From Alphaproteobacteria bacterium (GTDB lineage Bacteria; Pseudomonadota; Alphaproteobacteria; JABAAW01; JAHZMA01): a stretch of 64,000 bases of DNA. Below, in pieces: positions 1 to 64,000 of this stretch. Position 1 is the first letter of the stretch. Each line of letters starts with the position of its first letter. Both the position numbers and the translations under genes were made by a program. The stretch is from positions 1-64,000 of the forward strand of contig JAHZMA010000086.1 of the NCBI GenBank assembly GCA_022599575.1. Direction: 5' to 3'. Below the pieces are notes generated by a model that was not told the origin of the DNA, did not search any database, and saw only the letters and a program-made list of their open reading frames with translations.

Positions 1-60
1 ATAAGTTGTAAAACCATTTGCGACTGATTGCTTTATTCATTCGTGATGTAAGTGGAATAT

Positions 61-136
61 GTCCCCATCGTCTAGTGGTCTAGGACGCTGGCCTTTCACG
101 CCGGAAACACGGGTTCGAACCCCGTTGGGGATGCCA
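61..136 (+). tRNA. tRNA-Glu (anticodon TTC), CCA encoded
   Basis: Cloverleaf GTCCCCA...CTTTCAC anticodon loop...GGTTCGAACC T-loop...TGGGGATG-CCA; acceptor arms pair. Confidence 0.95.
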
Positions 137-167
137 TTTATACGAATTATCATATCATTTAAGATGG

Positions 168-686
168 ATGTGTTATTCTTTGCTATACCCCGTTATTTAT
201 ATCCCTGACTCAATTTTAACCCAAACTGCGAGTCCCGTTACGCATATTGATGATACGATTATCGCATTATTAGATGATATGTTGGCAACCATGTATGCTG
301 AAAGCGGTATCGGGCTTGCGGCCAACCAGATTGCAGTTCTAAAAAGGTTGATTGTGGTTGATGTATCGCAAACGCGCGATGGCAGTGGCGCATATCAAAT
401 GATTAATCCCGAAATCATATCCTTAAGTGAAGAGACTGAACCCTATAGTGAGGGCTGTCTTTCAATACCGGGCGTGAATAGGGAAGTTACCCGCCCGATA
501 GCTGGGGTGTTTCGCTACCAATCAATCGATGGTGAGATTCAAGAAATTGAGGCAGACGGCTTGTTGGCACGATGTATTCAGCATGAAATTGACCATCTAA
601 ACGGCATATTATTCATCGACCATTTGTCACGCTTAAAGCGACAGATGATATGGAAAAGTTTTATTAAAAAAGAAAAAACGGCATAG
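168..686 (+). CDS. def: peptide deformylase
   Basis: Motifs GIGLAANQ, EGCLSIP and QHEIDHLNG; followed by fmt. Confidence 0.95.
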   Translation: MCYSLLYPVIYIPDSILTQTASPVTHIDDTIIALLDDMLATMYAESGIGLAANQIAVLKRLIVVDVSQTRDGSGAYQMINPEIISLSEETEPYSEGCLSIPGVNREVTRPIAGVFRYQSIDGEIQEIEADGLLARCIQHEIDHLNGILFIDHLSRLKRQMIWKSFIKKEKTA

Positions 687-698
687 GTTTAAGATAAG

Positions 699-1670
699 AT
701 GCGCGTTATTTTTATGGGTTCGCCTGATTTTGCCGCCCAAATATTACAAAACATGATATTGCAAGGCAAGCGTGATGCTTCTATTGATATTGTTGCCGTT
801 TGCACCATGCCACCACGCCCCGCAAAACGCGGACAAAAGCCACAAGCAACAGATGTTGCCATGATTGCCGAACAATATCGCTTGCCATTATTAACGCCTG
901 ATAGGCTTGATGATGCGTTTTTAACGCGCCTGATGGCATTTAAACCCGATATGATTCTAGTAGTGGCATATGGCATGAAATTGCCCAAAAGCTATTGTGA
1001 GGCGTGTGAATGGGGCGCAGTGAATATCCATGCATCCTTATTGCCACATTTTCGGGGCGCATCACCGATACAGGCGGCGATTCTGGCGGGATGCAAAGAA
1101 ACTGGCGTTACCCTGATGCAGATGGATGAGGGGCTGGATAGTGGCGGCATTTTAATGCAAGAATCGGTGCCATTATCCGATAATATCACCGCACCTGAAT
1201 TGCGCGATATTTTGCAACAATTAGGGCAAAAAATGATTATTGATTATATCCAAAAAGGGGTAAAAATCACCGCGCGCCCGCAAGATGAAACGCAAGTAAG
1301 TTACGCACCTAAAATTACCCGCGATGATGGACGCATTGATTTTACGCGCGATGATGCCCCCACATTATGCCGTAAAATGCGTGCTTTTACGGGCTGGCCG
1401 AATTTGTGGTTTATGCATCAACGTGCAGGCAATGATGCGGTAAGGCTGATTGTGCATGAGGCTGTGGCATGTGAGGGCGATAAACATGCACCTGCTGGTA
1501 CGGTTATTTCGCTAGAGACTGGTATTAAAGTGCAATGTAATGACATACAAGATAAAAAAGGGCAGAGCGCTCATTCGGCATTGAATATCACTAAAATTCA
1601 GAAAATCGGTGGTAAAATCCTATCATGGCGTGATTTCTTAAATGGTTATCCGTTAAATTGCCAGCTTTAA
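699..1670 (+). CDS. fmt: methionyl-tRNA formyltransferase
   Basis: MRVIFMGSPDFA start; HASLLPHFRGASPIQAAILAG motif; adjacent to def. Confidence 0.95.
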   Translation: MRVIFMGSPDFAAQILQNMILQGKRDASIDIVAVCTMPPRPAKRGQKPQATDVAMIAEQYRLPLLTPDRLDDAFLTRLMAFKPDMILVVAYGMKLPKSYCEACEWGAVNIHASLLPHFRGASPIQAAILAGCKETGVTLMQMDEGLDSGGILMQESVPLSDNITAPELRDILQQLGQKMIIDYIQKGVKITARPQDETQVSYAPKITRDDGRIDFTRDDAPTLCRKMRAFTGWPNLWFMHQRAGNDAVRLIVHEAVACEGDKHAPAGTVISLETGIKVQCNDIQDKKGQSAHSALNITKIQKIGGKILSWRDFLNGYPLNCQL

Positions 1671-1760
1671 ATTGACAGCTTGATTTTTTGATAAATGCCT
1701 TTTATGTTAGATTTATAAATATGCGATATGCATCTATAAAAAATAAAGAAAGCAGAAGTA

Positions 1761-2975
1761 ATGGCTAAAATTAAAGTTAAGAACCCGATTGTTGATATCG
1801 ATGGCGATGAGATGACGCGCATCATTTGGCAGCGTATCAAAGATGAGTTGATTAATCCGTTTCTGGATATTGACCTAAAATATTTCGACCTCAGCGTTAC
1901 CAATCGTGACCAGACTGGCGATAAGGTAACATTGGCGGCCGCACAGGCAGTTAAGCAATATAGGGTAGGGGTTAAATGCGCCACCATTACTGCAGACCCA
2001 GCAAGGGTAAAAGAATTTTCGTTAGATAATATGTTTCCATCACCCAATGGTACGATTCGAAACTATTTGAATGGCACAATTTTTCGTGCGCCTATTATTT
2101 GTAAAAATGTGCCTTTATTGGTGAATAGCTGGAAAAAGCCGATTATTGTAGCGCGTCATGCGTTTGGCGACCAATATCGTGCAACCGAGATGGTGATTGA
2201 CCAGCCTGGCACCTTAAAACTTATTTTCACCCCCGATGATGCCAGCAAGATTGTAGAAGAAAAGCAGGTTTTTCGTTTTCCGCAAGCGGGTGTTGCTTTG
2301 GCAATGTATAATTTAGATGAATCTATTAAAGGCTTTGCTGATGCATGTTTGCAATATGGGTTAACGCAAAAAGTATCAGTTTATCTTTCCACCAAAAACA
2401 CGATTTTACGCACCTATGATGGGCGGTTTAAGGATATTTTTCAACGCGTATTTGATGAAAAATATCAATCAGCTTTTGCTGAGGCAGGCATTGAATATGA
2501 GCATCGATTGATTGATGATATGGTGGCTTATGCCTTGAAAAGTGAAGGCGGTTACCTATGGGCATGTAAAAATTATGATGGTGATGTACAATCTGATTCG
2601 ATTGCACAAGGCTTTGGCTCGCTTGGCATGATGACATCGATATTGATGAGTCCTGATGGTAAAACCATTTGCACCGAAGCAGCACATGGCACAGTAACGC
2701 GGCATTTTCGGCAATATCAGCAGGGTAAACCAACCTCAACTAATCCGATTGCATCGCTTTTTGCATGGACGCGGGGCTTAGATGCGCGCGGGCGATTCGA
2801 TGAAACAGGCGAAGTGGTGGAATTTGCCGAAAAATTAGAGCAAGCTTGCGTGGAAGCAGTGGAAACTGGCTTTATGACCAAAGATTTGGCATTGCTTATT
2901 GGTGCTAATCAAAGCTTCCTTACAACTGATGAATTTTTGTTAAAAGTGCGCGAATTGCTAGAAAAACGCTTGTAA
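1761..2975 (+). CDS. icd: NADP-dependent isocitrate dehydrogenase
   Basis: [21 protein letters not shown]..., [47 protein letters not shown]: eukaryote-like IDH family. Confidence 0.95.
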
Positions 2976-3098
2976 TTTGGCATCATCATAATCGCTTTTA
3001 TCTTTAATATGCGATGTTTTTCTATCATTTTGTTCGTTATGGCATGTTATTTGCGTTACGATTAAGTAACAATAATGTGACTATATGACGGATGGATT

Positions 3099-3644
3099 AT
3101 GATGAAAAAATTATTTGATAAAAATATCTTACAAGCAAATGTGATTATCGTTTTGCTGATGGCGATGGTGGTAAGTGGTTGTTCGTTGAACAATTCGCGG
3201 TCATCGCTTGATAAAGAACTTGAAGAATTTGAACAGCAAAAAGTATCGCTTGATTTGGTGAATGATATCCCAATTCCTGATGGTGCAAAATTGGATATTG
3301 CTGATTCGCTGATTTTAGGGCGTGGCGATAGATGGACAGGGCGTATTTCTATGAATACTGCAATTTCACCGGTACGTGCCTTTGCCGTTTTTCAATCACA
3401 AATGCCTAGCTATGGCTGGCAAACCGTGCTTTCGGTGCAAGATAGAACCAGTAGCATTGTGTTTATACGTGGCGATAGAATTGCAACATTAAGCATTCAG
3501 CCATTAGGGTTGCGTGGCTCACGTATTATCATGGTGGCATCATTACGCCCTGCTGATGTGCCAGTGGGTGCAAGTTTTAACGGCGCGCCTAGTGCGGCAA
3601 GCACAAATGGGTCAGGTTTTAACAATCCAGTGCCATTACAGTAA
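3099..3644 (+). CDS. putative small lipoprotein, function unknown
   Basis: N-terminal signal with lipobox-like VVSGC; no recognised domain. Confidence 0.7.
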   Translation: MMKKLFDKNILQANVIIVLLMAMVVSGCSLNNSRSSLDKELEEFEQQKVSLDLVNDIPIPDGAKLDIADSLILGRGDRWTGRISMNTAISPVRAFAVFQSQMPSYGWQTVLSVQDRTSSIVFIRGDRIATLSIQPLGLRGSRIIMVASLRPADVPVGASFNGAPSAASTNGSGFNNPVPLQ

Positions 3645-3663
3645 AGTTTTGCGGGATAACATA

Positions 3664-3699
3664 AAAAAAGCCGACCATTATATGATGGTCGGCTTTTTT
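3664..3699. terminator. bidirectional rho-independent terminator
   Basis: AAAAAAGCCGACCAT-TATATG-ATGGTCGGCTTTTTT, between the convergent lipoprotein and dksA-family genes. Confidence 0.92.
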
Positions 3700-3724
3700 A
3701 TGTTTTTGGTTTGCTTCAATTTTA

Positions 3725-4210
3725 TTATATCGGCTTATCAAGCGGTAGTTTCTTGTTATTTCTTTCATTGCGCTCATGCGCTTCTTGCGCTTCAATAGAC
3801 ATGGTGGCAATAGGGCGAACTTCAAGCCGTTGAATTGAAATATTTTCGCCAGTTACCAAACATTGCCCGTAAGTGCCATTATCCATTCTCTCTAATGCTT
3901 GGTCAATTTTGCCAATTAATTTATAGAATCTTTCTCTGGTTCGCAATTCAAATGCGCGCTGACTATCAACCGATGCTTGGTCTGCTGGGTCAGGCTCAGG
4001 GCTATTATTTTCCTGTAAATTATGAATCGTCTCGTTTAATTCTTCGACTAACTCTTTGCGCCATTTTCCTAATTTTTGTCTGAAATATTCCAACATTATC
4101 GGATTCATAAAGGCTTCATCTGATGTTGGTACATAATCAGGGGACAAGAATGGGGTGGTGCAATCGCCATTGTTAGTATTACTTTCTACGATTTTTATCA
4201 TCTTCATCAT
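3725..4210 (-). CDS. dksA: DksA/TraR-family transcription regulator (cysteine-poor)
   Basis: RERFYKLIGKIDQALERMDNGTYGQCLVTGENISIQRLEVRPIATMSIEAQEAHER. Confidence 0.88.
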   Translation of the reverse strand: MMKMIKIVESNTNNGDCTTPFLSPDYVPTSDEAFMNPIMLEYFRQKLGKWRKELVEELNETIHNLQENNSPEPDPADQASVDSQRAFELRTRERFYKLIGKIDQALERMDNGTYGQCLVTGENISIQRLEVRPIATMSIEAQEAHERNERNNKKLPLDKPI

Positions 4211-4652
4211 CTGTATTACCCCTTTAGAAATAAAAAATACTGAAAGTCCTTACTCTTTATTAATATAATACTTGCGATGATACAAGTAAAATTTTCAACA
4301 TAAAGCAATTTATTATAACATTGTTGCTTGCAACTTACCATAGGGTTATATATATTGCAGATAGTCAGTTATGTGATTTTAAGTGTCATTAATTGCCAAA
4401 AGTTGAGTAAATTAAAAGTAATAATAGTTTATATACTCTAAAATAGAATTGTTACATTTAATTTTATAAGATTTACTAACATGTTACAAGGAAGCTTGAT
4501 AGAAATGCAAATGCCAAATAACGCATGTTTTTTGCTTGACCGTTCTTATTTTTTTTATTGGGTTGCGGCTTCCTTCAATCATATTCATAGAAATTTAAAT
4601 TATCAACCGCGAACAGAGAAATGTTGTGCGGTGTTGCAGTGGAGTTTTTGTA

Positions 4653-6560
4653 ATGTCAAAAGAAATGTTAATCGATGCCTCTCATTCGGAGGAGACGCGA
4701 GTTGCTGTTATCGAAAATGGCGAACTTGTAGAATATCAACATGAAATCAGCAATAAATTAGCCCTTAAAGGCAATATTTATCTTGCCAAAGTAATAAGAG
4801 TAGAGCCGTCGCTACAGGCGGCTTTTGTGGATTATGGCGGTAATCGCGATGGTTTTTTAGGCTTTAGCGATATTCACCCGGATTATTATAAAATCCCAGT
4901 GAATGACCGCAAGGAATTGCTCAATAGTGTCGGCAAAAAAGACGATGAAGATTTGGACGAAATGGCTGAAAATGCTACGGGTGATTTTGACTTGGCAGCA
5001 GTGCTAGGGGCAAAACGCTTTCGGTTAAAGCATCGCTATAAAATTCAAGAAGTTATTAAGCGCGGGCAGGTGATGCTGGTGCAGGCGGTAAAAGAAGAAC
5101 GTGGCAATAAGGGCGCGGCAATGACCACCTTTATCTCGCTTGCGGGGCGCTATTGCGTTTTGATGCCCAATAGTGGCAAGGGCGGTGGTATTTCACGCAG
5201 AATTAGTGATGATGCCGATAGAGACCGTTTGAAAGATGTTGTGGAGAGCTTGGATATTCCTGATTCGATGGCGCTGATTTTACGCACCGCAGGTGCTGGG
5301 CGCACAAAAGCAGAAATTAAGCGCGATTATGGTTATTTAAGCACTTTATGGGATAATATTCGGCAAAAAACAATCGATTCGCAAGCACCAGCTTTGGTGA
5401 ATGAGGATGCAACATTGCTGTGGCATAGTATCCGCGATATTTACGATAAAGACACGGATAAAATCATTATTTCTGGTGATGAAGCATTACAAAAAGCGCG
5501 CGACTATATGAAACATTTGGTGCCTACCCATGTCAAGCGCATTACATCTTATGGCGATAAAGAAGCCATGCCGCTTTTTCAAAAAAAAGATGTAGAAGCA
5601 CTGATTGCCAGTATTTACTCGCCTAATGTGAATTTGCCTTCGGGCGGTTATATCGTGATTGAGCCCACCGAAGCGATGGTATCGATTGATGTCAATTCAG
5701 GGCGGGCAACGCAAGAAAGAAACATTGAAGACACTGCTTTTAGCACCAATATGGAAGCGGCAGTTGAGGTTGCGCGGCAATTAAGGTTGCGTGATTTATC
5801 AGGCCTGATTGTGATTGATTTCATTGATATGGAAGATAGGCGCAATAATCACGCGCTAGAGCGGCATTTTAAGGAAGCATTGCGAAAAGATAGGGCGCGT
5901 ATGCATATCAACCGTATCAGCTCGCTAGGGCTTCTGGAAATGACGCGACAAAGGTTAAATCCTTCTATTACAGAGGTTACAAGCAAACCATGCGCCCATT
6001 GCTATGGCACTGGTAAAGTGCTAGGCATTGATGCCACTGCTTTAATGGTGATGCGAAATATTGAAGAAGAAGCCATTAAAGGCAAGGGCAAAGTAGCAGT
6101 GATGAGTGCTTTGGTATCATTGGAAGTGGCGGTTTATATTTTCAATATCAAACGGCAAAAATTGCAGGAAATCGAAACATCGAATCAGTTGAGTATCACG
6201 ATTGATCCAGACCAATCCTTACCGATTGCAGGATTAAAATTATATACGACAGCGATTATCGAAGATGGTGAGATTGTAGAATTATCAGTTGATAATTATG
6301 AAGAATTATTCAATAATTATGATGGGGCGAAGCCAAAAATTTCAAGAAGGTCGCGTGGTGGTAATCGTGGTAGCAGGAATCAAAGAGATAAAGATTATTC
6401 AGATGATGATGATGCGCGTGATACGGCCAATGACAATCAAGGACGGCAAAGGGGCGCAAGTTCAGGGCGTCAGCCAAGCAGAAACCCTCGTGGTTCTAAT
6501 AAGGCGGTGGTAAGTGAGGCGCAGAAGAAAAAAGGTCTGTTATGGCGGATATTGGGTTAA
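4653..6560 (+). CDS. rne: ribonuclease E/G family protein
   Basis: MLIDASHSEETRVAVIENGELVEY..., IYLAKVIRVEPSLQAAFVDYG, CAHCYGTG zinc link. Likely start is the internal ATG at 4653. Confidence 0.93.
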   Translation: MSKEMLIDASHSEETRVAVIENGELVEYQHEISNKLALKGNIYLAKVIRVEPSLQAAFVDYGGNRDGFLGFSDIHPDYYKIPVNDRKELLNSVGKKDDEDLDEMAENATGDFDLAAVLGAKRFRLKHRYKIQEVIKRGQVMLVQAVKEERGNKGAAMTTFISLAGRYCVLMPNSGKGGGISRRISDDADRDRLKDVVESLDIPDSMALILRTAGAGRTKAEIKRDYGYLSTLWDNIRQKTIDSQAPALVNEDATLLWHSIRDIYDKDTDKIIISGDEALQKARDYMKHLVPTHVKRITSYGDKEAMPLFQKKDVEALIASIYSPNVNLPSGGYIVIEPTEAMVSIDVNSGRATQERNIEDTAFSTNMEAAVEVARQLRLRDLSGLIVIDFIDMEDRRNNHALERHFKEALRKDRARMHINRISSLGLLEMTRQRLNPSITEVTSKPCAHCYGTGKVLGIDATALMVMRNIEEEAIKGKGKVAVMSALVSLEVAVYIFNIKRQKLQEIETSNQLSITIDPDQSLPIAGLKLYTTAIIEDGEIVELSVDNYEELFNNYDGAKPKISRRSRGGNRGSRNQRDKDYSDDDDARDTANDNQGRQRGASSGRQPSRNPRGSNKAVVSEAQKKKGLLWRILG

Positions 6561-6572
6561 TTAATATAGCGA

Positions 6573-6881
6573 TTAACTTTGCGCGCTAAACCCCTGTTTG
6601 ATACGAATCTGGGTGATGTAATCTTCACCCAAAAATGCGTTGATACGTGCCATAATATCATCTCGATGATATTCTAATTCGGTGGCACAGCTTCTATCAG
6701 CCGATATGGTAAGGCAACGTTGATTTTGCTTTTTGAAAAAAGTAATTTTATCCAGCCTGCAAGATGCGCTGTAATCGTCGCCAACAAAATCTTGCCAATG
6801 GGTTATCAACAGGCGGTGCTTTTTATCACCGCCTAATTTTTTAATTTTTGGCGTAATGCTATAAGAGATATGTTTCAGCAT
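6573..6881 (-). CDS. DUF721/DciA-like protein
   Basis: HWQDFVGDDYSASCRLDKITFFKK...LTISADRSCATELEYHRDDIMARINAFLGEDYITQIRIKQ; divergent from mutY. Confidence 0.75.
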   Translation of the reverse strand: MLKHISYSITPKIKKLGGDKKHRLLITHWQDFVGDDYSASCRLDKITFFKKQNQRCLTISADRSCATELEYHRDDIMARINAFLGEDYITQIRIKQGFSAQS

Positions 6882-6908
6882 AAGACATTATAGGCATAAA
6901 AAATAAAA

Positions 6909-8015
6909 ATGCAAAAATTTGCGTCTCATTTACTCACATGGTTTTACGCACATCGTCGCGATTTAGAATGGCGTGGTGTTTTAGGTAAGCCCGCTAACCC
7001 CTATCATGTGTTTTTATCAGAAATTATGCTACAGCAAACCACAAGTGCCACTGTGCATGATTATTTTATCCGTTTCATAGAAAAATGGTGCGATTTGCCT
7101 TCATTGGCACAGGCGGATTTAGAAGAAATCCTATATCAATGGCGGGGTTTGGGTTATTATGCACGGGCGCGCAATTTACATGCGTCGGCACGAGAAATTA
7201 TAGCGCATTACGGTGGAAGAATTCCACAAACAGAATCGGAATTAAAGAAATTACGTGGCATTGGCGACTATACTGCCGCCGCCATTGCCTCAATCGCGTT
7301 TAATAAGCCAGCGGTTGCGGTTGATGGCAATATTAGGCGCGTATGTGCCCGTCTGTTTCGGGTGCAACAGATACAGCCCGATAAGGATTATGCCGCGCTA
7401 CTTGCGCCTTTTATGCCCGATGATGCTGATGCAAATAATAGCCCATATCCTGCCACTATCAATGGCGATATGGTGCAGGCAATGATGGAGTTAGGCTCGC
7501 TGATTTGCACACCAAAAAAGCCGAAATGCAAGCAATGTCCGCTCAATTTCACCTGTAAAGGGCAGGATATTGCTGAAACATTGCCGATGATGAAGCCAAA
7601 AATTATTCCTAAAAAGCAATATTGTGTCGGTTTTTGGGTGCAGAATCGGCACGGACACATATTGCTACATAAGCGCGCCAGTAAAGGTTTGCTAGGTGGC
7701 ATGACTGGCTTTCCGCTCAGCGCATTTCACGATATCAGTGATGGTGATATTAATGTTGATGCGATAAAACTGGCATGTGATGCAATGCAAACATTACCAA
7801 TTACTATCAGCAACCAGCAAATGATGCCGATAAAGCCGATTAGCCATATTTTCACCCATATTAAACTGACCGCCTTTGTTAGTGCTGGTTATTGTGATAC
7901 CGCCAATGCCAATTTGCCACCCGATTATTATTGGCAGCCCTACGATAAAATCACTGATATGCCCTTGCCAAAATTGATGTTAAAAATCTATAAGGCAGTC
8001 ATAGAGACCAAATAA
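6909..8015 (+). CDS. mutY: A/G-specific adenine glycosylase
   Basis: SEIMLQQTT, YQWRGLGYYARARNLH, VDGNIRRV and the CTPKKPKCKQCPLNFTC Fe-S cluster. Confidence 0.95.
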   Translation: MQKFASHLLTWFYAHRRDLEWRGVLGKPANPYHVFLSEIMLQQTTSATVHDYFIRFIEKWCDLPSLAQADLEEILYQWRGLGYYARARNLHASAREIIAHYGGRIPQTESELKKLRGIGDYTAAAIASIAFNKPAVAVDGNIRRVCARLFRVQQIQPDKDYAALLAPFMPDDADANNSPYPATINGDMVQAMMELGSLICTPKKPKCKQCPLNFTCKGQDIAETLPMMKPKIIPKKQYCVGFWVQNRHGHILLHKRASKGLLGGMTGFPLSAFHDISDGDINVDAIKLACDAMQTLPITISNQQMMPIKPISHIFTHIKLTAFVSAGYCDTANANLPPDYYWQPYDKITDMPLPKLMLKIYKAVIETK

Positions 8016-8719
8016 AACTCGCCTGTTTCCTTGCGGCTGGCTTTGGGTTTAATATGGCGCGCTTGGGCAAAATGCGCTTTAATTTCTTTTAACAAATCGG
8101 TTTCCATACCGCTGGCGCGGGTTTTGCAGATAAAATGCCCGCCTTTGGCAAGATGGGTTTTGCTAAATTGCCATGTATGTTCCAGCAACAACGCAATTTT
8201 AGTAAAATCAGTGTTTTTATGCCCTGTTAAATTAGGCGACATATCGCTTAAAATTAAATCGGGTTTTTGTCCGTTACTATGGGAAAGAATCTGTGTTTGA
8301 ATCTTGGCATCAGTAAAATCGCCTTCGATAAATATCACATCGGGCATGGGGTCAATGGGCAGTAAGTCACAGCCGATAAGCAGGCAATGTGGATTGATTG
8401 CACGGATAATTTGTAACCAGCCACCGGGTGCGGAGCCTAAATCTATGATAAATTTTGCCTGCGCGATAAGATTGATTCGCTCCTCTAATTCTAGCAATTT
8501 GAAAGCGGCACGCGAACGATAGCCTAATTTTTGTGCTTCTTGCACATAGGGGTCGTTAAAATGGCGCGTTAGCCAACGGGTAGAGGCGATTTTACGCCCT
8601 GCGGCAGTTTTAATTCTCACTGCTTCAGTGCGATGATTGGCACTCACAAGCGATTGTGGCTTATCAGATTTTTTGTTCTTGCCTTTTTTACTACCAAGCC
8701 CTGCAACTAATTTTGCCAT
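7988..8719 (-). CDS. rlmE: FtsJ/RlmE 23S rRNA 2'-O-methyltransferase
   Basis: YRSRAAFKLLELEER, IDLGSAPGGWLQ, DLILSDMSPNLTGHKNTD. Confidence 0.93.
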   Translation of the reverse strand: MAKLVAGLGSKKGKNKKSDKPQSLVSANHRTEAVRIKTAAGRKIASTRWLTRHFNDPYVQEAQKLGYRSRAAFKLLELEERINLIAQAKFIIDLGSAPGGWLQIIRAINPHCLLIGCDLLPIDPMPDVIFIEGDFTDAKIQTQILSHSNGQKPDLILSDMSPNLTGHKNTDFTKIALLLEHTWQFSKTHLAKGGHFICKTRASGMETDLLKEIKAHFAQARHIKPKASRKETGEFYLVSMTAL

Positions 8720-8721
8720 TA

Positions 8722-9726
8722 TTATCGGCCCTCACTTACATTTTCCAGCATATCACGTAAAATACCCTCGCGCTGACCACGATCGGCAATATAAATATGT
8801 GGAATTTGCCATTGCCGTAAAATAATCTCACTTAAAGCGGCGCCCATACCCGCCAAACGCATCCGTTCTGCGCCAATCACGCTATATTTGCTTCTTTGTT
8901 CCATTGTTTGCATACGCAACATTTGTGCGATATTCAGAATATCGGCAGTTAAAAACTGTTTGCCGTCAATTTTATAGCGAATATAGCGATTCATACGTAA
9001 TAACAAGCAAGCAAGTGTTACTGGCGTACCAGATGCTGAAATCAATTGTACATTACTTTGCTTAATGTGGCTATCAATATCATGTAAGGCGTTAAATTCA
9101 TGCAGATAGGGGTGGCAAATGGCGGCAAGTTGCTGATAAAGTGCCTCATCTATTGCTTCAGGCCCAAAGCGTGACGTGGCAAGCAAAATACCGATAGGCA
9201 ACGAGATATGCCCCAATAGTTGATAATTACCATTTTTGGTATCAACCCAACTTAATTGAATCGATCCACCGCCAATTTCAAAAATCACGCAATAATCACT
9301 TTTGGGGTGTACCAATGGTTTACAGCTGATACAGGCAAGGCGCGATTCTTCTGCTTGCGAAATAATATCAATATTTAAGCCCGTCTGCTGATTAGCCTGT
9401 TCAATAAAATCATTACCATTGCCAGCAGTGCGACAGGTGGCGGTGGCAACAGCACGGGTTTTGATAGTGGGATATTCGTCAATTTTATTGGCACAGATTT
9501 TCAGCACATCAATACAACGTTGCATTGCTGCTTTGCTTATCATGCCAGTATCATACAGCGCATCGCCTAATAACACGGCATCGGCATAGGAATCTAAAAT
9601 GGTAAAATTATTATGGTCACCTGCCCCATTATTTGCCCTATCATTTTTTTGGGCAATCAATAGACGGCAATTATTCGTGCCAATATCTAATGCTGCATAA
9701 TATCCCATATCATGATAATCTTTCAA
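8722..9726 (-). CDS. ppx: Ppx/GppA-family exopolyphosphatase
   Basis: YAALDIGTNNCRLLIA, VATATCRTAGNGNDFI, FEIGGGSIQLSW. Confidence 0.88.
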   Translation of the reverse strand: MKDYHDMGYYAALDIGTNNCRLLIAQKNDRANNGAGDHNNFTILDSYADAVLLGDALYDTGMISKAAMQRCIDVLKICANKIDEYPTIKTRAVATATCRTAGNGNDFIEQANQQTGLNIDIISQAEESRLACISCKPLVHPKSDYCVIFEIGGGSIQLSWVDTKNGNYQLLGHISLPIGILLATSRFGPEAIDEALYQQLAAICHPYLHEFNALHDIDSHIKQSNVQLISASGTPVTLACLLLRMNRYIRYKIDGKQFLTADILNIAQMLRMQTMEQRSKYSVIGAERMRLAGMGAALSEIILRQWQIPHIYIADRGQREGILRDMLENVSEGR

Positions 9727-10489
9727 TCATTTGCGTTAATAAGTTTAAATCTTCGGGGCGGTTTAAACTATGGTCGCCGCCTTTAATCAGATGGAAATCG
9801 CCACTATTATCGGTAAAATTATCAAATGCCAGCCTGCCATGATCGGGCGGTACGATAGTATCAGCATCACCTTGTAACACGTGAATCGGGCAGGGTGCTT
9901 TGATTTTTTCGTGTAACACCGCAAGATTGGGCGCATCATCTAACATCAATTCGGTGAAAACATAATTGGGGTCAAATTCTTCTTTTTGCCATTCGCCTTC
10001 GTAAGGGTTTATTTTTTTTTCTGTTCTGATACGCGCCCGCATCTCATCATCAAGCAATTCAGTCATAAAATCGGGTGCAGGTGCCAGCAAAATTGAAGCT
10101 TGAAAGCGCGATTGCCATTTTGCTTGCTTTAATAAATTCATCGCCATCCAACCGCCCATTGAAGAGCCGATAATAATTTGATTGTTTTTAGTGAATGTTT
10201 CAAAAATTTGTAACGCATCATTAAACCATTGGGTGAAATAGCTTTTGGTGAAATCCCCATCCGATTCACCATGCCCGCGATAATCAAAACAGGTTAAAGC
10301 GCGGTTTTGCTGATGCGCCCACTCAATCAGATGCTGAATTTTTCCGCCTTGAATGTTTGAGTAAAACCCACATAGATAAAAAATTTCAGGGATATGGTCT
10401 GCTGAATCGCCCTCAAGGCGCAAATAATTTATCATTTCGCCTTTTCGCGTAGCAGATTCAATTTTACGCGTCTTAGATTCAATAGGCAT
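9710..10489 (-). CDS. alpha/beta hydrolase
   Basis: CFDYRGHGESDG, IIGSSMGGWMAM, HVLQGDADTIVPPDHG, GGDHSL. Confidence 0.88.
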   Translation of the reverse strand: MPIESKTRKIESATRKGEMINYLRLEGDSADHIPEIFYLCGFYSNIQGGKIQHLIEWAHQQNRALTCFDYRGHGESDGDFTKSYFTQWFNDALQIFETFTKNNQIIIGSSMGGWMAMNLLKQAKWQSRFQASILLAPAPDFMTELLDDEMRARIRTEKKINPYEGEWQKEEFDPNYVFTELMLDDAPNLAVLHEKIKAPCPIHVLQGDADTIVPPDHGRLAFDNFTDNSGDFHLIKGGDHSLNRPEDLNLLTQMIERLS

Positions 10490-10570
10490 CGTGGTTATCT
10501 TTCATAATCGCTTTACTTAATCCATATGATTGTTTATAAAAAACACTGATTTTAATTTGGATTCTTATAT

Positions 10571-11749
10571 ATGACTATAGCAAACAGTAAGGGCATAATG
10601 CAAATATTACCCGCACTAGAAACTGGTGGCACTGAACGTGTGGCAATATCGGTTGCGATTAAGGCAAAGCAGGCGGGTTATCGCTCCTTTGTTTTATCCA
10701 ATGGTGGTGCGATGGTGCGCGAATTAACACGCGCTGGGGTTGAGCATATTACCATGCCTGTGCATAAAAAAAATATTTTTACCGTTAATGCGCGCGCTAA
10801 AAAATTGAAGCAATTGCTAGCACAACATGATATATCGCTGATTCACGCCCATTCGCGCCTGCCTGCGTGGCTTGCCTATAAGGCAACAAAAAATACTGAT
10901 ATTGCCTTTATCAATACATGTCATGGCTATTTTAACCTTAAAAATTCGTTTAAAATAAAATATTCTCGCATTGTTGGCATGGGTGCGAGAGTGATTGCGG
11001 TCAGTAAATTTATCAATCAGCATTTGCGAGAATTGGGCGCCGACCCCGCCAATATTCGTAATATTCCGCTTGGCGTACAGATAGAAAATTACAATGCTGA
11101 AAATGTATCGCAATATAGAATGGTCAAGCTATTAGAAGAGTGGGATATTCCAGAAGAGACCCCTATCGTCATGTTACCAGGGCGTATCAGCCGCACCAAA
11201 GGGCATGATGTGTTGATTAAAGCGATTAAGCTAGGGCGCAAAGATATCCGCTATTTAATTGTTGGCAATTATCAGAATCGTCCGCGTGTGAAAAAAATGC
11301 TAGATGAGCTGATACAAAAATATGACGTTGGTGGGCAGGTGCAATTTACTGGATTATGCCGTGATATGCCTGCCGCATATCGAATCTGTGATTTGGTGGT
11401 GGTGCCTTCCACTTGGCCAGAGCCCGGTGGCACGGTTGCGATTGAAGCGCAGGCAATCGGCAAGCCAGTGATAGTATCGGATGCGGGCGGTATGGCAGAA
11501 TCGGTGCTTGATGGTAAGACTGGCTTTATTGTTGAGGCAGGCAATCATGAACAATTAGCAGAAACCATTGATAAGGTGATGAATCTTTCTAGCACTGAGC
11601 GCGAGGCGATGAGCGCAACCGCCATGAAGCATACGCGTACAGAATTTACCAATGATTTAATGTGTTCACGCTATATGGATGTGTATCGTGAATTGTTGGA
11701 AGGGGCTTCACCAAACCCTGATATTATTGGTTTTCCGCATCTTGCATGA
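10571..11749 (+). CDS. glycosyltransferase family 4
   Basis: ETGGTERVAISVA, LPGRISRTKGHDVLIKA, VVPSTWPEPGGTVAIEAQAIGKPVIVSDAGGMAE. Confidence 0.92.
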   Translation: MTIANSKGIMQILPALETGGTERVAISVAIKAKQAGYRSFVLSNGGAMVRELTRAGVEHITMPVHKKNIFTVNARAKKLKQLLAQHDISLIHAHSRLPAWLAYKATKNTDIAFINTCHGYFNLKNSFKIKYSRIVGMGARVIAVSKFINQHLRELGADPANIRNIPLGVQIENYNAENVSQYRMVKLLEEWDIPEETPIVMLPGRISRTKGHDVLIKAIKLGRKDIRYLIVGNYQNRPRVKKMLDELIQKYDVGGQVQFTGLCRDMPAAYRICDLVVVPSTWPEPGGTVAIEAQAIGKPVIVSDAGGMAESVLDGKTGFIVEAGNHEQLAETIDKVMNLSSTEREAMSATAMKHTRTEFTNDLMCSRYMDVYRELLEGASPNPDIIGFPHLA

Positions 11750-11764
11750 TCCTATTGCCATAAA

Positions 11765-12733
11765 ATGCGTATTCTCATTATTAAATTGAGTGCATTTGGC
11801 GATATGGTGCAGGCAATCCCTGCCTTTCAGTCGGTTAGGCGGCATTATCCTGATGCACAGATTGATTTATTCACCGCGCCTTTATTTGCTGATTTTGCCA
11901 ATCAATTGAAAATAGGTAAATTAAAAATATTTGATAATGTCATTAAGCATCAACGTTTTGCGTATCATCGCTTGGGGCAGATAAAAAAAATACGCCAAAT
12001 GATAAAAGGGCAATATGACCAAGTAATTGATTTGCAATGCGTAACACGTACGGCAAATTATTTCTATTTTTGTTGCCCGAATCCGCCATTATGGGCGGGG
12101 GTGGCAAAATATGCCACAATTTCGTATAAAAGACGTTTTTTAGAAAACTTAAAGCCCTATCAGCGCCATCAATTATTGCTTAACGCTTTGGATATTCCCT
12201 ATCAATTCGGCACTGATAACGCTTGGGTAAAAGAATTACCGCAAAAGATATTATCACCGCTGAAAAATAATAAAAAATATGTATTATTAGTGGCAGGTTC
12301 ATCGCCTAAACACCCCGAAAAATGCTGGAAAATTGAAAATTATGCAAAAATTGCCAATATTTTGCTAGCGCATAATATCACCCCCGTGCTGATTGGTGCT
12401 GGCGCAGAACAAGGGATTGCTAAAAAAATAATACAATTATGTCCGAAAATATGCAATCTAGTTGGTAAAACTAGCTTGCAGGATATTGCAGTATTGGCAA
12501 AAAATGCTTATTATGGGGTAGGGAACGATACAGGGGCGATGCATCTTATCGCGCAAATGGGCACAAAATGTTTGGTTTTGTTTGCAGGTAAGAATAATCC
12601 AGATTTATGCAAACCCCCTTATTCACATTGTTTATTTATACAGGTGCAGGATTTGACAACAGCAGAATTAACGGTAGATATGGTGCTACAACAATTAACG
12701 CAAGCAGGGGTAATAGCTAACCGCAATGAGTAA
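11765..12733 (+). CDS. glycosyltransferase family 9 (heptosyltransferase-like)
   Basis: MRILIIKLSAFGDMVQAIPAFQSVRRHYPDAQIDLFT; VLLVAGSSPKHPEKCW; GNDTGAMHLIAQMG. Confidence 0.92.
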   Translation: MRILIIKLSAFGDMVQAIPAFQSVRRHYPDAQIDLFTAPLFADFANQLKIGKLKIFDNVIKHQRFAYHRLGQIKKIRQMIKGQYDQVIDLQCVTRTANYFYFCCPNPPLWAGVAKYATISYKRRFLENLKPYQRHQLLLNALDIPYQFGTDNAWVKELPQKILSPLKNNKKYVLLVAGSSPKHPEKCWKIENYAKIANILLAHNITPVLIGAGAEQGIAKKIIQLCPKICNLVGKTSLQDIAVLAKNAYYGVGNDTGAMHLIAQMGTKCLVLFAGKNNPDLCKPPYSHCLFIQVQDLTTAELTVDMVLQQLTQAGVIANRNE

Positions 12734-14690
12734 AGTGGTTATTACATTGCCTGATGGTGCGAAGCGCGAATTTGCAAAAGATTTAAGCGCGTTGGATATT
12801 GCCAAAAATATAGCGCCATCACTCGCAAAAGCGACATTGGTTGCCAAGATTAATGGTGAGTTGTGCGATTTAAGCACGGTGATTGATAAGGATTGCCGCT
12901 TAGAATTTATCAATCGTGACCATGCTGATGCGCTAGAAGTGCTACGCCATGATTGCGCGCATGTGTTAGCAGAAGCGGTGCAGAGCCTGTTTCCTAACAC
13001 GCAAATCACTTTTGGCCCTGCCATTGAAAACGGCTTATATTACGATTTTTACCGCGAAACGCCATTTACCCCTGATGATTTTCCAGCCATCGAACAAAAA
13101 ATGCGTGAGATTATCGCGCAGAATCAGCCTTTCACCCGCGAAATATGGCAACGCGAGCAGGCGGCTGCATTTTTCAAACAACAGGGTGAGACTTTTAAGG
13201 CAGAACATGTGATGCGCCTGCCCGAAGGCGACGATATTTCTATCTATCGGCAAGGCGATTGGCTGGATTTATGTCGTGGTCCGCATATGCCTTCTACGGG
13301 CAAGCTTGGCAAGGCGTTTAAGCTGATGCGTGTTTCTGGCGCATATTGGCTTGGCGACCAAAATAATCCGCAATTACAGCGCATCTATGCCACTTGTTGG
13401 CGCAACGAAAAAGAATTGAATGATTATCTTCATTTCTTGGAAGAAGCCGAAAAGCGCGACCACCGTAAATTAGGACGGCAGATGGCTTTGTTTCATACCC
13501 AAGAAGAGGCGGCGGGGTCAATTTTCTGGCATCGTGATGGCTATCGGGTCTATCGGGTGTTAGAAAATTACATTCGCAACCGATTGCATCAAGATTATGA
13601 CGAGGTGAAAACCCCGCAAATGGTGAGCAACAGCCTGTGGAAGCAATCAGGGCATTGGGATAAATTTGGTGACGATATGTTTACCGTCAATGAAAATGAG
13701 ATTGATAATGACGCACTACAGCGTATTTTCGCGCTAAAACCAATGAATTGCCCGTGCCATGTGCAGATTTATAATCAAAATATCACCTCATATAAGGATT
13801 TACCTGTACGTCTTGCTGAATTTGGACAAGTACACCGCAATGAAGCATCAGGGGCGTTACATGGTTTGATGCGGGTGCGCGCATTCACACAAGATGATGG
13901 ACATATTTTCTGCACCGAAGAACAAGTGATTGATGAAACAAAAAAATTCTGTGAATTGCTGAAATCAATTTATCAAGATTGTGGCTTTAGCGATTTTTCC
14001 ATCAAATTTTCTGACCGCCCCGAAATACGTGCGGGCGAAGATGAAGTATGGGATAAAGCTGAATCATCGCTGAAAGAAGCGATTGAGGCGACTGATATGC
14101 CTTATGTGATGAACCCCGGCGAAGGGGCGTTTTACGGCCCTAAATTAGAGTTTGTGCTGAAAGATACGTTAGGGCGCGAATGGCAATGTGGCACATGGCA
14201 GGTTGATTTTGTGCTACCGAAACGGCTAGGCGCTACCTATATTGATGCCAATGGTGAAAAGCAAGTGCCTGTTATGTTGCATCGGGCAATTTTGGGGTCG
14301 ATGGAACGTTTTATCGGGATTTTGCTTGAACATCATGCGGGGCATTTACCATTTTGGTTGGCACCTGTGCAGATAAAAATTTGCACCATTACCAATGATT
14401 TAGATGATTATGGATGTGAGGTGCTACAGGCTTGTATCGATTCAGGTTTGCGTGCTGAGGGTGATTTTCGTTCTGAAAAAGTTAACTATAAAATTCGCGA
14501 ACATTCGCTGAAAAAAATACCGCTTCTTATCATTTGTGGTAAAAAAGAAGCTGAAAATGGTCAAGTGACTCTGCGCTTTTTAGGTAAAAAAGAGCAAGAG
14601 ACACTGGATTTGAACGTCGCTTTGCAACAATTAAGGCAAAAATCAATTATTCCACAATTTGCCGAAATATTGCCAAGCGGATTGGTGTAA
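12726..14690 (+). CDS. thrS: threonyl-tRNA synthetase
   Basis: TGS domain, HDCAHVLAEAVQSLFP, MNCPCHVQIY, FGQVHRNEASGALHGLMRVRAFTQDDGHIFC. Confidence 0.97.
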   Translation: MSKVVITLPDGAKREFAKDLSALDIAKNIAPSLAKATLVAKINGELCDLSTVIDKDCRLEFINRDHADALEVLRHDCAHVLAEAVQSLFPNTQITFGPAIENGLYYDFYRETPFTPDDFPAIEQKMREIIAQNQPFTREIWQREQAAAFFKQQGETFKAEHVMRLPEGDDISIYRQGDWLDLCRGPHMPSTGKLGKAFKLMRVSGAYWLGDQNNPQLQRIYATCWRNEKELNDYLHFLEEAEKRDHRKLGRQMALFHTQEEAAGSIFWHRDGYRVYRVLENYIRNRLHQDYDEVKTPQMVSNSLWKQSGHWDKFGDDMFTVNENEIDNDALQRIFALKPMNCPCHVQIYNQNITSYKDLPVRLAEFGQVHRNEASGALHGLMRVRAFTQDDGHIFCTEEQVIDETKKFCELLKSIYQDCGFSDFSIKFSDRPEIRAGEDEVWDKAESSLKEAIEATDMPYVMNPGEGAFYGPKLEFVLKDTLGREWQCGTWQVDFVLPKRLGATYIDANGEKQVPVMLHRAILGSMERFIGILLEHHAGHLPFWLAPVQIKICTITNDLDDYGCEVLQACIDSGLRAEGDFRSEKVNYKIREHSLKKIPLLIICGKKEAENGQVTLRFLGKKEQETLDLNVALQQLRQKSIIPQFAEILPSGLV

Positions 14691-14714
14691 CATGATTGAA
14701 TAAGGAGTATTGCT

Positions 14715-15248
14715 ATCGTAACACATATTAAAAAACCTCAAGAGGATGAAACACGCGTCAATGAAGCTATAGATGTGCCGCAAGTGCGGTTAATCAATCA
14801 CGAGGGTGAAAATATAGGCGTGATAGACACCAGAGAAGCACTGGAAATGGCCGATAATGAAGGGCTGGATTTGGTGGAAATTGCGGGCAATGTTAGTCCG
14901 CCTGTTGCTAAAATTATGAATTATGGTAAATTGCGCTATGAAAAGCAAAAAAAGAAACAAGAAAATAAGCGCAAGCAAAAGACGGTGCAAATTAAAGAAA
15001 TTAAAGTCCGTCCTAATATTGAAACCCATGATTATCAAGTGAAATTATCGGCGGCAAAAAGATTTATCGACGCTGGCCATAAGGTGAAATTAACCTTGCG
15101 ATTTCGTGGGCGTGAATTGAGCCATCGTGAGATTGGTGAAGATTTGGTGAAGCGTTTTGTGCAAGATACAGAAGAATTTGCCAAAACAGAATCACCAGTA
15201 AAAATGGAAGAACGGCAGATTGCGGTGATGTTAATCAGTAATAAATAA
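14715..15248 (+). CDS. infC: translation initiation factor IF-3, probably starting at ATC
   Basis: IF-3 sequence ...RVNEAIDVPQVRLINHEGENIGV...; the conserved N-terminus extends upstream of the GTG at 14775, in frame to ATC 14715 with AAGGAG just upstream. Confidence 0.88.
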   Translation: MVTHIKKPQEDETRVNEAIDVPQVRLINHEGENIGVIDTREALEMADNEGLDLVEIAGNVSPPVAKIMNYGKLRYEKQKKKQENKRKQKTVQIKEIKVRPNIETHDYQVKLSAAKRFIDAGHKVKLTLRFRGRELSHREIGEDLVKRFVQDTEEFAKTESPVKMEERQIAVMLISNK

Positions 15249-15258
15249 TGTGGTGAAT

Positions 15259-16314
15259 ATGAAAATTAAAACAGTCATTTTAGGGGCAAGTGGCTATACA
15301 GGCGCAGAAATATTGCGTTTTGCGCTATTGCATCCTCATGTAGAAATTACGGCATTGTCGGCTGAAAGCAAGGCTGGGATGCATATGCAAAATGTGTTTC
15401 CGCATCTTTATGGTGTTGATTTGCCGATTTTACAAAAAATTGATGAGATTGATTTTAGCGATATCGCTGCGGTATTTTGTGCATTGCCACATGGCACCAC
15501 GCAAAAGGTAATTCTGCAATTATACCAAACCCATCAATCACTGAAAATCATTGATTTATCAGCTGATTTTCGGTTGAAGGATGTTGATGAATATCAGCGA
15601 TGGTATGGCGATATTCACCACGCCAAACAGATTCAGCAACATGCGGTTTATGGCGTAACCGAATTGAATCGCGATTCGATTAAGCAAAACCGTTTGGTGG
15701 CAAATCCCGGTTGTTACCCAACAACAGCGCAATTGCCGTTAATACCACTGATTCGCGAAGGGCTTGTGAGTGCTGATGATATTATCATCGATTCGAAATC
15801 AGGGGTGTCAGGTGCGGGCAGGGCGCCCAAACAGGCAACTCTTTATTGCGAGATAGCCGAAAGCTTTAACGCGTACGGGCTTGAGGGGCATCGGCATAGC
15901 GCAGAAATGCAAGAACAATTTGATATGGCGGTGAAAGGGAATGATTCGGTGCAGTTTCATTTTGTGCCACATCTCATTCCTACCAAGCGCGGTATTCTTT
16001 CCACCATTCACTGCAAAAGCAATGGCGATAATTCGATTGCAAAAATGCGTGATTATTTAACTGATTTTTATCAAAATGATGCGTTCGTGCATATTTTACC
16101 AGAAACAATAAACGCACCGAAAACTGCTGATGTGCTAGGCAGTAACCAGTGCCGTATCGCGCTTTATCCAAGCCCAATTAACGGCAGAGTGTTGATTATA
16201 TCAGTGATTGATAATCTGGTGAAAGGGGCATCGGGGCAGGCAATCCAAAACTTTAACGTGATGTTTGATTTGCCTGAAACAACAGGGCTTCAAAATCTGC
16301 CGATATTCCCGTAA
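15259..16314 (+). CDS. argC: N-acetyl-gamma-glutamyl-phosphate reductase
   Basis: VILGASGYTGAEILR, VANPGCYPTTAQLPLIPL, KSGVSGAGRAPK. Confidence 0.95.
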   Translation: MKIKTVILGASGYTGAEILRFALLHPHVEITALSAESKAGMHMQNVFPHLYGVDLPILQKIDEIDFSDIAAVFCALPHGTTQKVILQLYQTHQSLKIIDLSADFRLKDVDEYQRWYGDIHHAKQIQQHAVYGVTELNRDSIKQNRLVANPGCYPTTAQLPLIPLIREGLVSADDIIIDSKSGVSGAGRAPKQATLYCEIAESFNAYGLEGHRHSAEMQEQFDMAVKGNDSVQFHFVPHLIPTKRGILSTIHCKSNGDNSIAKMRDYLTDFYQNDAFVHILPETINAPKTADVLGSNQCRIALYPSPINGRVLIISVIDNLVKGASGQAIQNFNVMFDLPETTGLQNLPIFP

Positions 16315-16336
16315 AGTTTTTCGCATCATAATATCA

Positions 16337-16372
16337 TAAAAAAGCCCGCAAGAGATAATTTACGGGCTTTTA
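16337..16372. terminator. bidirectional rho-independent terminator
   Basis: AAAAGCCCG caagagataattta CGGGCTTTT between convergent genes. Confidence 0.85.
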
Positions 16373-16401
16373 ATTTTGCTTATCAGCAACAGAAGAGATG
16401 A

Positions 16402-17010
16402 TTACGAAATAACGTAAAGCCCTTGTGCTGATACCATTGCATAAAGCATTGGAATTGAAAGCATGGTATTTGTACGCGAGAATAACATCGCTGTACGTCC
16501 TGCTTTGGCTTTATCCTTATCACTGTCGATAATACCGAGCGCGATTTTTTGATTCGGCCAAATAACAAACCATACATTAAACGCCATAATCACGCCAAGC
16601 CACATGCCAATACCGATTGAAACATGACCGACTGCACCCGTTCTGGTGCCAAGTATCAGCGCATCAACCAGATAGCCATTAATCCAACCTAACAACAAGC
16701 CTGTTGCTAAAGTTGCCAATGCCGCCCAGCGAAACCAAAACAATGCCGCAGGGGCAATCACTTTGGTGATGGCAGGTTTGTGGGCATCTTCAATTTTACC
16801 CATATTTGGGATTTGTACAAAATTGAAATACCACAATAAACCAATCCACATCACGCCTGAAAGCACATGCAACCAGCGCACTGTAAAACGAATGCCATCG
16901 CCTTTTGCCCATACAATACCGCCAACCACATGATTGATAGCCACCAAAGCAAGCAGTAACACAATGCCTGCAATGATTGTATTTCTAAGATTTGAAAGAA
17001 TTGCGAACAT
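16402..17010 (-). CDS. PuuD-like (urate hydroxylase N-terminal family) integral membrane protein
   Basis: RWLHVLSGVMWIGLLWYFNFVQIP...FWFRWAALATLATGLLL...GIGMWLGVIMAFNVWFVIWPNQK. Confidence 0.75.
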   Translation of the reverse strand: MFAILSNLRNTIIAGIVLLLALVAINHVVGGIVWAKGDGIRFTVRWLHVLSGVMWIGLLWYFNFVQIPNMGKIEDAHKPAITKVIAPAALFWFRWAALATLATGLLLGWINGYLVDALILGTRTGAVGHVSIGIGMWLGVIMAFNVWFVIWPNQKIALGIIDSDKDKAKAGRTAMLFSRTNTMLSIPMLYAMVSAQGLYVIS

Positions 17011-17141
17011 ATTAACTCCTTAATTCTCATATTTTTTAATTGTGAAAGTTTTCATAATGAAACCAACCCTATTTTGACTTCATCTGTGAATAGTGTCAAT
17101 ATCAATTATTAGTTACACATTATTAAATTGCGTGTTTTAAG

Positions 17142-18023
17142 ATGAAAGATTACGAAAATCTATGGCTTGCGAATTATATTGGCAAAAATCATGCGTCAAC
17201 ACATCATCATGCGATAGGGTTGATTCTGGCGTTTTATCAACATATAGCGCAAATTTATGCTGATGTTAGCGATGACACCATCGGGCAGATGCGCTTAACA
17301 TGGTGGCGTGATAGTATCATTGCTGACAATGCTAATACCGATATTGCCAAAAATCACACCCTATTATCCGCCCATAAACCCACCAATATTAGCGATTTAT
17401 TGGCACAATTGCATCAAATGATGGCTGAATATCATCTGCCTTCTTGCTATTTTGAGGGGCTGATAGAGGCGCGAATGCAGGAATTTACCGCATTACCTTT
17501 TGCGGATATAAAACAATTTCAACATTATTGTGGCACGCTGAGTGGTAATTTATTTGCGTTATGGGCAGTGCTGATTAAAAAAGATGATATGTTGCGCGAT
17601 GATAAAATACGCGAATTATTTTTTCAAGCAAGCGAGATTTACACATTTAGCCGTGTGATACGCTCATTACATTGGCAAGCCAAGCAAGGATTGCTGTTTT
17701 TGCCGCAAAATATCTTAAACGCGCATGGGTTAGATGCGTATCAGCCCGCACAAGCGTTACAATCAGCGCAAATGAAAGAGATTATTGCCATTATGGCGCA
17801 AGATGCTGTGGCGCGTCATCATGATGCGCTGATACAGTTGCAAGATAATAGTGAGATGCGCGCATTATGCCGTGATATTGAGCCGTTATTTGCTTTTTCA
17901 ACGATAGCCCAAAAATCTCTTAAACATTTTGCCAAATATGATTATGATTATCTGAATCCGCGTGCGCTTGCCCCGCCGCCTTTATTATCGCTTCAACTAC
18001 GCTTTAGGCGGAAGATATTCTAG
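17142..18023 (+). CDS. squalene/phytoene synthase family protein
   Basis: MRLTWWRDSI, LPSCYFEGLIEARMQEF, QHYCGTLSGNLFALW. Confidence 0.8.
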   Translation: MKDYENLWLANYIGKNHASTHHHAIGLILAFYQHIAQIYADVSDDTIGQMRLTWWRDSIIADNANTDIAKNHTLLSAHKPTNISDLLAQLHQMMAEYHLPSCYFEGLIEARMQEFTALPFADIKQFQHYCGTLSGNLFALWAVLIKKDDMLRDDKIRELFFQASEIYTFSRVIRSLHWQAKQGLLFLPQNILNAHGLDAYQPAQALQSAQMKEIIAIMAQDAVARHHDALIQLQDNSEMRALCRDIEPLFAFSTIAQKSLKHFAKYDYDYLNPRALAPPPLLSLQLRFRRKIF

Positions 18024-19385
18024 CCATTGCTGTAAATCGCTCATCGCACGTTGCGACATTGCCTGTTTGCGGTCTTTGCCCTTTAATTTTTTCGGCTTTT
18101 TGCTACCATCAGGAGGTGATTCGATATGGGGCGATTCTTTATCAGGAGGCGGCATCAGCCCGTAATTGCAATTCATCGGTTGAAACTTACCACTATCATG
18201 CGCGGTTTGCCCGCTAATATAGCCGATTAACGCGCCATGCGCGGTAGTGAGCGGTATATCGGGTAAGTGGGTTTCAGAAATTGCAGCATAATGATAAAGT
18301 GCCGCCATCAGCCCCATCGCGGTTGATTCCACATAGCCCTCAACGCCCGTTATCTGCCCTGCAAATTGCAAATGCGGCGCATTAATCATTTGCAAACGGC
18401 TATTTAATAATTCGGGCGAATGAATAAAACCATTGCGATGAATTCCCCCTAACCGTGCAAATTCAGCATTTTGCAACCCTGGTATCATTCGCAATACTTG
18501 CTTTTGCGCGCCATAAGTCATTTTGGTTTGGAAGCCAACCATGTTATATAATGTGCCATATTTATTTTCTTGGCGCAATTGCACCACCGCATATGGTGGT
18601 GCTTCAGAATTGGGATTTGTTAGCCCAACGGGTTTCATCGGTCCAAAACGTAACGTATCAACCCCGCGCTGTGCCATCACTTCAATCGGCAGACAGCCTT
18701 CAAAATAAGGCGTGCCTTCCCATTCCTTAAATTCAGTATAATCAGCATCTAGCAAGGCTTGATGAAATACCAGATATTGTTCCTGATTCATCGGACAATT
18801 CAGATAATCACTGCCCTTATCATAGCGTGATTGCCGCCAAATAATATCAAAATCAAGGCTTTCAGCGGTTACAATCGGCGCGATGGCATCAAAAAATGCC
18901 AGCTTATCTTTACCGCTTAATGTTTCGATTTCTTGCATCAGCGTAAAAGATGTTAAGGGGCCAGTGGCAATGATGGTAGGGGTGTCGATATCGGGCAAAG
19001 CGGTAACTTCTTCGCGAAACACAATGATATTAGGGTGATTGCTGATAGTATCGGTTATCATTTCAGCAAAACCTTGTCGCTCTATCCCCAGCGCACTGCC
19101 CGCAGGCACTTGATGGGTATCGGCAGCACGCATGATAAGCGAGTTTAATTGCCGCAATTCCCAATGTAACAGCCCAACCGCATTGGTGAGCGCATCATCA
19201 GAACGAAAAGAATTGGAACATACCAATTCCGCCAGTAAATCAGTTTGATGGGCAAAGGTAGTCACTATCGGGCGCATTTCATAAAGATGCACTTTTACAT
19301 TGCGTATCGCAAGCTGATAGGCGGCTTCACAGCCTGCTAGCCCGCCACCGATAATTGTAACAATCGATTCTTTTTGATGTCTCAT
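17997..19385 (-). CDS. trmFO: methylenetetrahydrofolate-tRNA-(uracil-5-)-methyltransferase
   Basis: VTIIGGGLAGCEAAYQLA, LVCSNSFRSDDALTNAVGLLHWELR, VPAGSALGIER, GQITGVEGYVESTAMGLMAAL. Confidence 0.95.
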   Translation of the reverse strand: MRHQKESIVTIIGGGLAGCEAAYQLAIRNVKVHLYEMRPIVTTFAHQTDLLAELVCSNSFRSDDALTNAVGLLHWELRQLNSLIMRAADTHQVPAGSALGIERQGFAEMITDTISNHPNIIVFREEVTALPDIDTPTIIATGPLTSFTLMQEIETLSGKDKLAFFDAIAPIVTAESLDFDIIWRQSRYDKGSDYLNCPMNQEQYLVFHQALLDADYTEFKEWEGTPYFEGCLPIEVMAQRGVDTLRFGPMKPVGLTNPNSEAPPYAVVQLRQENKYGTLYNMVGFQTKMTYGAQKQVLRMIPGLQNAEFARLGGIHRNGFIHSPELLNSRLQMINAPHLQFAGQITGVEGYVESTAMGLMAALYHYAAISETHLPDIPLTTAHGALIGYISGQTAHDSGKFQPMNCNYGLMPPPDKESPHIESPPDGSKKPKKLKGKDRKQAMSQRAMSDLQQWLEYLPPKA

Positions 19386-19520
19386 ATATGATTAGGTAGC
19401 GGTTTTTTTTATCGCTGTCAAATCACTCTATTATTTTTAAGGCATTATTAGGGCATTTTAGGGGTTGATTCTGAACGGGTAAAAACTTATCTTTTCACGA
19501 TATTTTCAAGGAGAAAAGAC

Positions 19521-20471
19521 ATGTCAAAAATCTTTATGTTTCCCGGTCAAGGCTCGCAAGCGGTGGGTATGGGGCTTGCATTGAAGCAACAAAGCAAAAT
19601 AGCCTCTGCGCTTTTTGACGAAATTGATGATGCGCTTAACCAAAAATTAAGCGCAATAATGTTTGAGGGAACTGCTGAAACGCTTGGCATTTCTGAAAAT
19701 ACGCAACCTGCCTTGATGGCGCATTCAATGGCAGTTATCCGCGTGATTGAACATGAATTTGGCGTGCCGATTGAAAATTTAGCAAGCGGGCTGGTGGGGC
19801 ATTCATTAGGCGAATATTCGGCATTAACCGCCGCTGATGTGTTTGATGTTGCCACGACTGCAAAATTATTGCGTCTGCGCGGACAGGCGATGCAACAGGC
19901 AGTGCCACAGGGTGTGGGTTCAATGGCGGCGATTATCGGGCTTGGGGCAGATATGGTCACAAAAATCACCGAACAAGCAACAGAATCAGATGATGAAGTC
20001 TGCACCCTTGCCAATGATAATTCAGCTGAGCAAGTGGTGATTAGCGGACATAAGCAGGCGGTTGAGCGCGCCATGGCATTATGCAAGGAAGCGGGCGCAA
20101 AACGGGTATTGCCTCTGCCAGTATCAGTGCCATCACATTGCAAATTGATGCAACCCGCAGCCGAGCAAATGGCGCAAGCCTTTGCTGATGCAAGATTTTC
20201 GGCAGGCAAATTACCAGTCTATGCGAATATCTCCACCGAGAGTTCGGATGATAGCGCAGTGATTCAAGATGCGCTGATTCAACAATTATGCGGACGTGTA
20301 CGCTTTCGTGAAACCATCGAAAAACTGAGTGCTAGCCATCAGGAATTTGTAGAAATCGGCACGGGTAAAGTATTATGCGGATTGGTCAAGCGGATTGCAG
20401 GCGATAGCACACAGGTAAGTTTGGGTGCTGATATGGCACAGATTGAAACATTTATTAAAGCGAATCAATGA
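19521..20471 (+). CDS. fabD: malonyl CoA-ACP transacylase
   Basis: FPGQGSQAVGMG, LVGHSLGEYSAL, fab cluster. Confidence 0.95.
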   Translation: MSKIFMFPGQGSQAVGMGLALKQQSKIASALFDEIDDALNQKLSAIMFEGTAETLGISENTQPALMAHSMAVIRVIEHEFGVPIENLASGLVGHSLGEYSALTAADVFDVATTAKLLRLRGQAMQQAVPQGVGSMAAIIGLGADMVTKITEQATESDDEVCTLANDNSAEQVVISGHKQAVERAMALCKEAGAKRVLPLPVSVPSHCKLMQPAAEQMAQAFADARFSAGKLPVYANISTESSDDSAVIQDALIQQLCGRVRFRETIEKLSASHQEFVEIGTGKVLCGLVKRIAGDSTQVSLGADMAQIETFIKANQ

Positions 20472-20484
20472 TAAAGGAGTTTTT

Positions 20485-21228
20485 ATGTTTGATTTAACAG
20501 GGAAAACTGCTCTGGTAACAGGGGCAACGGGGGGCATTGGCGAGGCGATTGCAGTTGCGCTTCATACCCATGGGTGCAATGTGATTCTTTCAGGCAGGCG
20601 TGAAGAAAAATTACAAGCATTACAATCAAAATTAGGCGCGCGCGCTTGCTATGTGCCGTTAGATGTATCAGATACGGCGCAAATAGCGGAATTTGCCAAG
20701 CAATGCGCGACGCAATTTAATAATGCTGGCGTTGATATTTTAGTCAATAATGCGGGAATCACGCGTGATAATCTGTTTATGCGGATGAAAGAAGAAGAAT
20801 GGGACGATGTGATGAATATCAACCTGAAAGCGATTTTCTTGCTTACCCAAAGCTTTATTAAAGGCATGATGAAAAAACGTTATGGGCGGATTATCAATAT
20901 CGGCTCGGTGGTGGGCAGTGCAGGCAATCCAGGGCAAGCGAATTATTGTGCGGCAAAAGCGGGTTTGCTAGGCTTTAGCAAATCATTGGCACAAGAGCTT
21001 GCATCGCGCAATATTACGGTGAATTGCGTTGCACCGGGTTTTATTAGAACCGATATGACTGATAAGCTGAATGATGCCCAGAAAGAGGGCATTTTAAGCG
21101 CAATTCCTTTAGGTGCGATTGGCGAAGCAGAGGATATTGCCGCCGCTGCTTTGTATCTGGCAAGTAGTGAAAGTAAATATATGACAGGGCAAACATTGCA
21201 TGTTAATGGCGGTATGTTAATGGTATAG
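20485..21228 (+). CDS. fabG: 3-oxoacyl-ACP reductase
   Basis: TGATGGIGEAIA, NNAGITRDNLFMRMKEEEWD, YCAAKAGLLGFSK; likely start is the internal Met at 20485. Confidence 0.95.
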   Translation: MFDLTGKTALVTGATGGIGEAIAVALHTHGCNVILSGRREEKLQALQSKLGARACYVPLDVSDTAQIAEFAKQCATQFNNAGVDILVNNAGITRDNLFMRMKEEEWDDVMNINLKAIFLLTQSFIKGMMKKRYGRIINIGSVVGSAGNPGQANYCAAKAGLLGFSKSLAQELASRNITVNCVAPGFIRTDMTDKLNDAQKEGILSAIPLGAIGEAEDIAAAALYLASSESKYMTGQTLHVNGGMLMV

Positions 21229-21424
21229 TTGTATAGCTAACGCAAGTTTGTTATAATATTTGCTGGAATATGCTGTTAAAAAAATATAGTATGGATGAAA
21301 ATGCCTTGATTTTATCAATGATTATGTGTATCAATTCGTTTTTAGCCACTTGGAAGAGAATGTTAGGCAATATTTTTTGTTGCTTAAATATAGTAGTACA
21401 AACACCTTATTAAAGGAGAAACCA

Positions 21425-21661
21425 ATGAGTGATGTGGAAGAAAAAGTAAAAAAAATCGTGATAGAGCATCTTGCTGTTGACGAAGCACGTGTTACCAATG
21501 AGGCAAGTTTCATTGATGATTTGGGTGCAGATAGTCTTGATACTGTTGAATTAGTGATGGCATTTGAAGAAGAGTTTAGTTGTGAAATTCCTGATGATGC
21601 AGCTGAAAAAATCTTAACCATTCAAGACGCAATTACTTTCATTAAAGATAGCAATAAATAA
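21425..21661 (+). CDS. acpP: acyl carrier protein
   Basis: [21 protein letters not shown] phosphopantetheine site; start ATG 21425 after GGAG. Confidence 0.97.
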
Positions 21662-21710
21662 TTATTTGTAGTGTTTCACTACTGATTGGCCTCATTTAAG
21701 CGAGTTGATT

Positions 21711-22973
21711 ATGCGTAGAGTGGTTGTCACAGGGATGGGTATTATTTGTCCGTTAGGTGTGGGTGTACCACATGTTTGGCAAAGAATTATCGATGGTAAG
21801 AGTGGCATTGCGTCAATCGATGCTTTTCCTACTGATGATTTGAAAGCAAAAATCGGTGGTATGGTGCCTGAAGGTGCCACCGCCGATGGGCTTTATAATC
21901 CCGATGATTGGAGTGAGGCAAAAGAACGCCGTAAAAATAATCAATTTATTATTTATGCATCGGTTGCCGCTGATTTGGCACTTGCCGATTCTGGCTATCA
22001 GCCACAAAATGATGAACAAAGTGAGCGAACAGGCGTGTTAGTAGGGTCTGGCATTGGCGGTTTAACAACCGTTTATGAAGGATCTAACGTGCTTGATAAT
22101 AAGGGGGCAAGTCGGTTAAGTCCGTTTTTTATCCCTTCGGCATTGATTAATCTGGCATCAGGACAAATTTCTATTAAACATGGTTTGCGTGGGCCTAATC
22201 ATTCAGTGGTAACGGCTTGTGCCACTGGCACCCATGCGATTGGTGATGCGGCACGGTTGATTCAGTTTGATGATGCAGATGTGATGGTGGCAGGCGGTGC
22301 AGAAGCGGCGATTAGTCCGCTTGGTATTGCTGGTTTTTGTGCGGCGCGCGCGTTAACAACCAATTATAATGACCGTCCGCAAGAAGCATCGCGTCCTTGG
22401 GATAAGGATAGAGATGGTTTTGTGATGGGTGATGGTGCGGGCGTTGTGATTTTAGAAGAGCTTGAACATGCCAAAGCACGTGGTGCTACTATTTACGGCG
22501 AAGTGGTTGGTTATGGGCTATCGGGTGATGCCAACCATATTACTGCCCCTGCCGCAGATGGCAATGGCGGTTTTAGGGCGATGAAAAACGCGATGCGCCA
22601 TGCAAAAAGTAATATTGAAGATATTGGCTATGTGAATGCACATGGCACCTCAACACCAACAGGTGATGATATTGAATTAAAGGCGGTGGAACGGTTTTTA
22701 GGCGCGCATGGTGAAAATGTGTTGATGTCTTCTACCAAATCAGCCATCGGGCATTTGCTAGGGGCAGCAGGCGCGGTGGAGGCGATTTTCACCTTAAAAG
22801 CGATGGAAAGTGGTATTTGTCCACCAACTTTGAATTTGCATAACCCTTCGGCCCAAACCAATATTGACCTTGTGCCATTAAAGGCAAAAGAGAAAAAAAT
22901 TGACGTCGCTATCAGTAACTCATTCGGGTTTGGCGGCACAAATGCCAGCCTTATTTTCAAGAAATTTCAATAG
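21711..22973 (+). CDS. fabF: 3-oxoacyl-ACP synthase II
   Basis: MRRVVVTGMGIICPLG, VVTACATGTHAIGDAARLI, NAHGTSTPTGD, SNSFGFGGTNASLIF. Confidence 0.96.
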   Translation: MRRVVVTGMGIICPLGVGVPHVWQRIIDGKSGIASIDAFPTDDLKAKIGGMVPEGATADGLYNPDDWSEAKERRKNNQFIIYASVAADLALADSGYQPQNDEQSERTGVLVGSGIGGLTTVYEGSNVLDNKGASRLSPFFIPSALINLASGQISIKHGLRGPNHSVVTACATGTHAIGDAARLIQFDDADVMVAGGAEAAISPLGIAGFCAARALTTNYNDRPQEASRPWDKDRDGFVMGDGAGVVILEELEHAKARGATIYGEVVGYGLSGDANHITAPAADGNGGFRAMKNAMRHAKSNIEDIGYVNAHGTSTPTGDDIELKAVERFLGAHGENVLMSSTKSAIGHLLGAAGAVEAIFTLKAMESGICPPTLNLHNPSAQTNIDLVPLKAKEKKIDVAISNSFGFGGTNASLIFKKFQ

Positions 22974-22990
22974 ATTACAAATATTATTTA

Positions 22991-23977
22991 ATGAAAATTA
23001 TTAAATTTTCACATCATTATCGCTTAAATGTTATCGGTATTAGCGGTGCGTTGTTATTGTTACTATCATCCGCGTTGTTTTGGGCAATTTCTGCTCAAAG
23101 CATCTTAAAGCAAGATTATAACATGATTGTTGATGCTGGCAGTTCTGGCATCAAGATTGCCAGTCATTTGCAAAATAATGATGTGATTACGAATCGCCAT
23201 TTATTTCGGATTGCACTGATGTTAAGTGATGGGCATTTGCAGGCAGGCGAATATCGGCTTGATGCAGGCGATACAATTTGGCAAATTGTACGAAAAATGC
23301 AATCTGGCAAGGTGTTGATGCGCCAATTCACGCTTGTGGAAGGGCATACAGTTAAACGCGTGTTGCAGCTGATTAACGATAATGAGTATCTAACGGGCGA
23401 GATTACCCTAGTCCCCCAAGAAGGAAGCCTATTGCCACAAACCTATCTTTATCATCGTGGCATGGCGCGCAATCAGCTTATCAGTATGATGGCTGAAGCG
23501 ATGGATGAAAAATTAGACATATTGTGGCAACAGCGCGACCCTAAAATCACCATCAAAAATAAAGAAGAGGCGCTTATATTAGCATCATTGGTGGAGCGTG
23601 AAACAGGTATCCCGTCCGAGCGCAAACATATCGCTGCAGTTTTTTATAATCGGCTACGCAATGGTTGGCCGTTGCAAACCGACCCGACGCTGATTTATTG
23701 GGAAAGCGACAAATTAGGCTTCATGAATCGTCCGATTCGCCGTTCTGATTTGCGCCGCCGCCATGAATTCAACACTTATGTGTATGGCGGTTTACCACCC
23801 ACTGCCATTGCCAACCCTGGCGAGGCTTCAATCCGTGCTGTGTTAAATCCTATCACCACGAAGGATTATTTTTTTGTTGCTGATGGCACAGGTGGCCATG
23901 CTTTTGCCGAAACTTTGGCTGAGCATAATAAAAATGTAGCAAAATGGCGCGTTATTGAAAAGAAGCGTAAGCAATAA
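22991..23977 (+). CDS. mltG: endolytic transglycosylase MltG
   Basis: LASLVERETGIPSERKHIAAVFYNRL, LQTDPTLIYW, NTYVYGGLPPTAIANPGEASI. Confidence 0.94.
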   Translation: MKIIKFSHHYRLNVIGISGALLLLLSSALFWAISAQSILKQDYNMIVDAGSSGIKIASHLQNNDVITNRHLFRIALMLSDGHLQAGEYRLDAGDTIWQIVRKMQSGKVLMRQFTLVEGHTVKRVLQLINDNEYLTGEITLVPQEGSLLPQTYLYHRGMARNQLISMMAEAMDEKLDILWQQRDPKITIKNKEEALILASLVERETGIPSERKHIAAVFYNRLRNGWPLQTDPTLIYWESDKLGFMNRPIRRSDLRRRHEFNTYVYGGLPPTAIANPGEASIRAVLNPITTKDYFFVADGTGGHAFAETLAEHNKNVAKWRVIEKKRKQ

Positions 23978-24063
23978 ACCATTTATGATGATAATATGTT
24001 GTTTTTTAGCAATTTTTTGATAAAGTAACGCATATGTCGAATCACCCCTAATGAAATGCCACT

Positions 24064-25149
24064 ATGAACAATAACGATATGAATGATATTCCTGCATTGG
24101 AAATTAACAATCTCAGTTTCACCTATAGCAAAAATACGGTAGGCGTGGCTGATTTATCGTTACGCTTAAATTCTGGTAAGATTATGGCATTGCTAGGGCC
24201 TTCGGGCTGTGGCAAAACATCGGTCTTGCGCTTGATTGCAGGGCTTGAAATACCAACAAAAGGCGAGATTAAACTACATGGCACAATCGTTGCCAGTGGG
24301 AATAAGTCAGGTTTTATTGGTCCTGAAAAACGCGATATTGGCATGTTATTTCAGGAATATGCGCTATTTCCGCATTTAAGTGTGGCGGGTAATGTTGCTT
24401 TTGCGGGGCAGGCAAAGGGCAAATTAAGCAGTGATGATGTGATGCGCTTTTTAGAAATGGTGGATATGACCGAATTTGCCGACCGTTATCCGCATATGCT
24501 TTCGGGCGGGCAACAGCAAAGGGTAGCACTTGCCCGTGCCATTGCCAGTCATCCTAAATTATTATTGCTAGACGAACCTTTTTCGGGACTAGATGCACGC
24601 CTGCGTGACGAGGTGCGCGACCGCACATTGCATGTGATTCAGCAAGCGGGCATTGCCGCCTTGATGGTAACGCATGATGCCGAAGAAGCCATGTATATGG
24701 CAGACCATATTGCGCTGATGCGTGATGGTAAGTTGGTGCAGGCGGGCACACCTGAAACGCTTTATTATCAGCCCTATGATTTATTCACTGCCGCTTTCAT
24801 GTCTGAAATTAATCATTTCACTCTGCCTGTGCAAGATGGCAAGGTAGCAACGCCCTTTGGCATGTTTACATCACCTGATAATGAAGCAAAGGCGGTGAAT
24901 ATCGCTATCCGCCCCGAAGCGTTACAGTTGAAACCCAGCACATCTAAAACATTAAGTGAATCGCAACATATGCGGGTGATGGCATCACGTCTGATTGGTG
25001 GTATGAGCATGGTGCATTTATATTGTCCAGAACTAGCAAATCAAGATGTGCATCTTCATGCTTATGTAACGGGGCGGTTTTTACCAAAACAAGGAGCGAT
25101 TATGGATGTTACATTGGATAAGGCACAATTATTTATCTTTTCAGCATAG
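24064..25149 (+). CDS. ABC transporter ATP-binding protein (Fe3+/polyamine-type)
   Basis: LLGPSGCGKTSVLRLIAGLE, MLSGGQQQRVALARAIA, LLLLDEPFSGLDARLR, TOBE-like C-terminus. Confidence 0.9.
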   Translation: MNNNDMNDIPALEINNLSFTYSKNTVGVADLSLRLNSGKIMALLGPSGCGKTSVLRLIAGLEIPTKGEIKLHGTIVASGNKSGFIGPEKRDIGMLFQEYALFPHLSVAGNVAFAGQAKGKLSSDDVMRFLEMVDMTEFADRYPHMLSGGQQQRVALARAIASHPKLLLLDEPFSGLDARLRDEVRDRTLHVIQQAGIAALMVTHDAEEAMYMADHIALMRDGKLVQAGTPETLYYQPYDLFTAAFMSEINHFTLPVQDGKVATPFGMFTSPDNEAKAVNIAIRPEALQLKPSTSKTLSESQHMRVMASRLIGGMSMVHLYCPELANQDVHLHAYVTGRFLPKQGAIMDVTLDKAQLFIFSA

Positions 25150-25222
25150 GTTTAACTAGTGATTGCGGTTACGACCGATATGGTGTAAATATATGTTATT
25201 GTAAATTCAAAGTGAGGTAATT

Positions 25223-25471
25223 ATGGGTTCTTTTAGTATATGGCATTGGTTGATTGTGTTGGTTGTGGTTGTTGTGCTGTTTGGCGGTGGTGGCAAGATT
25301 TCTAGCATTATGGGCGATTTAGGCAAGGGCATTAAATCGATGAAAAAGAATTTGAAAGAAGATGACGATGCGGACACGATTGAAGAAGAAGAAATGCAGA
25401 AAGTAGGCGAGAAAAAGCCTAGCGATAAAAAATCAACCGCGAAAAAATCTAGCACGACCAAAAAATCTTAA
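25223..25471 (+). CDS. tatA: Sec-independent translocase TatA with Lys-rich tail
   Basis: [37 protein letters not shown]; upstream of tatB and tatC. Confidence 0.95.
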
Positions 25472-25938
25472 TGTTAGATATTGGTTGGCAAGAACTTTTT
25501 ATCATTGGCATGGTGTTATTGATTGTTGTTAAGCCACGCGATATTCCTGATGTTATCGTTACGATTCGTGAATATATCGCTAAATTACGTGGCTTCAGCC
25601 GTGAATTTCATCATACGGTTGATGATTTGGTGCGCGAAAGCCAAATTCATGAGATGAAAGATGACGTTGAACAGCAGGCAAGGCACCTTGTGAATCAGAT
25701 GGATCATGATATGGGTGATTTTGATGTCGATGAGTGGCTGGATAAGCCAATCATGCCCGAAAAAAGCGATAAGAAAGCCGATAAAAAAGCTGGCGCATCA
25801 AACAAATCAACTGCAAAAAAATCAACAAAAAAGCCAGTGGCAAAGAAACAACCTGCGAAAAAAACTGGCAAAACCACAGTAAAATCACCCAAAAAAGTAA
25901 CTTCAAAGAAAATTACGCCTAAAAATAAAAGCTCATGA
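25471..25938 (+). CDS. tatB: Sec-independent translocase TatB with Lys/Ser/Thr-rich tail
   Basis: [29 protein letters not shown]...; basic low-complexity C-terminus. Confidence 0.93.
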   Translation: MLDIGWQELFIIGMVLLIVVKPRDIPDVIVTIREYIAKLRGFSREFHHTVDDLVRESQIHEMKDDVEQQARHLVNQMDHDMGDFDVDEWLDKPIMPEKSDKKADKKAGASNKSTAKKSTKKPVAKKQPAKKTGKTTVKSPKKVTSKKITPKNKSS

Positions 25939-26753
25939 GTGATACCTCCAAATTAGATAAAGAAGCATCTGATGCAAAACCAGATGAGACAAAAGCAGGA
26001 ATGCCATTGCATGAGCATTTGCGCGAATTACGAAAGCGTCTGATTTACTCGCTGTTAAGCTTTTTATTGGTGTTTATGGCGGGCTTTTATTTCGCCAAAG
26101 GGATTTTCAACTTTCTGGTGGCGCCATTACAAAATATCTGGCTTAATTCGGGCGGTAGCGAGGCGCGTGGCATGATTTTTACCGCCATGCACGAACAATT
26201 CATCACCGAGATAAAAGTCGCAATGTTTCTCGCGTTTTTGGTAACCATGCCTTTGATACTGATTCAAATCTGGATGTTTGTTGCACCAGGGTTATATAAA
26301 AATGAAAAGCGGGTATTTGTGCCTTTTATGGTAGCAACCCCGCTGTTATTTGTGTTAGGGGCAAGCTTCGTCTATTATCTTGTATTACCCGCCGCATGGC
26401 ATTTTTTCTTAGGGTTCGAACAAGCATCATCAGCCGAAGCTGTTGCGATTACGCTAGAACCAAAGGTGAATGAATATTTATCGCTGGTGATGCGGCTGAT
26501 TTTTGCGTTTGGACTTTGCTTTGAATTGCCAGTTCTATTATTATTGCTGGTGCAGGCGGGCATCACTTCGGCGCAAGGGCTACGCAAAAAACGGCGCTAT
26601 GCGATTGTGGTGGCGTTTGTGGTGGCGGCGGTATTAACCCCGCCCGACCCCTTAAGTCAGCTTGGGTTGGCGATACCGATTATTCTACTATATGAATTAT
26701 CGATTTTAGGCGCCTTGCTGTTATCAAGAAAAAAGAAAGATTTTTCGGATTAA
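25935..26753 (+). CDS. tatC: Sec-independent translocase TatC
   Basis: MPLHEHLRELRKRLIYS, FVAPGLYKNEKRVFVPF, FGLCFELPVLLLLL, TPPDPLSQLGLAIPI. Confidence 0.96.
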   Translation: MSDTSKLDKEASDAKPDETKAGMPLHEHLRELRKRLIYSLLSFLLVFMAGFYFAKGIFNFLVAPLQNIWLNSGGSEARGMIFTAMHEQFITEIKVAMFLAFLVTMPLILIQIWMFVAPGLYKNEKRVFVPFMVATPLLFVLGASFVYYLVLPAAWHFFLGFEQASSAEAVAITLEPKVNEYLSLVMRLIFAFGLCFELPVLLLLLVQAGITSAQGLRKKRRYAIVVAFVVAAVLTPPDPLSQLGLAIPIILLYELSILGALLLSRKKKDFSD

Positions 26754-26760
26754 GTAAATT

Positions 26761-28041
26761 ATGCATGATATTGATTTTATAAGAAAAAATACAGATGAAT
26801 TTATTGAAGCCATGAAGCGGCGTGGATTATATGGAGTGGCAGATGAAATTCTTAGAATTGATGCATGGCGCCGTGACGCACAAACCAAACGTGATGAATT
26901 TTTAGCAAAGCGCAATCAATTATCGCAAGAAATTGGCAGAAGAAAAAAACAAGGCGATAATACCGAAGTGTTGATGAATCAGGTTAAAGAAGCAAAAACT
27001 TTTATTGAGGACTATGACAAGCACGAACAAGACTGCCAGCAAAAATTAACGGAGATTCTAGAAATTCTGCCCAACATGCCCGATGCTTCGGTGCCAGATG
27101 GTAAAGATGAAAGCGATAATGTTGAGGTGCGGCGGTTTTTAGAAGCAGAAATGCCCGATTTCACGCCCGCGCAACATTTTGATATTGGCGAAAATCTTGG
27201 GTTGTTAGATTTCAAACGTGCCGCTCAGCTTTCGGGGGCGCGCTTTGCCATCAAATATGGTGATTTGGCACGGTTAGAACGCGCCATCGCTAATTTTATG
27301 CTAGATACCCATATCACAGAACATGGCTATACTGAAATTGATGTGCCAATTTTGACGAAATCATCAACGCTTTATGGGTCGGGGCATTTGCCGAAATTTA
27401 CCGAAGATTTATATAAAATCGAAGGGCAGGATTTATGGCTGATACCAACATCGGAAACCATGTTGGCAAATTATGCTGCCGAACAGATTTTACCTGCTGA
27501 AAAATTACCGATTCGCCTCACTGCATGGACGCAATGTTTTCGTTCCGAAGCGGGGGCGGCAGGGCGCGATACGCGTGGCCTCATAAGAATGCACCAATTT
27601 TCTAAAGTAGAGATGGTCAGCATCACCGCACCCGAACAATCATTTAACGAATTAGATCGCATGACAGAGTGCGCTGAAACTATCTTGAAAAAACTGGAAC
27701 TTCCGTTTCGCACAGTGGCTTTATGTGTGGGTGATATGGGATTTGCCGCCACCAAAACTTATGATATTGAAGTCTGGCTAGCGGGCGCGGGTGCGTATCG
27801 CGAGATTTCAAGCTGTTCAAATTGTTTGGATTTTCAATCACGGCGCATGAATGCGCGGGCAAAATCGGCATCGGATAAAGGCACGCATTTTCCGCATATG
27901 CTGAATGGGTCAGGCTTGGCAGTAGGACGCACGATGGTGGCGATAATGGAAAATTATCAAAATCAAGATGGCACGGTAACGATTCCAGTGGCTTTACGCA
28001 ATTATATGGGTGGCAAAACCTTATTATCACCTGCTGAATAA
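26761..28041 (+). CDS. serS: seryl-tRNA synthetase
   Basis: HDIDFIRKN, LIPTSETMLANYAAEQIL, CFRSEAGAAGRDTRGLIRMHQFSKVEMV. Confidence 0.97.
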   Translation: MHDIDFIRKNTDEFIEAMKRRGLYGVADEILRIDAWRRDAQTKRDEFLAKRNQLSQEIGRRKKQGDNTEVLMNQVKEAKTFIEDYDKHEQDCQQKLTEILEILPNMPDASVPDGKDESDNVEVRRFLEAEMPDFTPAQHFDIGENLGLLDFKRAAQLSGARFAIKYGDLARLERAIANFMLDTHITEHGYTEIDVPILTKSSTLYGSGHLPKFTEDLYKIEGQDLWLIPTSETMLANYAAEQILPAEKLPIRLTAWTQCFRSEAGAAGRDTRGLIRMHQFSKVEMVSITAPEQSFNELDRMTECAETILKKLELPFRTVALCVGDMGFAATKTYDIEVWLAGAGAYREISSCSNCLDFQSRRMNARAKSASDKGTHFPHMLNGSGLAVGRTMVAIMENYQNQDGTVTIPVALRNYMGGKTLLSPAE

Positions 28042-28060
28042 GTAGAAAAAAGGCGCGATA

Positions 28061-28672
28061 ATGACTGATTTTTTAAAAGAAATTGCCGATAAAATCAGCA
28101 ATCAACACGTGCTAGATGCGATGAAACGCATCGATAGACATGCTTTTGTACCAGAGCTGATGCAAAATTTTGCCACCCGCGATACAGCTTTGCCGATTGA
28201 ATGCGAACAAACCATCAGCCAGCCTTATATTGTTGCGCTGATGAGCGAGGCATTGCTGGCTCACCACCCCCATAAAATATTAGAGATAGGCACAGGTTCG
28301 GGTTATCAGGCGGCAATTTTAGCATGTCTGGTTGACGAGGTTTATTCTATCGAACGGCATGAATTATTACACACTCAAGCCAAAAAGCGTCTGCAACAGC
28401 TTGGATTTAGCAATATTCACCTCAAATTAGGTGATGGCTGGCAAGGTTGGCAAGAAAATGCCCCTTATGATGGCATTATTATCACTGCCGCCGCCCCCGA
28501 AATGCCAACCGATTTATTAGCGCAATTAGCGGTGAATGGCGTGATGATTGTGCCATTAGGCACAGATAAAGGCGGGCAGAAATTAAAAAAGATTGTTAAA
28601 AAATCTGAAACTGACTATAGTGAGGAAGATTTATTAGATGTTAGATTCGTGCCTTTTGTGCGCGATAATTAA
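28061..28672 (+). CDS. pcm: protein-L-isoaspartate O-methyltransferase
   Basis: FVPELMQNFATRDTALPIECEQTISQPYIVALM, ILEIGTGSGYQAAILA. Confidence 0.93.
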   Translation: MTDFLKEIADKISNQHVLDAMKRIDRHAFVPELMQNFATRDTALPIECEQTISQPYIVALMSEALLAHHPHKILEIGTGSGYQAAILACLVDEVYSIERHELLHTQAKKRLQQLGFSNIHLKLGDGWQGWQENAPYDGIIITAAAPEMPTDLLAQLAVNGVMIVPLGTDKGGQKLKKIVKKSETDYSEEDLLDVRFVPFVRDN

Positions 28673-28692
28673 CCAGTAGGAAACCAAATTTT

Positions 28693-29547
28693 ATGCCTGA
28701 ACCGCGCCATGTTAACGTAAAATCACTCACCATTGGCAATGATTTGCCCTTTGTTTTAATTGCTGGTCCGTGCCAGTTAGAAAGTCGCGCACATGGGTTG
28801 GAATTATCATCTGCGCTGAAAGAAATTTGCGATAGGGTGGGCGTTAGACTGGTTTATAAAAGCTCGTATGATAAAGCGAATCGCACATCGTTAAAAGGCA
28901 GACGTGGCATTGGGCTTGAAGCATCGCTACCAATTCTTGCCGAAATTGCCGAAACCCTCAATGTGCCAGTGATTACTGATGTGCATGAACCGCATCAATG
29001 CGCCATTGTAGCAGAGGCGGTGGATATATTACAGATTCCTGCTTTTCTATGTCGGCAAACTGATTTGCTGATTGCGGCCGCAAATACAGGCAAGGCATTA
29101 AATGTCAAAAAAGGGCAGTTTTTAGCACCTTGGGACATGCAAAATGTTGCCGCTAAAATCTCGGCAAGCGGTAATGATAATATTATGCTATGTGAACGCG
29201 GCGTTAGTTTTGGCTATAATACGCTGGTAACTGATATGCGCGCCTTGCCGATAATGGCGCAGACGGGCTACCCTGTAGTGATTGATGCCACACATTCGGT
29301 GCAACAACCGGGCGGTGCAGGCACTGCATCGGGTGGCGATAGAAGCATGGTACCAGTGATTGCCCGTGCCGCAGTAGCGGTAGGGGTTGCGGCAATTTTC
29401 ATGGAAACGCATCAAGACCCTGATAACGCACCTTCCGATGGTCCTAACATGGTGCGCTTAAAGCATGTTGAAAAATTACTAACTGATTTGGTTGCGCTTG
29501 ATAAATTAAGCAAGGCAAACCCTTATAAGCAAGAAGATTTTGCGTAA
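28693..29547 (+). CDS. kdsA: 3-deoxy-8-phosphooctulonate synthase
   Basis: LIAGPCQLESRAHGLEL, YKSSYDKANRTSLKGRRGIGLE, DATHSVQQPGG. Confidence 0.96.
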   Translation: MPEPRHVNVKSLTIGNDLPFVLIAGPCQLESRAHGLELSSALKEICDRVGVRLVYKSSYDKANRTSLKGRRGIGLEASLPILAEIAETLNVPVITDVHEPHQCAIVAEAVDILQIPAFLCRQTDLLIAAANTGKALNVKKGQFLAPWDMQNVAAKISASGNDNIMLCERGVSFGYNTLVTDMRALPIMAQTGYPVVIDATHSVQQPGGAGTASGGDRSMVPVIARAAVAVGVAAIFMETHQDPDNAPSDGPNMVRLKHVEKLLTDLVALDKLSKANPYKQEDFA

Positions 29548-29561
29548 AAGCGATAGAGGCG

Positions 29562-30656
29562 TTAATTTATTGTGAGTGAGGTATCGTGAAAAACACGGCG
29601 TCCCGGTAAAAAACTTTGCTGAGAAAACATGAATTCGCGGTAAAAAGGAATCGGTTGCCACCGCCCTTGACTATTTTGTTGTTCCACATGCACCATACCA
29701 ATATCACGCCCTTGCGAAATATAAAATGTGTCATGCACCGAATTTAAGCCCGCTTCCCAGCGAATACGCACCCGTTCATTATTGATTCGCACCTCGCCGC
29801 GATTTCTGATGTAATTCGTGCTCCAGCCTGATTTTCGTTGCCCGTAGCTGATAATTTCATCAAAATGCCGTATTTTATCACTCACTGGTATATTTTTACC
29901 GATATAATATTGCGAAATTGTGTTGCTTTCATAAGCCGTAAGCGGTGTTGCCCCAAAAATCACCCAATCCTTATCAGTAATATCGGGTGCTTTCATCAAT
30001 TTTCCAGTTTCTGCATAGCGGCGATAAAAATTATCAAACGAGACATATTCCGATGTCAGCACAGTCAGGTTCTTATCGTTTAACGCGCCCACAGCACCAA
30101 GCCCATTATTTTGCAAGAAAAGTGAGTTTGTTGTATCATCTTGCAATAGAATCGATGCTTTATACAGCAAACCAGAATCCGTAAACTGATAGGTAACGCC
30201 ATCAACCACGCGAGAATAAACCGCAAAAGCAGAATTATAAGGGTTATATGTTACCATTATTGGTTGGTTGCCAACCACATCGTTGATAACACGAAACCAG
30301 AGTAAATAGCGGATAGGGTAAGCGCGTACATCATCGCCTATTTTCACCAGAATCATTGGCTCTTTTGTGCCATGAATCACCTCCCCTTCAACAGGGTTGA
30401 TAAATTCTGGATTGCTAACGCCATCTAATATTTCTTCCATACGGAGGGGCGAAATCAGTAGATTGAGTGCAATATCGGTGCGGGTAAAGTCGGTTTCAGC
30501 AAGGCGGGCTTTCCATTCATCATTGAGAAAAGCATCTTCTTGTTGTGCTATAATGTTTTGCAATGGCATCATCAGCAGTAGCAACATCACCACACACGAT
30601 AAATGAAAGCGTGTTAAAACATGTAATATTCGGTTCATCATTGATAATTCTAGCAT
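29562..30656 (-). CDS. DUF3179 domain-containing protein
   Basis: Signal sequence; YPIRYLLWFRVINDVVGNQPIMVTYNPYNSAFAVYSR...SGLLYKASILLQDDTTNSLFLQ. Confidence 0.8.
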   Translation of the reverse strand: MLELSMMNRILHVLTRFHLSCVVMLLLLMMPLQNIIAQQEDAFLNDEWKARLAETDFTRTDIALNLLISPLRMEEILDGVSNPEFINPVEGEVIHGTKEPMILVKIGDDVRAYPIRYLLWFRVINDVVGNQPIMVTYNPYNSAFAVYSRVVDGVTYQFTDSGLLYKASILLQDDTTNSLFLQNNGLGAVGALNDKNLTVLTSEYVSFDNFYRRYAETGKLMKAPDITDKDWVIFGATPLTAYESNTISQYYIGKNIPVSDKIRHFDEIISYGQRKSGWSTNYIRNRGEVRINNERVRIRWEAGLNSVHDTFYISQGRDIGMVHVEQQNSQGRWQPIPFYREFMFSQQSFLPGRRVFHDTSLTIN

Positions 30657-30710
30657 TGTTGAATGGGGGTCAATATATTCATAAGGTATTTTTTACTATA
30701 GTGTTACTGA

Positions 30711-32069
<1,359 letters not shown>

Positions 32070-32078
32070 CTGTCCCTA

Positions 32079-32750
32079 TCATACAACCAATTTTGCCCCG
32101 AATAATTTAGGAAATTCTGCTACTAATCGTTGGTCAAATTCCTGCATTGTAACAGTCACGCCTCGCTGATGTAACGATGTAACACCGTAATTTTGCGCGT
32201 TAATGCCGCATGGCACAATGCCATTAAAATGGCTCAAATCGGGGTTGATATTCACCGCCAGCCCATGAAAACTAATCCATTTACGAATGCGAATACCAAG
32301 CGCAGCAATCTTCGCATATTTTTCGGTATCAGTTTGCACCCATATCCCGATTTTACCATCAAGGGTGAATGCCGCTATGCCATATGTTTGCAATGTATTA
32401 ATCACCCATTGCTCTAATGCGCTTACAAACAGGCGGATATCTTGATGCTGGCGTAAATCTAGCATTACATAGATGATTCTTTGCCCTGGCCCATGATAGG
32501 TATATTGCCCACCCCGATTGGTTTGATAGACGGGGAAACGTTCTGCTTCAAGTAAATCTGTGGGCTTTGCCGAAATGCCGCCTGTGTAAATCGGTGGATG
32601 CTGTAACAACCAGATTAAATCAGTTTCGGTGTTGTCATGTATTTTCTGCACATGATTTTGCATAAATTCTTGTGCCTGTTGATAATCTATGAGTGCCTCA
32701 TTTATCTCTGGGCTGATTTTTAAGTTAATTTTATTTGGCAAGAGTTGCAT
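32079..32750 (-). CDS. lipB: lipoyl(octanoyl) transferase
   Basis: LLQHPPIYTGG, VYQTNRGGQYTYHGPGQRIIYVMLDL, FHGLAVNINPDLSHFNGIVPCGI. Confidence 0.95.
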   Translation of the reverse strand: MQLLPNKINLKISPEINEALIDYQQAQEFMQNHVQKIHDNTETDLIWLLQHPPIYTGGISAKPTDLLEAERFPVYQTNRGGQYTYHGPGQRIIYVMLDLRQHQDIRLFVSALEQWVINTLQTYGIAAFTLDGKIGIWVQTDTEKYAKIAALGIRIRKWISFHGLAVNINPDLSHFNGIVPCGINAQNYGVTSLHQRGVTVTMQEFDQRLVAEFPKLFGAKLVV

Positions 32751-32783
32751 TTTTTATCATATAAGAGTAGTTAAAGACTATGT

Positions 32784-32870
32784 GCGGTCGTGGCGGAACT
32801 GGTAGACGCGCAGCGTTGAGGTCGCTGTGGGAGCAATCCCGTGGAAGTTCAAATCTTCTCGACCGCACCA
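32784..32870 (+). tRNA. tRNA-Leu (anticodon GAG), CCA encoded
   Basis: GCGGTCG acceptor, CAGCG-TTGAGGT-CGCTG anticodon arm, long variable arm, GTTCAAATC T-loop, CGACCGCACCA. Confidence 0.95.
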
Positions 32871-33055
32871 TGATATTATGTATTGATGTGATATGCAAGC
32901 ATATCAGAGGCGGTTGTGCCGAAATTGAGAAGCACGCAACATTAACCGCATATATTTACAAAAATAATTTGTAAAAGATAAAAATTGAATTTTCTTTCTT
33001 GATAGGAATGAAGTAGTATAATGATATAAAATTATTGTAGTATGAAGAGGGCATT

Positions 33056-35329
33056 ATGGATAAAGAAGAATTAAAACAAGCGGCATTGGATTACCATGCC
33101 CAAGCACCTGCTGGAAAATTAGCAATTACTGCCACCAAACCAATGGTAACGCAACGCGATTTATCGCTTGCCTATTCACCGGGCGTGGCATCGGCTTGTT
33201 TGGCGATTGAAGAAAACCCCGAAGATGCTGCAAAATATACCGCGCGTGGCAATTTGCTTGCAGTTGTTTCTAATGGCACGGCAGTTTTGGGTTTGGGCGC
33301 GATTGGTGCGCTTGCCTCAAAGCCCGTGATGGAAGGCAAGGCAGTCTTATTTAAGAAATTCGCTAATATCAATGTGTTTGATATTGAGGTGGACGAAACT
33401 GATATTGATAAATTTGTTGATATTGTTGCCGCGTTAGAGCCTACTTTTGGCGGTATTAATTTAGAAGATATTAAAGCGCCACAATGTTTTGAAATTGAAC
33501 GCAAATTGATTGAAAGATGTAATATCCCGATTTTTCATGATGACCAACATGGCACAGCTATCATTGTATGTGCAGCGATCATCAATGCACTACAGATTGT
33601 TGATAAGAAGATTGAAAATGTTACCATGACTGTATCAGGTGCAGGCGCAGCGGCAATCGCTTGTTTGGGCTTGTTGGTAAATTTAGGCATGAGAAAAGAA
33701 AATATCTTCTTATGCGATTCGCGTGGCGTTGTGCATGAAGGGCGTGATACCAAGCCTGACCAATATAAAGACCCTTACAGGCAAAAAACTGATAAGCGTA
33801 CATTGCAAGATGCGCTTGAAAATGCTGATATTTTCTTGGGGTTATCAAAGGCAGATTTATTAAAAGGCAAAGATATTGAGGTGATGGCAAAATCACCACT
33901 TATATTTGGGTTATCAAACCCCGTGCCTGAAATTATGCCAGATGATGCGCTTGCCCATCGCCCCGATGCGATTCTCGCTACTGGGCGTTCTGATTTCCCC
34001 AATCAAGTGAATAATGTGCTATGTTTTCCGTTTTTATTTCGCGGTGCGCTAGATGTGGGGGCAACTGAAATCAATATAGAGATGAAAAAAGCGGCTGTGT
34101 ATGCGATTGCCGAATTGGCGCGTAGGGAAGTAAATCAACAGATATTGCTTGCCTATGGCGATGAAGATTTTAAGTTCGGCAAGGATTATATTATCCCAAA
34201 ACCATTTGACCCACGTTTACTAACCGCAATTGCGCCTGCGGTCGCGCAAGCGGCGATGGATAGTAATGTAGCAACGCGTCCGTTAAAAGATATGGAAGCC
34301 TATAAGCAGAGAATGCACAGCTATGTCTATCGCACCTCATCTTTGATGCGGCCACTTTATGCGGTGGCAAAAATGAGCCCCGCACGGATTGTCTATGCCG
34401 ATGGTGAGGATTTTCGTGTGCTTGATGCCGTACAACAAGCGGTGATAGAAGGCATTGCCAAGCCGATTATTATTGGCCGCAAAGCAGTGGTACAAAAAAG
34501 AATTGAGCGGTTAAATATCAAACTTGAGCTAGGGCAAGATTATGAATTATGCGACCCCGAAGATGACCCACGCTATCGCGACTATTGGGAATATTATCAA
34601 AATATTCAACAAAGACATGGCGTTACTGCGGAAGATGCGCGCCGTATTGTACGCACCAACCCCACTGTTATTGCGTCTATCATGGTGCATCGTGGCGAGG
34701 CAGATTCACTGATTTGTGGCGCAACAGGGCGTTATCATGCTCATTTGCGTGAATTGGTGAGCGTGTTTACCCCGCCTGCACATGATAGGGTGTTTGCGCT
34801 TACAGCTGTATCAACCGCAAAACGTGATGTGTTTCTGGCTGATACCCATGTGCAAACGCCAAAAGACGCAGAAGATATCGTGAATATCGCTATCAGGGCG
34901 GCAGAATATGTTAAAAGTTTGGGCATTGAGCCAAAAGTAGCACTGCTTTCGCATTCGCAATTTGGCACAAGCGAAAACCGTTCGGCACTGAAAATGCGTG
35001 CGGCTGTACGTATCTTGCATGAACAATATCCTGATATACAGGTGGAAGGTGAGATGCACGCCGATGCCGCATTTGATGAGGCGATAAGAAATCTGCATAT
35101 TTGTGATAGTAAATTAAAAGGTGCTGCCAATATTCTTATCTTCCCCACCATCGAAGCTGGTAATACCGCTTATAATTGCATCAAAGTATTGGCTGATGGT
35201 GTTGTGGTTGGTCCAGTTTTGATGGGGTTAAGCCATCCAGTCAGTTTGGTAACTAACTCTATTACCGCACATGGCATGCTTAATATTACCGCCGTCACTG
35301 CCGCTAATTTGGCATATAGTAAAGGTTAA
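33056..35329 (+). CDS. maeB: NADP-dependent malic enzyme with C-terminal phosphotransacetylase-like domain
   Basis: [56 protein letters not shown]-like C-terminal half. Confidence 0.95.
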
Positions 35330-35381
35330 GTGATATGGTTAAGCAATCGCTACACATGCTAGAAGAGGAGGAAGCTGATTC

Positions 35382-36764
35382 ATGGCAAATGAAACTCAAC
35401 CTCCTATCTTTCATGAGGAAATAGCTGCAGAGATAGTCAATGCGCGCGATGCCCTGCTGGAAGCATGGGAGATGCGTGACTTTAAGCGTTTTCATCATTA
35501 TATTTTAAGCCTGCATGTCTCCGATATTGCATTGGTGCTGAACGAGATTCGCCCCGATGAGCGCGTGGCTTTCATCAATAAAATACGGCAAAAAGAACTG
35601 GTGCCAGATATTTTACTGTTCAGCGACGATACAATAAGGCTAGATATTTTACAAAAAATGCCTCTTAAATCCGTTGCTAGCTATCTGGAACATTTGGAAA
35701 CCGATGACCGTATCAGCTTGATTGAAGATTTTTCACCCAATTTGCAGGGTAAATTATTATCAATTTTAGCACCAAAAATCAGAGATGCGCTTATCAGCGG
35801 CTTGCAATTTGCCCCCGAAACTGCTGGGCGTCTTATGCGCCATGAATTTATCAGCGTTGCAGAAAATTGGCATGTGGGCAATGTGATTGATTATTTGCGT
35901 GCCCATACTGGCAAACTTCCCGATTTCCATAACATCATGCTGATCAATAAAAAATTTGCTCCCGTTGGGGTATTGAAATTATCAAAGCTATTGGCAAGCA
36001 AGCGTGATATATTGTTGCGCGATATTATGAATGAGGATATCCATGCGATTGATGCCAATATGACAGAAGAAAATGTGGTACAGCTATTTCGTAAATATGG
36101 GCTGGTAGAGAGTCCCGTTATTAGCGATAAGGGCGTGTTATTAGGCACAATTACCATTGATGATGTGATTGCGATTGCTGATGAAAAAGCAGAAGAAGAT
36201 TTACTGAATTTGGTAGGTGTACGCGGACAAGATTTGCATTCTACAGCACTGACAACAGCGCGTTTGCGTGGCAGTTGGCTATTGGTGAATCTGATGACCG
36301 CAATTATCACCTCGCTTTTTATTGGTATTTTCGATGTGGCGCTGGAAAAATTGGTGGTATTGGCGATATTAATGCCGATTATCGCTTCTATGGGTGGCAA
36401 TGCGGGCATGCAATCATTGGCGGTTACCATTCGGGCGTTGGCACTTGGCTATCTAACGCCGAATATATGTAGGCGATTGATTGTTAAGGAAATTTATGTT
36501 GGCTTTGTCAATGGTGCGGTGTTTGCTATTTTGGTGGCATGTGCGACATATGTGTGGTTTGCTCAGTTTGAATTAAGCGTTTTGATTGCGGTGGCAATGA
36601 TTATCAATCTGGTGGTTGCCAATTTTTCAGGTTGTGTTGTGCCGATTCTGTTGGCGCGTTACAATTATGACCCTACCAATGGCGCGGCTGTTATTCTAAC
36701 AACCATTACCGATATTTTTGGCTTTTGCCTGTTTTTAGGGCTAGCAACAATATTTTTGCTATAG
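35382..36764 (+). CDS. mgtE: magnesium transporter MgtE
   Basis: MgtE-N and CBS domains, LMPIIASMGGNAGMQSLAVTIRALALG, C-terminal TM domain. Confidence 0.95.
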   Translation: MANETQPPIFHEEIAAEIVNARDALLEAWEMRDFKRFHHYILSLHVSDIALVLNEIRPDERVAFINKIRQKELVPDILLFSDDTIRLDILQKMPLKSVASYLEHLETDDRISLIEDFSPNLQGKLLSILAPKIRDALISGLQFAPETAGRLMRHEFISVAENWHVGNVIDYLRAHTGKLPDFHNIMLINKKFAPVGVLKLSKLLASKRDILLRDIMNEDIHAIDANMTEENVVQLFRKYGLVESPVISDKGVLLGTITIDDVIAIADEKAEEDLLNLVGVRGQDLHSTALTTARLRGSWLLVNLMTAIITSLFIGIFDVALEKLVVLAILMPIIASMGGNAGMQSLAVTIRALALGYLTPNICRRLIVKEIYVGFVNGAVFAILVACATYVWFAQFELSVLIAVAMIINLVVANFSGCVVPILLARYNYDPTNGAAVILTTITDIFGFCLFLGLATIFLL

Positions 36765-37178
36765 ATAATCAATAAGCTTTATCGGTTGCGTTGCTTGCCA
36801 TTGTTCGATTTGCGTTTGCCATTTACTTTTATCAATTGATAAAATTAAAGCGGGCGGACGTGAGGCAAGCAAGCAATAATTTTTTACTTCAGCAAATTGT
36901 TGCAACTGTTGACTTTTCTGCCCCCGATAGATAAAAATCCGTAGCTGATGGTGAATATTTTGCAAAATTGGATTTTTAGATTGCCCGCAATCAAAAATTT
37001 TAATATCGGTATGAGCACATATCGCATCAAACATAGCTAAATCAGATAGTTGCGGATGATAATGTGCAGAAATCAGCCCATAAGGCGCACGCGCCCATTG
37101 TTCCACCGCTTCCATATGCGATTTTTGCATAAGGGTGAATAAATGAAGGTTGCGCTTTATGGTATCATCAAGTAACAT
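36759..37178 (-). CDS. hypothetical protein
   Basis: 139-aa ORF filling the mgtE-dapA gap on the opposite strand; no recognised motif. Confidence 0.55.
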   Translation of the reverse strand: MLLDDTIKRNLHLFTLMQKSHMEAVEQWARAPYGLISAHYHPQLSDLAMFDAICAHTDIKIFDCGQSKNPILQNIHHQLRIFIYRGQKSQQLQQFAEVKNYCLLASRPPALILSIDKSKWQTQIEQWQATQPIKLIDYL

Positions 37179-37214
37179 AGGAAGTAAGTTAGCGATTTAT
37201 AGAGAGAAAGTAAA

Positions 37215-38099
37215 ATGTTTCAAGGTGTATATACAGCATTAATAACCCCAATGCTCCCCGATGGTGCGCTAGACGAGCAGAGCCTAAAAAATCTGTTAGA
37301 ACAACAAATTGCAGGTGGGGTGCATGGCATTGTATCAATGGGCACAACTGGCGAAAGTGCCACGTTTCCTGATGCCGACCATTGCGCCATTGTTGCCAAA
37401 ACCATCGATTATGTTGCAGGGCGTGTGCCAGTGATTGCAGGGTGCGGCAGTAACGATACTGTACATTTGGTGCATTTGGCAAAAGAGTTGGAAAAAATCG
37501 GCGCATCGGCCTTAATGGCAGTAACGCCTTATTATAACAAACCCAATGGCGAGGGATTATATCAGCATTATGCGCGTTTGGCAGAAGCGGTATCAACTGA
37601 TATTATTCTGTATAATGTGCCACCACGCACGGGCATTAATATGTCGGTTGATGTGATTGCGCGCTTGGCAAAAGATTTTAAGAATATTGTTGCGCTAAAA
37701 GACGCTGTGCCCGGTGAAATCACCCGTGTGCTTGATGTGCATCTTGCGGCAGGCAATGATTTTTGTGTGCTTTCGGGTGAAGATATAACCACTGTTGCGG
37801 GTTATATATTGGGGATGCAAGGCACAATTTCGGTTACCGCCAATGTTGCACCGCTTCTTATGGTGGAATGTTACAATGCTTTTCAATCAGGCAATCGCGA
37901 TGAATTATTGCGCCTATGCCGTTTATTGCATCCGCTACATCAAGGGCTGTTTATCGAGCCGAACCCAATTATGCCGAAAACCGCATTACAGCTGATGGGA
38001 GTCATCGCGCATGATACATTGCGTCTGCCACTTATTTCGGCTTCAGATGCAAGCAAACAGGAGTTACAACAATTATTGCAATCATTAGATTTGTTGTAA
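37215..38099 (+). CDS. dapA: 4-hydroxy-tetrahydrodipicolinate synthase
   Basis: GVYTALITPM, GTTGESATFPDADH, VTPYYNKPNGEGLYQHY, LYNVPPRTG, VALKDA. Confidence 0.96.
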   Translation: MFQGVYTALITPMLPDGALDEQSLKNLLEQQIAGGVHGIVSMGTTGESATFPDADHCAIVAKTIDYVAGRVPVIAGCGSNDTVHLVHLAKELEKIGASALMAVTPYYNKPNGEGLYQHYARLAEAVSTDIILYNVPPRTGINMSVDVIARLAKDFKNIVALKDAVPGEITRVLDVHLAAGNDFCVLSGEDITTVAGYILGMQGTISVTANVAPLLMVECYNAFQSGNRDELLRLCRLLHPLHQGLFIEPNPIMPKTALQLMGVIAHDTLRLPLISASDASKQELQQLLQSLDLL

Positions 38100-38109
38100 T
38101 ATCATAAAA

Positions 38110-38637
38110 ATGGCACGAACAGCTAAAACCGATAATCAACATACGCGTGTAAAGAAAAACATAAAAGCCGACCGTGCTGTGAACGATGTTAAGGCGTATA
38201 ATCGTCGTGCGCGGTTTGAATATGAAATTGGTGAAACAATCGAGGCGGGCATCGCGCTAACTGGCACGGAAGTACGTGCGATTCGCGATAGCAGTGTATC
38301 GCTGAAAGAGGCGTATGCGTCAGATCATAATAATGAAATAATGTTGTATAATATGTATATTCCGCCTTGCGCTCATGCCCATAAAAAGCTACAACATGAG
38401 ACAAGGCGTATGCGACGTTTATTATTGCATCGGCGCGAAATTAATAAGCTGATTGGTGCCGTAAAGCGCGAAGGTATTGCCATTGTGCCACTGAAATTGT
38501 TTTTTAACAAAAGAGGCATCGCCAAAATAGAATTAGGCATCAGCGAGGGACGTAAAAAAGCCGATAAGCGTGCCGCTATTAAAAATCGGGAGTGGAAAGT
38601 AGAACAAGGACGTTTGTTGAAGAAAAACTATCAGTGA
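38110..38637 (+). CDS. smpB: SsrA-binding protein
   Basis: NRRARFEYEIGETIEAGIALTGTEVRAIRDSSVSLKEAYA, GISEGRKKADKRAAIKNREW. Confidence 0.95.
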   Translation: MARTAKTDNQHTRVKKNIKADRAVNDVKAYNRRARFEYEIGETIEAGIALTGTEVRAIRDSSVSLKEAYASDHNNEIMLYNMYIPPCAHAHKKLQHETRRMRRLLLHRREINKLIGAVKREGIAIVPLKLFFNKRGIAKIELGISEGRKKADKRAAIKNREWKVEQGRLLKKNYQ

Positions 38638-39893
38638 TGACATTTAAACGCATTTTCCCCCCTAATATTTTTATATGGGCTATTTTTATGTTGGCTATTT
38701 TTATATGTTCGCTGGTTGCAAACACCGCAAAAGCAGAGCAAAGCTATGCCGATTGGGTAAAATATCTTAAAATTGAAGCCGAAAGGCGCAATATTAAGCA
38801 ATCGGTAATTGATGATGCCTTTGCCCATATTAACCTTACCAGTCCCAATGAAAAAATTGTTCGTTCTGACCAGCATCAGCCCGAATTGATGCAAACTTTC
38901 TTTTCTTATTATGATAAGAGGGTTACTGATGAGTTTATTAGTGAGGGCAAGCAACATTACGCAAAATATAAGGGTTTTCTGGAAGAGTTGGAAAAAAAAT
39001 ATAATGTGCCGGGTGTGTATATCATTGCGCTATGGGGGATGGAAACCCGCTATGGTAAGATAAAAGGCAGGCATAATATCTTGAATGCCACCGCCACCCT
39101 TTCTTATACAAGGCGTAAAAATTTTTTCACGTTACAGTTTTTTACTGCCTTGCAAATTATGGAGCAATATAACCGTCCTGCTGAACAAATGACGGGGTCG
39201 TGGGCAAGCGCGATGGGGCATATGCAATTTATCCCGACCACGCTTCATGATTATGGTGTTGATGGTGATAATGATGGTAAAATTGATATTTGGAGTAATG
39301 AATATGATGCTTTTGCCAGTGCCGCTTATTATTTATATAAAAGGGGCTGGCAGGCTGATAGATTATGGGGGCGCGAAGTAATAGTGCCTAAAAAATTCAA
39401 CTATTCTCTGGCGAATATTAAGAAAAAACATTCGCTAAAATATTGGCGCAAAAAGAAGGTGAGACGCCTTGATGGCAGAAAGCTTCCCACGAAGCCTAAT
39501 TTAGATGCAGCGTTAGTGATTCCAGCAGGTGCAAACGGACCAAAATTCTTGGTGTATGATAATTTTTATCGATTCTTAAATTGGAATTATTCTACTCATA
39601 ATGCGCTCACCGTTGGTTTGTTGGGCAATGCGATTGCGGGACGCAAAGTGTTGCAGAGCAACTATGATGTTGGACATAATGCGCTGAAGCGCGAATATGT
39701 TGTTAATACCCAAATATATCTGAATCAGCTTGGCTATAAAGCGGGTAAGGCAGATGGAAAATTCGGTTCAAAAAGTCGTAAAGCATTGAAACGCTATCAA
39801 AAAGCACATAAACTACCAATTGATGGCTATTTAGATATTAATATTTACAAGCGATTAAAGCAAGATGCTGATAAAAAAGCACGCGCTTCTTGA
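38637..39893 (+). CDS. mltB: lytic murein transglycosylase with peptidoglycan-binding domain
   Basis: YIIALWGMETRYGKIKG, SWASAMGHMQFIPTT, C-terminal NQLGYKAGKADGKFGSKSRKALKRYQ; start overlaps the smpB stop. Confidence 0.9.
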   Translation: MTFKRIFPPNIFIWAIFMLAIFICSLVANTAKAEQSYADWVKYLKIEAERRNIKQSVIDDAFAHINLTSPNEKIVRSDQHQPELMQTFFSYYDKRVTDEFISEGKQHYAKYKGFLEELEKKYNVPGVYIIALWGMETRYGKIKGRHNILNATATLSYTRRKNFFTLQFFTALQIMEQYNRPAEQMTGSWASAMGHMQFIPTTLHDYGVDGDNDGKIDIWSNEYDAFASAAYYLYKRGWQADRLWGREVIVPKKFNYSLANIKKKHSLKYWRKKKVRRLDGRKLPTKPNLDAALVIPAGANGPKFLVYDNFYRFLNWNYSTHNALTVGLLGNAIAGRKVLQSNYDVGHNALKREYVVNTQIYLNQLGYKAGKADGKFGSKSRKALKRYQKAHKLPIDGYLDINIYKRLKQDADKKARAS

Positions 39894-39905
39894 CCCATTT
39901 GAGGT

Positions 39906-40952
39906 GTGAATGTAAAATCGGATGTGATTGCAAAAATAATGAGTGAGATGATAAAAAAACAAATGAGATATGATAATCTATTATTGATGCTAATTTTAGC
40001 AGGATTTCTGGTAGGGTGTGGCAATTATAACCCTGCTGGAATTCCGTTAGGTCAGCTAGAACAGGAACAATATGAATCATTCACCTATAGTGAATCTTAT
40101 ACCCCACAAGGTAATGCGAATTATAAAATTGGCAAAGGTTATCAAATTGAAGGTACGTGGTATTATCCTGAAATAGATTATGATTATACCGAAGTGGGGA
40201 TTGCTTCGTGGTATGGGCCAAAATTTCATAATAAAAAAACTGCCAATGGCGAGGTTTTCAATCAAGACGCACTCACCGCTGCCCATCGCACATTGCCTTT
40301 GCCTTCCATTGTGATAGTGCATAATTTAGAAAATGGGCGTTCGGTGAAATTACGCGTTAATGATAGAGGTCCATTCGCACGTGGACGCATCATTGATGTA
40401 TCAAAGCGCGCCGCTGAAATTTTAGGTTTTTCAGGACAAGGAACCGCACCTGTACGCGTAACAATTGTTGAAAATGAAAGTAGAAGACTAGCGCAATCTT
40501 TAGGTGGCAAACAAGAAGTGCTGAAAAATAACTCTTCGGTTGGAAATTTGCAAGGTCAAGAATTAATCATGCCCCAACAGGATAGTTTGCAATTTTATTC
40601 ATTGCCAAAACCGCCAAAAGAAGCGACTGTCGCTGATACAACACAAACAAAAAAGCCAGAAACAAAAAAACCAGAGATAAATAACAATGTTAAACCGCTG
40701 AAAATTGATTTTAGCAAGCGGATATTCATTCAAGTAGGCGCGTTTGTTGAAGCACCTAATGTTGATAGGGCGTTATTGGCATTTTCAAAGTTTGGCTATC
40801 CAGTGTTAAGGCAAGAAGTAGGGCGCGATAATCTCACCCGTGTTTTGGTAGGGCCGCTTAATACGATGGATAAAGATAAAATAGAAGAATTATTGACGCA
40901 AGCCATCAATATAGGGTATCAAAAATCCTATATTTATGTTTCAGAAAAATAA
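39906..40952 (+). CDS. rlpA: septal ring lytic transglycosylase RlpA family lipoprotein with SPOR-like domain
   Basis: Lipobox LAGFLVGC; GIASWYGPKFHNKKTANGEVFNQDALTAAHRTLPLPS; VKLRVNDRGPFARGRIIDVSKRAAEILG. Confidence 0.93.
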   Translation: MNVKSDVIAKIMSEMIKKQMRYDNLLLMLILAGFLVGCGNYNPAGIPLGQLEQEQYESFTYSESYTPQGNANYKIGKGYQIEGTWYYPEIDYDYTEVGIASWYGPKFHNKKTANGEVFNQDALTAAHRTLPLPSIVIVHNLENGRSVKLRVNDRGPFARGRIIDVSKRAAEILGFSGQGTAPVRVTIVENESRRLAQSLGGKQEVLKNNSSVGNLQGQELIMPQQDSLQFYSLPKPPKEATVADTTQTKKPETKKPEINNNVKPLKIDFSKRIFIQVGAFVEAPNVDRALLAFSKFGYPVLRQEVGRDNLTRVLVGPLNTMDKDKIEELLTQAINIGYQKSYIYVSEK

Positions 40953-42129
40953 GGTAATGATGAATATGATAATAAAGCATGTGGCTTATTTGTGCCATAT
41001 TTTACTGTTGATGATAGTGTTTTGTAGTATCATTGCTAATATACAGACGGTAAATGCCCAGACGGTTAATTACCCGCAAATCACCACTTCAGCAAAGCAA
41101 TTATTGTTGATTGACCTTAATACACGTACCGCACTGGTTGCCAAAGCGGCCAATGAGCGTATGTATCCAGCCTCTATGACCAAAGTGATGACTGCCTATC
41201 TGGTGTTTGAGCATCTGAAAACTGGCTTTATTGATATGGATAGTAAGTTTAATGTTAGCTATAAAGCCCAGCAGATGGGTGGCTCGCGAATGTTTTTAGA
41301 ATATGGCACACAAGTAACGGTGCGCGATTTACTTTATGGGTTGATTGTGCAATCGGGCAATGATGCGGCTGTGGTATTGGCAGAAGGCATTGCGGGCAGT
41401 GAGGATGAATTTGCCAAACTGATGAATAGTAAAGCCAAAGAATTGGGTATGGCTAACAGTAATTTCCTCAATTCTAGTGGCTGGCCAGACGAGAATCATT
41501 ATGTGACGGCTTTTGATTTGGCAATTCTGGCAAAACATATCATTGAAGATTTTCCAGATTTTTATCCGTTATATTCCGAACGTACATTCACTTATAACAA
41601 TATCAAACAAAATAACCGCAACCCTTTATTATGGCAGGATTTAGGTGTTGATGGGCTGAAAACTGGCTTTACTGATGCTTCTGGCTATGGCTTGCTGGCA
41701 TCTGCAAAAGAGGGCGAGCGGCGGATGATTATGGTTATTAATGGCATGGAAAGCAAGCGTGTACGCAGCCGTGAGAGCAATCGCGTATTGCGTTGGGCAT
41801 TTACCGCATGGGATAATATCCGCCTTTATAATGCAGGGCAGGCGATTGGACGTTTACCAGTCGCGCTTGGTGCTACTGAGATGGTGACATTACATGCCTC
41901 GCAACATATTGATTTAACAGTACCAGCGCGCAAAAGCCCACAATTAAAGGGTTATATCGAATATAAAGCGCCATTGATTGCACCAATTGCTAAAGGTGAT
42001 GTGTTAGGCGTGTTGGTGGTACGCGAAAATGACAAAGAAATATTGCGGTCCCCCGTTGTTGCAGGGCAACATATTGAAGAAACTGGATTTTTTGGGCGGT
42101 TATCCTATAATATCCGCAACATTTTTTAA
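40936..42129 (+). CDS. dacC: D-alanyl-D-alanine carboxypeptidase (PBP5/6 family)
   Basis: YPASMTKVMTAYLVFEHL (SxxK), SGN motif, DGLKTGFTDASGYGLLASA (KTG). Exact start uncertain. Confidence 0.93.
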   Translation: MFQKNKVMMNMIIKHVAYLCHILLLMIVFCSIIANIQTVNAQTVNYPQITTSAKQLLLIDLNTRTALVAKAANERMYPASMTKVMTAYLVFEHLKTGFIDMDSKFNVSYKAQQMGGSRMFLEYGTQVTVRDLLYGLIVQSGNDAAVVLAEGIAGSEDEFAKLMNSKAKELGMANSNFLNSSGWPDENHYVTAFDLAILAKHIIEDFPDFYPLYSERTFTYNNIKQNNRNPLLWQDLGVDGLKTGFTDASGYGLLASAKEGERRMIMVINGMESKRVRSRESNRVLRWAFTAWDNIRLYNAGQAIGRLPVALGATEMVTLHASQHIDLTVPARKSPQLKGYIEYKAPLIAPIAKGDVLGVLVVRENDKEILRSPVVAGQHIEETGFFGRLSYNIRNIF

Positions 42130-42767
42130 TGTTTATCAGTTTTGAGGGGATAGATGCGTGTGGCAAGACCACACAAATAAAGAGGGTTGCCGATTATATC
42201 ATGCAGAAATGGCAAAAAGAGACCGTGCTAACCCGTGAACCCGGTGGTACAAAAACCGCTGAAAAAATTCGTTATTTTGTGTTGCATACTCATATTGCAT
42301 CTCCTTTTGCCGAAGCTTTGATGATGAATGCCGCCCGCTATCTGCATTTTGATGAGGTGATTAAACCCGCATTGGCACGTGATGCATGGGTGCTATCGGA
42401 TAGATTCTGCCATTCTACCTTTGCCTATCAAGCAGAGGTTGGGTTTGATAAATTAAAGCAATTACATGACCTTACAACTGGTAGCTTGTATCCTGATTTA
42501 ACTTTTATATTAGATATTTCGCCCGAAGAGGCAACACAGAGGCGTCGTCAACAAAATAGTGATAATGATGATCTATATGCCAATGATGTTTATGAGGGGC
42601 GTGATGATAGTTTTAAGCAAAAATTACGTGAGACCTATCTTGAAATTGCTAAAAATGATGAAAAATGTCATGTGATTGATGCAACACTGCCTGTTGAAAA
42701 AGTCACCAAACAAATTATCGCCATCATTCAGCACTATATCGATGATAATAAAGGTGCAGCATCATGA
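42129..42767 (+). CDS. tmk: thymidylate kinase
   Basis: MFISFEGIDACGKTTQIKRVADYI, TREPGGT, LSDRFCHSTFAYQ. Confidence 0.95.
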   Translation: MFISFEGIDACGKTTQIKRVADYIMQKWQKETVLTREPGGTKTAEKIRYFVLHTHIASPFAEALMMNAARYLHFDEVIKPALARDAWVLSDRFCHSTFAYQAEVGFDKLKQLHDLTTGSLYPDLTFILDISPEEATQRRRQQNSDNDDLYANDVYEGRDDSFKQKLRETYLEIAKNDEKCHVIDATLPVEKVTKQIIAIIQHYIDDNKGAAS

Positions 42768-43672
42768 TTATCGGGCATCAGCAAGCGCAAGAATATTTCT
42801 TCACGCGCAATCAATTACGGCATCATGCCTATCTGTTTCATGGCGCAGAAGGGGTTGGCAAAAGTCATTTCGCGTGGCAATTATTGGCAAAATGGTTTTC
42901 GGTGAGTGCTGAAAGCTTAAAATCTGGCGCAGGACATCCTGATTTTCGCTACCTTAAAGCGGCTGAGATAGGCAAAAGAATCACCGTTGATGATGTAAGA
43001 CAGGCAGTTTCGGAATTGATGCTAACTGCCATTGGTGATAAACGCGCTTTGCTGATTGATTGTGCTGATGATTTAGGCATGGAAGCGGCCAATGCCTTGT
43101 TGAAATTTTTGGAAGAACCACCCGCTAATAGTTATCTGATTTTGGTAAGTCATGCGCCCGATAAATTGCCTGTCACCATTCGTTCACGCCTATTGCCAAT
43201 TGTGTTTAACCCGTTAACAGATGAAGAAACCAAACAAATTTTATCAGCCAGTGGCGTGGATACAGCGCAAGCGACATCATTATTGCCACTCACACAAGGC
43301 AAGCCCGGGCTGTTTTTACGGCTTTATCAGCAAGAATGCCATTTATTTATCGATGAATTAGAACAAGCCTTGCAAAATTTACCTGATATTAATAAGCAAC
43401 AGCTTGATAGACTCACCAAAGATCTCTCTTATGAGCAATTTTATTGCCTCACCCATCATATTAGTCGTTTTTTTGTTGCCGTCTTGGTTCAAAATAACCG
43501 TGATTATCAAAAATTTTATGCCGTGCCACATTTGCATATCATGCAATTATGGCATAAAATTCATCATTATTTGCGAAACGCTTCTTTGCCAGCAGGCATG
43601 GGGTTTAACGCCTCGCAAATTGCATATTTTATTTTGCATTCACTCTATTTTTTAAGTAAAAAACACGCATGA
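42764..43672 (+). CDS. holB: DNA polymerase III delta' subunit
   Basis: AYLFHGAEGVGKSHFAWQLL, ANALLKFLEEPPANSYLILVSHAPDKLPVTIRSR. Confidence 0.93.
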   Translation: MIIGHQQAQEYFFTRNQLRHHAYLFHGAEGVGKSHFAWQLLAKWFSVSAESLKSGAGHPDFRYLKAAEIGKRITVDDVRQAVSELMLTAIGDKRALLIDCADDLGMEAANALLKFLEEPPANSYLILVSHAPDKLPVTIRSRLLPIVFNPLTDEETKQILSASGVDTAQATSLLPLTQGKPGLFLRLYQQECHLFIDELEQALQNLPDINKQQLDRLTKDLSYEQFYCLTHHISRFFVAVLVQNNRDYQKFYAVPHLHIMQLWHKIHHYLRNASLPAGMGFNASQIAYFILHSLYFLSKKHA

Positions 43673-45222
43673 GCAATCCTTACTATATCACCACCCCAAT
43701 CTATTACGTCAATGATAAGCCGCATATTGGCCATGCCTATACCTCGCTTGCATGTGATGTAATGTGCCGCTTCCAAAAATTGGCAAGGCATGACACTTAT
43801 TTTTTGACTGGCACTGATGAGCATGGTCAGAAAATTGAACAGGCGGCAGCTAAAAACAACATTACTCCGCAACAGCTTGTTGATAGGTTTTCCCAAAATT
43901 TCAAGTGCTTAGCGAAGATATTTAACATTGAACATGATGATTTTATCCGCACCACCGAACCGCGCCATAAGCAAGCAGTGCAGTTATTTTGGCAGAGATT
44001 GCAGGAAAGGCAAGCGATTTATCTGGATAAATATAGCGGTTGGTATGCCGTACGTGACGAGGCTTTTTACACTGATAAGCAAATTGAGACCACCGATAAG
44101 GGTGAGAAAGTGGCGATTGCCAGCGGTGCACCAGTGGAATGGGTGGAAGAGGAGAGTTATTTTTTCCGCTTGAGCGATTATCAGGAGCGGTTACTGCAAT
44201 ATTATCAAAATAATCCCGATTTTATCATGCCCAGCACAAGGCGTAACGAGGTGACAAGCTTTGTAAAATCAGGCTTGAAAGATTTATCAATCTCGCGCAC
44301 GTCATTTTCATGGGGCGTGCCTGTGCCGAATGATGATAAACATATCATGTATGTCTGGCTTGATGCTTTATTTAATTATGTCAGCGCGCTAGGTTATGGC
44401 ACTGATGATGATGCGAATTATCAACGTTATTGGCCTGCCAATTTGCATATGGTCGGCAAAGATATTGTGATTTTTCATGCGGTGTATTGGCCTGCCATGC
44501 TGATGGCGGCTGAATTGCCCCTGCCAAAACGCATTTTCGCACATGGTTGGTGGACGAATGAGGGGCAGAAAATCTCCAAATCACTTGGCAATGTGATTGA
44601 CCCTTTGCAATTGCTAGAAACATATGGGCTAGACCAAACGCGTTATTTTCTGATGCGTGAGGTATCTTTTGGGCAAGATGGTGATTTTTCGCATGAAGCG
44701 ATGGTGCGCCGTAGCAATAGCGACCTTGCCAATGATTTGGGCAATTTATGTCAACGCAGTCTCACCATGCTGGTAAAACATTGCGATAGCGAAATAAAAA
44801 TCGGTGATATTGGTGATGATGTGCTTGATAATGCGCTATTAGAACGAGCGCACAACTTATATCAAGCGGTTTATGAAGAGATGCAGGAACAAGCCTTTCA
44901 TAAAGCATTGGCAACAATCTTTGCTATGGTGAGCGAAACCAACCGTTACATTGATTGCAAAGCGCCATGGGTATTGCGTAAAACCGACCTTGAACGCATG
45001 CAACAGGTGCTTTCAATCATTGCTGAGATTATCAGGCGGGTGGCAATATTATTGCAACCCTTCATGCCCGATGCGGCTGGTAAAATATTAGATATGCTGA
45101 ATATCGCGCCCGATGCACGTGATTTTACAGCCTTTGATGAACAGCTAGCTGACGGGCATAGAATCAATCCGCCCGTGATTATTTTCCCGCGATTCGAGGC
45201 TGAAAATGCTCCAACTGAATGA
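43669..45222 (+). CDS. metG: methionyl-tRNA synthetase
   Basis: YYITTPIYYVNDKPHIGHAYTSLACDV, FLTGTDEHGQKI, KISKSLGNVIDP. Confidence 0.97.
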   Translation: MSNPYYITTPIYYVNDKPHIGHAYTSLACDVMCRFQKLARHDTYFLTGTDEHGQKIEQAAAKNNITPQQLVDRFSQNFKCLAKIFNIEHDDFIRTTEPRHKQAVQLFWQRLQERQAIYLDKYSGWYAVRDEAFYTDKQIETTDKGEKVAIASGAPVEWVEEESYFFRLSDYQERLLQYYQNNPDFIMPSTRRNEVTSFVKSGLKDLSISRTSFSWGVPVPNDDKHIMYVWLDALFNYVSALGYGTDDDANYQRYWPANLHMVGKDIVIFHAVYWPAMLMAAELPLPKRIFAHGWWTNEGQKISKSLGNVIDPLQLLETYGLDQTRYFLMREVSFGQDGDFSHEAMVRRSNSDLANDLGNLCQRSLTMLVKHCDSEIKIGDIGDDVLDNALLERAHNLYQAVYEEMQEQAFHKALATIFAMVSETNRYIDCKAPWVLRKTDLERMQQVLSIIAEIIRRVAILLQPFMPDAAGKILDMLNIAPDARDFTAFDEQLADGHRINPPVIIFPRFEAENAPTE

Positions 45223-46078
45223 TAGTCCCAAGCTGATAGATAGTCCCAAGCTAATAGATAGTCCCAAGCTAATAGATAGTCATTGCCATCTTGATTATTA
45301 TCACGATTCTGCCGAGACCGAAGCAGTGATTGCCCGCGCCTTTGCGGCTGATATTGGCATTATGCTATCAATCAGCGTTACATTGGGCAAGCACCCGAAT
45401 ATCATGCAGATTGTAGAAAAACATGATGATATTTACGCATCGGTGGGCTTGCATCCGTGCCATGTGCAAGATGAAGAGCTGAGCAGCAGTGCCGATTTAA
45501 TTGCCATTGCCGCCCATAAAAAGGTGATTGCGATTGGTGAAAGTGGGCTAGATTATTTCAAAAAACCTGTAGATGAAGCGCGCCAAAAGCAATCTTTTGC
45601 CGAACATATTAAAGCGGCACAACAAATGGGTTTGCCACTGATTGTGCATAACCGCGCTGCTGATGATGATGTGATGACTATGCTAGAACAAGCCTATAAA
45701 ACCAAAGCCTTTCCATGTATCCTACATTGTTTTGCCGCCTCCGAACAAATGATGAAGCGGGCGGTGGCATTAGGGTTTTATATCTCGTTTTCAGGCATTA
45801 TCACTTTCAAAAATAACGATGAATTACGACATATCGCAGCCCAAGTGCCACAAAATTTACTGCTGATTGAAACTGATTCACCTTATTTGGCACCGCAAGC
45901 CATGCGTGGTAAACGCAACGAACCGCAATATATTCATCACACGGTGGAAATGCTTGCCGCACAACATGGTATGAGTAAGCTTGAGATGGTGGCGATAACA
46001 TCAGCGAATTTTTTACATTTGATGCGTAAAATTCCACAAAACCTATATCAGAATATCAGAGGCAGTGATGCCGCTTGA
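45206..46078 (+). CDS. tatD: TatD-family hydrolase
   Basis: LIDSHCHLDYY, ASVGLHPCHVQD, AIGESGLDYF, ETDSPYLAPQAMRGKRNEP. Confidence 0.93.
   Translation: MLQLNDSPKLIDSPKLIDSPKLIDSHCHLDYYHDSAETEAVIARAFAADIGIMLSISVTLGKHPNIMQIVEKHDDIYASVGLHPCHVQDEELSSSADLIAIAAHKKVIAIGESGLDYFKKPVDEARQKQSFAEHIKAAQQMGLPLIVHNRAADDDVMTMLEQAYKTKAFPCILHCFAASEQMMKRAVALGFYISFSGIITFKNNDELRHIAAQVPQNLLLIETDSPYLAPQAMRGKRNEPQYIHHTVEMLAAQHGMSKLEMVAITSANFLHLMRKIPQNLYQNIRGSDAA
45221..45274 (+). repeat. 18-bp tandem repeat x3 inside tatD (DSPKLI x3)
   Basis: GATAGTCCCAAGCTGATA, GATAGTCCCAAGCTAATA, GATAGTCCCAAGCTAATA, then truncated GATAGTC. Confidence 0.97.
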
Positions 46079-46853
46079 GGTAACGGTGCTAGGTTGCGGC
46101 ACATCAAGCGGTGTGCCAGTACCAGGTGTTATTGGTTGGGGCAAATGCGACCCGACTAATCCTAAAAATAGGCGGATGCGCGTTTCAATTAAAGTCACTG
46201 ATGGTGATACTTGTATCTGGGTTGATGCGGGTCCTGATTTACGCGAACAGCTATTATTAAGCAATACGAATCATATTGATGGGCTGATTATCACCCACGC
46301 CCATGCTGACCATATTCATGGCATTGATGATTTACGCTGGATTAATAATAGTATGCGAAGCGATATTCCATGCTATAGCGATGCAAACACATTGCAACAA
46401 CTTCATCAACGTTTTAACTATGCTATGACACCTGTTGAAGTGAGTGATAAGCCGTTTAATAAACCAGTTTTAACGCCACATACCATCGAATTTGGCAAGC
46501 CATTTTATATTAATGAGACCAAGATTTTACCCATCGAGCAGAATCACGGCTTTAGCACCAGTATGGGCTTAAGAATAGGTGATTTCGCCTATTGCACTGA
46601 TGTGCTTGATTTTTCTGAACAAAGTTGGGCGATGTTGCAAGGGGTACGCTATTGGATTATCGATTGTTTGGGCTATAATCCGCACCCCACCCATGCCCAT
46701 TTGGATAGGGTATTGGAATGGGTGGAGATATTAAAGCCCGAACAGACATATTTTACCCATATGAATGGTTCGTTAGATTATGATACTTTGTGCCAAAAAT
46801 TGCCTGCACATATTCGTCCCGCTTATGATGGGCTTTGCTTTACAGTCGGCTAA
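46068..46853 (+). CDS. MBL-fold metallohydrolase (PhnP-like)
   Basis: EVTVLGCGTSSGVPVPGVIGWGKCDPTNPKNRRMR, THAHADHIHGIDDLR, HLDRVLEWVEILKPEQTYFTHM. Confidence 0.9.
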   Translation: MPLEVTVLGCGTSSGVPVPGVIGWGKCDPTNPKNRRMRVSIKVTDGDTCIWVDAGPDLREQLLLSNTNHIDGLIITHAHADHIHGIDDLRWINNSMRSDIPCYSDANTLQQLHQRFNYAMTPVEVSDKPFNKPVLTPHTIEFGKPFYINETKILPIEQNHGFSTSMGLRIGDFAYCTDVLDFSEQSWAMLQGVRYWIIDCLGYNPHPTHAHLDRVLEWVEILKPEQTYFTHMNGSLDYDTLCQKLPAHIRPAYDGLCFTVG

Positions 46854-46867
46854 GCCTGAATCACCGC

Positions 46868-48775
46868 TTAAGGATTGCCTTCTAATTGGCGAATAAGTTG
46901 TGTAAATAATGCTTGATTAATGCGTGGCTTATGCTTGATTCTTAAAGTGTTTTCATAGCTTTGTTGAATAATGCTTTGATAACGCCCCTCAAAATTATCA
47001 GCAAATTGATTAAATTCTTCGGCAGAATCTGCATTTAATTGCGCGATATTTGTTTCATCTGGTATTGTGATATTTGTCACATTCACCAGATAATATATAT
47101 CGCCCACTTGCCCATCAACGGCTTTATTTTGTGGCGTGACAAAGATTTTCTGCGTGAGGCTTGCATCAAAAACATCATTTTGGCGTGATAATCCGCTTTC
47201 ACTTTGAATATTATAGGCGCCATTGCTTGCCAATGAAGAAAATGCCGCACCATCGGTAAGCCTTTGTTTTAATTCATCTATTATCTGCCTAGCAAGCATC
47301 TGCCTCTGCTGGCTCTCCCATTCGGTGCGTACCCTATTGGTGATCATATCAAATTCTGGGATAAAAGAAGTTGCGACATCTTGCACACGTATCAGGTAAA
47401 AGCCAGTCTGCCCAATGGTATAGACATAGCTTGTGGCATTTTTAATGGCATTAAAGGCTTCTTGAGTGAAATTGCGATCTGGCGGTAGGCGAGTGCCAAC
47501 ATTTGTGCCATCATTTGTGGTACCAAAATTACTAATGGCGGGAGTACGCCTGATTTGCTCATCGATAGATTCAGCAATTTCCTCTAAATCATTGCCACTG
47601 ATGCTTAATTCTTCGGCCGCTGATAATTTTGTAATATAGGCATTAATGGCTTCATCTTGAATAACTTGCGTGCGTATATCGGCACGTACAGAATCAAGCG
47701 GTTTCACCAATGCAGGCACTATCTCACCTAATAACACGATATAATAGCCTAGCTCACCTTGCACGGGTTGCGACCATTGGGTGATATTATCTAACGCGAA
47801 TACAGATTCCGCCAATGCAGAATCGACGATATTTTGCTGAATCGTAAGTTCATTATCAATGATGGTGAGCGCTTGTTGGTCGGCAAGCCGTTTAAAATCA
47901 CTTGCTTCCGTGATTTTATCGGTAAATGCTTGCGCTTCTACTGCATCACCAAAGCGGATAAATTGATAAGAACGCGTTTCAGCTTGTGAGTAGTTTGCGA
48001 TATTTTCTTGATAATATTGTTCAAGCATCGCATTGGTTGGGCTAATCACTTTTTCTAAATCCGCCACTGTTACATAGATATATTCAATAACCCGTCGTTC
48101 AGGCTCACGAAAATTCTCTGTGTTGCTATCATAATAGCTTCTTAATGTGGCGTCATCGGCATCATTTGGCAATGTTAAGTCATTCACTTCGATAGTGATA
48201 TAGTCAACATTACGGCTTTCTTGACGATACAGATAACTAAAATCGCGAATAACTCCCGCCATTTGATGGCTTGACCATACTGCATCTTGCAAGGCGATAA
48301 TCTGAAAGTCACTTTCCACCAACTCATAATATTCACTCACGCTAAGATTATTATAATTGAGGGCACGTTTCATCACCACTGCCGAGAATTCTCCGTCTGG
48401 TCCTTGAAAAAATTCGGTATTACGCACCGCATCTTGCACCGCTTGCTGTGATGCGCGCAAACCAAGTGCATGGCTTTCCGCTTGAAATAATGCCCGATTC
48501 ACCAAATCTTGTAAGGTTGTTTCAGGTAACCCATATTGCCTGATAAGGCTAGGGTCAAGCCCAGAATTGATTAAATTTTGTCTGCGTCCACTATATTGAC
48601 GTTGAAAATGAATGCCAGAAACCGCCACATCGCCAACTTCAGCAACATTTTGCCCGCTCACCCGTTCGGTTAGAAGGTCAGATGTGCCCCATAGCGCGAA
48701 TGATGCAATCAATAAGCCAAATAGCGCAATGCGAAAGATTAAAGATTTCATAAATGAACGAAAAAGTGTAAGCAT
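46868..48775 (-). CDS. ppiD: SurA N-terminal / PpiD-like peptidylprolyl isomerase
   Basis: MLTLFRSFMKSLIFRIALFGLLIASFALWG membrane anchor, then a long periplasmic SurA_N/rotamase-type region. Confidence 0.85.
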   Translation of the reverse strand: MLTLFRSFMKSLIFRIALFGLLIASFALWGTSDLLTERVSGQNVAEVGDVAVSGIHFQRQYSGRRQNLINSGLDPSLIRQYGLPETTLQDLVNRALFQAESHALGLRASQQAVQDAVRNTEFFQGPDGEFSAVVMKRALNYNNLSVSEYYELVESDFQIIALQDAVWSSHQMAGVIRDFSYLYRQESRNVDYITIEVNDLTLPNDADDATLRSYYDSNTENFREPERRVIEYIYVTVADLEKVISPTNAMLEQYYQENIANYSQAETRSYQFIRFGDAVEAQAFTDKITEASDFKRLADQQALTIIDNELTIQQNIVDSALAESVFALDNITQWSQPVQGELGYYIVLLGEIVPALVKPLDSVRADIRTQVIQDEAINAYITKLSAAEELSISGNDLEEIAESIDEQIRRTPAISNFGTTNDGTNVGTRLPPDRNFTQEAFNAIKNATSYVYTIGQTGFYLIRVQDVATSFIPEFDMITNRVRTEWESQQRQMLARQIIDELKQRLTDGAAFSSLASNGAYNIQSESGLSRQNDVFDASLTQKIFVTPQNKAVDGQVGDIYYLVNVTNITIPDETNIAQLNADSAEEFNQFADNFEGRYQSIIQQSYENTLRIKHKPRINQALFTQLIRQLEGNP

Positions 48776-48848
48776 CGTTAAATTTCCTGCAATGATTTGT
48801 TAAGCCATAAATTTTGAATTGGGCGCGATTATGCCCGATTCATTCACT

Positions 48849-49733
48849 TTATGCAAGACACAGAATTTTTTTAACGCGCTCAAGCATATTGGCTTGTGAT
48901 ACTGCCAAAAAACATTGTGAATGTTCTAGCGGGTTATAATCAGTTTTCGTGTTATAGGCAGGGATATGGCAATAGGCACCGCCTGCTTCTTCTAATAATA
49001 GCTTGCCTGCCGCATGGTCCCATGGGTGTAAATTATGATATAAAGAAAAATGCCGTTTGCCTTGCGCCATCATGATAAAATCCATACCCGCACATTTTAA
49101 GCTAACCACTTCTTTCATGGCTTGCAAACGGGCATCAATATCTTTGTCACTATAGGGGGCATCATCATTTGCTAATTGATTGGTGGTTTTCTTTGCCATC
49201 AATTCACGGCGAACCAATTTAGAGTAATTGCCTATCATTGTTGATATATCAATATTATCAGATGGTTGCACTGCTATTTTATTATTTGATTTCAAGTAAA
49301 ACGCACCCTGTTCTTTAATGGCAACCGCCATATCGCGCTTATTAGAATCATACAGGCTAGAAAAAATAGTTTTGCCATTGTGAATTAGACTTATCATTGA
49401 TGAAAACATCAGCACATGATTCGCAAAATTACGTGTGCCATCTAGCGGGTCCACCAACCATACATATTCGGACTGTTTGGCGCGTGTTAGCAAATCGGGC
49501 TGAGTTTCAACTATCTCTTCACCAACAAATAACGCATTTTTTATCAATGGCGCTAATGCTTGACTAAGCGCATATTCAGCATCAATATCGATTTGCGTTA
49601 CAATGTTTGTACCACCATTTTTATCAAAAATTTGGCTATCATTTAATTTGGTAAAGTTTGCCATACAATGGTTTTCAGCAATATCAAAGTGAAGAGTTGC
49701 AACCTTTTGGGCAAAATCATGTGAAATTTTCAT
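48849..49733 (-). CDS. inositol monophosphatase family protein
   Basis: FVGEEIVETQ, VWLVDPLDGTRNFANH, HPWDHAAGKLLLEEAGG. Confidence 0.9.
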   Translation of the reverse strand: MKISHDFAQKVATLHFDIAENHCMANFTKLNDSQIFDKNGGTNIVTQIDIDAEYALSQALAPLIKNALFVGEEIVETQPDLLTRAKQSEYVWLVDPLDGTRNFANHVLMFSSMISLIHNGKTIFSSLYDSNKRDMAVAIKEQGAFYLKSNNKIAVQPSDNIDISTMIGNYSKLVRRELMAKKTTNQLANDDAPYSDKDIDARLQAMKEVVSLKCAGMDFIMMAQGKRHFSLYHNLHPWDHAAGKLLLEEAGGAYCHIPAYNTKTDYNPLEHSQCFLAVSQANMLERVKKILCLA

Positions 49734-49834
49734 GGATTAACGCTTAAGAATCATATAATATACTTTTAATTTGTAACAGACTATATTATAACAGTGCGTA
49801 AAGTAAATAGCTTTAGGCAAGTTAGAGGCATTTT

Positions 49835-50212
49835 ATGGAAAATATCCTATTAACAATTCATTTGATTATCGCTGTCGTGTTGGTGGTGGTGATTTTATTA
49901 CAAAAAAGTGAAGGTGGCGCACTTGGCATTGGTGGCGGCGGTGGTAGCAATCAGTTTGGGTTGTTTACGGCACGTGGCAGTGCCAATTTCTTGACGCGTA
50001 CCACAGCAATTTTGGCAACTTTGTTTATTATGTCTAGCCTGTTGCTGACTGTTGTTGGGCGCGATAGTGCGGAAAATCAGTTGCTGGAACAGCTTGAATC
50101 GGACGGGGTGGAAATACCGCTGGTAACGCCGCTTGAAGAAATAGAATTAGTGCCAAATGCTGGTGATGCTGATGCCAATGCTGATGATAGCGCGATTCCA
50201 CTGGCACAGTAG
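49835..50212 (+). CDS. secG: preprotein translocase subunit SecG
   Basis: IAVVLVVVILLQKSEGGALGIGGGGGSNQFGLFTARGSANFLTRTTAILATLF; upstream of pyrG. Confidence 0.95.
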   Translation: MENILLTIHLIIAVVLVVVILLQKSEGGALGIGGGGGSNQFGLFTARGSANFLTRTTAILATLFIMSSLLLTVVGRDSAENQLLEQLESDGVEIPLVTPLEEIELVPNAGDADANADDSAIPLAQ

Positions 50213-50239
50213 CAAAAAAGAAACATAGCAAAATATCTT

Positions 50240-51928
50240 ATGGAAATCACACCCCCTCGTAATACCCGCTTTATTTTTGTAACGGGTGGGGTTGTCTCTT
50301 CATTAGGCAAAGGGGTAACAGCAGCTTCTATTGGTACATTATTACAGGCACATGGCTATAAGGTACGGCTTCGTAAATTAGACCCCTACTTAAATGTAGA
50401 TGCTGGCACATTAAGTCCGTTCGAACATGGCGAGGTGTATGTGACCGATGATGGCGCAGAAACTGACCTTGATTTAGGGCATTATGAACGTTTTACTGGC
50501 GTAACCGCCACACGTAACGATAATATAACATCAGGACGCATTTACCAGAATATTATCACCAAAGAACGGCAGGGTGATGTGTTTAACGGCGCAACAGTGC
50601 AGGTGGTGCCACATGTTATCAATGAAATTAAGCTATTTATCACGGGTAATCTTGATGAAGAAGATTTTATCATTTGCGAAATTGGTGGCACAGTAGGCGA
50701 TATTGAAAGTCTGCCTTTTTTAGAGGCGATACGGCAAGTGGGTAACGATATTCGTCGCGCCCGTTGTTTGTTTGTGCATGTAACATTATTGCCCTATATC
50801 ACAGCGGCTGATGAGCTAAAAACCAAACCGAGTCAACATTCGGTTAAAGAGATACTATCGTTAGGGATACAGCCTGATATGCTGGTATGCCGCACCGAAC
50901 ATGATATTCCAGCACGACAAAAGCGTAAATTAGCATTATTTTGCAATATGCCAGAAAACCGTCTGATTTCGGCAAAGGATTTGGATACGATTTACGCCAG
51001 CCCCGAAGCATTAAGCAAAGAAGGTTTAGATAGAGAAATTTTAGATTATTTTGCATTGGGTAGCAATCAAGATAGTTACAATAGAGTAATGGGCAAATGG
51101 CAGAAGATTGTAACGGCTATCCGCGAGCCCGGTGGGGTGGTAAATATCGCCTGTGTTGGTAAATATATTGAATTAAGCGATGCCTATAAATCGCTGATTG
51201 CCGCATTAGAGCATGGCGGTATTGCCAATGGCGTGAAAGTAAATATTATTTGGGTTGATTCTGAAAGCATTGAAAATCTATCTGCTGATAAATTACGCAA
51301 TAAATTCATTGATATGCACGGTATTTTAGTACCAGGTGGCTTTGGTGATAGGGGCAGTGAGGGCAAGATTGCCACCGCAAAATTCGCCCGTGAGCAAAAT
51401 ATCCCTTATTTTGGTATTTGCTTTGGTATGCAGATGGCGGTGATTGAATTTGCGCGCCATAAGGCTGGTATCAAAAACGCGCATTCTATGGAGTTTATGT
51501 TTGATTTACCCAATCCGCAGGATTATGTGCCGATTATAACGCATATGACACAATGGCAAAAGGGCGAAGCAGTGGAGACCCGAAAAGCAGGCAGTGATTG
51601 GGGGGGTACCATGCGCTTGGGCGCCTATGCTTGCATGTTGAAGAAGGAGTCGCTGGTGGGTGGCATTTATGGGCATAATGAGATAAGTGAGAGGCATCGT
51701 CATCGCTATGAGGTGGATATTGCCTATCGTGAGCCATTAGAACAAGCAGGTATGGTGTTTTCGGGGCTTTCACCTGATGGGAAATTGCCTGAAATTATTG
51801 AACTTCCATCACATTCATGGTTTGTTGGGGTGCAGTTTCACCCCGAATTACAATCGCGCCCATCAAGACCGCACCCCTTATTTGCGTCTTTCGTTAAGGC
51901 GGCGTTAAAACAATCGCGCATTGTTTAG
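50240..51928 (+). CDS. pyrG: CTP synthase
   Basis: [64 protein letters not shown]. Confidence 0.98.
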
Positions 51929-51943
51929 GAAATAGGTGGATTC

Positions 51944-53503
51944 GTGGCAGAGACAATCCTTATTGTTGATTTTGGCTCACAAGTAACGCAACTGATTGCC
52001 AGAAGATTGCGTGAGTTAAAAATCTATTGCGAAATACATCCTTTTAATAAAGTAAATCAAACTCTTATCAGCAATGTTGCACCTAAAGGTATCATTTTAT
52101 CAGGTGGTCCAGATAGCCTAACACAGGCCGCATCACCGCGTGCTGATGAAGCGATTTTCGCCAGTGGCTTGCCGATTTTAGGCATCTGCTATGGGCATCA
52201 ACTATTATGCCAAGCATTGGGCGGTGTGGTAGAAAGCGGGTTAGAGCGTGAGTTTGGACGCGCCGCATTAACAATCAGTGATGCAAATTGTACGTTATTG
52301 GATAATATGCCAAGCAATTCACAAATATGGATGAGTCATGGCGATAGGGTAAGCAAATTGCCCGATGGTTTTGTAACGATTGCCATCAGCGAGAATGCGC
52401 CATACGCCGCCATTGCTGATGAAAGCCGCCGCTATTACGGGGTGCAGTTTCACCCCGAAGTGGCGCATAGTCTGCATGGCATCACATTATTAGAAAATTT
52501 TGCCCATAAGATTGCGGGTTGCAAGAAAATTTGGGATATGGCGAATTTCAGAGAACAGATGATTGCTAAAATCCAGAAGCAGGCAGGTGAGGCGGGAACA
52601 GTGATTTGCGGCTTATCGGGCGGTGTTGATTCATCGGTGGCGGCAATTCTGGTGCATCAGGCGATAGGTGATAGGCTGACTTGTATTTTTGTTGACCATG
52701 GTTTATTACGCGCAGGCGAGGCTGAACAGGTGGTGGCTTTGTTTAAGGAACATTACGCTATTAATTTGATTCATTGCGATGAAAAAACACGCTTTATGGG
52801 TGCGTTACAAGGTAAAACTGACCCAGAAGAAAAGCGCAAAATTATCGGTAAATTATTCATTGATGTGTTTCAAGAACAGGCAACCAATATAGGCGAGTCG
52901 GAATTTTTAGGGGCGCGGTTTTTAGTACAAGGCACACTCTATCCCGATGTGATTGAATCCGCGCCCGTTTATGGACCATCGCAGGTGATAAAATCGCATC
53001 ATAATGTGGGTGGTTTGCCCGAAAAGATGAATCTCAAACTGATTGAACCCTTGCGCGATTTATTCAAAGACGAAGTGCGGGCATTGGGGCTGACATTAGG
53101 CTTGCCCGAAGCCATGATTGCGCGCCATCCTTTTCCCGGTCCAGGGCTTGCGATTCGCATACCGGGCGAGGTAACGGCTGAAAAATGCGACTTATTACGC
53201 AAAATCGATACAATTTACTTAAACGAGATTAAAAAAGCTGGGCTGTATGATGAAATCTGGCAAGCTTTTGCGGTGTTACTACCCGTACGCGCGGTAGGGG
53301 TGATGGGCGATGCACGTTCGTACGAATATGCGGCATCTTTGCGCGCTGTTACCTCGCAAGATGGCATGACGGCCGATATTTATCCGTTTAAGCCTGAATT
53401 TCTGGCGCATTTGGGTACCAAGATTGTCAATGAAGTGAAGGGCGTCAACCGTATTTTATACGATATTACCAGCAAACCACCCGGCACTATCGAGTGGGAG
53501 TGA
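51944..53503 (+). CDS. guaA: GMP synthase (glutamine-hydrolysing)
   Basis: [52 protein letters not shown] start. Confidence 0.97.
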
Positions 53504-54090
53504 TGCTTGAAACTTACTTGCCTCTATGGGGCTTTATCGCGCTGATGATTGGCACACCTGGCCCTGCCAATATGTTGATGATGGCGGCAGGGGCGCAACA
53601 TAATTACGTGAAATTATTGCCATTTTTAGCAGGATTGATGACGGGTAAATTGCTTCTGATTATTGCGATTGCGCTGGGGTTGGTCACGTTTTTATCCAAT
53701 TATCCGCTTTTGCTGAATATTATCGCGCTATTATCGGCGTGCTATATGGTTTATCTGGCAGTGCAGGGTTGGACACCCAATAAAACTAACGCTGATGGCA
53801 CTGTAAAAACCTATCGCTATCGGCAGGGGGTGATTGTACAACCGCTCAACCCTAAAGCATGGACGATGGTAACGCTTGCATTCGCGCAATTTGCGATTCA
53901 TTACAATAGTGTTTTTGAGAAATATATTCTGGTGGCGATTAGCTTTTTGTTTGGTCAGCTTGTTTTTCATTCATTATGGTGCTTTGCAGGCATTTTATTG
54001 AAAAAGACAATATCAGAAAATATTTATGTGCATCGCGGCTTTATCTTGCTCACCATTGCGGTTATTATCTGGGCTGTGTTATATAGATAG
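53503..54090 (+). CDS. LysE-family translocator
   Basis: GTPGPANMLMMAAGAQHNYVKLLPFLAGLMTGKLLLI; QGVIVQPLNPKAWTM. Confidence 0.88.
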   Translation: MLETYLPLWGFIALMIGTPGPANMLMMAAGAQHNYVKLLPFLAGLMTGKLLLIIAIALGLVTFLSNYPLLLNIIALLSACYMVYLAVQGWTPNKTNADGTVKTYRYRQGVIVQPLNPKAWTMVTLAFAQFAIHYNSVFEKYILVAISFLFGQLVFHSLWCFAGILLKKTISENIYVHRGFILLTIAVIIWAVLYR

Positions 54091-54101
54091 GGGAGTTATT
54101 A

Positions 54102-54707
54102 ATGCCTCAGATACAGATTATCCATGCAGTTAGCGCCCCTTTCAAAAAAATACTTTTTTTAGGATATGAAAGGGATAAAACAAGGCTAATCGATGCTTTG
54201 ATTGAGTATAATTGCGATGTTCATTATGGCAATCAGCCGATAGATAGTGTCAATTATGATTTGATTGTCAGTTTTGGTTACCGTCACATTTTCAAAAAAA
54301 GAGTGCTTGACGCATTAAATTGCCCGATTGTAAATTTACATATTTCCTATTTGCCATTTAACAGAGGCGCACATCCTAATTTCTGGTCTTTTTATGAGGG
54401 AACGCAAAGTGGCGTTTCGATACATCTGATTGACAAGGGCGTTGATACTGGCCCAATCATTTTTCAGAAAAAAGTTGATTTTATTGATGAGACTACCTTT
54501 GCCCAGACCTATCATAAGTTAATTAATGAAATTGAAGATTTATTTATTGCAAATATTCAAGATATCATAGAATGTAATTGGGTTGAAAAACCGCAAATTG
54601 GCGATGGTAGCTTTCACCTTACAAAAGATTTGCCACAGCAATTTAGAGGTTGGGATTGCGTTATCACTGATGAGATTAAACGCTTAAAAGCAATGAGAAC
54701 AACATAA
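54102..54707 (+). CDS. formyltransferase-family protein (short, stand-alone)
   Basis: NCPIVNLHISYLPFNRGAHPNFWSFYEGTQSGVSIHLIDKGVDTGPIIFQKKV. Confidence 0.82.
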   Translation: MPQIQIIHAVSAPFKKILFLGYERDKTRLIDALIEYNCDVHYGNQPIDSVNYDLIVSFGYRHIFKKRVLDALNCPIVNLHISYLPFNRGAHPNFWSFYEGTQSGVSIHLIDKGVDTGPIIFQKKVDFIDETTFAQTYHKLINEIEDLFIANIQDIIECNWVEKPQIGDGSFHLTKDLPQQFRGWDCVITDEIKRLKAMRTT

Positions 54708-54722
54708 TAGGGAGTATATATG

Positions 54723-54947
54723 ATGCTAAAACTTAAAACGGTGGATATCGTTAAATGGTTCGCCACGTTGGTGCAGCTGGTAGGCTATGGCATGACAGGG
54801 CTTAATTATGTGCCTTATAATATTTATATGTTTTTTATCGGGATTTTTCTATGGTTTGCGGTGGGTGTGATGTGGAAAGATAAAGCCATTATGGTGGTGC
54901 ATGTTGGCGCCTTTATCTCGCTTCTGGTAGGCTATTTAAACGCGTAA
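54723..54947 (+). CDS. small membrane protein, function unknown
   Basis: About 74-aa ORF, hydrophobic throughout, RBS-like GGAG upstream. Confidence 0.65.
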   Translation: MLKLKTVDIVKWFATLVQLVGYGMTGLNYVPYNIYMFFIGIFLWFAVGVMWKDKAIMVVHVGAFISLLVGYLNA

Positions 54948-54953
54948 CGTAAC

Positions 54954-55229
54954 ATGACATATATTATTAAAATCACTGCTGATGTTATTGACCCTAGCGA
55001 TCCAGAATATATCGCTACCAATAAGGCTATCTTTGACATGTCGCTTGCCTATGGTTGTAAACGCTCGATGGAATATGACGGCAATGTAGAAGTAGGAATA
55101 TTCGAATTTGCCACGTTAGAAGATGTGAAAGCATTTCGTGATAACCCGATTCATGCCAAAGCCATGCGGAATGTTAAAAAAATCTATAAAAGCATGAAAG
55201 TTGAACGCAACTGGCGCGAAAATGATTGA
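54954..55229 (+). CDS. hypothetical protein, possible dimeric alpha/beta-barrel fold
   Basis: 91-aa ORF; FEFATLEDVKAFRDNPIHAKAMRNVKKIYKSMKVER resembles small antibiotic-biosynthesis-monooxygenase-like proteins. Confidence 0.6.
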   Translation: MTYIIKITADVIDPSDPEYIATNKAIFDMSLAYGCKRSMEYDGNVEVGIFEFATLEDVKAFRDNPIHAKAMRNVKKIYKSMKVERNWREND

Positions 55230-55289
55230 GTGATAAAATTATTTACAAGCATCACCATTTCATGGCATAAAAATAGAATATATTTGTGA

Positions 55290-55601
55290 ATGATGGATAG
55301 TGACGTGGAACGCCCCAACTCTTATAAAAACTTATATGGTTTTAAGGAAATATTGTTTGAGTATAATCCGCAAGGGCAGTATTTGGGCGTATGCGCGATT
55401 GACCCTGAAACCCGTATGGAAGCGACCATTATCGCCCCACAAACCATTGAGCTTCATTTTGCAAAACGAATGGCAGCGCGCAAATTGCGAATGGTTGTGG
55501 ATAAAAAATTAGGCAAAAAGCCAAAACCCACAAAAAAAAATAACAACACTGAAACCAACCATTATGGCAAGCGCGAAGATACCAGCGGTTGGAATCTGTA
55601 G
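55290..55601 (+). CDS. hypothetical protein
   Basis: 103-aa ORF with a basic C-terminus; no confident family. Confidence 0.55.
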   Translation: MMDSDVERPNSYKNLYGFKEILFEYNPQGQYLGVCAIDPETRMEATIIAPQTIELHFAKRMAARKLRMVVDKKLGKKPKPTKKNNNTETNHYGKREDTSGWNL

Positions 55602-55655
55602 CAATATAAGTAACATATAATATCATTATAGTTTTTTAACACACTGATAAATATA

Positions 55656-56543
55656 TTAAAAACCATCTAATTTTATATTTGCCTTGCCCGCATAATCCCT
55701 GAAAAACTGCCATGCGGTGCGTCCCGAAAGATTACCGCGTGTGCGCGACCATTCAACAGCGTGGCTTTGCCATTGTTTTTTACTCTGTTTAATCGCAAAA
55801 TGCTTAAAATAGCCATCGATAATCGCAAAATAGCATTGCTGGTCAATCGGATGAAAGCCAATCCACAATCCGAATCTATCGGAAAGCGAAATCCGCTCAT
55901 CACGCGAATCTTTGGCATCGGTTTGATAATCGCTTTCTTCGTCACGTGGCAATAAATGGCGACGGTTTGAGGTGGCGTAAAATAAAATTTTACCTTCTAA
56001 TGTCTCGATACCACCATCAAGCAGGGATTTTAACGCCTTATAGGCAGAATCATGTAGGTCAAACGATAAATCATCGCAAAATAGCATGATAGGACGCTTA
56101 ACATCGCGTAATGCGCGGGTGAGGGCGGGTAAATGCTGCACATCTTCGGCGTAAATCTCAATCATTAAAGGTAAGGGCATTTGCATCGCAACAGAATCGG
56201 TAAGTAATTTTTGAAAACTTGCTTTTACCAGTGAACTTTTTCCCGTGCCACGCGCGCCCCATAACAAAGCATGATTGGCAGGTAGCCCAGCGAAAAAACG
56301 TTGCATATTATCAAAAATCGTCAGTTTTTGCCTGTCAACCCCTTGTATTAGCTGAAAAGGCATAGCCTGTAGGCGGGCAGGTTGCAATAAAGCCAAGCCC
56401 GTATCATAGATAAGCGCGACATTATCAGGATTGTTGATTGCGCTCATATCAATAATGGCTTGTTGTTTCAGCAATAACGCTTGCAAAAGCTTCTCAATAC
56501 GCGCAAAATAAGCGTCATTTTTCTGTTCCAGATTCTGTGTCAT
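55656..56543 (-). CDS. DUF815-family AAA ATPase
   Basis: LIQGVDRQKLTIFDNMQRFFAGLPANHALLWGARGTGKSSLVKA; LLDGGIETLEGKILFYATSNRRHLLPRDE; next to yajC. Confidence 0.92.
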   Translation of the reverse strand: MTQNLEQKNDAYFARIEKLLQALLLKQQAIIDMSAINNPDNVALIYDTGLALLQPARLQAMPFQLIQGVDRQKLTIFDNMQRFFAGLPANHALLWGARGTGKSSLVKASFQKLLTDSVAMQMPLPLMIEIYAEDVQHLPALTRALRDVKRPIMLFCDDLSFDLHDSAYKALKSLLDGGIETLEGKILFYATSNRRHLLPRDEESDYQTDAKDSRDERISLSDRFGLWIGFHPIDQQCYFAIIDGYFKHFAIKQSKKQWQSHAVEWSRTRGNLSGRTAWQFFRDYAGKANIKLDGF

Positions 56544-56663
56544 GGGGCTAATGTAAAATATTGAGCGTAAAAAGCAAGGTAAAAAGTAAGTTTGCTCTTG
56601 TCAAAGCGGTTATTTTATTCTAGTTTCTTTCAGATTATTAATATCATTATTTTAGGAGTAACC

Positions 56664-57128
56664 ATGTTTATTAGTGATGCATTTGCACAAGGTAGCGCAG
56701 GCGGGGGGAGTGCCCTCACCTCATTTTTGCCAATTATTCTTATTTTTGCGATTTTTTACTTTTTAATTATCGCACCACAACGGAAAAAGCAAAAAGCGCA
56801 TGAGGCTAAACTCAACGCATTAGTACGTGGCACTCAAATTGTTACGGGTGGCGGGCTATATGGCACGGTGCAACGGGTAACAGATCAACGTGTTGAGGTA
56901 ACGCTTGATGGCGATGGCGCCACAGTGGTTGTTAATCGCGCCACGATTGCGGGTGTAATAACAGCTGATGCAAATGTAGCAACCAGTAACGACAAGCCTA
57001 GCAAGGCGAATAAAGGTAAAGATAAAGCGGATAAAGCAAGCAAGGCAAAATCGGCTAAAGCATCATCTAAAGTGCCTACTAAAAAAGTGACGGCTAAAAA
57101 ATCACCTGCCAAAAAAGCAAGCAAGTAA
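56664..57128 (+). CDS. yajC: preprotein translocase subunit YajC with Lys-rich tail
   Basis: FLPIILIFAIFYFLIIAPQRKKQKAHEAKLNALVRGTQIVTGGGLYGTV; followed by secD. Confidence 0.93.
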   Translation: MFISDAFAQGSAGGGSALTSFLPIILIFAIFYFLIIAPQRKKQKAHEAKLNALVRGTQIVTGGGLYGTVQRVTDQRVEVTLDGDGATVVVNRATIAGVITADANVATSNDKPSKANKGKDKADKASKAKSAKASSKVPTKKVTAKKSPAKKASK

Positions 57129-57148
57129 ATTGAGGTTCAACAGCTAAA

Positions 57149-58732
57149 ATGGTTTTGCGCTACCCTTTATGGAAAAAAATATTGCTATGGGCAATTTGCC
57201 TGATGGCGGTTATTTTTGCTTTGCCGAATCTTATCAATAAAGATAAGTTTCCATTCCCGATTGTGTTTGATTATGTATCAACCGTCAATTTAGGGCTTGA
57301 TTTACGTGGGGGCGCGCATTTGTTACTACAAGTTAATGCCGCTGAGGTGATTCAGGAACAGCTTGAAACGCTTGCTGACAGCGCAAGACAAATTCTGAAA
57401 CGCGAACAGATTGTTGCCTCGCGACCTACCATTCAGAATAAACGTTTATTGGTGGTGCAACTGGCAGACCCGCGCCAAGTGGATAAATTTATCGCCGCCA
57501 TTAATCGTGAAAATGAAGAAATTTCAACAGTCTATATTGATGGTGGTGAAATTGGTTTCGCCCTACAAGAAACGCTTATTCGCAATTTACAAATTGATAC
57601 GGTTGATCAATCAATTGAAATTATCCGCAGAAGGATTGATGAGACGGGGACCAGAGAGCCATTGATTCAAAGGCAAGGTTCTAGCCGAATCGTGGTGCAA
57701 GTGCCGGGATTGCGTGACCCTGAAAGCCTGAAAAGCCTGATAGGGCAGACCGCAAAACTCACTTTTCATTTGGTAAGTCAACAGGTGGCGGCCAGTTCTA
57801 ATGATATTCCCGCAGGTTATATTCGGGTGGCATCGCGTGACCGCACACCAAATGGCGAACCACTGGAATATTACATCATAACCCAACGCGCTTTGGTTTC
57901 AGGCGAAAATTTGCGTGATGCTGGTGTTACTTTCGACCAAAATAATCAGCCCGCAGTGGATTTTACATTTGATTCGGCAGGGGCGTTTAAGTTTGGTGCG
58001 GTAACTAGTGGCAATATTGGCAGGCAGCTTGCGATTTTACTGGATAATGAGGTGGTGAGTGCGCCAGTAATTCAATCGGCAATTATTGGCGGTAATGGTA
58101 TCATCACAGGCAATTTCACGGTGGCAGAAGCCACAGAATTAGGAATTTTATTACGTGCAGGTGCATTGCCCGCGGCATTAGATGTGGTAGAAGAACGTTC
58201 GGTTGGTCCTGGATTAGGCAGTGATTCTATCGAAGCGGGCAAAAAAGCCTTTATCATTGCGCTGATTGGCGTAGCATTGTTTATTCTATTTATCTATGGG
58301 CAGTTTGGCTTTTTTGCGAATATTGCTTTATTGGTCAATATCATGCTAATTGTCTCAGTATTATCAATCTTACAGGCAACGCTTACATTACCGGGTATTG
58401 CGGGCATTGTGCTTACCATTGGCATGGCGGTAGATGCCAATGTTTTGATATTTGAACGAATCAGAGAAGAATATCGCAATGGGCGAACACCAATAGAATC
58501 GATTGATTCTGGCTATCGGCAGGCTTTTGTAACAATTTTAGACGCGAATATCACCACTTTGATAGCTGCTTTTTTATTATTTATTTTAGGGGCAGGGCCG
58601 ATTAAAGGTTTTGCGGTTACATTATCAATCGGCGTGTTTACTTCTATGTTCTGTGCGATTGTATTGTCACGTTATTTTGTTATTAGTTGGGCAATTCGCA
58701 ATAAAGACCGCGATTATTTGCCGCTGACATGA
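57149..58732 (+). CDS. secD: protein translocase subunit SecD
   Basis: LGLDLRGGAHLLLQVN, DETGTREPLIQRQGSSRIVVQVPGL, TIGMAVDANVLIFERIREE. Confidence 0.97.
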   Translation: MVLRYPLWKKILLWAICLMAVIFALPNLINKDKFPFPIVFDYVSTVNLGLDLRGGAHLLLQVNAAEVIQEQLETLADSARQILKREQIVASRPTIQNKRLLVVQLADPRQVDKFIAAINRENEEISTVYIDGGEIGFALQETLIRNLQIDTVDQSIEIIRRRIDETGTREPLIQRQGSSRIVVQVPGLRDPESLKSLIGQTAKLTFHLVSQQVAASSNDIPAGYIRVASRDRTPNGEPLEYYIITQRALVSGENLRDAGVTFDQNNQPAVDFTFDSAGAFKFGAVTSGNIGRQLAILLDNEVVSAPVIQSAIIGGNGIITGNFTVAEATELGILLRAGALPAALDVVEERSVGPGLGSDSIEAGKKAFIIALIGVALFILFIYGQFGFFANIALLVNIMLIVSVLSILQATLTLPGIAGIVLTIGMAVDANVLIFERIREEYRNGRTPIESIDSGYRQAFVTILDANITTLIAAFLLFILGAGPIKGFAVTLSIGVFTSMFCAIVLSRYFVISWAIRNKDRDYLPLT

Positions 58733-58748
58733 TGAGGGTGATTTTAAG

Positions 58749-59648
58749 ATGTTAATGAAATTTTTTGGTAGTGCACGCATTGATTTTATGCGACATAAGA
58801 CGATGCTATTCGGTGCATCAATTGCATTTGTGGTGATATCGCTGGTGATGTTTATCGCGCAAGGGCTAAATCTGGGCATCGATTTTAAGGGCGGGGTGTT
58901 GATTGAAACGCAAATGACCGAAGATGTTCGCATCAGCGATATTCGCGGTAAATTATCCGATTTAGATATTGGCAATATCAATATTCAAGAATTTGGACGT
59001 TCAGACATATTTTTGCTACGTTTGCAAAGTCCTGAAGGTGGCGCCAAAGAGCAACAAGAGATGATTACAAGGATTAAGAATATTTTAGGCGATGATGTGG
59101 TAGAATATCGGCGCACAGAATCGGTAGGCCCTACATTTTCTACTGAATTACGCAATAGTGCTTTATTGGCGGTAGGGCTGACATTATTAGGCATTTTCAT
59201 CTATATCTGGTTTCGGTTTGAATGGCAATTTGGCTTAGGTGCGGTGTTGGCATTGATGCATGATATTATCTTCACCATCGGCTTATTTAGCTTTTTTCAG
59301 CTTGAAGTGAGTGTGGCAACAGTAGCAGCGGTGCTGACCATTGCTGGCTATTCCATCAATGATACGGTGGTAATCTATGATAGGGTGCGTGAAAACTTAC
59401 GAAAATATAAAAATTTACCGCTTGATGAGGTATATAATTTATCGCTGAATCAAACGCTATCGCGCACATTAATGACCAGCCTAACCACTTTATTAGCACT
59501 ATTGGCGCTATTTATATTTGGTGGAACTGTGGTTCGCGAGTTTATTTTGCCGCTAATCTGGGGCATTTTAATTGGCACATATTCTTCAACAGGCTTTGCT
59601 GTGCCATTTGTGCATTATTTTCCACCTCATAGCGGTGATACTGAATAG
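58749..59648 (+). CDS. secF: protein translocase subunit SecF
   Basis: GLNLGIDFKGGVLIE, VGPTFSTELRNSALLAVGLTL, TIAGYSINDTVVIYDRVREN. Confidence 0.97.
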   Translation: MLMKFFGSARIDFMRHKTMLFGASIAFVVISLVMFIAQGLNLGIDFKGGVLIETQMTEDVRISDIRGKLSDLDIGNINIQEFGRSDIFLLRLQSPEGGAKEQQEMITRIKNILGDDVVEYRRTESVGPTFSTELRNSALLAVGLTLLGIFIYIWFRFEWQFGLGAVLALMHDIIFTIGLFSFFQLEVSVATVAAVLTIAGYSINDTVVIYDRVRENLRKYKNLPLDEVYNLSLNQTLSRTLMTSLTTLLALLALFIFGGTVVREFILPLIWGILIGTYSSTGFAVPFVHYFPPHSGDTE

Positions 59649-59805
59649 ACCATTCCTTAATAATTTAATAGCCAACGCTAACTCATCGCTATTATCGCTG
59701 TACTATCAGTAAAACTATTCACCAATGCATAGCTAATTTCCTTTTTAGAGTTTTTTAGAACAAGTCATTACGCTTGCATAATGAATGTGCCAATTGTTAC
59801 GATAA

Positions 59806-59819
59806 AGCAATAAATTGCT
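59806..59819. repeat. short hairpin AGCAAT-AA-ATTGCT (copy 1)
   Basis: Perfect 6-bp arms; near-identical hairpin about 51 bp downstream. Confidence 0.7.
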
Positions 59820-59856
59820 CAATGTTTCACTTCCGTGCATTATTTTGTTGCAATAA

Positions 59857-59871
59857 AGCAATAAAATTGCT
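59857..59871. repeat. short hairpin AGCAAT-AAA-ATTGCT (copy 2)
   Basis: Perfect 6-bp arms, shares flank ATAAAGCAATAAA with copy 1. Confidence 0.7.
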
Positions 59872-60454
59872 GGAATATCGACTTCATAATAGAAAATATA
59901 AAAAAAACAATATGTTACCCGAATAAACAAGATATGTGGTAATTCATAACTACATATGCTGATATTTTTACATTATCCGCCATGTTAATTTAATAATTTA
60001 TCCGAATGCGACAAACTGAGTTACGTAAAAATATCGCTATCATCGGTATAAAACGGCTTCAATTCGGCAAAAATACATTGCTTAACTTCACATTAGCTTG
60101 ATAAGTAATTGTATTATAACATTATTACTTTGAATAAACTGGTTTAAGCAGATTAACAAATATTAAATTCAGTTTAAGTTGGCAATATCATCCAAGATTG
60201 CGAAACTTGCCTGTCAGGCTATTATTAGGCTGGCATCAGTACGTATATGTGATGTTGCATTTGAAAATAAGATTGATTATTCAGCAGTTTGCTACATAAA
60301 CATTGCATGAAAACAGGATAATATAACCAATGAGATAGGGCGCGGGGCGTAAAAAAATAATGCATTATTGCGACAAAAACAGCAGTTCTTATGCTAAAAA
60401 CATAAATATCATTATTGCAAAATTCACATGCCGCTTTTAATAGTTTGGATTAAA

Positions 60455-60492
60455 ATTCTTAAAGTAAGAAACAAAATACTTAACATAAGAAT
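60455..60492. repeat. 14-bp imperfect inverted repeat
   Basis: ATTCTTAAAGTAAG ... CTTAACATAAGAAT, 12/14 complementary, 10-bp spacer. Confidence 0.7.
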
Positions 60493-60604
60493 CAACTTTT
60501 ATTTATGATGTTAAACTATTGATTTTATTAACTTAATTTATACATTTCTACGCACCAACCCCTTGAATTTACCCGATACATGTGTGGTTTGCATCTTGGT
60601 TTGT

Positions 60605-60632
60605 ATTTTCCATAATATAAATTATGCGAATA
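60605..60632 (-). other. dif: candidate XerC/XerD recombination site (dif-like)
   Basis: Minus strand TATTCGCATAA-TTTATA-TTATGGAAAAT; 22/28 matches to E. coli dif GGTGCGCATAATGTATATTATGTTAAAT (11-6-11 layout), in a convergent ORF-free gap. Confidence 0.65.
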
Positions 60633-60760
60633 AATTTGCACATTAACTTCTGCAACCCTCTGCATTAACTTTGTAGATTGTTGCTGATGCAAGCTGTTCA
60701 AAAACATACGCGAAAGACGCGCAAATGATAAAAATTCAAAACCATTACAGTCGTAATTTG

Positions 60761-60771
60761 ACTAAATATAG
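60761..60771. repeat. dyad-motif repeat ACTAAATATAG (copy 1)
   Basis: Within near-palindrome TTGACTA-AATA-TAGGCAA. Confidence 0.6.
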
Positions 60772-60865
60772 GCAATTAGTGTGGTATCGGATGCGAAATG
60801 AGATATAGGTATTTTCCCTATTTTATGGACTAATAGCGGTTATTCACTAGTTTATGGGTAAATAC

Positions 60866-60876
60866 ACTAAATATAG
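60866..60876. repeat. dyad-motif repeat ACTAAATATAG (copy 2)
   Basis: Within CACTA-AATA-TAGTCAA; exactly 105 bp after copy 1. Confidence 0.6.
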
Positions 60877-60958
60877 TCAAATTAGGCGAATATATATCTA
60901 TATCTATGCGCTATTTTATGCCGTGCCTGCCATATTAACTCACCAGTGGCACGCCGCC

Positions 60959-60969
60959 ACTAGATATAG
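60959..60969. repeat. dyad-motif repeat ACTAGATATAG (copy 3)
   Basis: Within perfect palindrome CACTA-GATA-TAGTG (60958-60971). Confidence 0.6.
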
Positions 60970-61168
60970 TGAAACATGGCCATCGGCAAAATTATCATTA
61001 AATAACTCTATATAATACCTATATGTCAGTCTATTTTACGTTTTATCACTGGTTAAAGCTGTCAAAAAATGGCTGATTTTGTGCAAAAAAATAGCGAAAT
61101 TTGCCAAGTTTCATCAAAATTTACGTAAAATTCTCTATATTTATTTCTTTTTATTCTGCCATCACAGA

Positions 61169-61735
61169 TTATTGCCGATAAAGCGGATGTAAGCGATGAA
61201 GCGCAGCAGAGATTGATTGTAAATCACCCTTGTGTGCCTGCTTAAATGTCTCGTAAAATGCCATCAATGATGCTTGCTCAGCCTGTTGTTGCGCTTCTAT
61301 AATGCCACTTATTGTGCCGATAACATGGATTTGATAGCCATCGCCATAGATAAAATCAAAAATAATTTTCGCCCTTGCAGTGTGATAATCACTGGTTATC
61401 ACCGCAATAGCCCGATTTTGGGACTGCATTTTATCATAAATTTGGCGCGAAAAAAACGCATCGCCCACCGTATCACGCGATTCTTCATTGGCAATAACCG
61501 CATTATCCGTATCATCATCGGAGAGATTGTGGGTAGAAATGAGGTAATTTTTCATGCCTTGCGCGAGCGAGATACTGGTATCATCGCGATAAGCCCAGCC
61601 CATCACCATAATTCGCGTTGTTAGCCCATTGTAATAGAGGTGCGCCGCTTTATCTAACCGTGCCTTTGTTTGGGCATCAGGCATGCCCTGCACGTCTATT
61701 TCATGCCCTAGCACGATAGCAATATCATATAGCAT
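61169..61735 (-). CDS. YdcF/DUF218-family protein
   Basis: AIVLGHEI...ARLDKAAHLYYNGLTTRIMVMGW...ANEESRDTVGDAFFSRQI...AVITSDYHTARAKIIF. Confidence 0.85.
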   Translation of the reverse strand: MLYDIAIVLGHEIDVQGMPDAQTKARLDKAAHLYYNGLTTRIMVMGWAYRDDTSISLAQGMKNYLISTHNLSDDDTDNAVIANEESRDTVGDAFFSRQIYDKMQSQNRAIAVITSDYHTARAKIIFDFIYGDGYQIHVIGTISGIIEAQQQAEQASLMAFYETFKQAHKGDLQSISAALHRLHPLYRQ

Positions 61736-61798
61736 CAGTAAACCGCCCCCTCACTTGCGTGAGAGTAACGAATATTGCATAAATTTGAAACTAAAAAA

Positions 61799-62287
61799 TT
61801 AACGTTTAGAGAATTGGAAGCTACGGCGCGCTTTACGCAGACCGTATTTCTTACGCTCTACCACCCTTGAATCACGGGTCAACATGCCATTTGCTTTTAA
61901 CACGCCACGCAATGCTGGTTCGTAAGCAAGCAAAGCTTTGGAAATGCCATGTTTCACTGCCCCTGCTTGTCCCGAAAGTCCGCTTCCTTCTACGGTGCAC
62001 ATCACATCAAAAGAATTATCGCGCTTGGTAACTGCAAATGGTTGCCTGATAATCATCTGTTGCGTCGGACGTGCGAAATATTTAGCACTCTCACGGCCAT
62101 TAACGGTAATAACACCCTTGCCCGGTTTAATCCATACCCGCGCAATCGCTGTTTTACGTTTGCCAGTGGCGTAGGCTCTGCCCAACTTATCTAATTTTTG
62201 CACATATTCGCGCCCTTGTTCAGAGGCATCTATGGTTTTAATTGCTTCTGTGTTTTCAATCACTTCTGTAGGAATATCAATCATCAC
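61799..62287 (-). CDS. rpsI: 30S ribosomal protein S9
   Basis: [28 protein letters not shown]-terminal [24 protein letters not shown]. Confidence 0.98.
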
Positions 62288-62746
62288 TTACCTTTTATTC
62301 TTTGGATTTTGTGCGGCTAAATCAAGTAGCGCGGGATTTTGTGCTGTATGCGGATGTTCAGTGCCAGTATAAACGCGCAAACGCTTAAATTGTTCGCGCC
62401 CTAATACGCCACGCGGTAACATGCGCTCAACAGCTTTTTCTAATACACGTTCAGGATATTTACCAGTCAAAATATCTTTTGCGCTTTGTTCTTTGATACC
62501 ACCAGGATGACCCGTATGGCGATGATAAAGTTGCGCGCGATATTTATCGCCAGTGAATTCGATTTTATCGGCATTGATAACCACAATAAAATCGCCACAA
62601 TTCATGTGCGGCGTATAGGTTACCTTATGTTTGCCACGCAAAATAGGCACAATAGCGGCGGCTAAACGCCCAACCACCATATCAGTTGCATCAATTAAAT
62701 GCCATTTCGCATCAATATCTGCGGCTTTTAATGAAAAACTACCCAC
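62288..62746 (-). CDS. rplM: 50S ribosomal protein L13
   Basis: [57 protein letters not shown]. Confidence 0.98.
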
Positions 62747-62869
62747 AATATTACTTTCTTTAAATGATAAAACACTTCTCCCCTTAAGGCAGAAGCTCAG
62801 ATTTCAATTACTGGCTTATAGCGTTTTTTGGTGGTTTTGTCAATCATATCTATTGATAAAATTCACTAT

Positions 62870-63598
62870 CTAAAGATTATGCAACATCAACCCATTATTT
62901 TTTAGCCATTGTTGCTCTTTTTTACGTGTTGGGCTAATCTCATCTACAATTTTCCAAAATGCGGCTGAGTGATTCATTTCCACCAAATGCGCTGCTTCAT
63001 GCGCGCAAACATAGTCGCTAACACTATCTGGCGCCATAATCAACCGCCAATTAATGCTAATCTGGGCTTTATGATTGCACCGCCCCCATTGGCTTTGGGT
63101 ATCGCTTAAAGTGATTTTACTCACCTTTTTATCCAGTAAATCAGCATAATAGCTCACTTTAGGCGGTAAAATTTGCTTGGCCTGTTGTTTGAAAAAGCGA
63201 CGCAAATGGTCGGTTAAAATGGCACTATCAGCTGAAATAACAATATTGCCCTGCTCTATTCTCACTTGTGAATATTTTTCTGCCGCAAGCAGTTTAATTT
63301 GATAGTGCTGACCGCGAAAAAGCACCGTTCCGCCATCTTTAATGATGAGAGGCGCGGGTAAATGTTTCATCACCCAATTAGTTTGCTGTTGCAAAAATTG
63401 ATGCACATAATAATCGGGGCATGGTAACGGTTTGGTAACGCACACATGCATAAAAGGTTTGCTGGCAATTTTCAGCGATAATCGGCGCGCCCTTTTGCTG
63501 TGATTAATGCAAATATCAGCCACGCGCCCATCGGGCAGAGGCAATGTGAAATGGTCGTCACGCCGCTTAAAGAACAGATTCATCATGCTTCTCGTCAA
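62870..63598 (-). CDS. YgjP-like (DUF45) metallopeptidase
   Basis: QSQWGRCNHKAQISINWRLIMAPDSVSDYVCAHEAAHLVEMNHSAAFWKIV; HExxH-like HEAAH. Confidence 0.9.
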   Translation of the reverse strand: MTRSMMNLFFKRRDDHFTLPLPDGRVADICINHSKRARRLSLKIASKPFMHVCVTKPLPCPDYYVHQFLQQQTNWVMKHLPAPLIIKDGGTVLFRGQHYQIKLLAAEKYSQVRIEQGNIVISADSAILTDHLRRFFKQQAKQILPPKVSYYADLLDKKVSKITLSDTQSQWGRCNHKAQISINWRLIMAPDSVSDYVCAHEAAHLVEMNHSAAFWKIVDEISPTRKKEQQWLKNNGLMLHNL

Positions 63599-64000
63599 TC
63601 AAATGCAAATATGACCCCATCACCCTGCCCTTGATACCGCCTGCATCGGGCAAAATTTTGCCTTGCGAATCGCGGACATCACAAAATAATGGCTGTTGGG
63701 TCGGTGCTTGATGCTCGCTAGAATAGTGAAATTCATGCGCGGTGAACGCATGATGCCGAAACATTGTGGGCTGATTAAGGCGGCAGATACGATAACCTAA
63801 ATGTCGTTTAGGTTGGCGCATATCGGTACTATGGTCAAGCAACCCCGCCATTTGATGCACATCGCCCTGTTCATCTATCAGCTTTTTTCCTAATAGCATA
63901 TAGCCACCACATTCGCCATAAATCCATGCACCGCTTTGTTTTGCTTGCATTAGGCTTGCAAAAAATTTATCAGCTTTGGCAATTTTGGCAGCGAATAATT
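63567..64000 (-). CDS. cobB: cobyrinate a,c-diamide synthase-like C-terminal (glutamine amidotransferase) part; truncated by window edge
   Basis: FFASLMQAKQSGAWIYGECGGYMLLG (catalytic Cys motif), GRVMGSYLHL; frame stays open to 64000. Confidence 0.82.
   Translation of the reverse strand, partial: LFAAKIAKADKFFASLMQAKQSGAWIYGECGGYMLLGKKLIDEQGDVHQMAGLLDHSTDMRQPKRHLGYRICRLNQPTMFRHHAFTAHEFHYSSEHQAPTQQPLFCDVRDSQGKILPDAGGIKGRVMGSYLHLIDEKHDESVL

Follow-up and report, generated by a model that had tools for sequence, protein, structure and literature searches.

Locus organization

The window, which is the whole stretch of DNA that was analysed (64,000 nucleotides of an alphaproteobacterial draft genome), contains two convergent genes, secF and a DUF218 (YdcF-like) gene, separated by an ORF-poor gap of 1520 bp with a G+C content of 31%. 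A dif site lies in this gap. The stretch from dif to the 3' end of the DUF218 gene comprises 535 bp of non-coding DNA and contains three copies of the motif ACTARATATAG, all within 210 bp. In agreement with the preliminary description, which had seen no gene start nearby, no ORF with credible family support begins in the gap. The features are summarized in Table 1.

Table 1. Features of the secF-DUF218 gap and its neighbouring genes
Feature	Position	Strand	Description
secF	58749-59648	+	left neighbour, reads toward dif
dif	60605-60632	-	XerC arm TATTCGCATAA, centre TTTATA, XerD arm TTATGGAAAAT, read on the - strand
Terminator-like hairpin	60707-60723	- (DUF218-gene strand)	between dyads and dif; weak, 1 found against 0.7 expected
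Dyad copy 1	60761-60772	+	TTGACTA-AATA-TAGGCAA; 18-mer 60758-60775
Dyad copy 2	60866-60877	+	CACTA-AATA-TAGTCAA; 18-mer 60863-60880
Dyad copy 3	60959-60970	+	CACTA-GATA-TAGTG; 18-mer 60956-60973
ATATAG/CTATAT hexamers (n=8)	60766-61140	60766, 60803, 60871, 60964 +; 60898, 61008, 61019, 61135 -	about ten times expectation
DUF218 (YdcF-like) gene	61169-61735	-	right neighbour, reads toward dif

Replication terminus

The dif site has the 28-bp arrangement of XerC arm, centre and XerD arm that is expected of a chromosomal dif. Its sequence, CGCATAATTTATATTATGGAAAA, is present in one copy, and a second dif was not found in the genome. Cumulative GC skew reaches its maximum at 60 kb, and the polarity of GGGNAGGG, the E. 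coli KOPS consensus, flips at dif (5:0 on the left, 1:6 on the right), so that the sequence points to dif from both sides. On the basis of the single-copy dif, the skew peak and the convergence of GGGNAGGG, the region is the replication terminus. A matching dif, in the same orientation, lies just past the end of secF in three genomes of a sister family, the SecF proteins of which are 51-53% identical. With four genomes from two families showing this arrangement, the site previously called dif-like is a real dif, and the terminus location supposed for it is borne out by the turn in GC skew and the polarity flip. The same dif pattern is single-copy in 78 of 337 alphaproteobacterial genomes.

The order secF-dif is conserved with the same relative orientation in two families of the order, at a SecF identity of about 52%; in this order, the terminus has a conserved arrangement with dif directly downstream of secF. 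To the right of dif, a 16-kb stretch (G000:C77 80001-96000; L149, L150) has a GC skew opposite to that of its surroundings, as after a local inversion. Besides dif itself, the gap contains XerC-arm-like half sites at 59915, 59998 and 60882, which match in 9-10 of 11 bases. Such matches are slightly in excess, with a count, dif included, that was reached in 6 of 500 shuffles; XerD-arm half sites in the gap show no excess over shuffles.

Structure of the dyad copies

The three exact matches to ACTARATATAG that had been reported were recovered at 60761-60771, 60866-60876 and 60959-60969, all on the + strand and at intervals of 105 bp and then 93 bp, together with the near-match CTATATTTATT at 61135 (1 mismatch). 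Each dyad is imperfect, as 5/7, 5/7 and 6/7 pairs of the respective 14-mers are complementary. The arms of dyads 1 and 3 are imperfect, and the RATA centre has one orientation in all three. The preliminary description had placed the copies on the same face of the helix, ten turns apart; this holds for copies 1 and 2 (105 bp) and fails for copies 2 and 3, which are 8.9 turns apart, so that helical phasing provides no evidence. Phasing counted from dif (14.1, 24.1 and 33.0 turns at 10.5 bp) was set aside, since the sites are too few and the helical repeat is adjustable.

Dyads may also reflect an RNA feature. The DUF218 transcript, on the - strand, would then cross the dyads, which could be hairpins of its 3' untranslated region or of a small RNA ending at the stem 60723-60707 before dif. 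Folding of the - strand beats that of shuffled sequences (z -2.7 for 60740-61000; z -3.0 and -2.9 for two sub-stretches), and one terminator-like site lies on that strand just ahead of dif. However, hairpins arise automatically from dyads, the terminator count is at chance level, promoters are not in excess with none near on the - strand, and no Rfam match above threshold was obtained. An RNA feature is accordingly considered unlikely.

Statistical assessment of the cluster

A simple count gives three copies against an expectation of 0.00, a value that is post hoc, as the same copies had served to define the motif. For an unbiased statistic, all possible triples of similar dyads within a 220-bp span were scored, whatever their sequence, and the highest score was compared with those of dinucleotide shuffles. 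The ACTARATATAG trio is the top dyad triple of the gap under this statistic. For the 1520-bp gap the observed score was reached by 23, 17 and 3 of 1000 shuffles with 12-mers, 14-mers and 18-mers, respectively, and for the 535-bp stretch by 5, 2 and 0 of 2000. In 459 kb of the genome, 23 further intergenic regions measuring 300 bp or more all score lower than the gap, which is also longer than any of them; the 535-bp part alone, no longer than several of these regions, gives identical scores. The hexamer ATATAG/CTATAT occurs 8 times in the 535-bp stretch against 0.8 expected, and any equally extreme hexamer was seen in 3 of 2000 shuffles. As plain repeats, with dyad form and proximity ignored, the copies are unremarkable (matched in 14 of 60 shuffles). 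The cluster is thus somewhat beyond chance in the shuffle tests. There is modest evidence that the cluster is a non-random feature, graded so because the spot was chosen by eye from 64 kb.

Among the plain three-copy repeats detected in the window, the strongest is located elsewhere, at 44081-45600, and consists of three near-identical copies of ATAGTCCCAAGCTAATAG.

Genome-wide distribution

The genome searched is a 2.31 Mb draft in 127 contigs that is 94.6% complete. The genome-wide count of ACTARATATAG proposed in the preliminary description gave the three copies beside dif and no others in 2,306,684 bases. For the extended 18-mer with up to 3 mismatches, 24 matches were found genome-wide and 23 for the reversed control, so that there is no excess over the control elsewhere in the genome; the best three matches outside the gap (2 mismatches) all lie within long ORFs.

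This distribution bears on the possible origin of the stretch as the remnant of a small mobile element, either MITE-like, with terminal inverted repeats flanked by TA, or as the operator array of a dif-integrated element. The sequences TAATTTGACTAAATATAG and CTAAATATAGTCAAATTA at the ends of copies 1 and 2 (60754-60771 and 60867-60884) are complementary at 16 of 18 positions (89%) and lie 95 bp apart, and the XerC-arm-like half site at 60882, TTAGGCGAATA, would fit an element integrated at dif. Such an origin is nevertheless quite unlikely. The stretch is without a second copy in 459 kb, a fifth of the genome, although a draft can lose multi-copy repeats; beyond the three copies the genome lacks the exact 11-mer, no phage or plasmid DNA matched, and copy 3 is left unexplained. 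Thus neither the further copies that mark a MITE (in 459 kb) nor the flanking second dif of a dif-integrated element was found.

Occurrence in other genomes

The motif is absent from the dif gaps of the three sister-family genomes, which are distant (SecF about 52% identical), and from 26 other alphaproteobacterial dif regions, likewise of distant genomes. Dyad clusters at dif as a general feature of the class were not found. Closer relatives were recovered neither with a scan for the motif pair nor with the SecF N-terminus as query in the genome collection, and none was listed in the same genus or family; querying viral contigs with the DUF218 protein also gave no relatives. A loose motif-pair pattern had 53 matches in viral contigs, which, given so short and AT-rich a pattern, were regarded as background.

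Repeats of other kinds were observed in the same gap of two sister-family genomes. Between secF and dif, genome G003 (C365 62764-63000; L088 1114-1391) carries about 8 tandem 35-bp dyad repeats, GGACGCGCGTTACAGGCAACGCGC, of which, allowing up to 3 mismatches, the gap has six copies and the rest of that genome a single one. Genome G002 (L087 ~800-845) has four 14-bp tandem repeats, CCAAGATTTTTACT, on the side of dif that faces secF, at a distance of some 230-275 bp.

Interpretation of the cluster

The locus is described as a genome-unique dyad cluster that adjoins a well-supported dif, is modestly beyond chance and has a putative functional role. We tentatively favour its reading as a small cluster of putative sites for one dimeric, sequence-specific DNA-binding protein beside dif at the terminus, because the dyads measure 14-18 bp, have no gene start close by and occur only in the vicinity of dif. 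A protein dimer would occupy each dyad through the arms (TTG)ACTA and TAGT(CAA), which enclose a 4-bp asymmetric centre. With dimers on two or three of the dyads, at distances of 93-105 bp from one another, a local nucleoprotein complex would assemble 148-346 bp away from the dif centre, and this complex could mark or tether dif or be accessory to Xer/FtsK recombination.

Nearly as likely is chance or a neutral short duplication, in which an AT-rich, weakly constrained gap of 1.5 kb has come to hold three similar imperfect dyads with nothing bound to them. Consistent with this, shuffles readily match the copies as plain repeats, p for the whole gap is only 0.003-0.023, the motif is missing from the sister-family dif gaps, and the unrelated tandem repeats in that gap of G002 and G003 indicate that repeats arise freely there. 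Against it, the 535-bp stretch was equalled by only 0-5 of 2000 shuffles, stands out from the other intergenic regions in the set of 24 and holds an excess of ATATAG. If chance were the explanation, the locus would be a cautionary case of a self-defined motif that appears far more significant than is warranted. As a docking cluster for a dimeric protein, unique in the genome and less than 350 bp from dif, it would offer a small, testable DNA target, and little is known of how the terminus is recognized and held in bacteria without MatP.

Comparison with known terminus systems

The roles first proposed for the motif were matS-like or fork-trap-like, and the terminus location and the dyad form agree with either. 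The 13-bp matS dyad recurs at scattered positions throughout the Ter domain, and RTP sites are imperfect dyads. As in the enterobacterial MatP/matS system, dyad sites are present in the terminus region; a matS-like role, however, needs MatP and sites dispersed over the terminus domain, whereas here there is one cluster of three with a different sequence and no dispersed copies. MatP (PF06303) had no match in the genome (94.6% complete), with a positive control in E. coli. The cluster shares the terminus location with Tus-Ter and RTP-Ter, and its dyads are imperfect, as those of RTP are. For a fork trap, the terminus must be flanked on either side by polar sites, and a Tus- or RTP-like protein is required, but all three sites share one orientation and one side of dif, with no opposed sites flanking the terminus; Tus and RTP (PF05472, PF02334) gave no match in the genome, with positive controls in E. 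coli and B. subtilis. Neither role is upheld, and a system of either type is highly improbable.

The accessory sequences of plasmid Xer sites such as cer and psi are protein sites that lie to one side of the Xer site, no more than a few hundred bp away, and the candidate protein sites next to dif are similarly placed. The motif has no resemblance to the ArgR box; the chromosomal dif of E. coli is not known to require accessory sequences.

MerR dimers generally use dyad operators. One candidate binder of the dyads is a MerR-family protein of 145 residues (MerR_1, E 6.6e-22), the gene of which (L151:6017-6454, - strand) lies directly downstream of the IHF-alpha gene (6447-6767, - strand) at about 110.0-110.5 kb of C77, the contig that also carries dif some 50 kb away. 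No motif copy was found near this ihfA-merR operon. Homologues of ZapT were recognised by their position next to ihfA, and in Caulobacter ZapT connects the terminus to the Z-ring (PMC7188993). As in the Caulobacter system, an alphaproteobacterium without MatP has a MerR gene directly after ihfA and putative sites in the terminus region. In contrast, the sites of Caulobacter ZapT are spread over about 0.9 Mb and fall for the most part within ORFs, and the protein lacks a consensus site and is of low specificity in vitro (PMC7188993), whereas the putative sites described here form a tight, non-coding cluster with a consensus. That a ZapT-type protein of the MerR family, or some other dimeric protein, uses the dyads to tether dif itself to the divisome without MatP has a slim chance of being correct. 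If it were true, the terminus would be marked by one dif-adjacent cluster and not by sites dispersed over a macrodomain.

A literature search on the letters of the motif returned apparently nothing on such an element; the motif string occurs in the flank of the Helicobacter-type dif of Arcobacter given in a paper on Xer.
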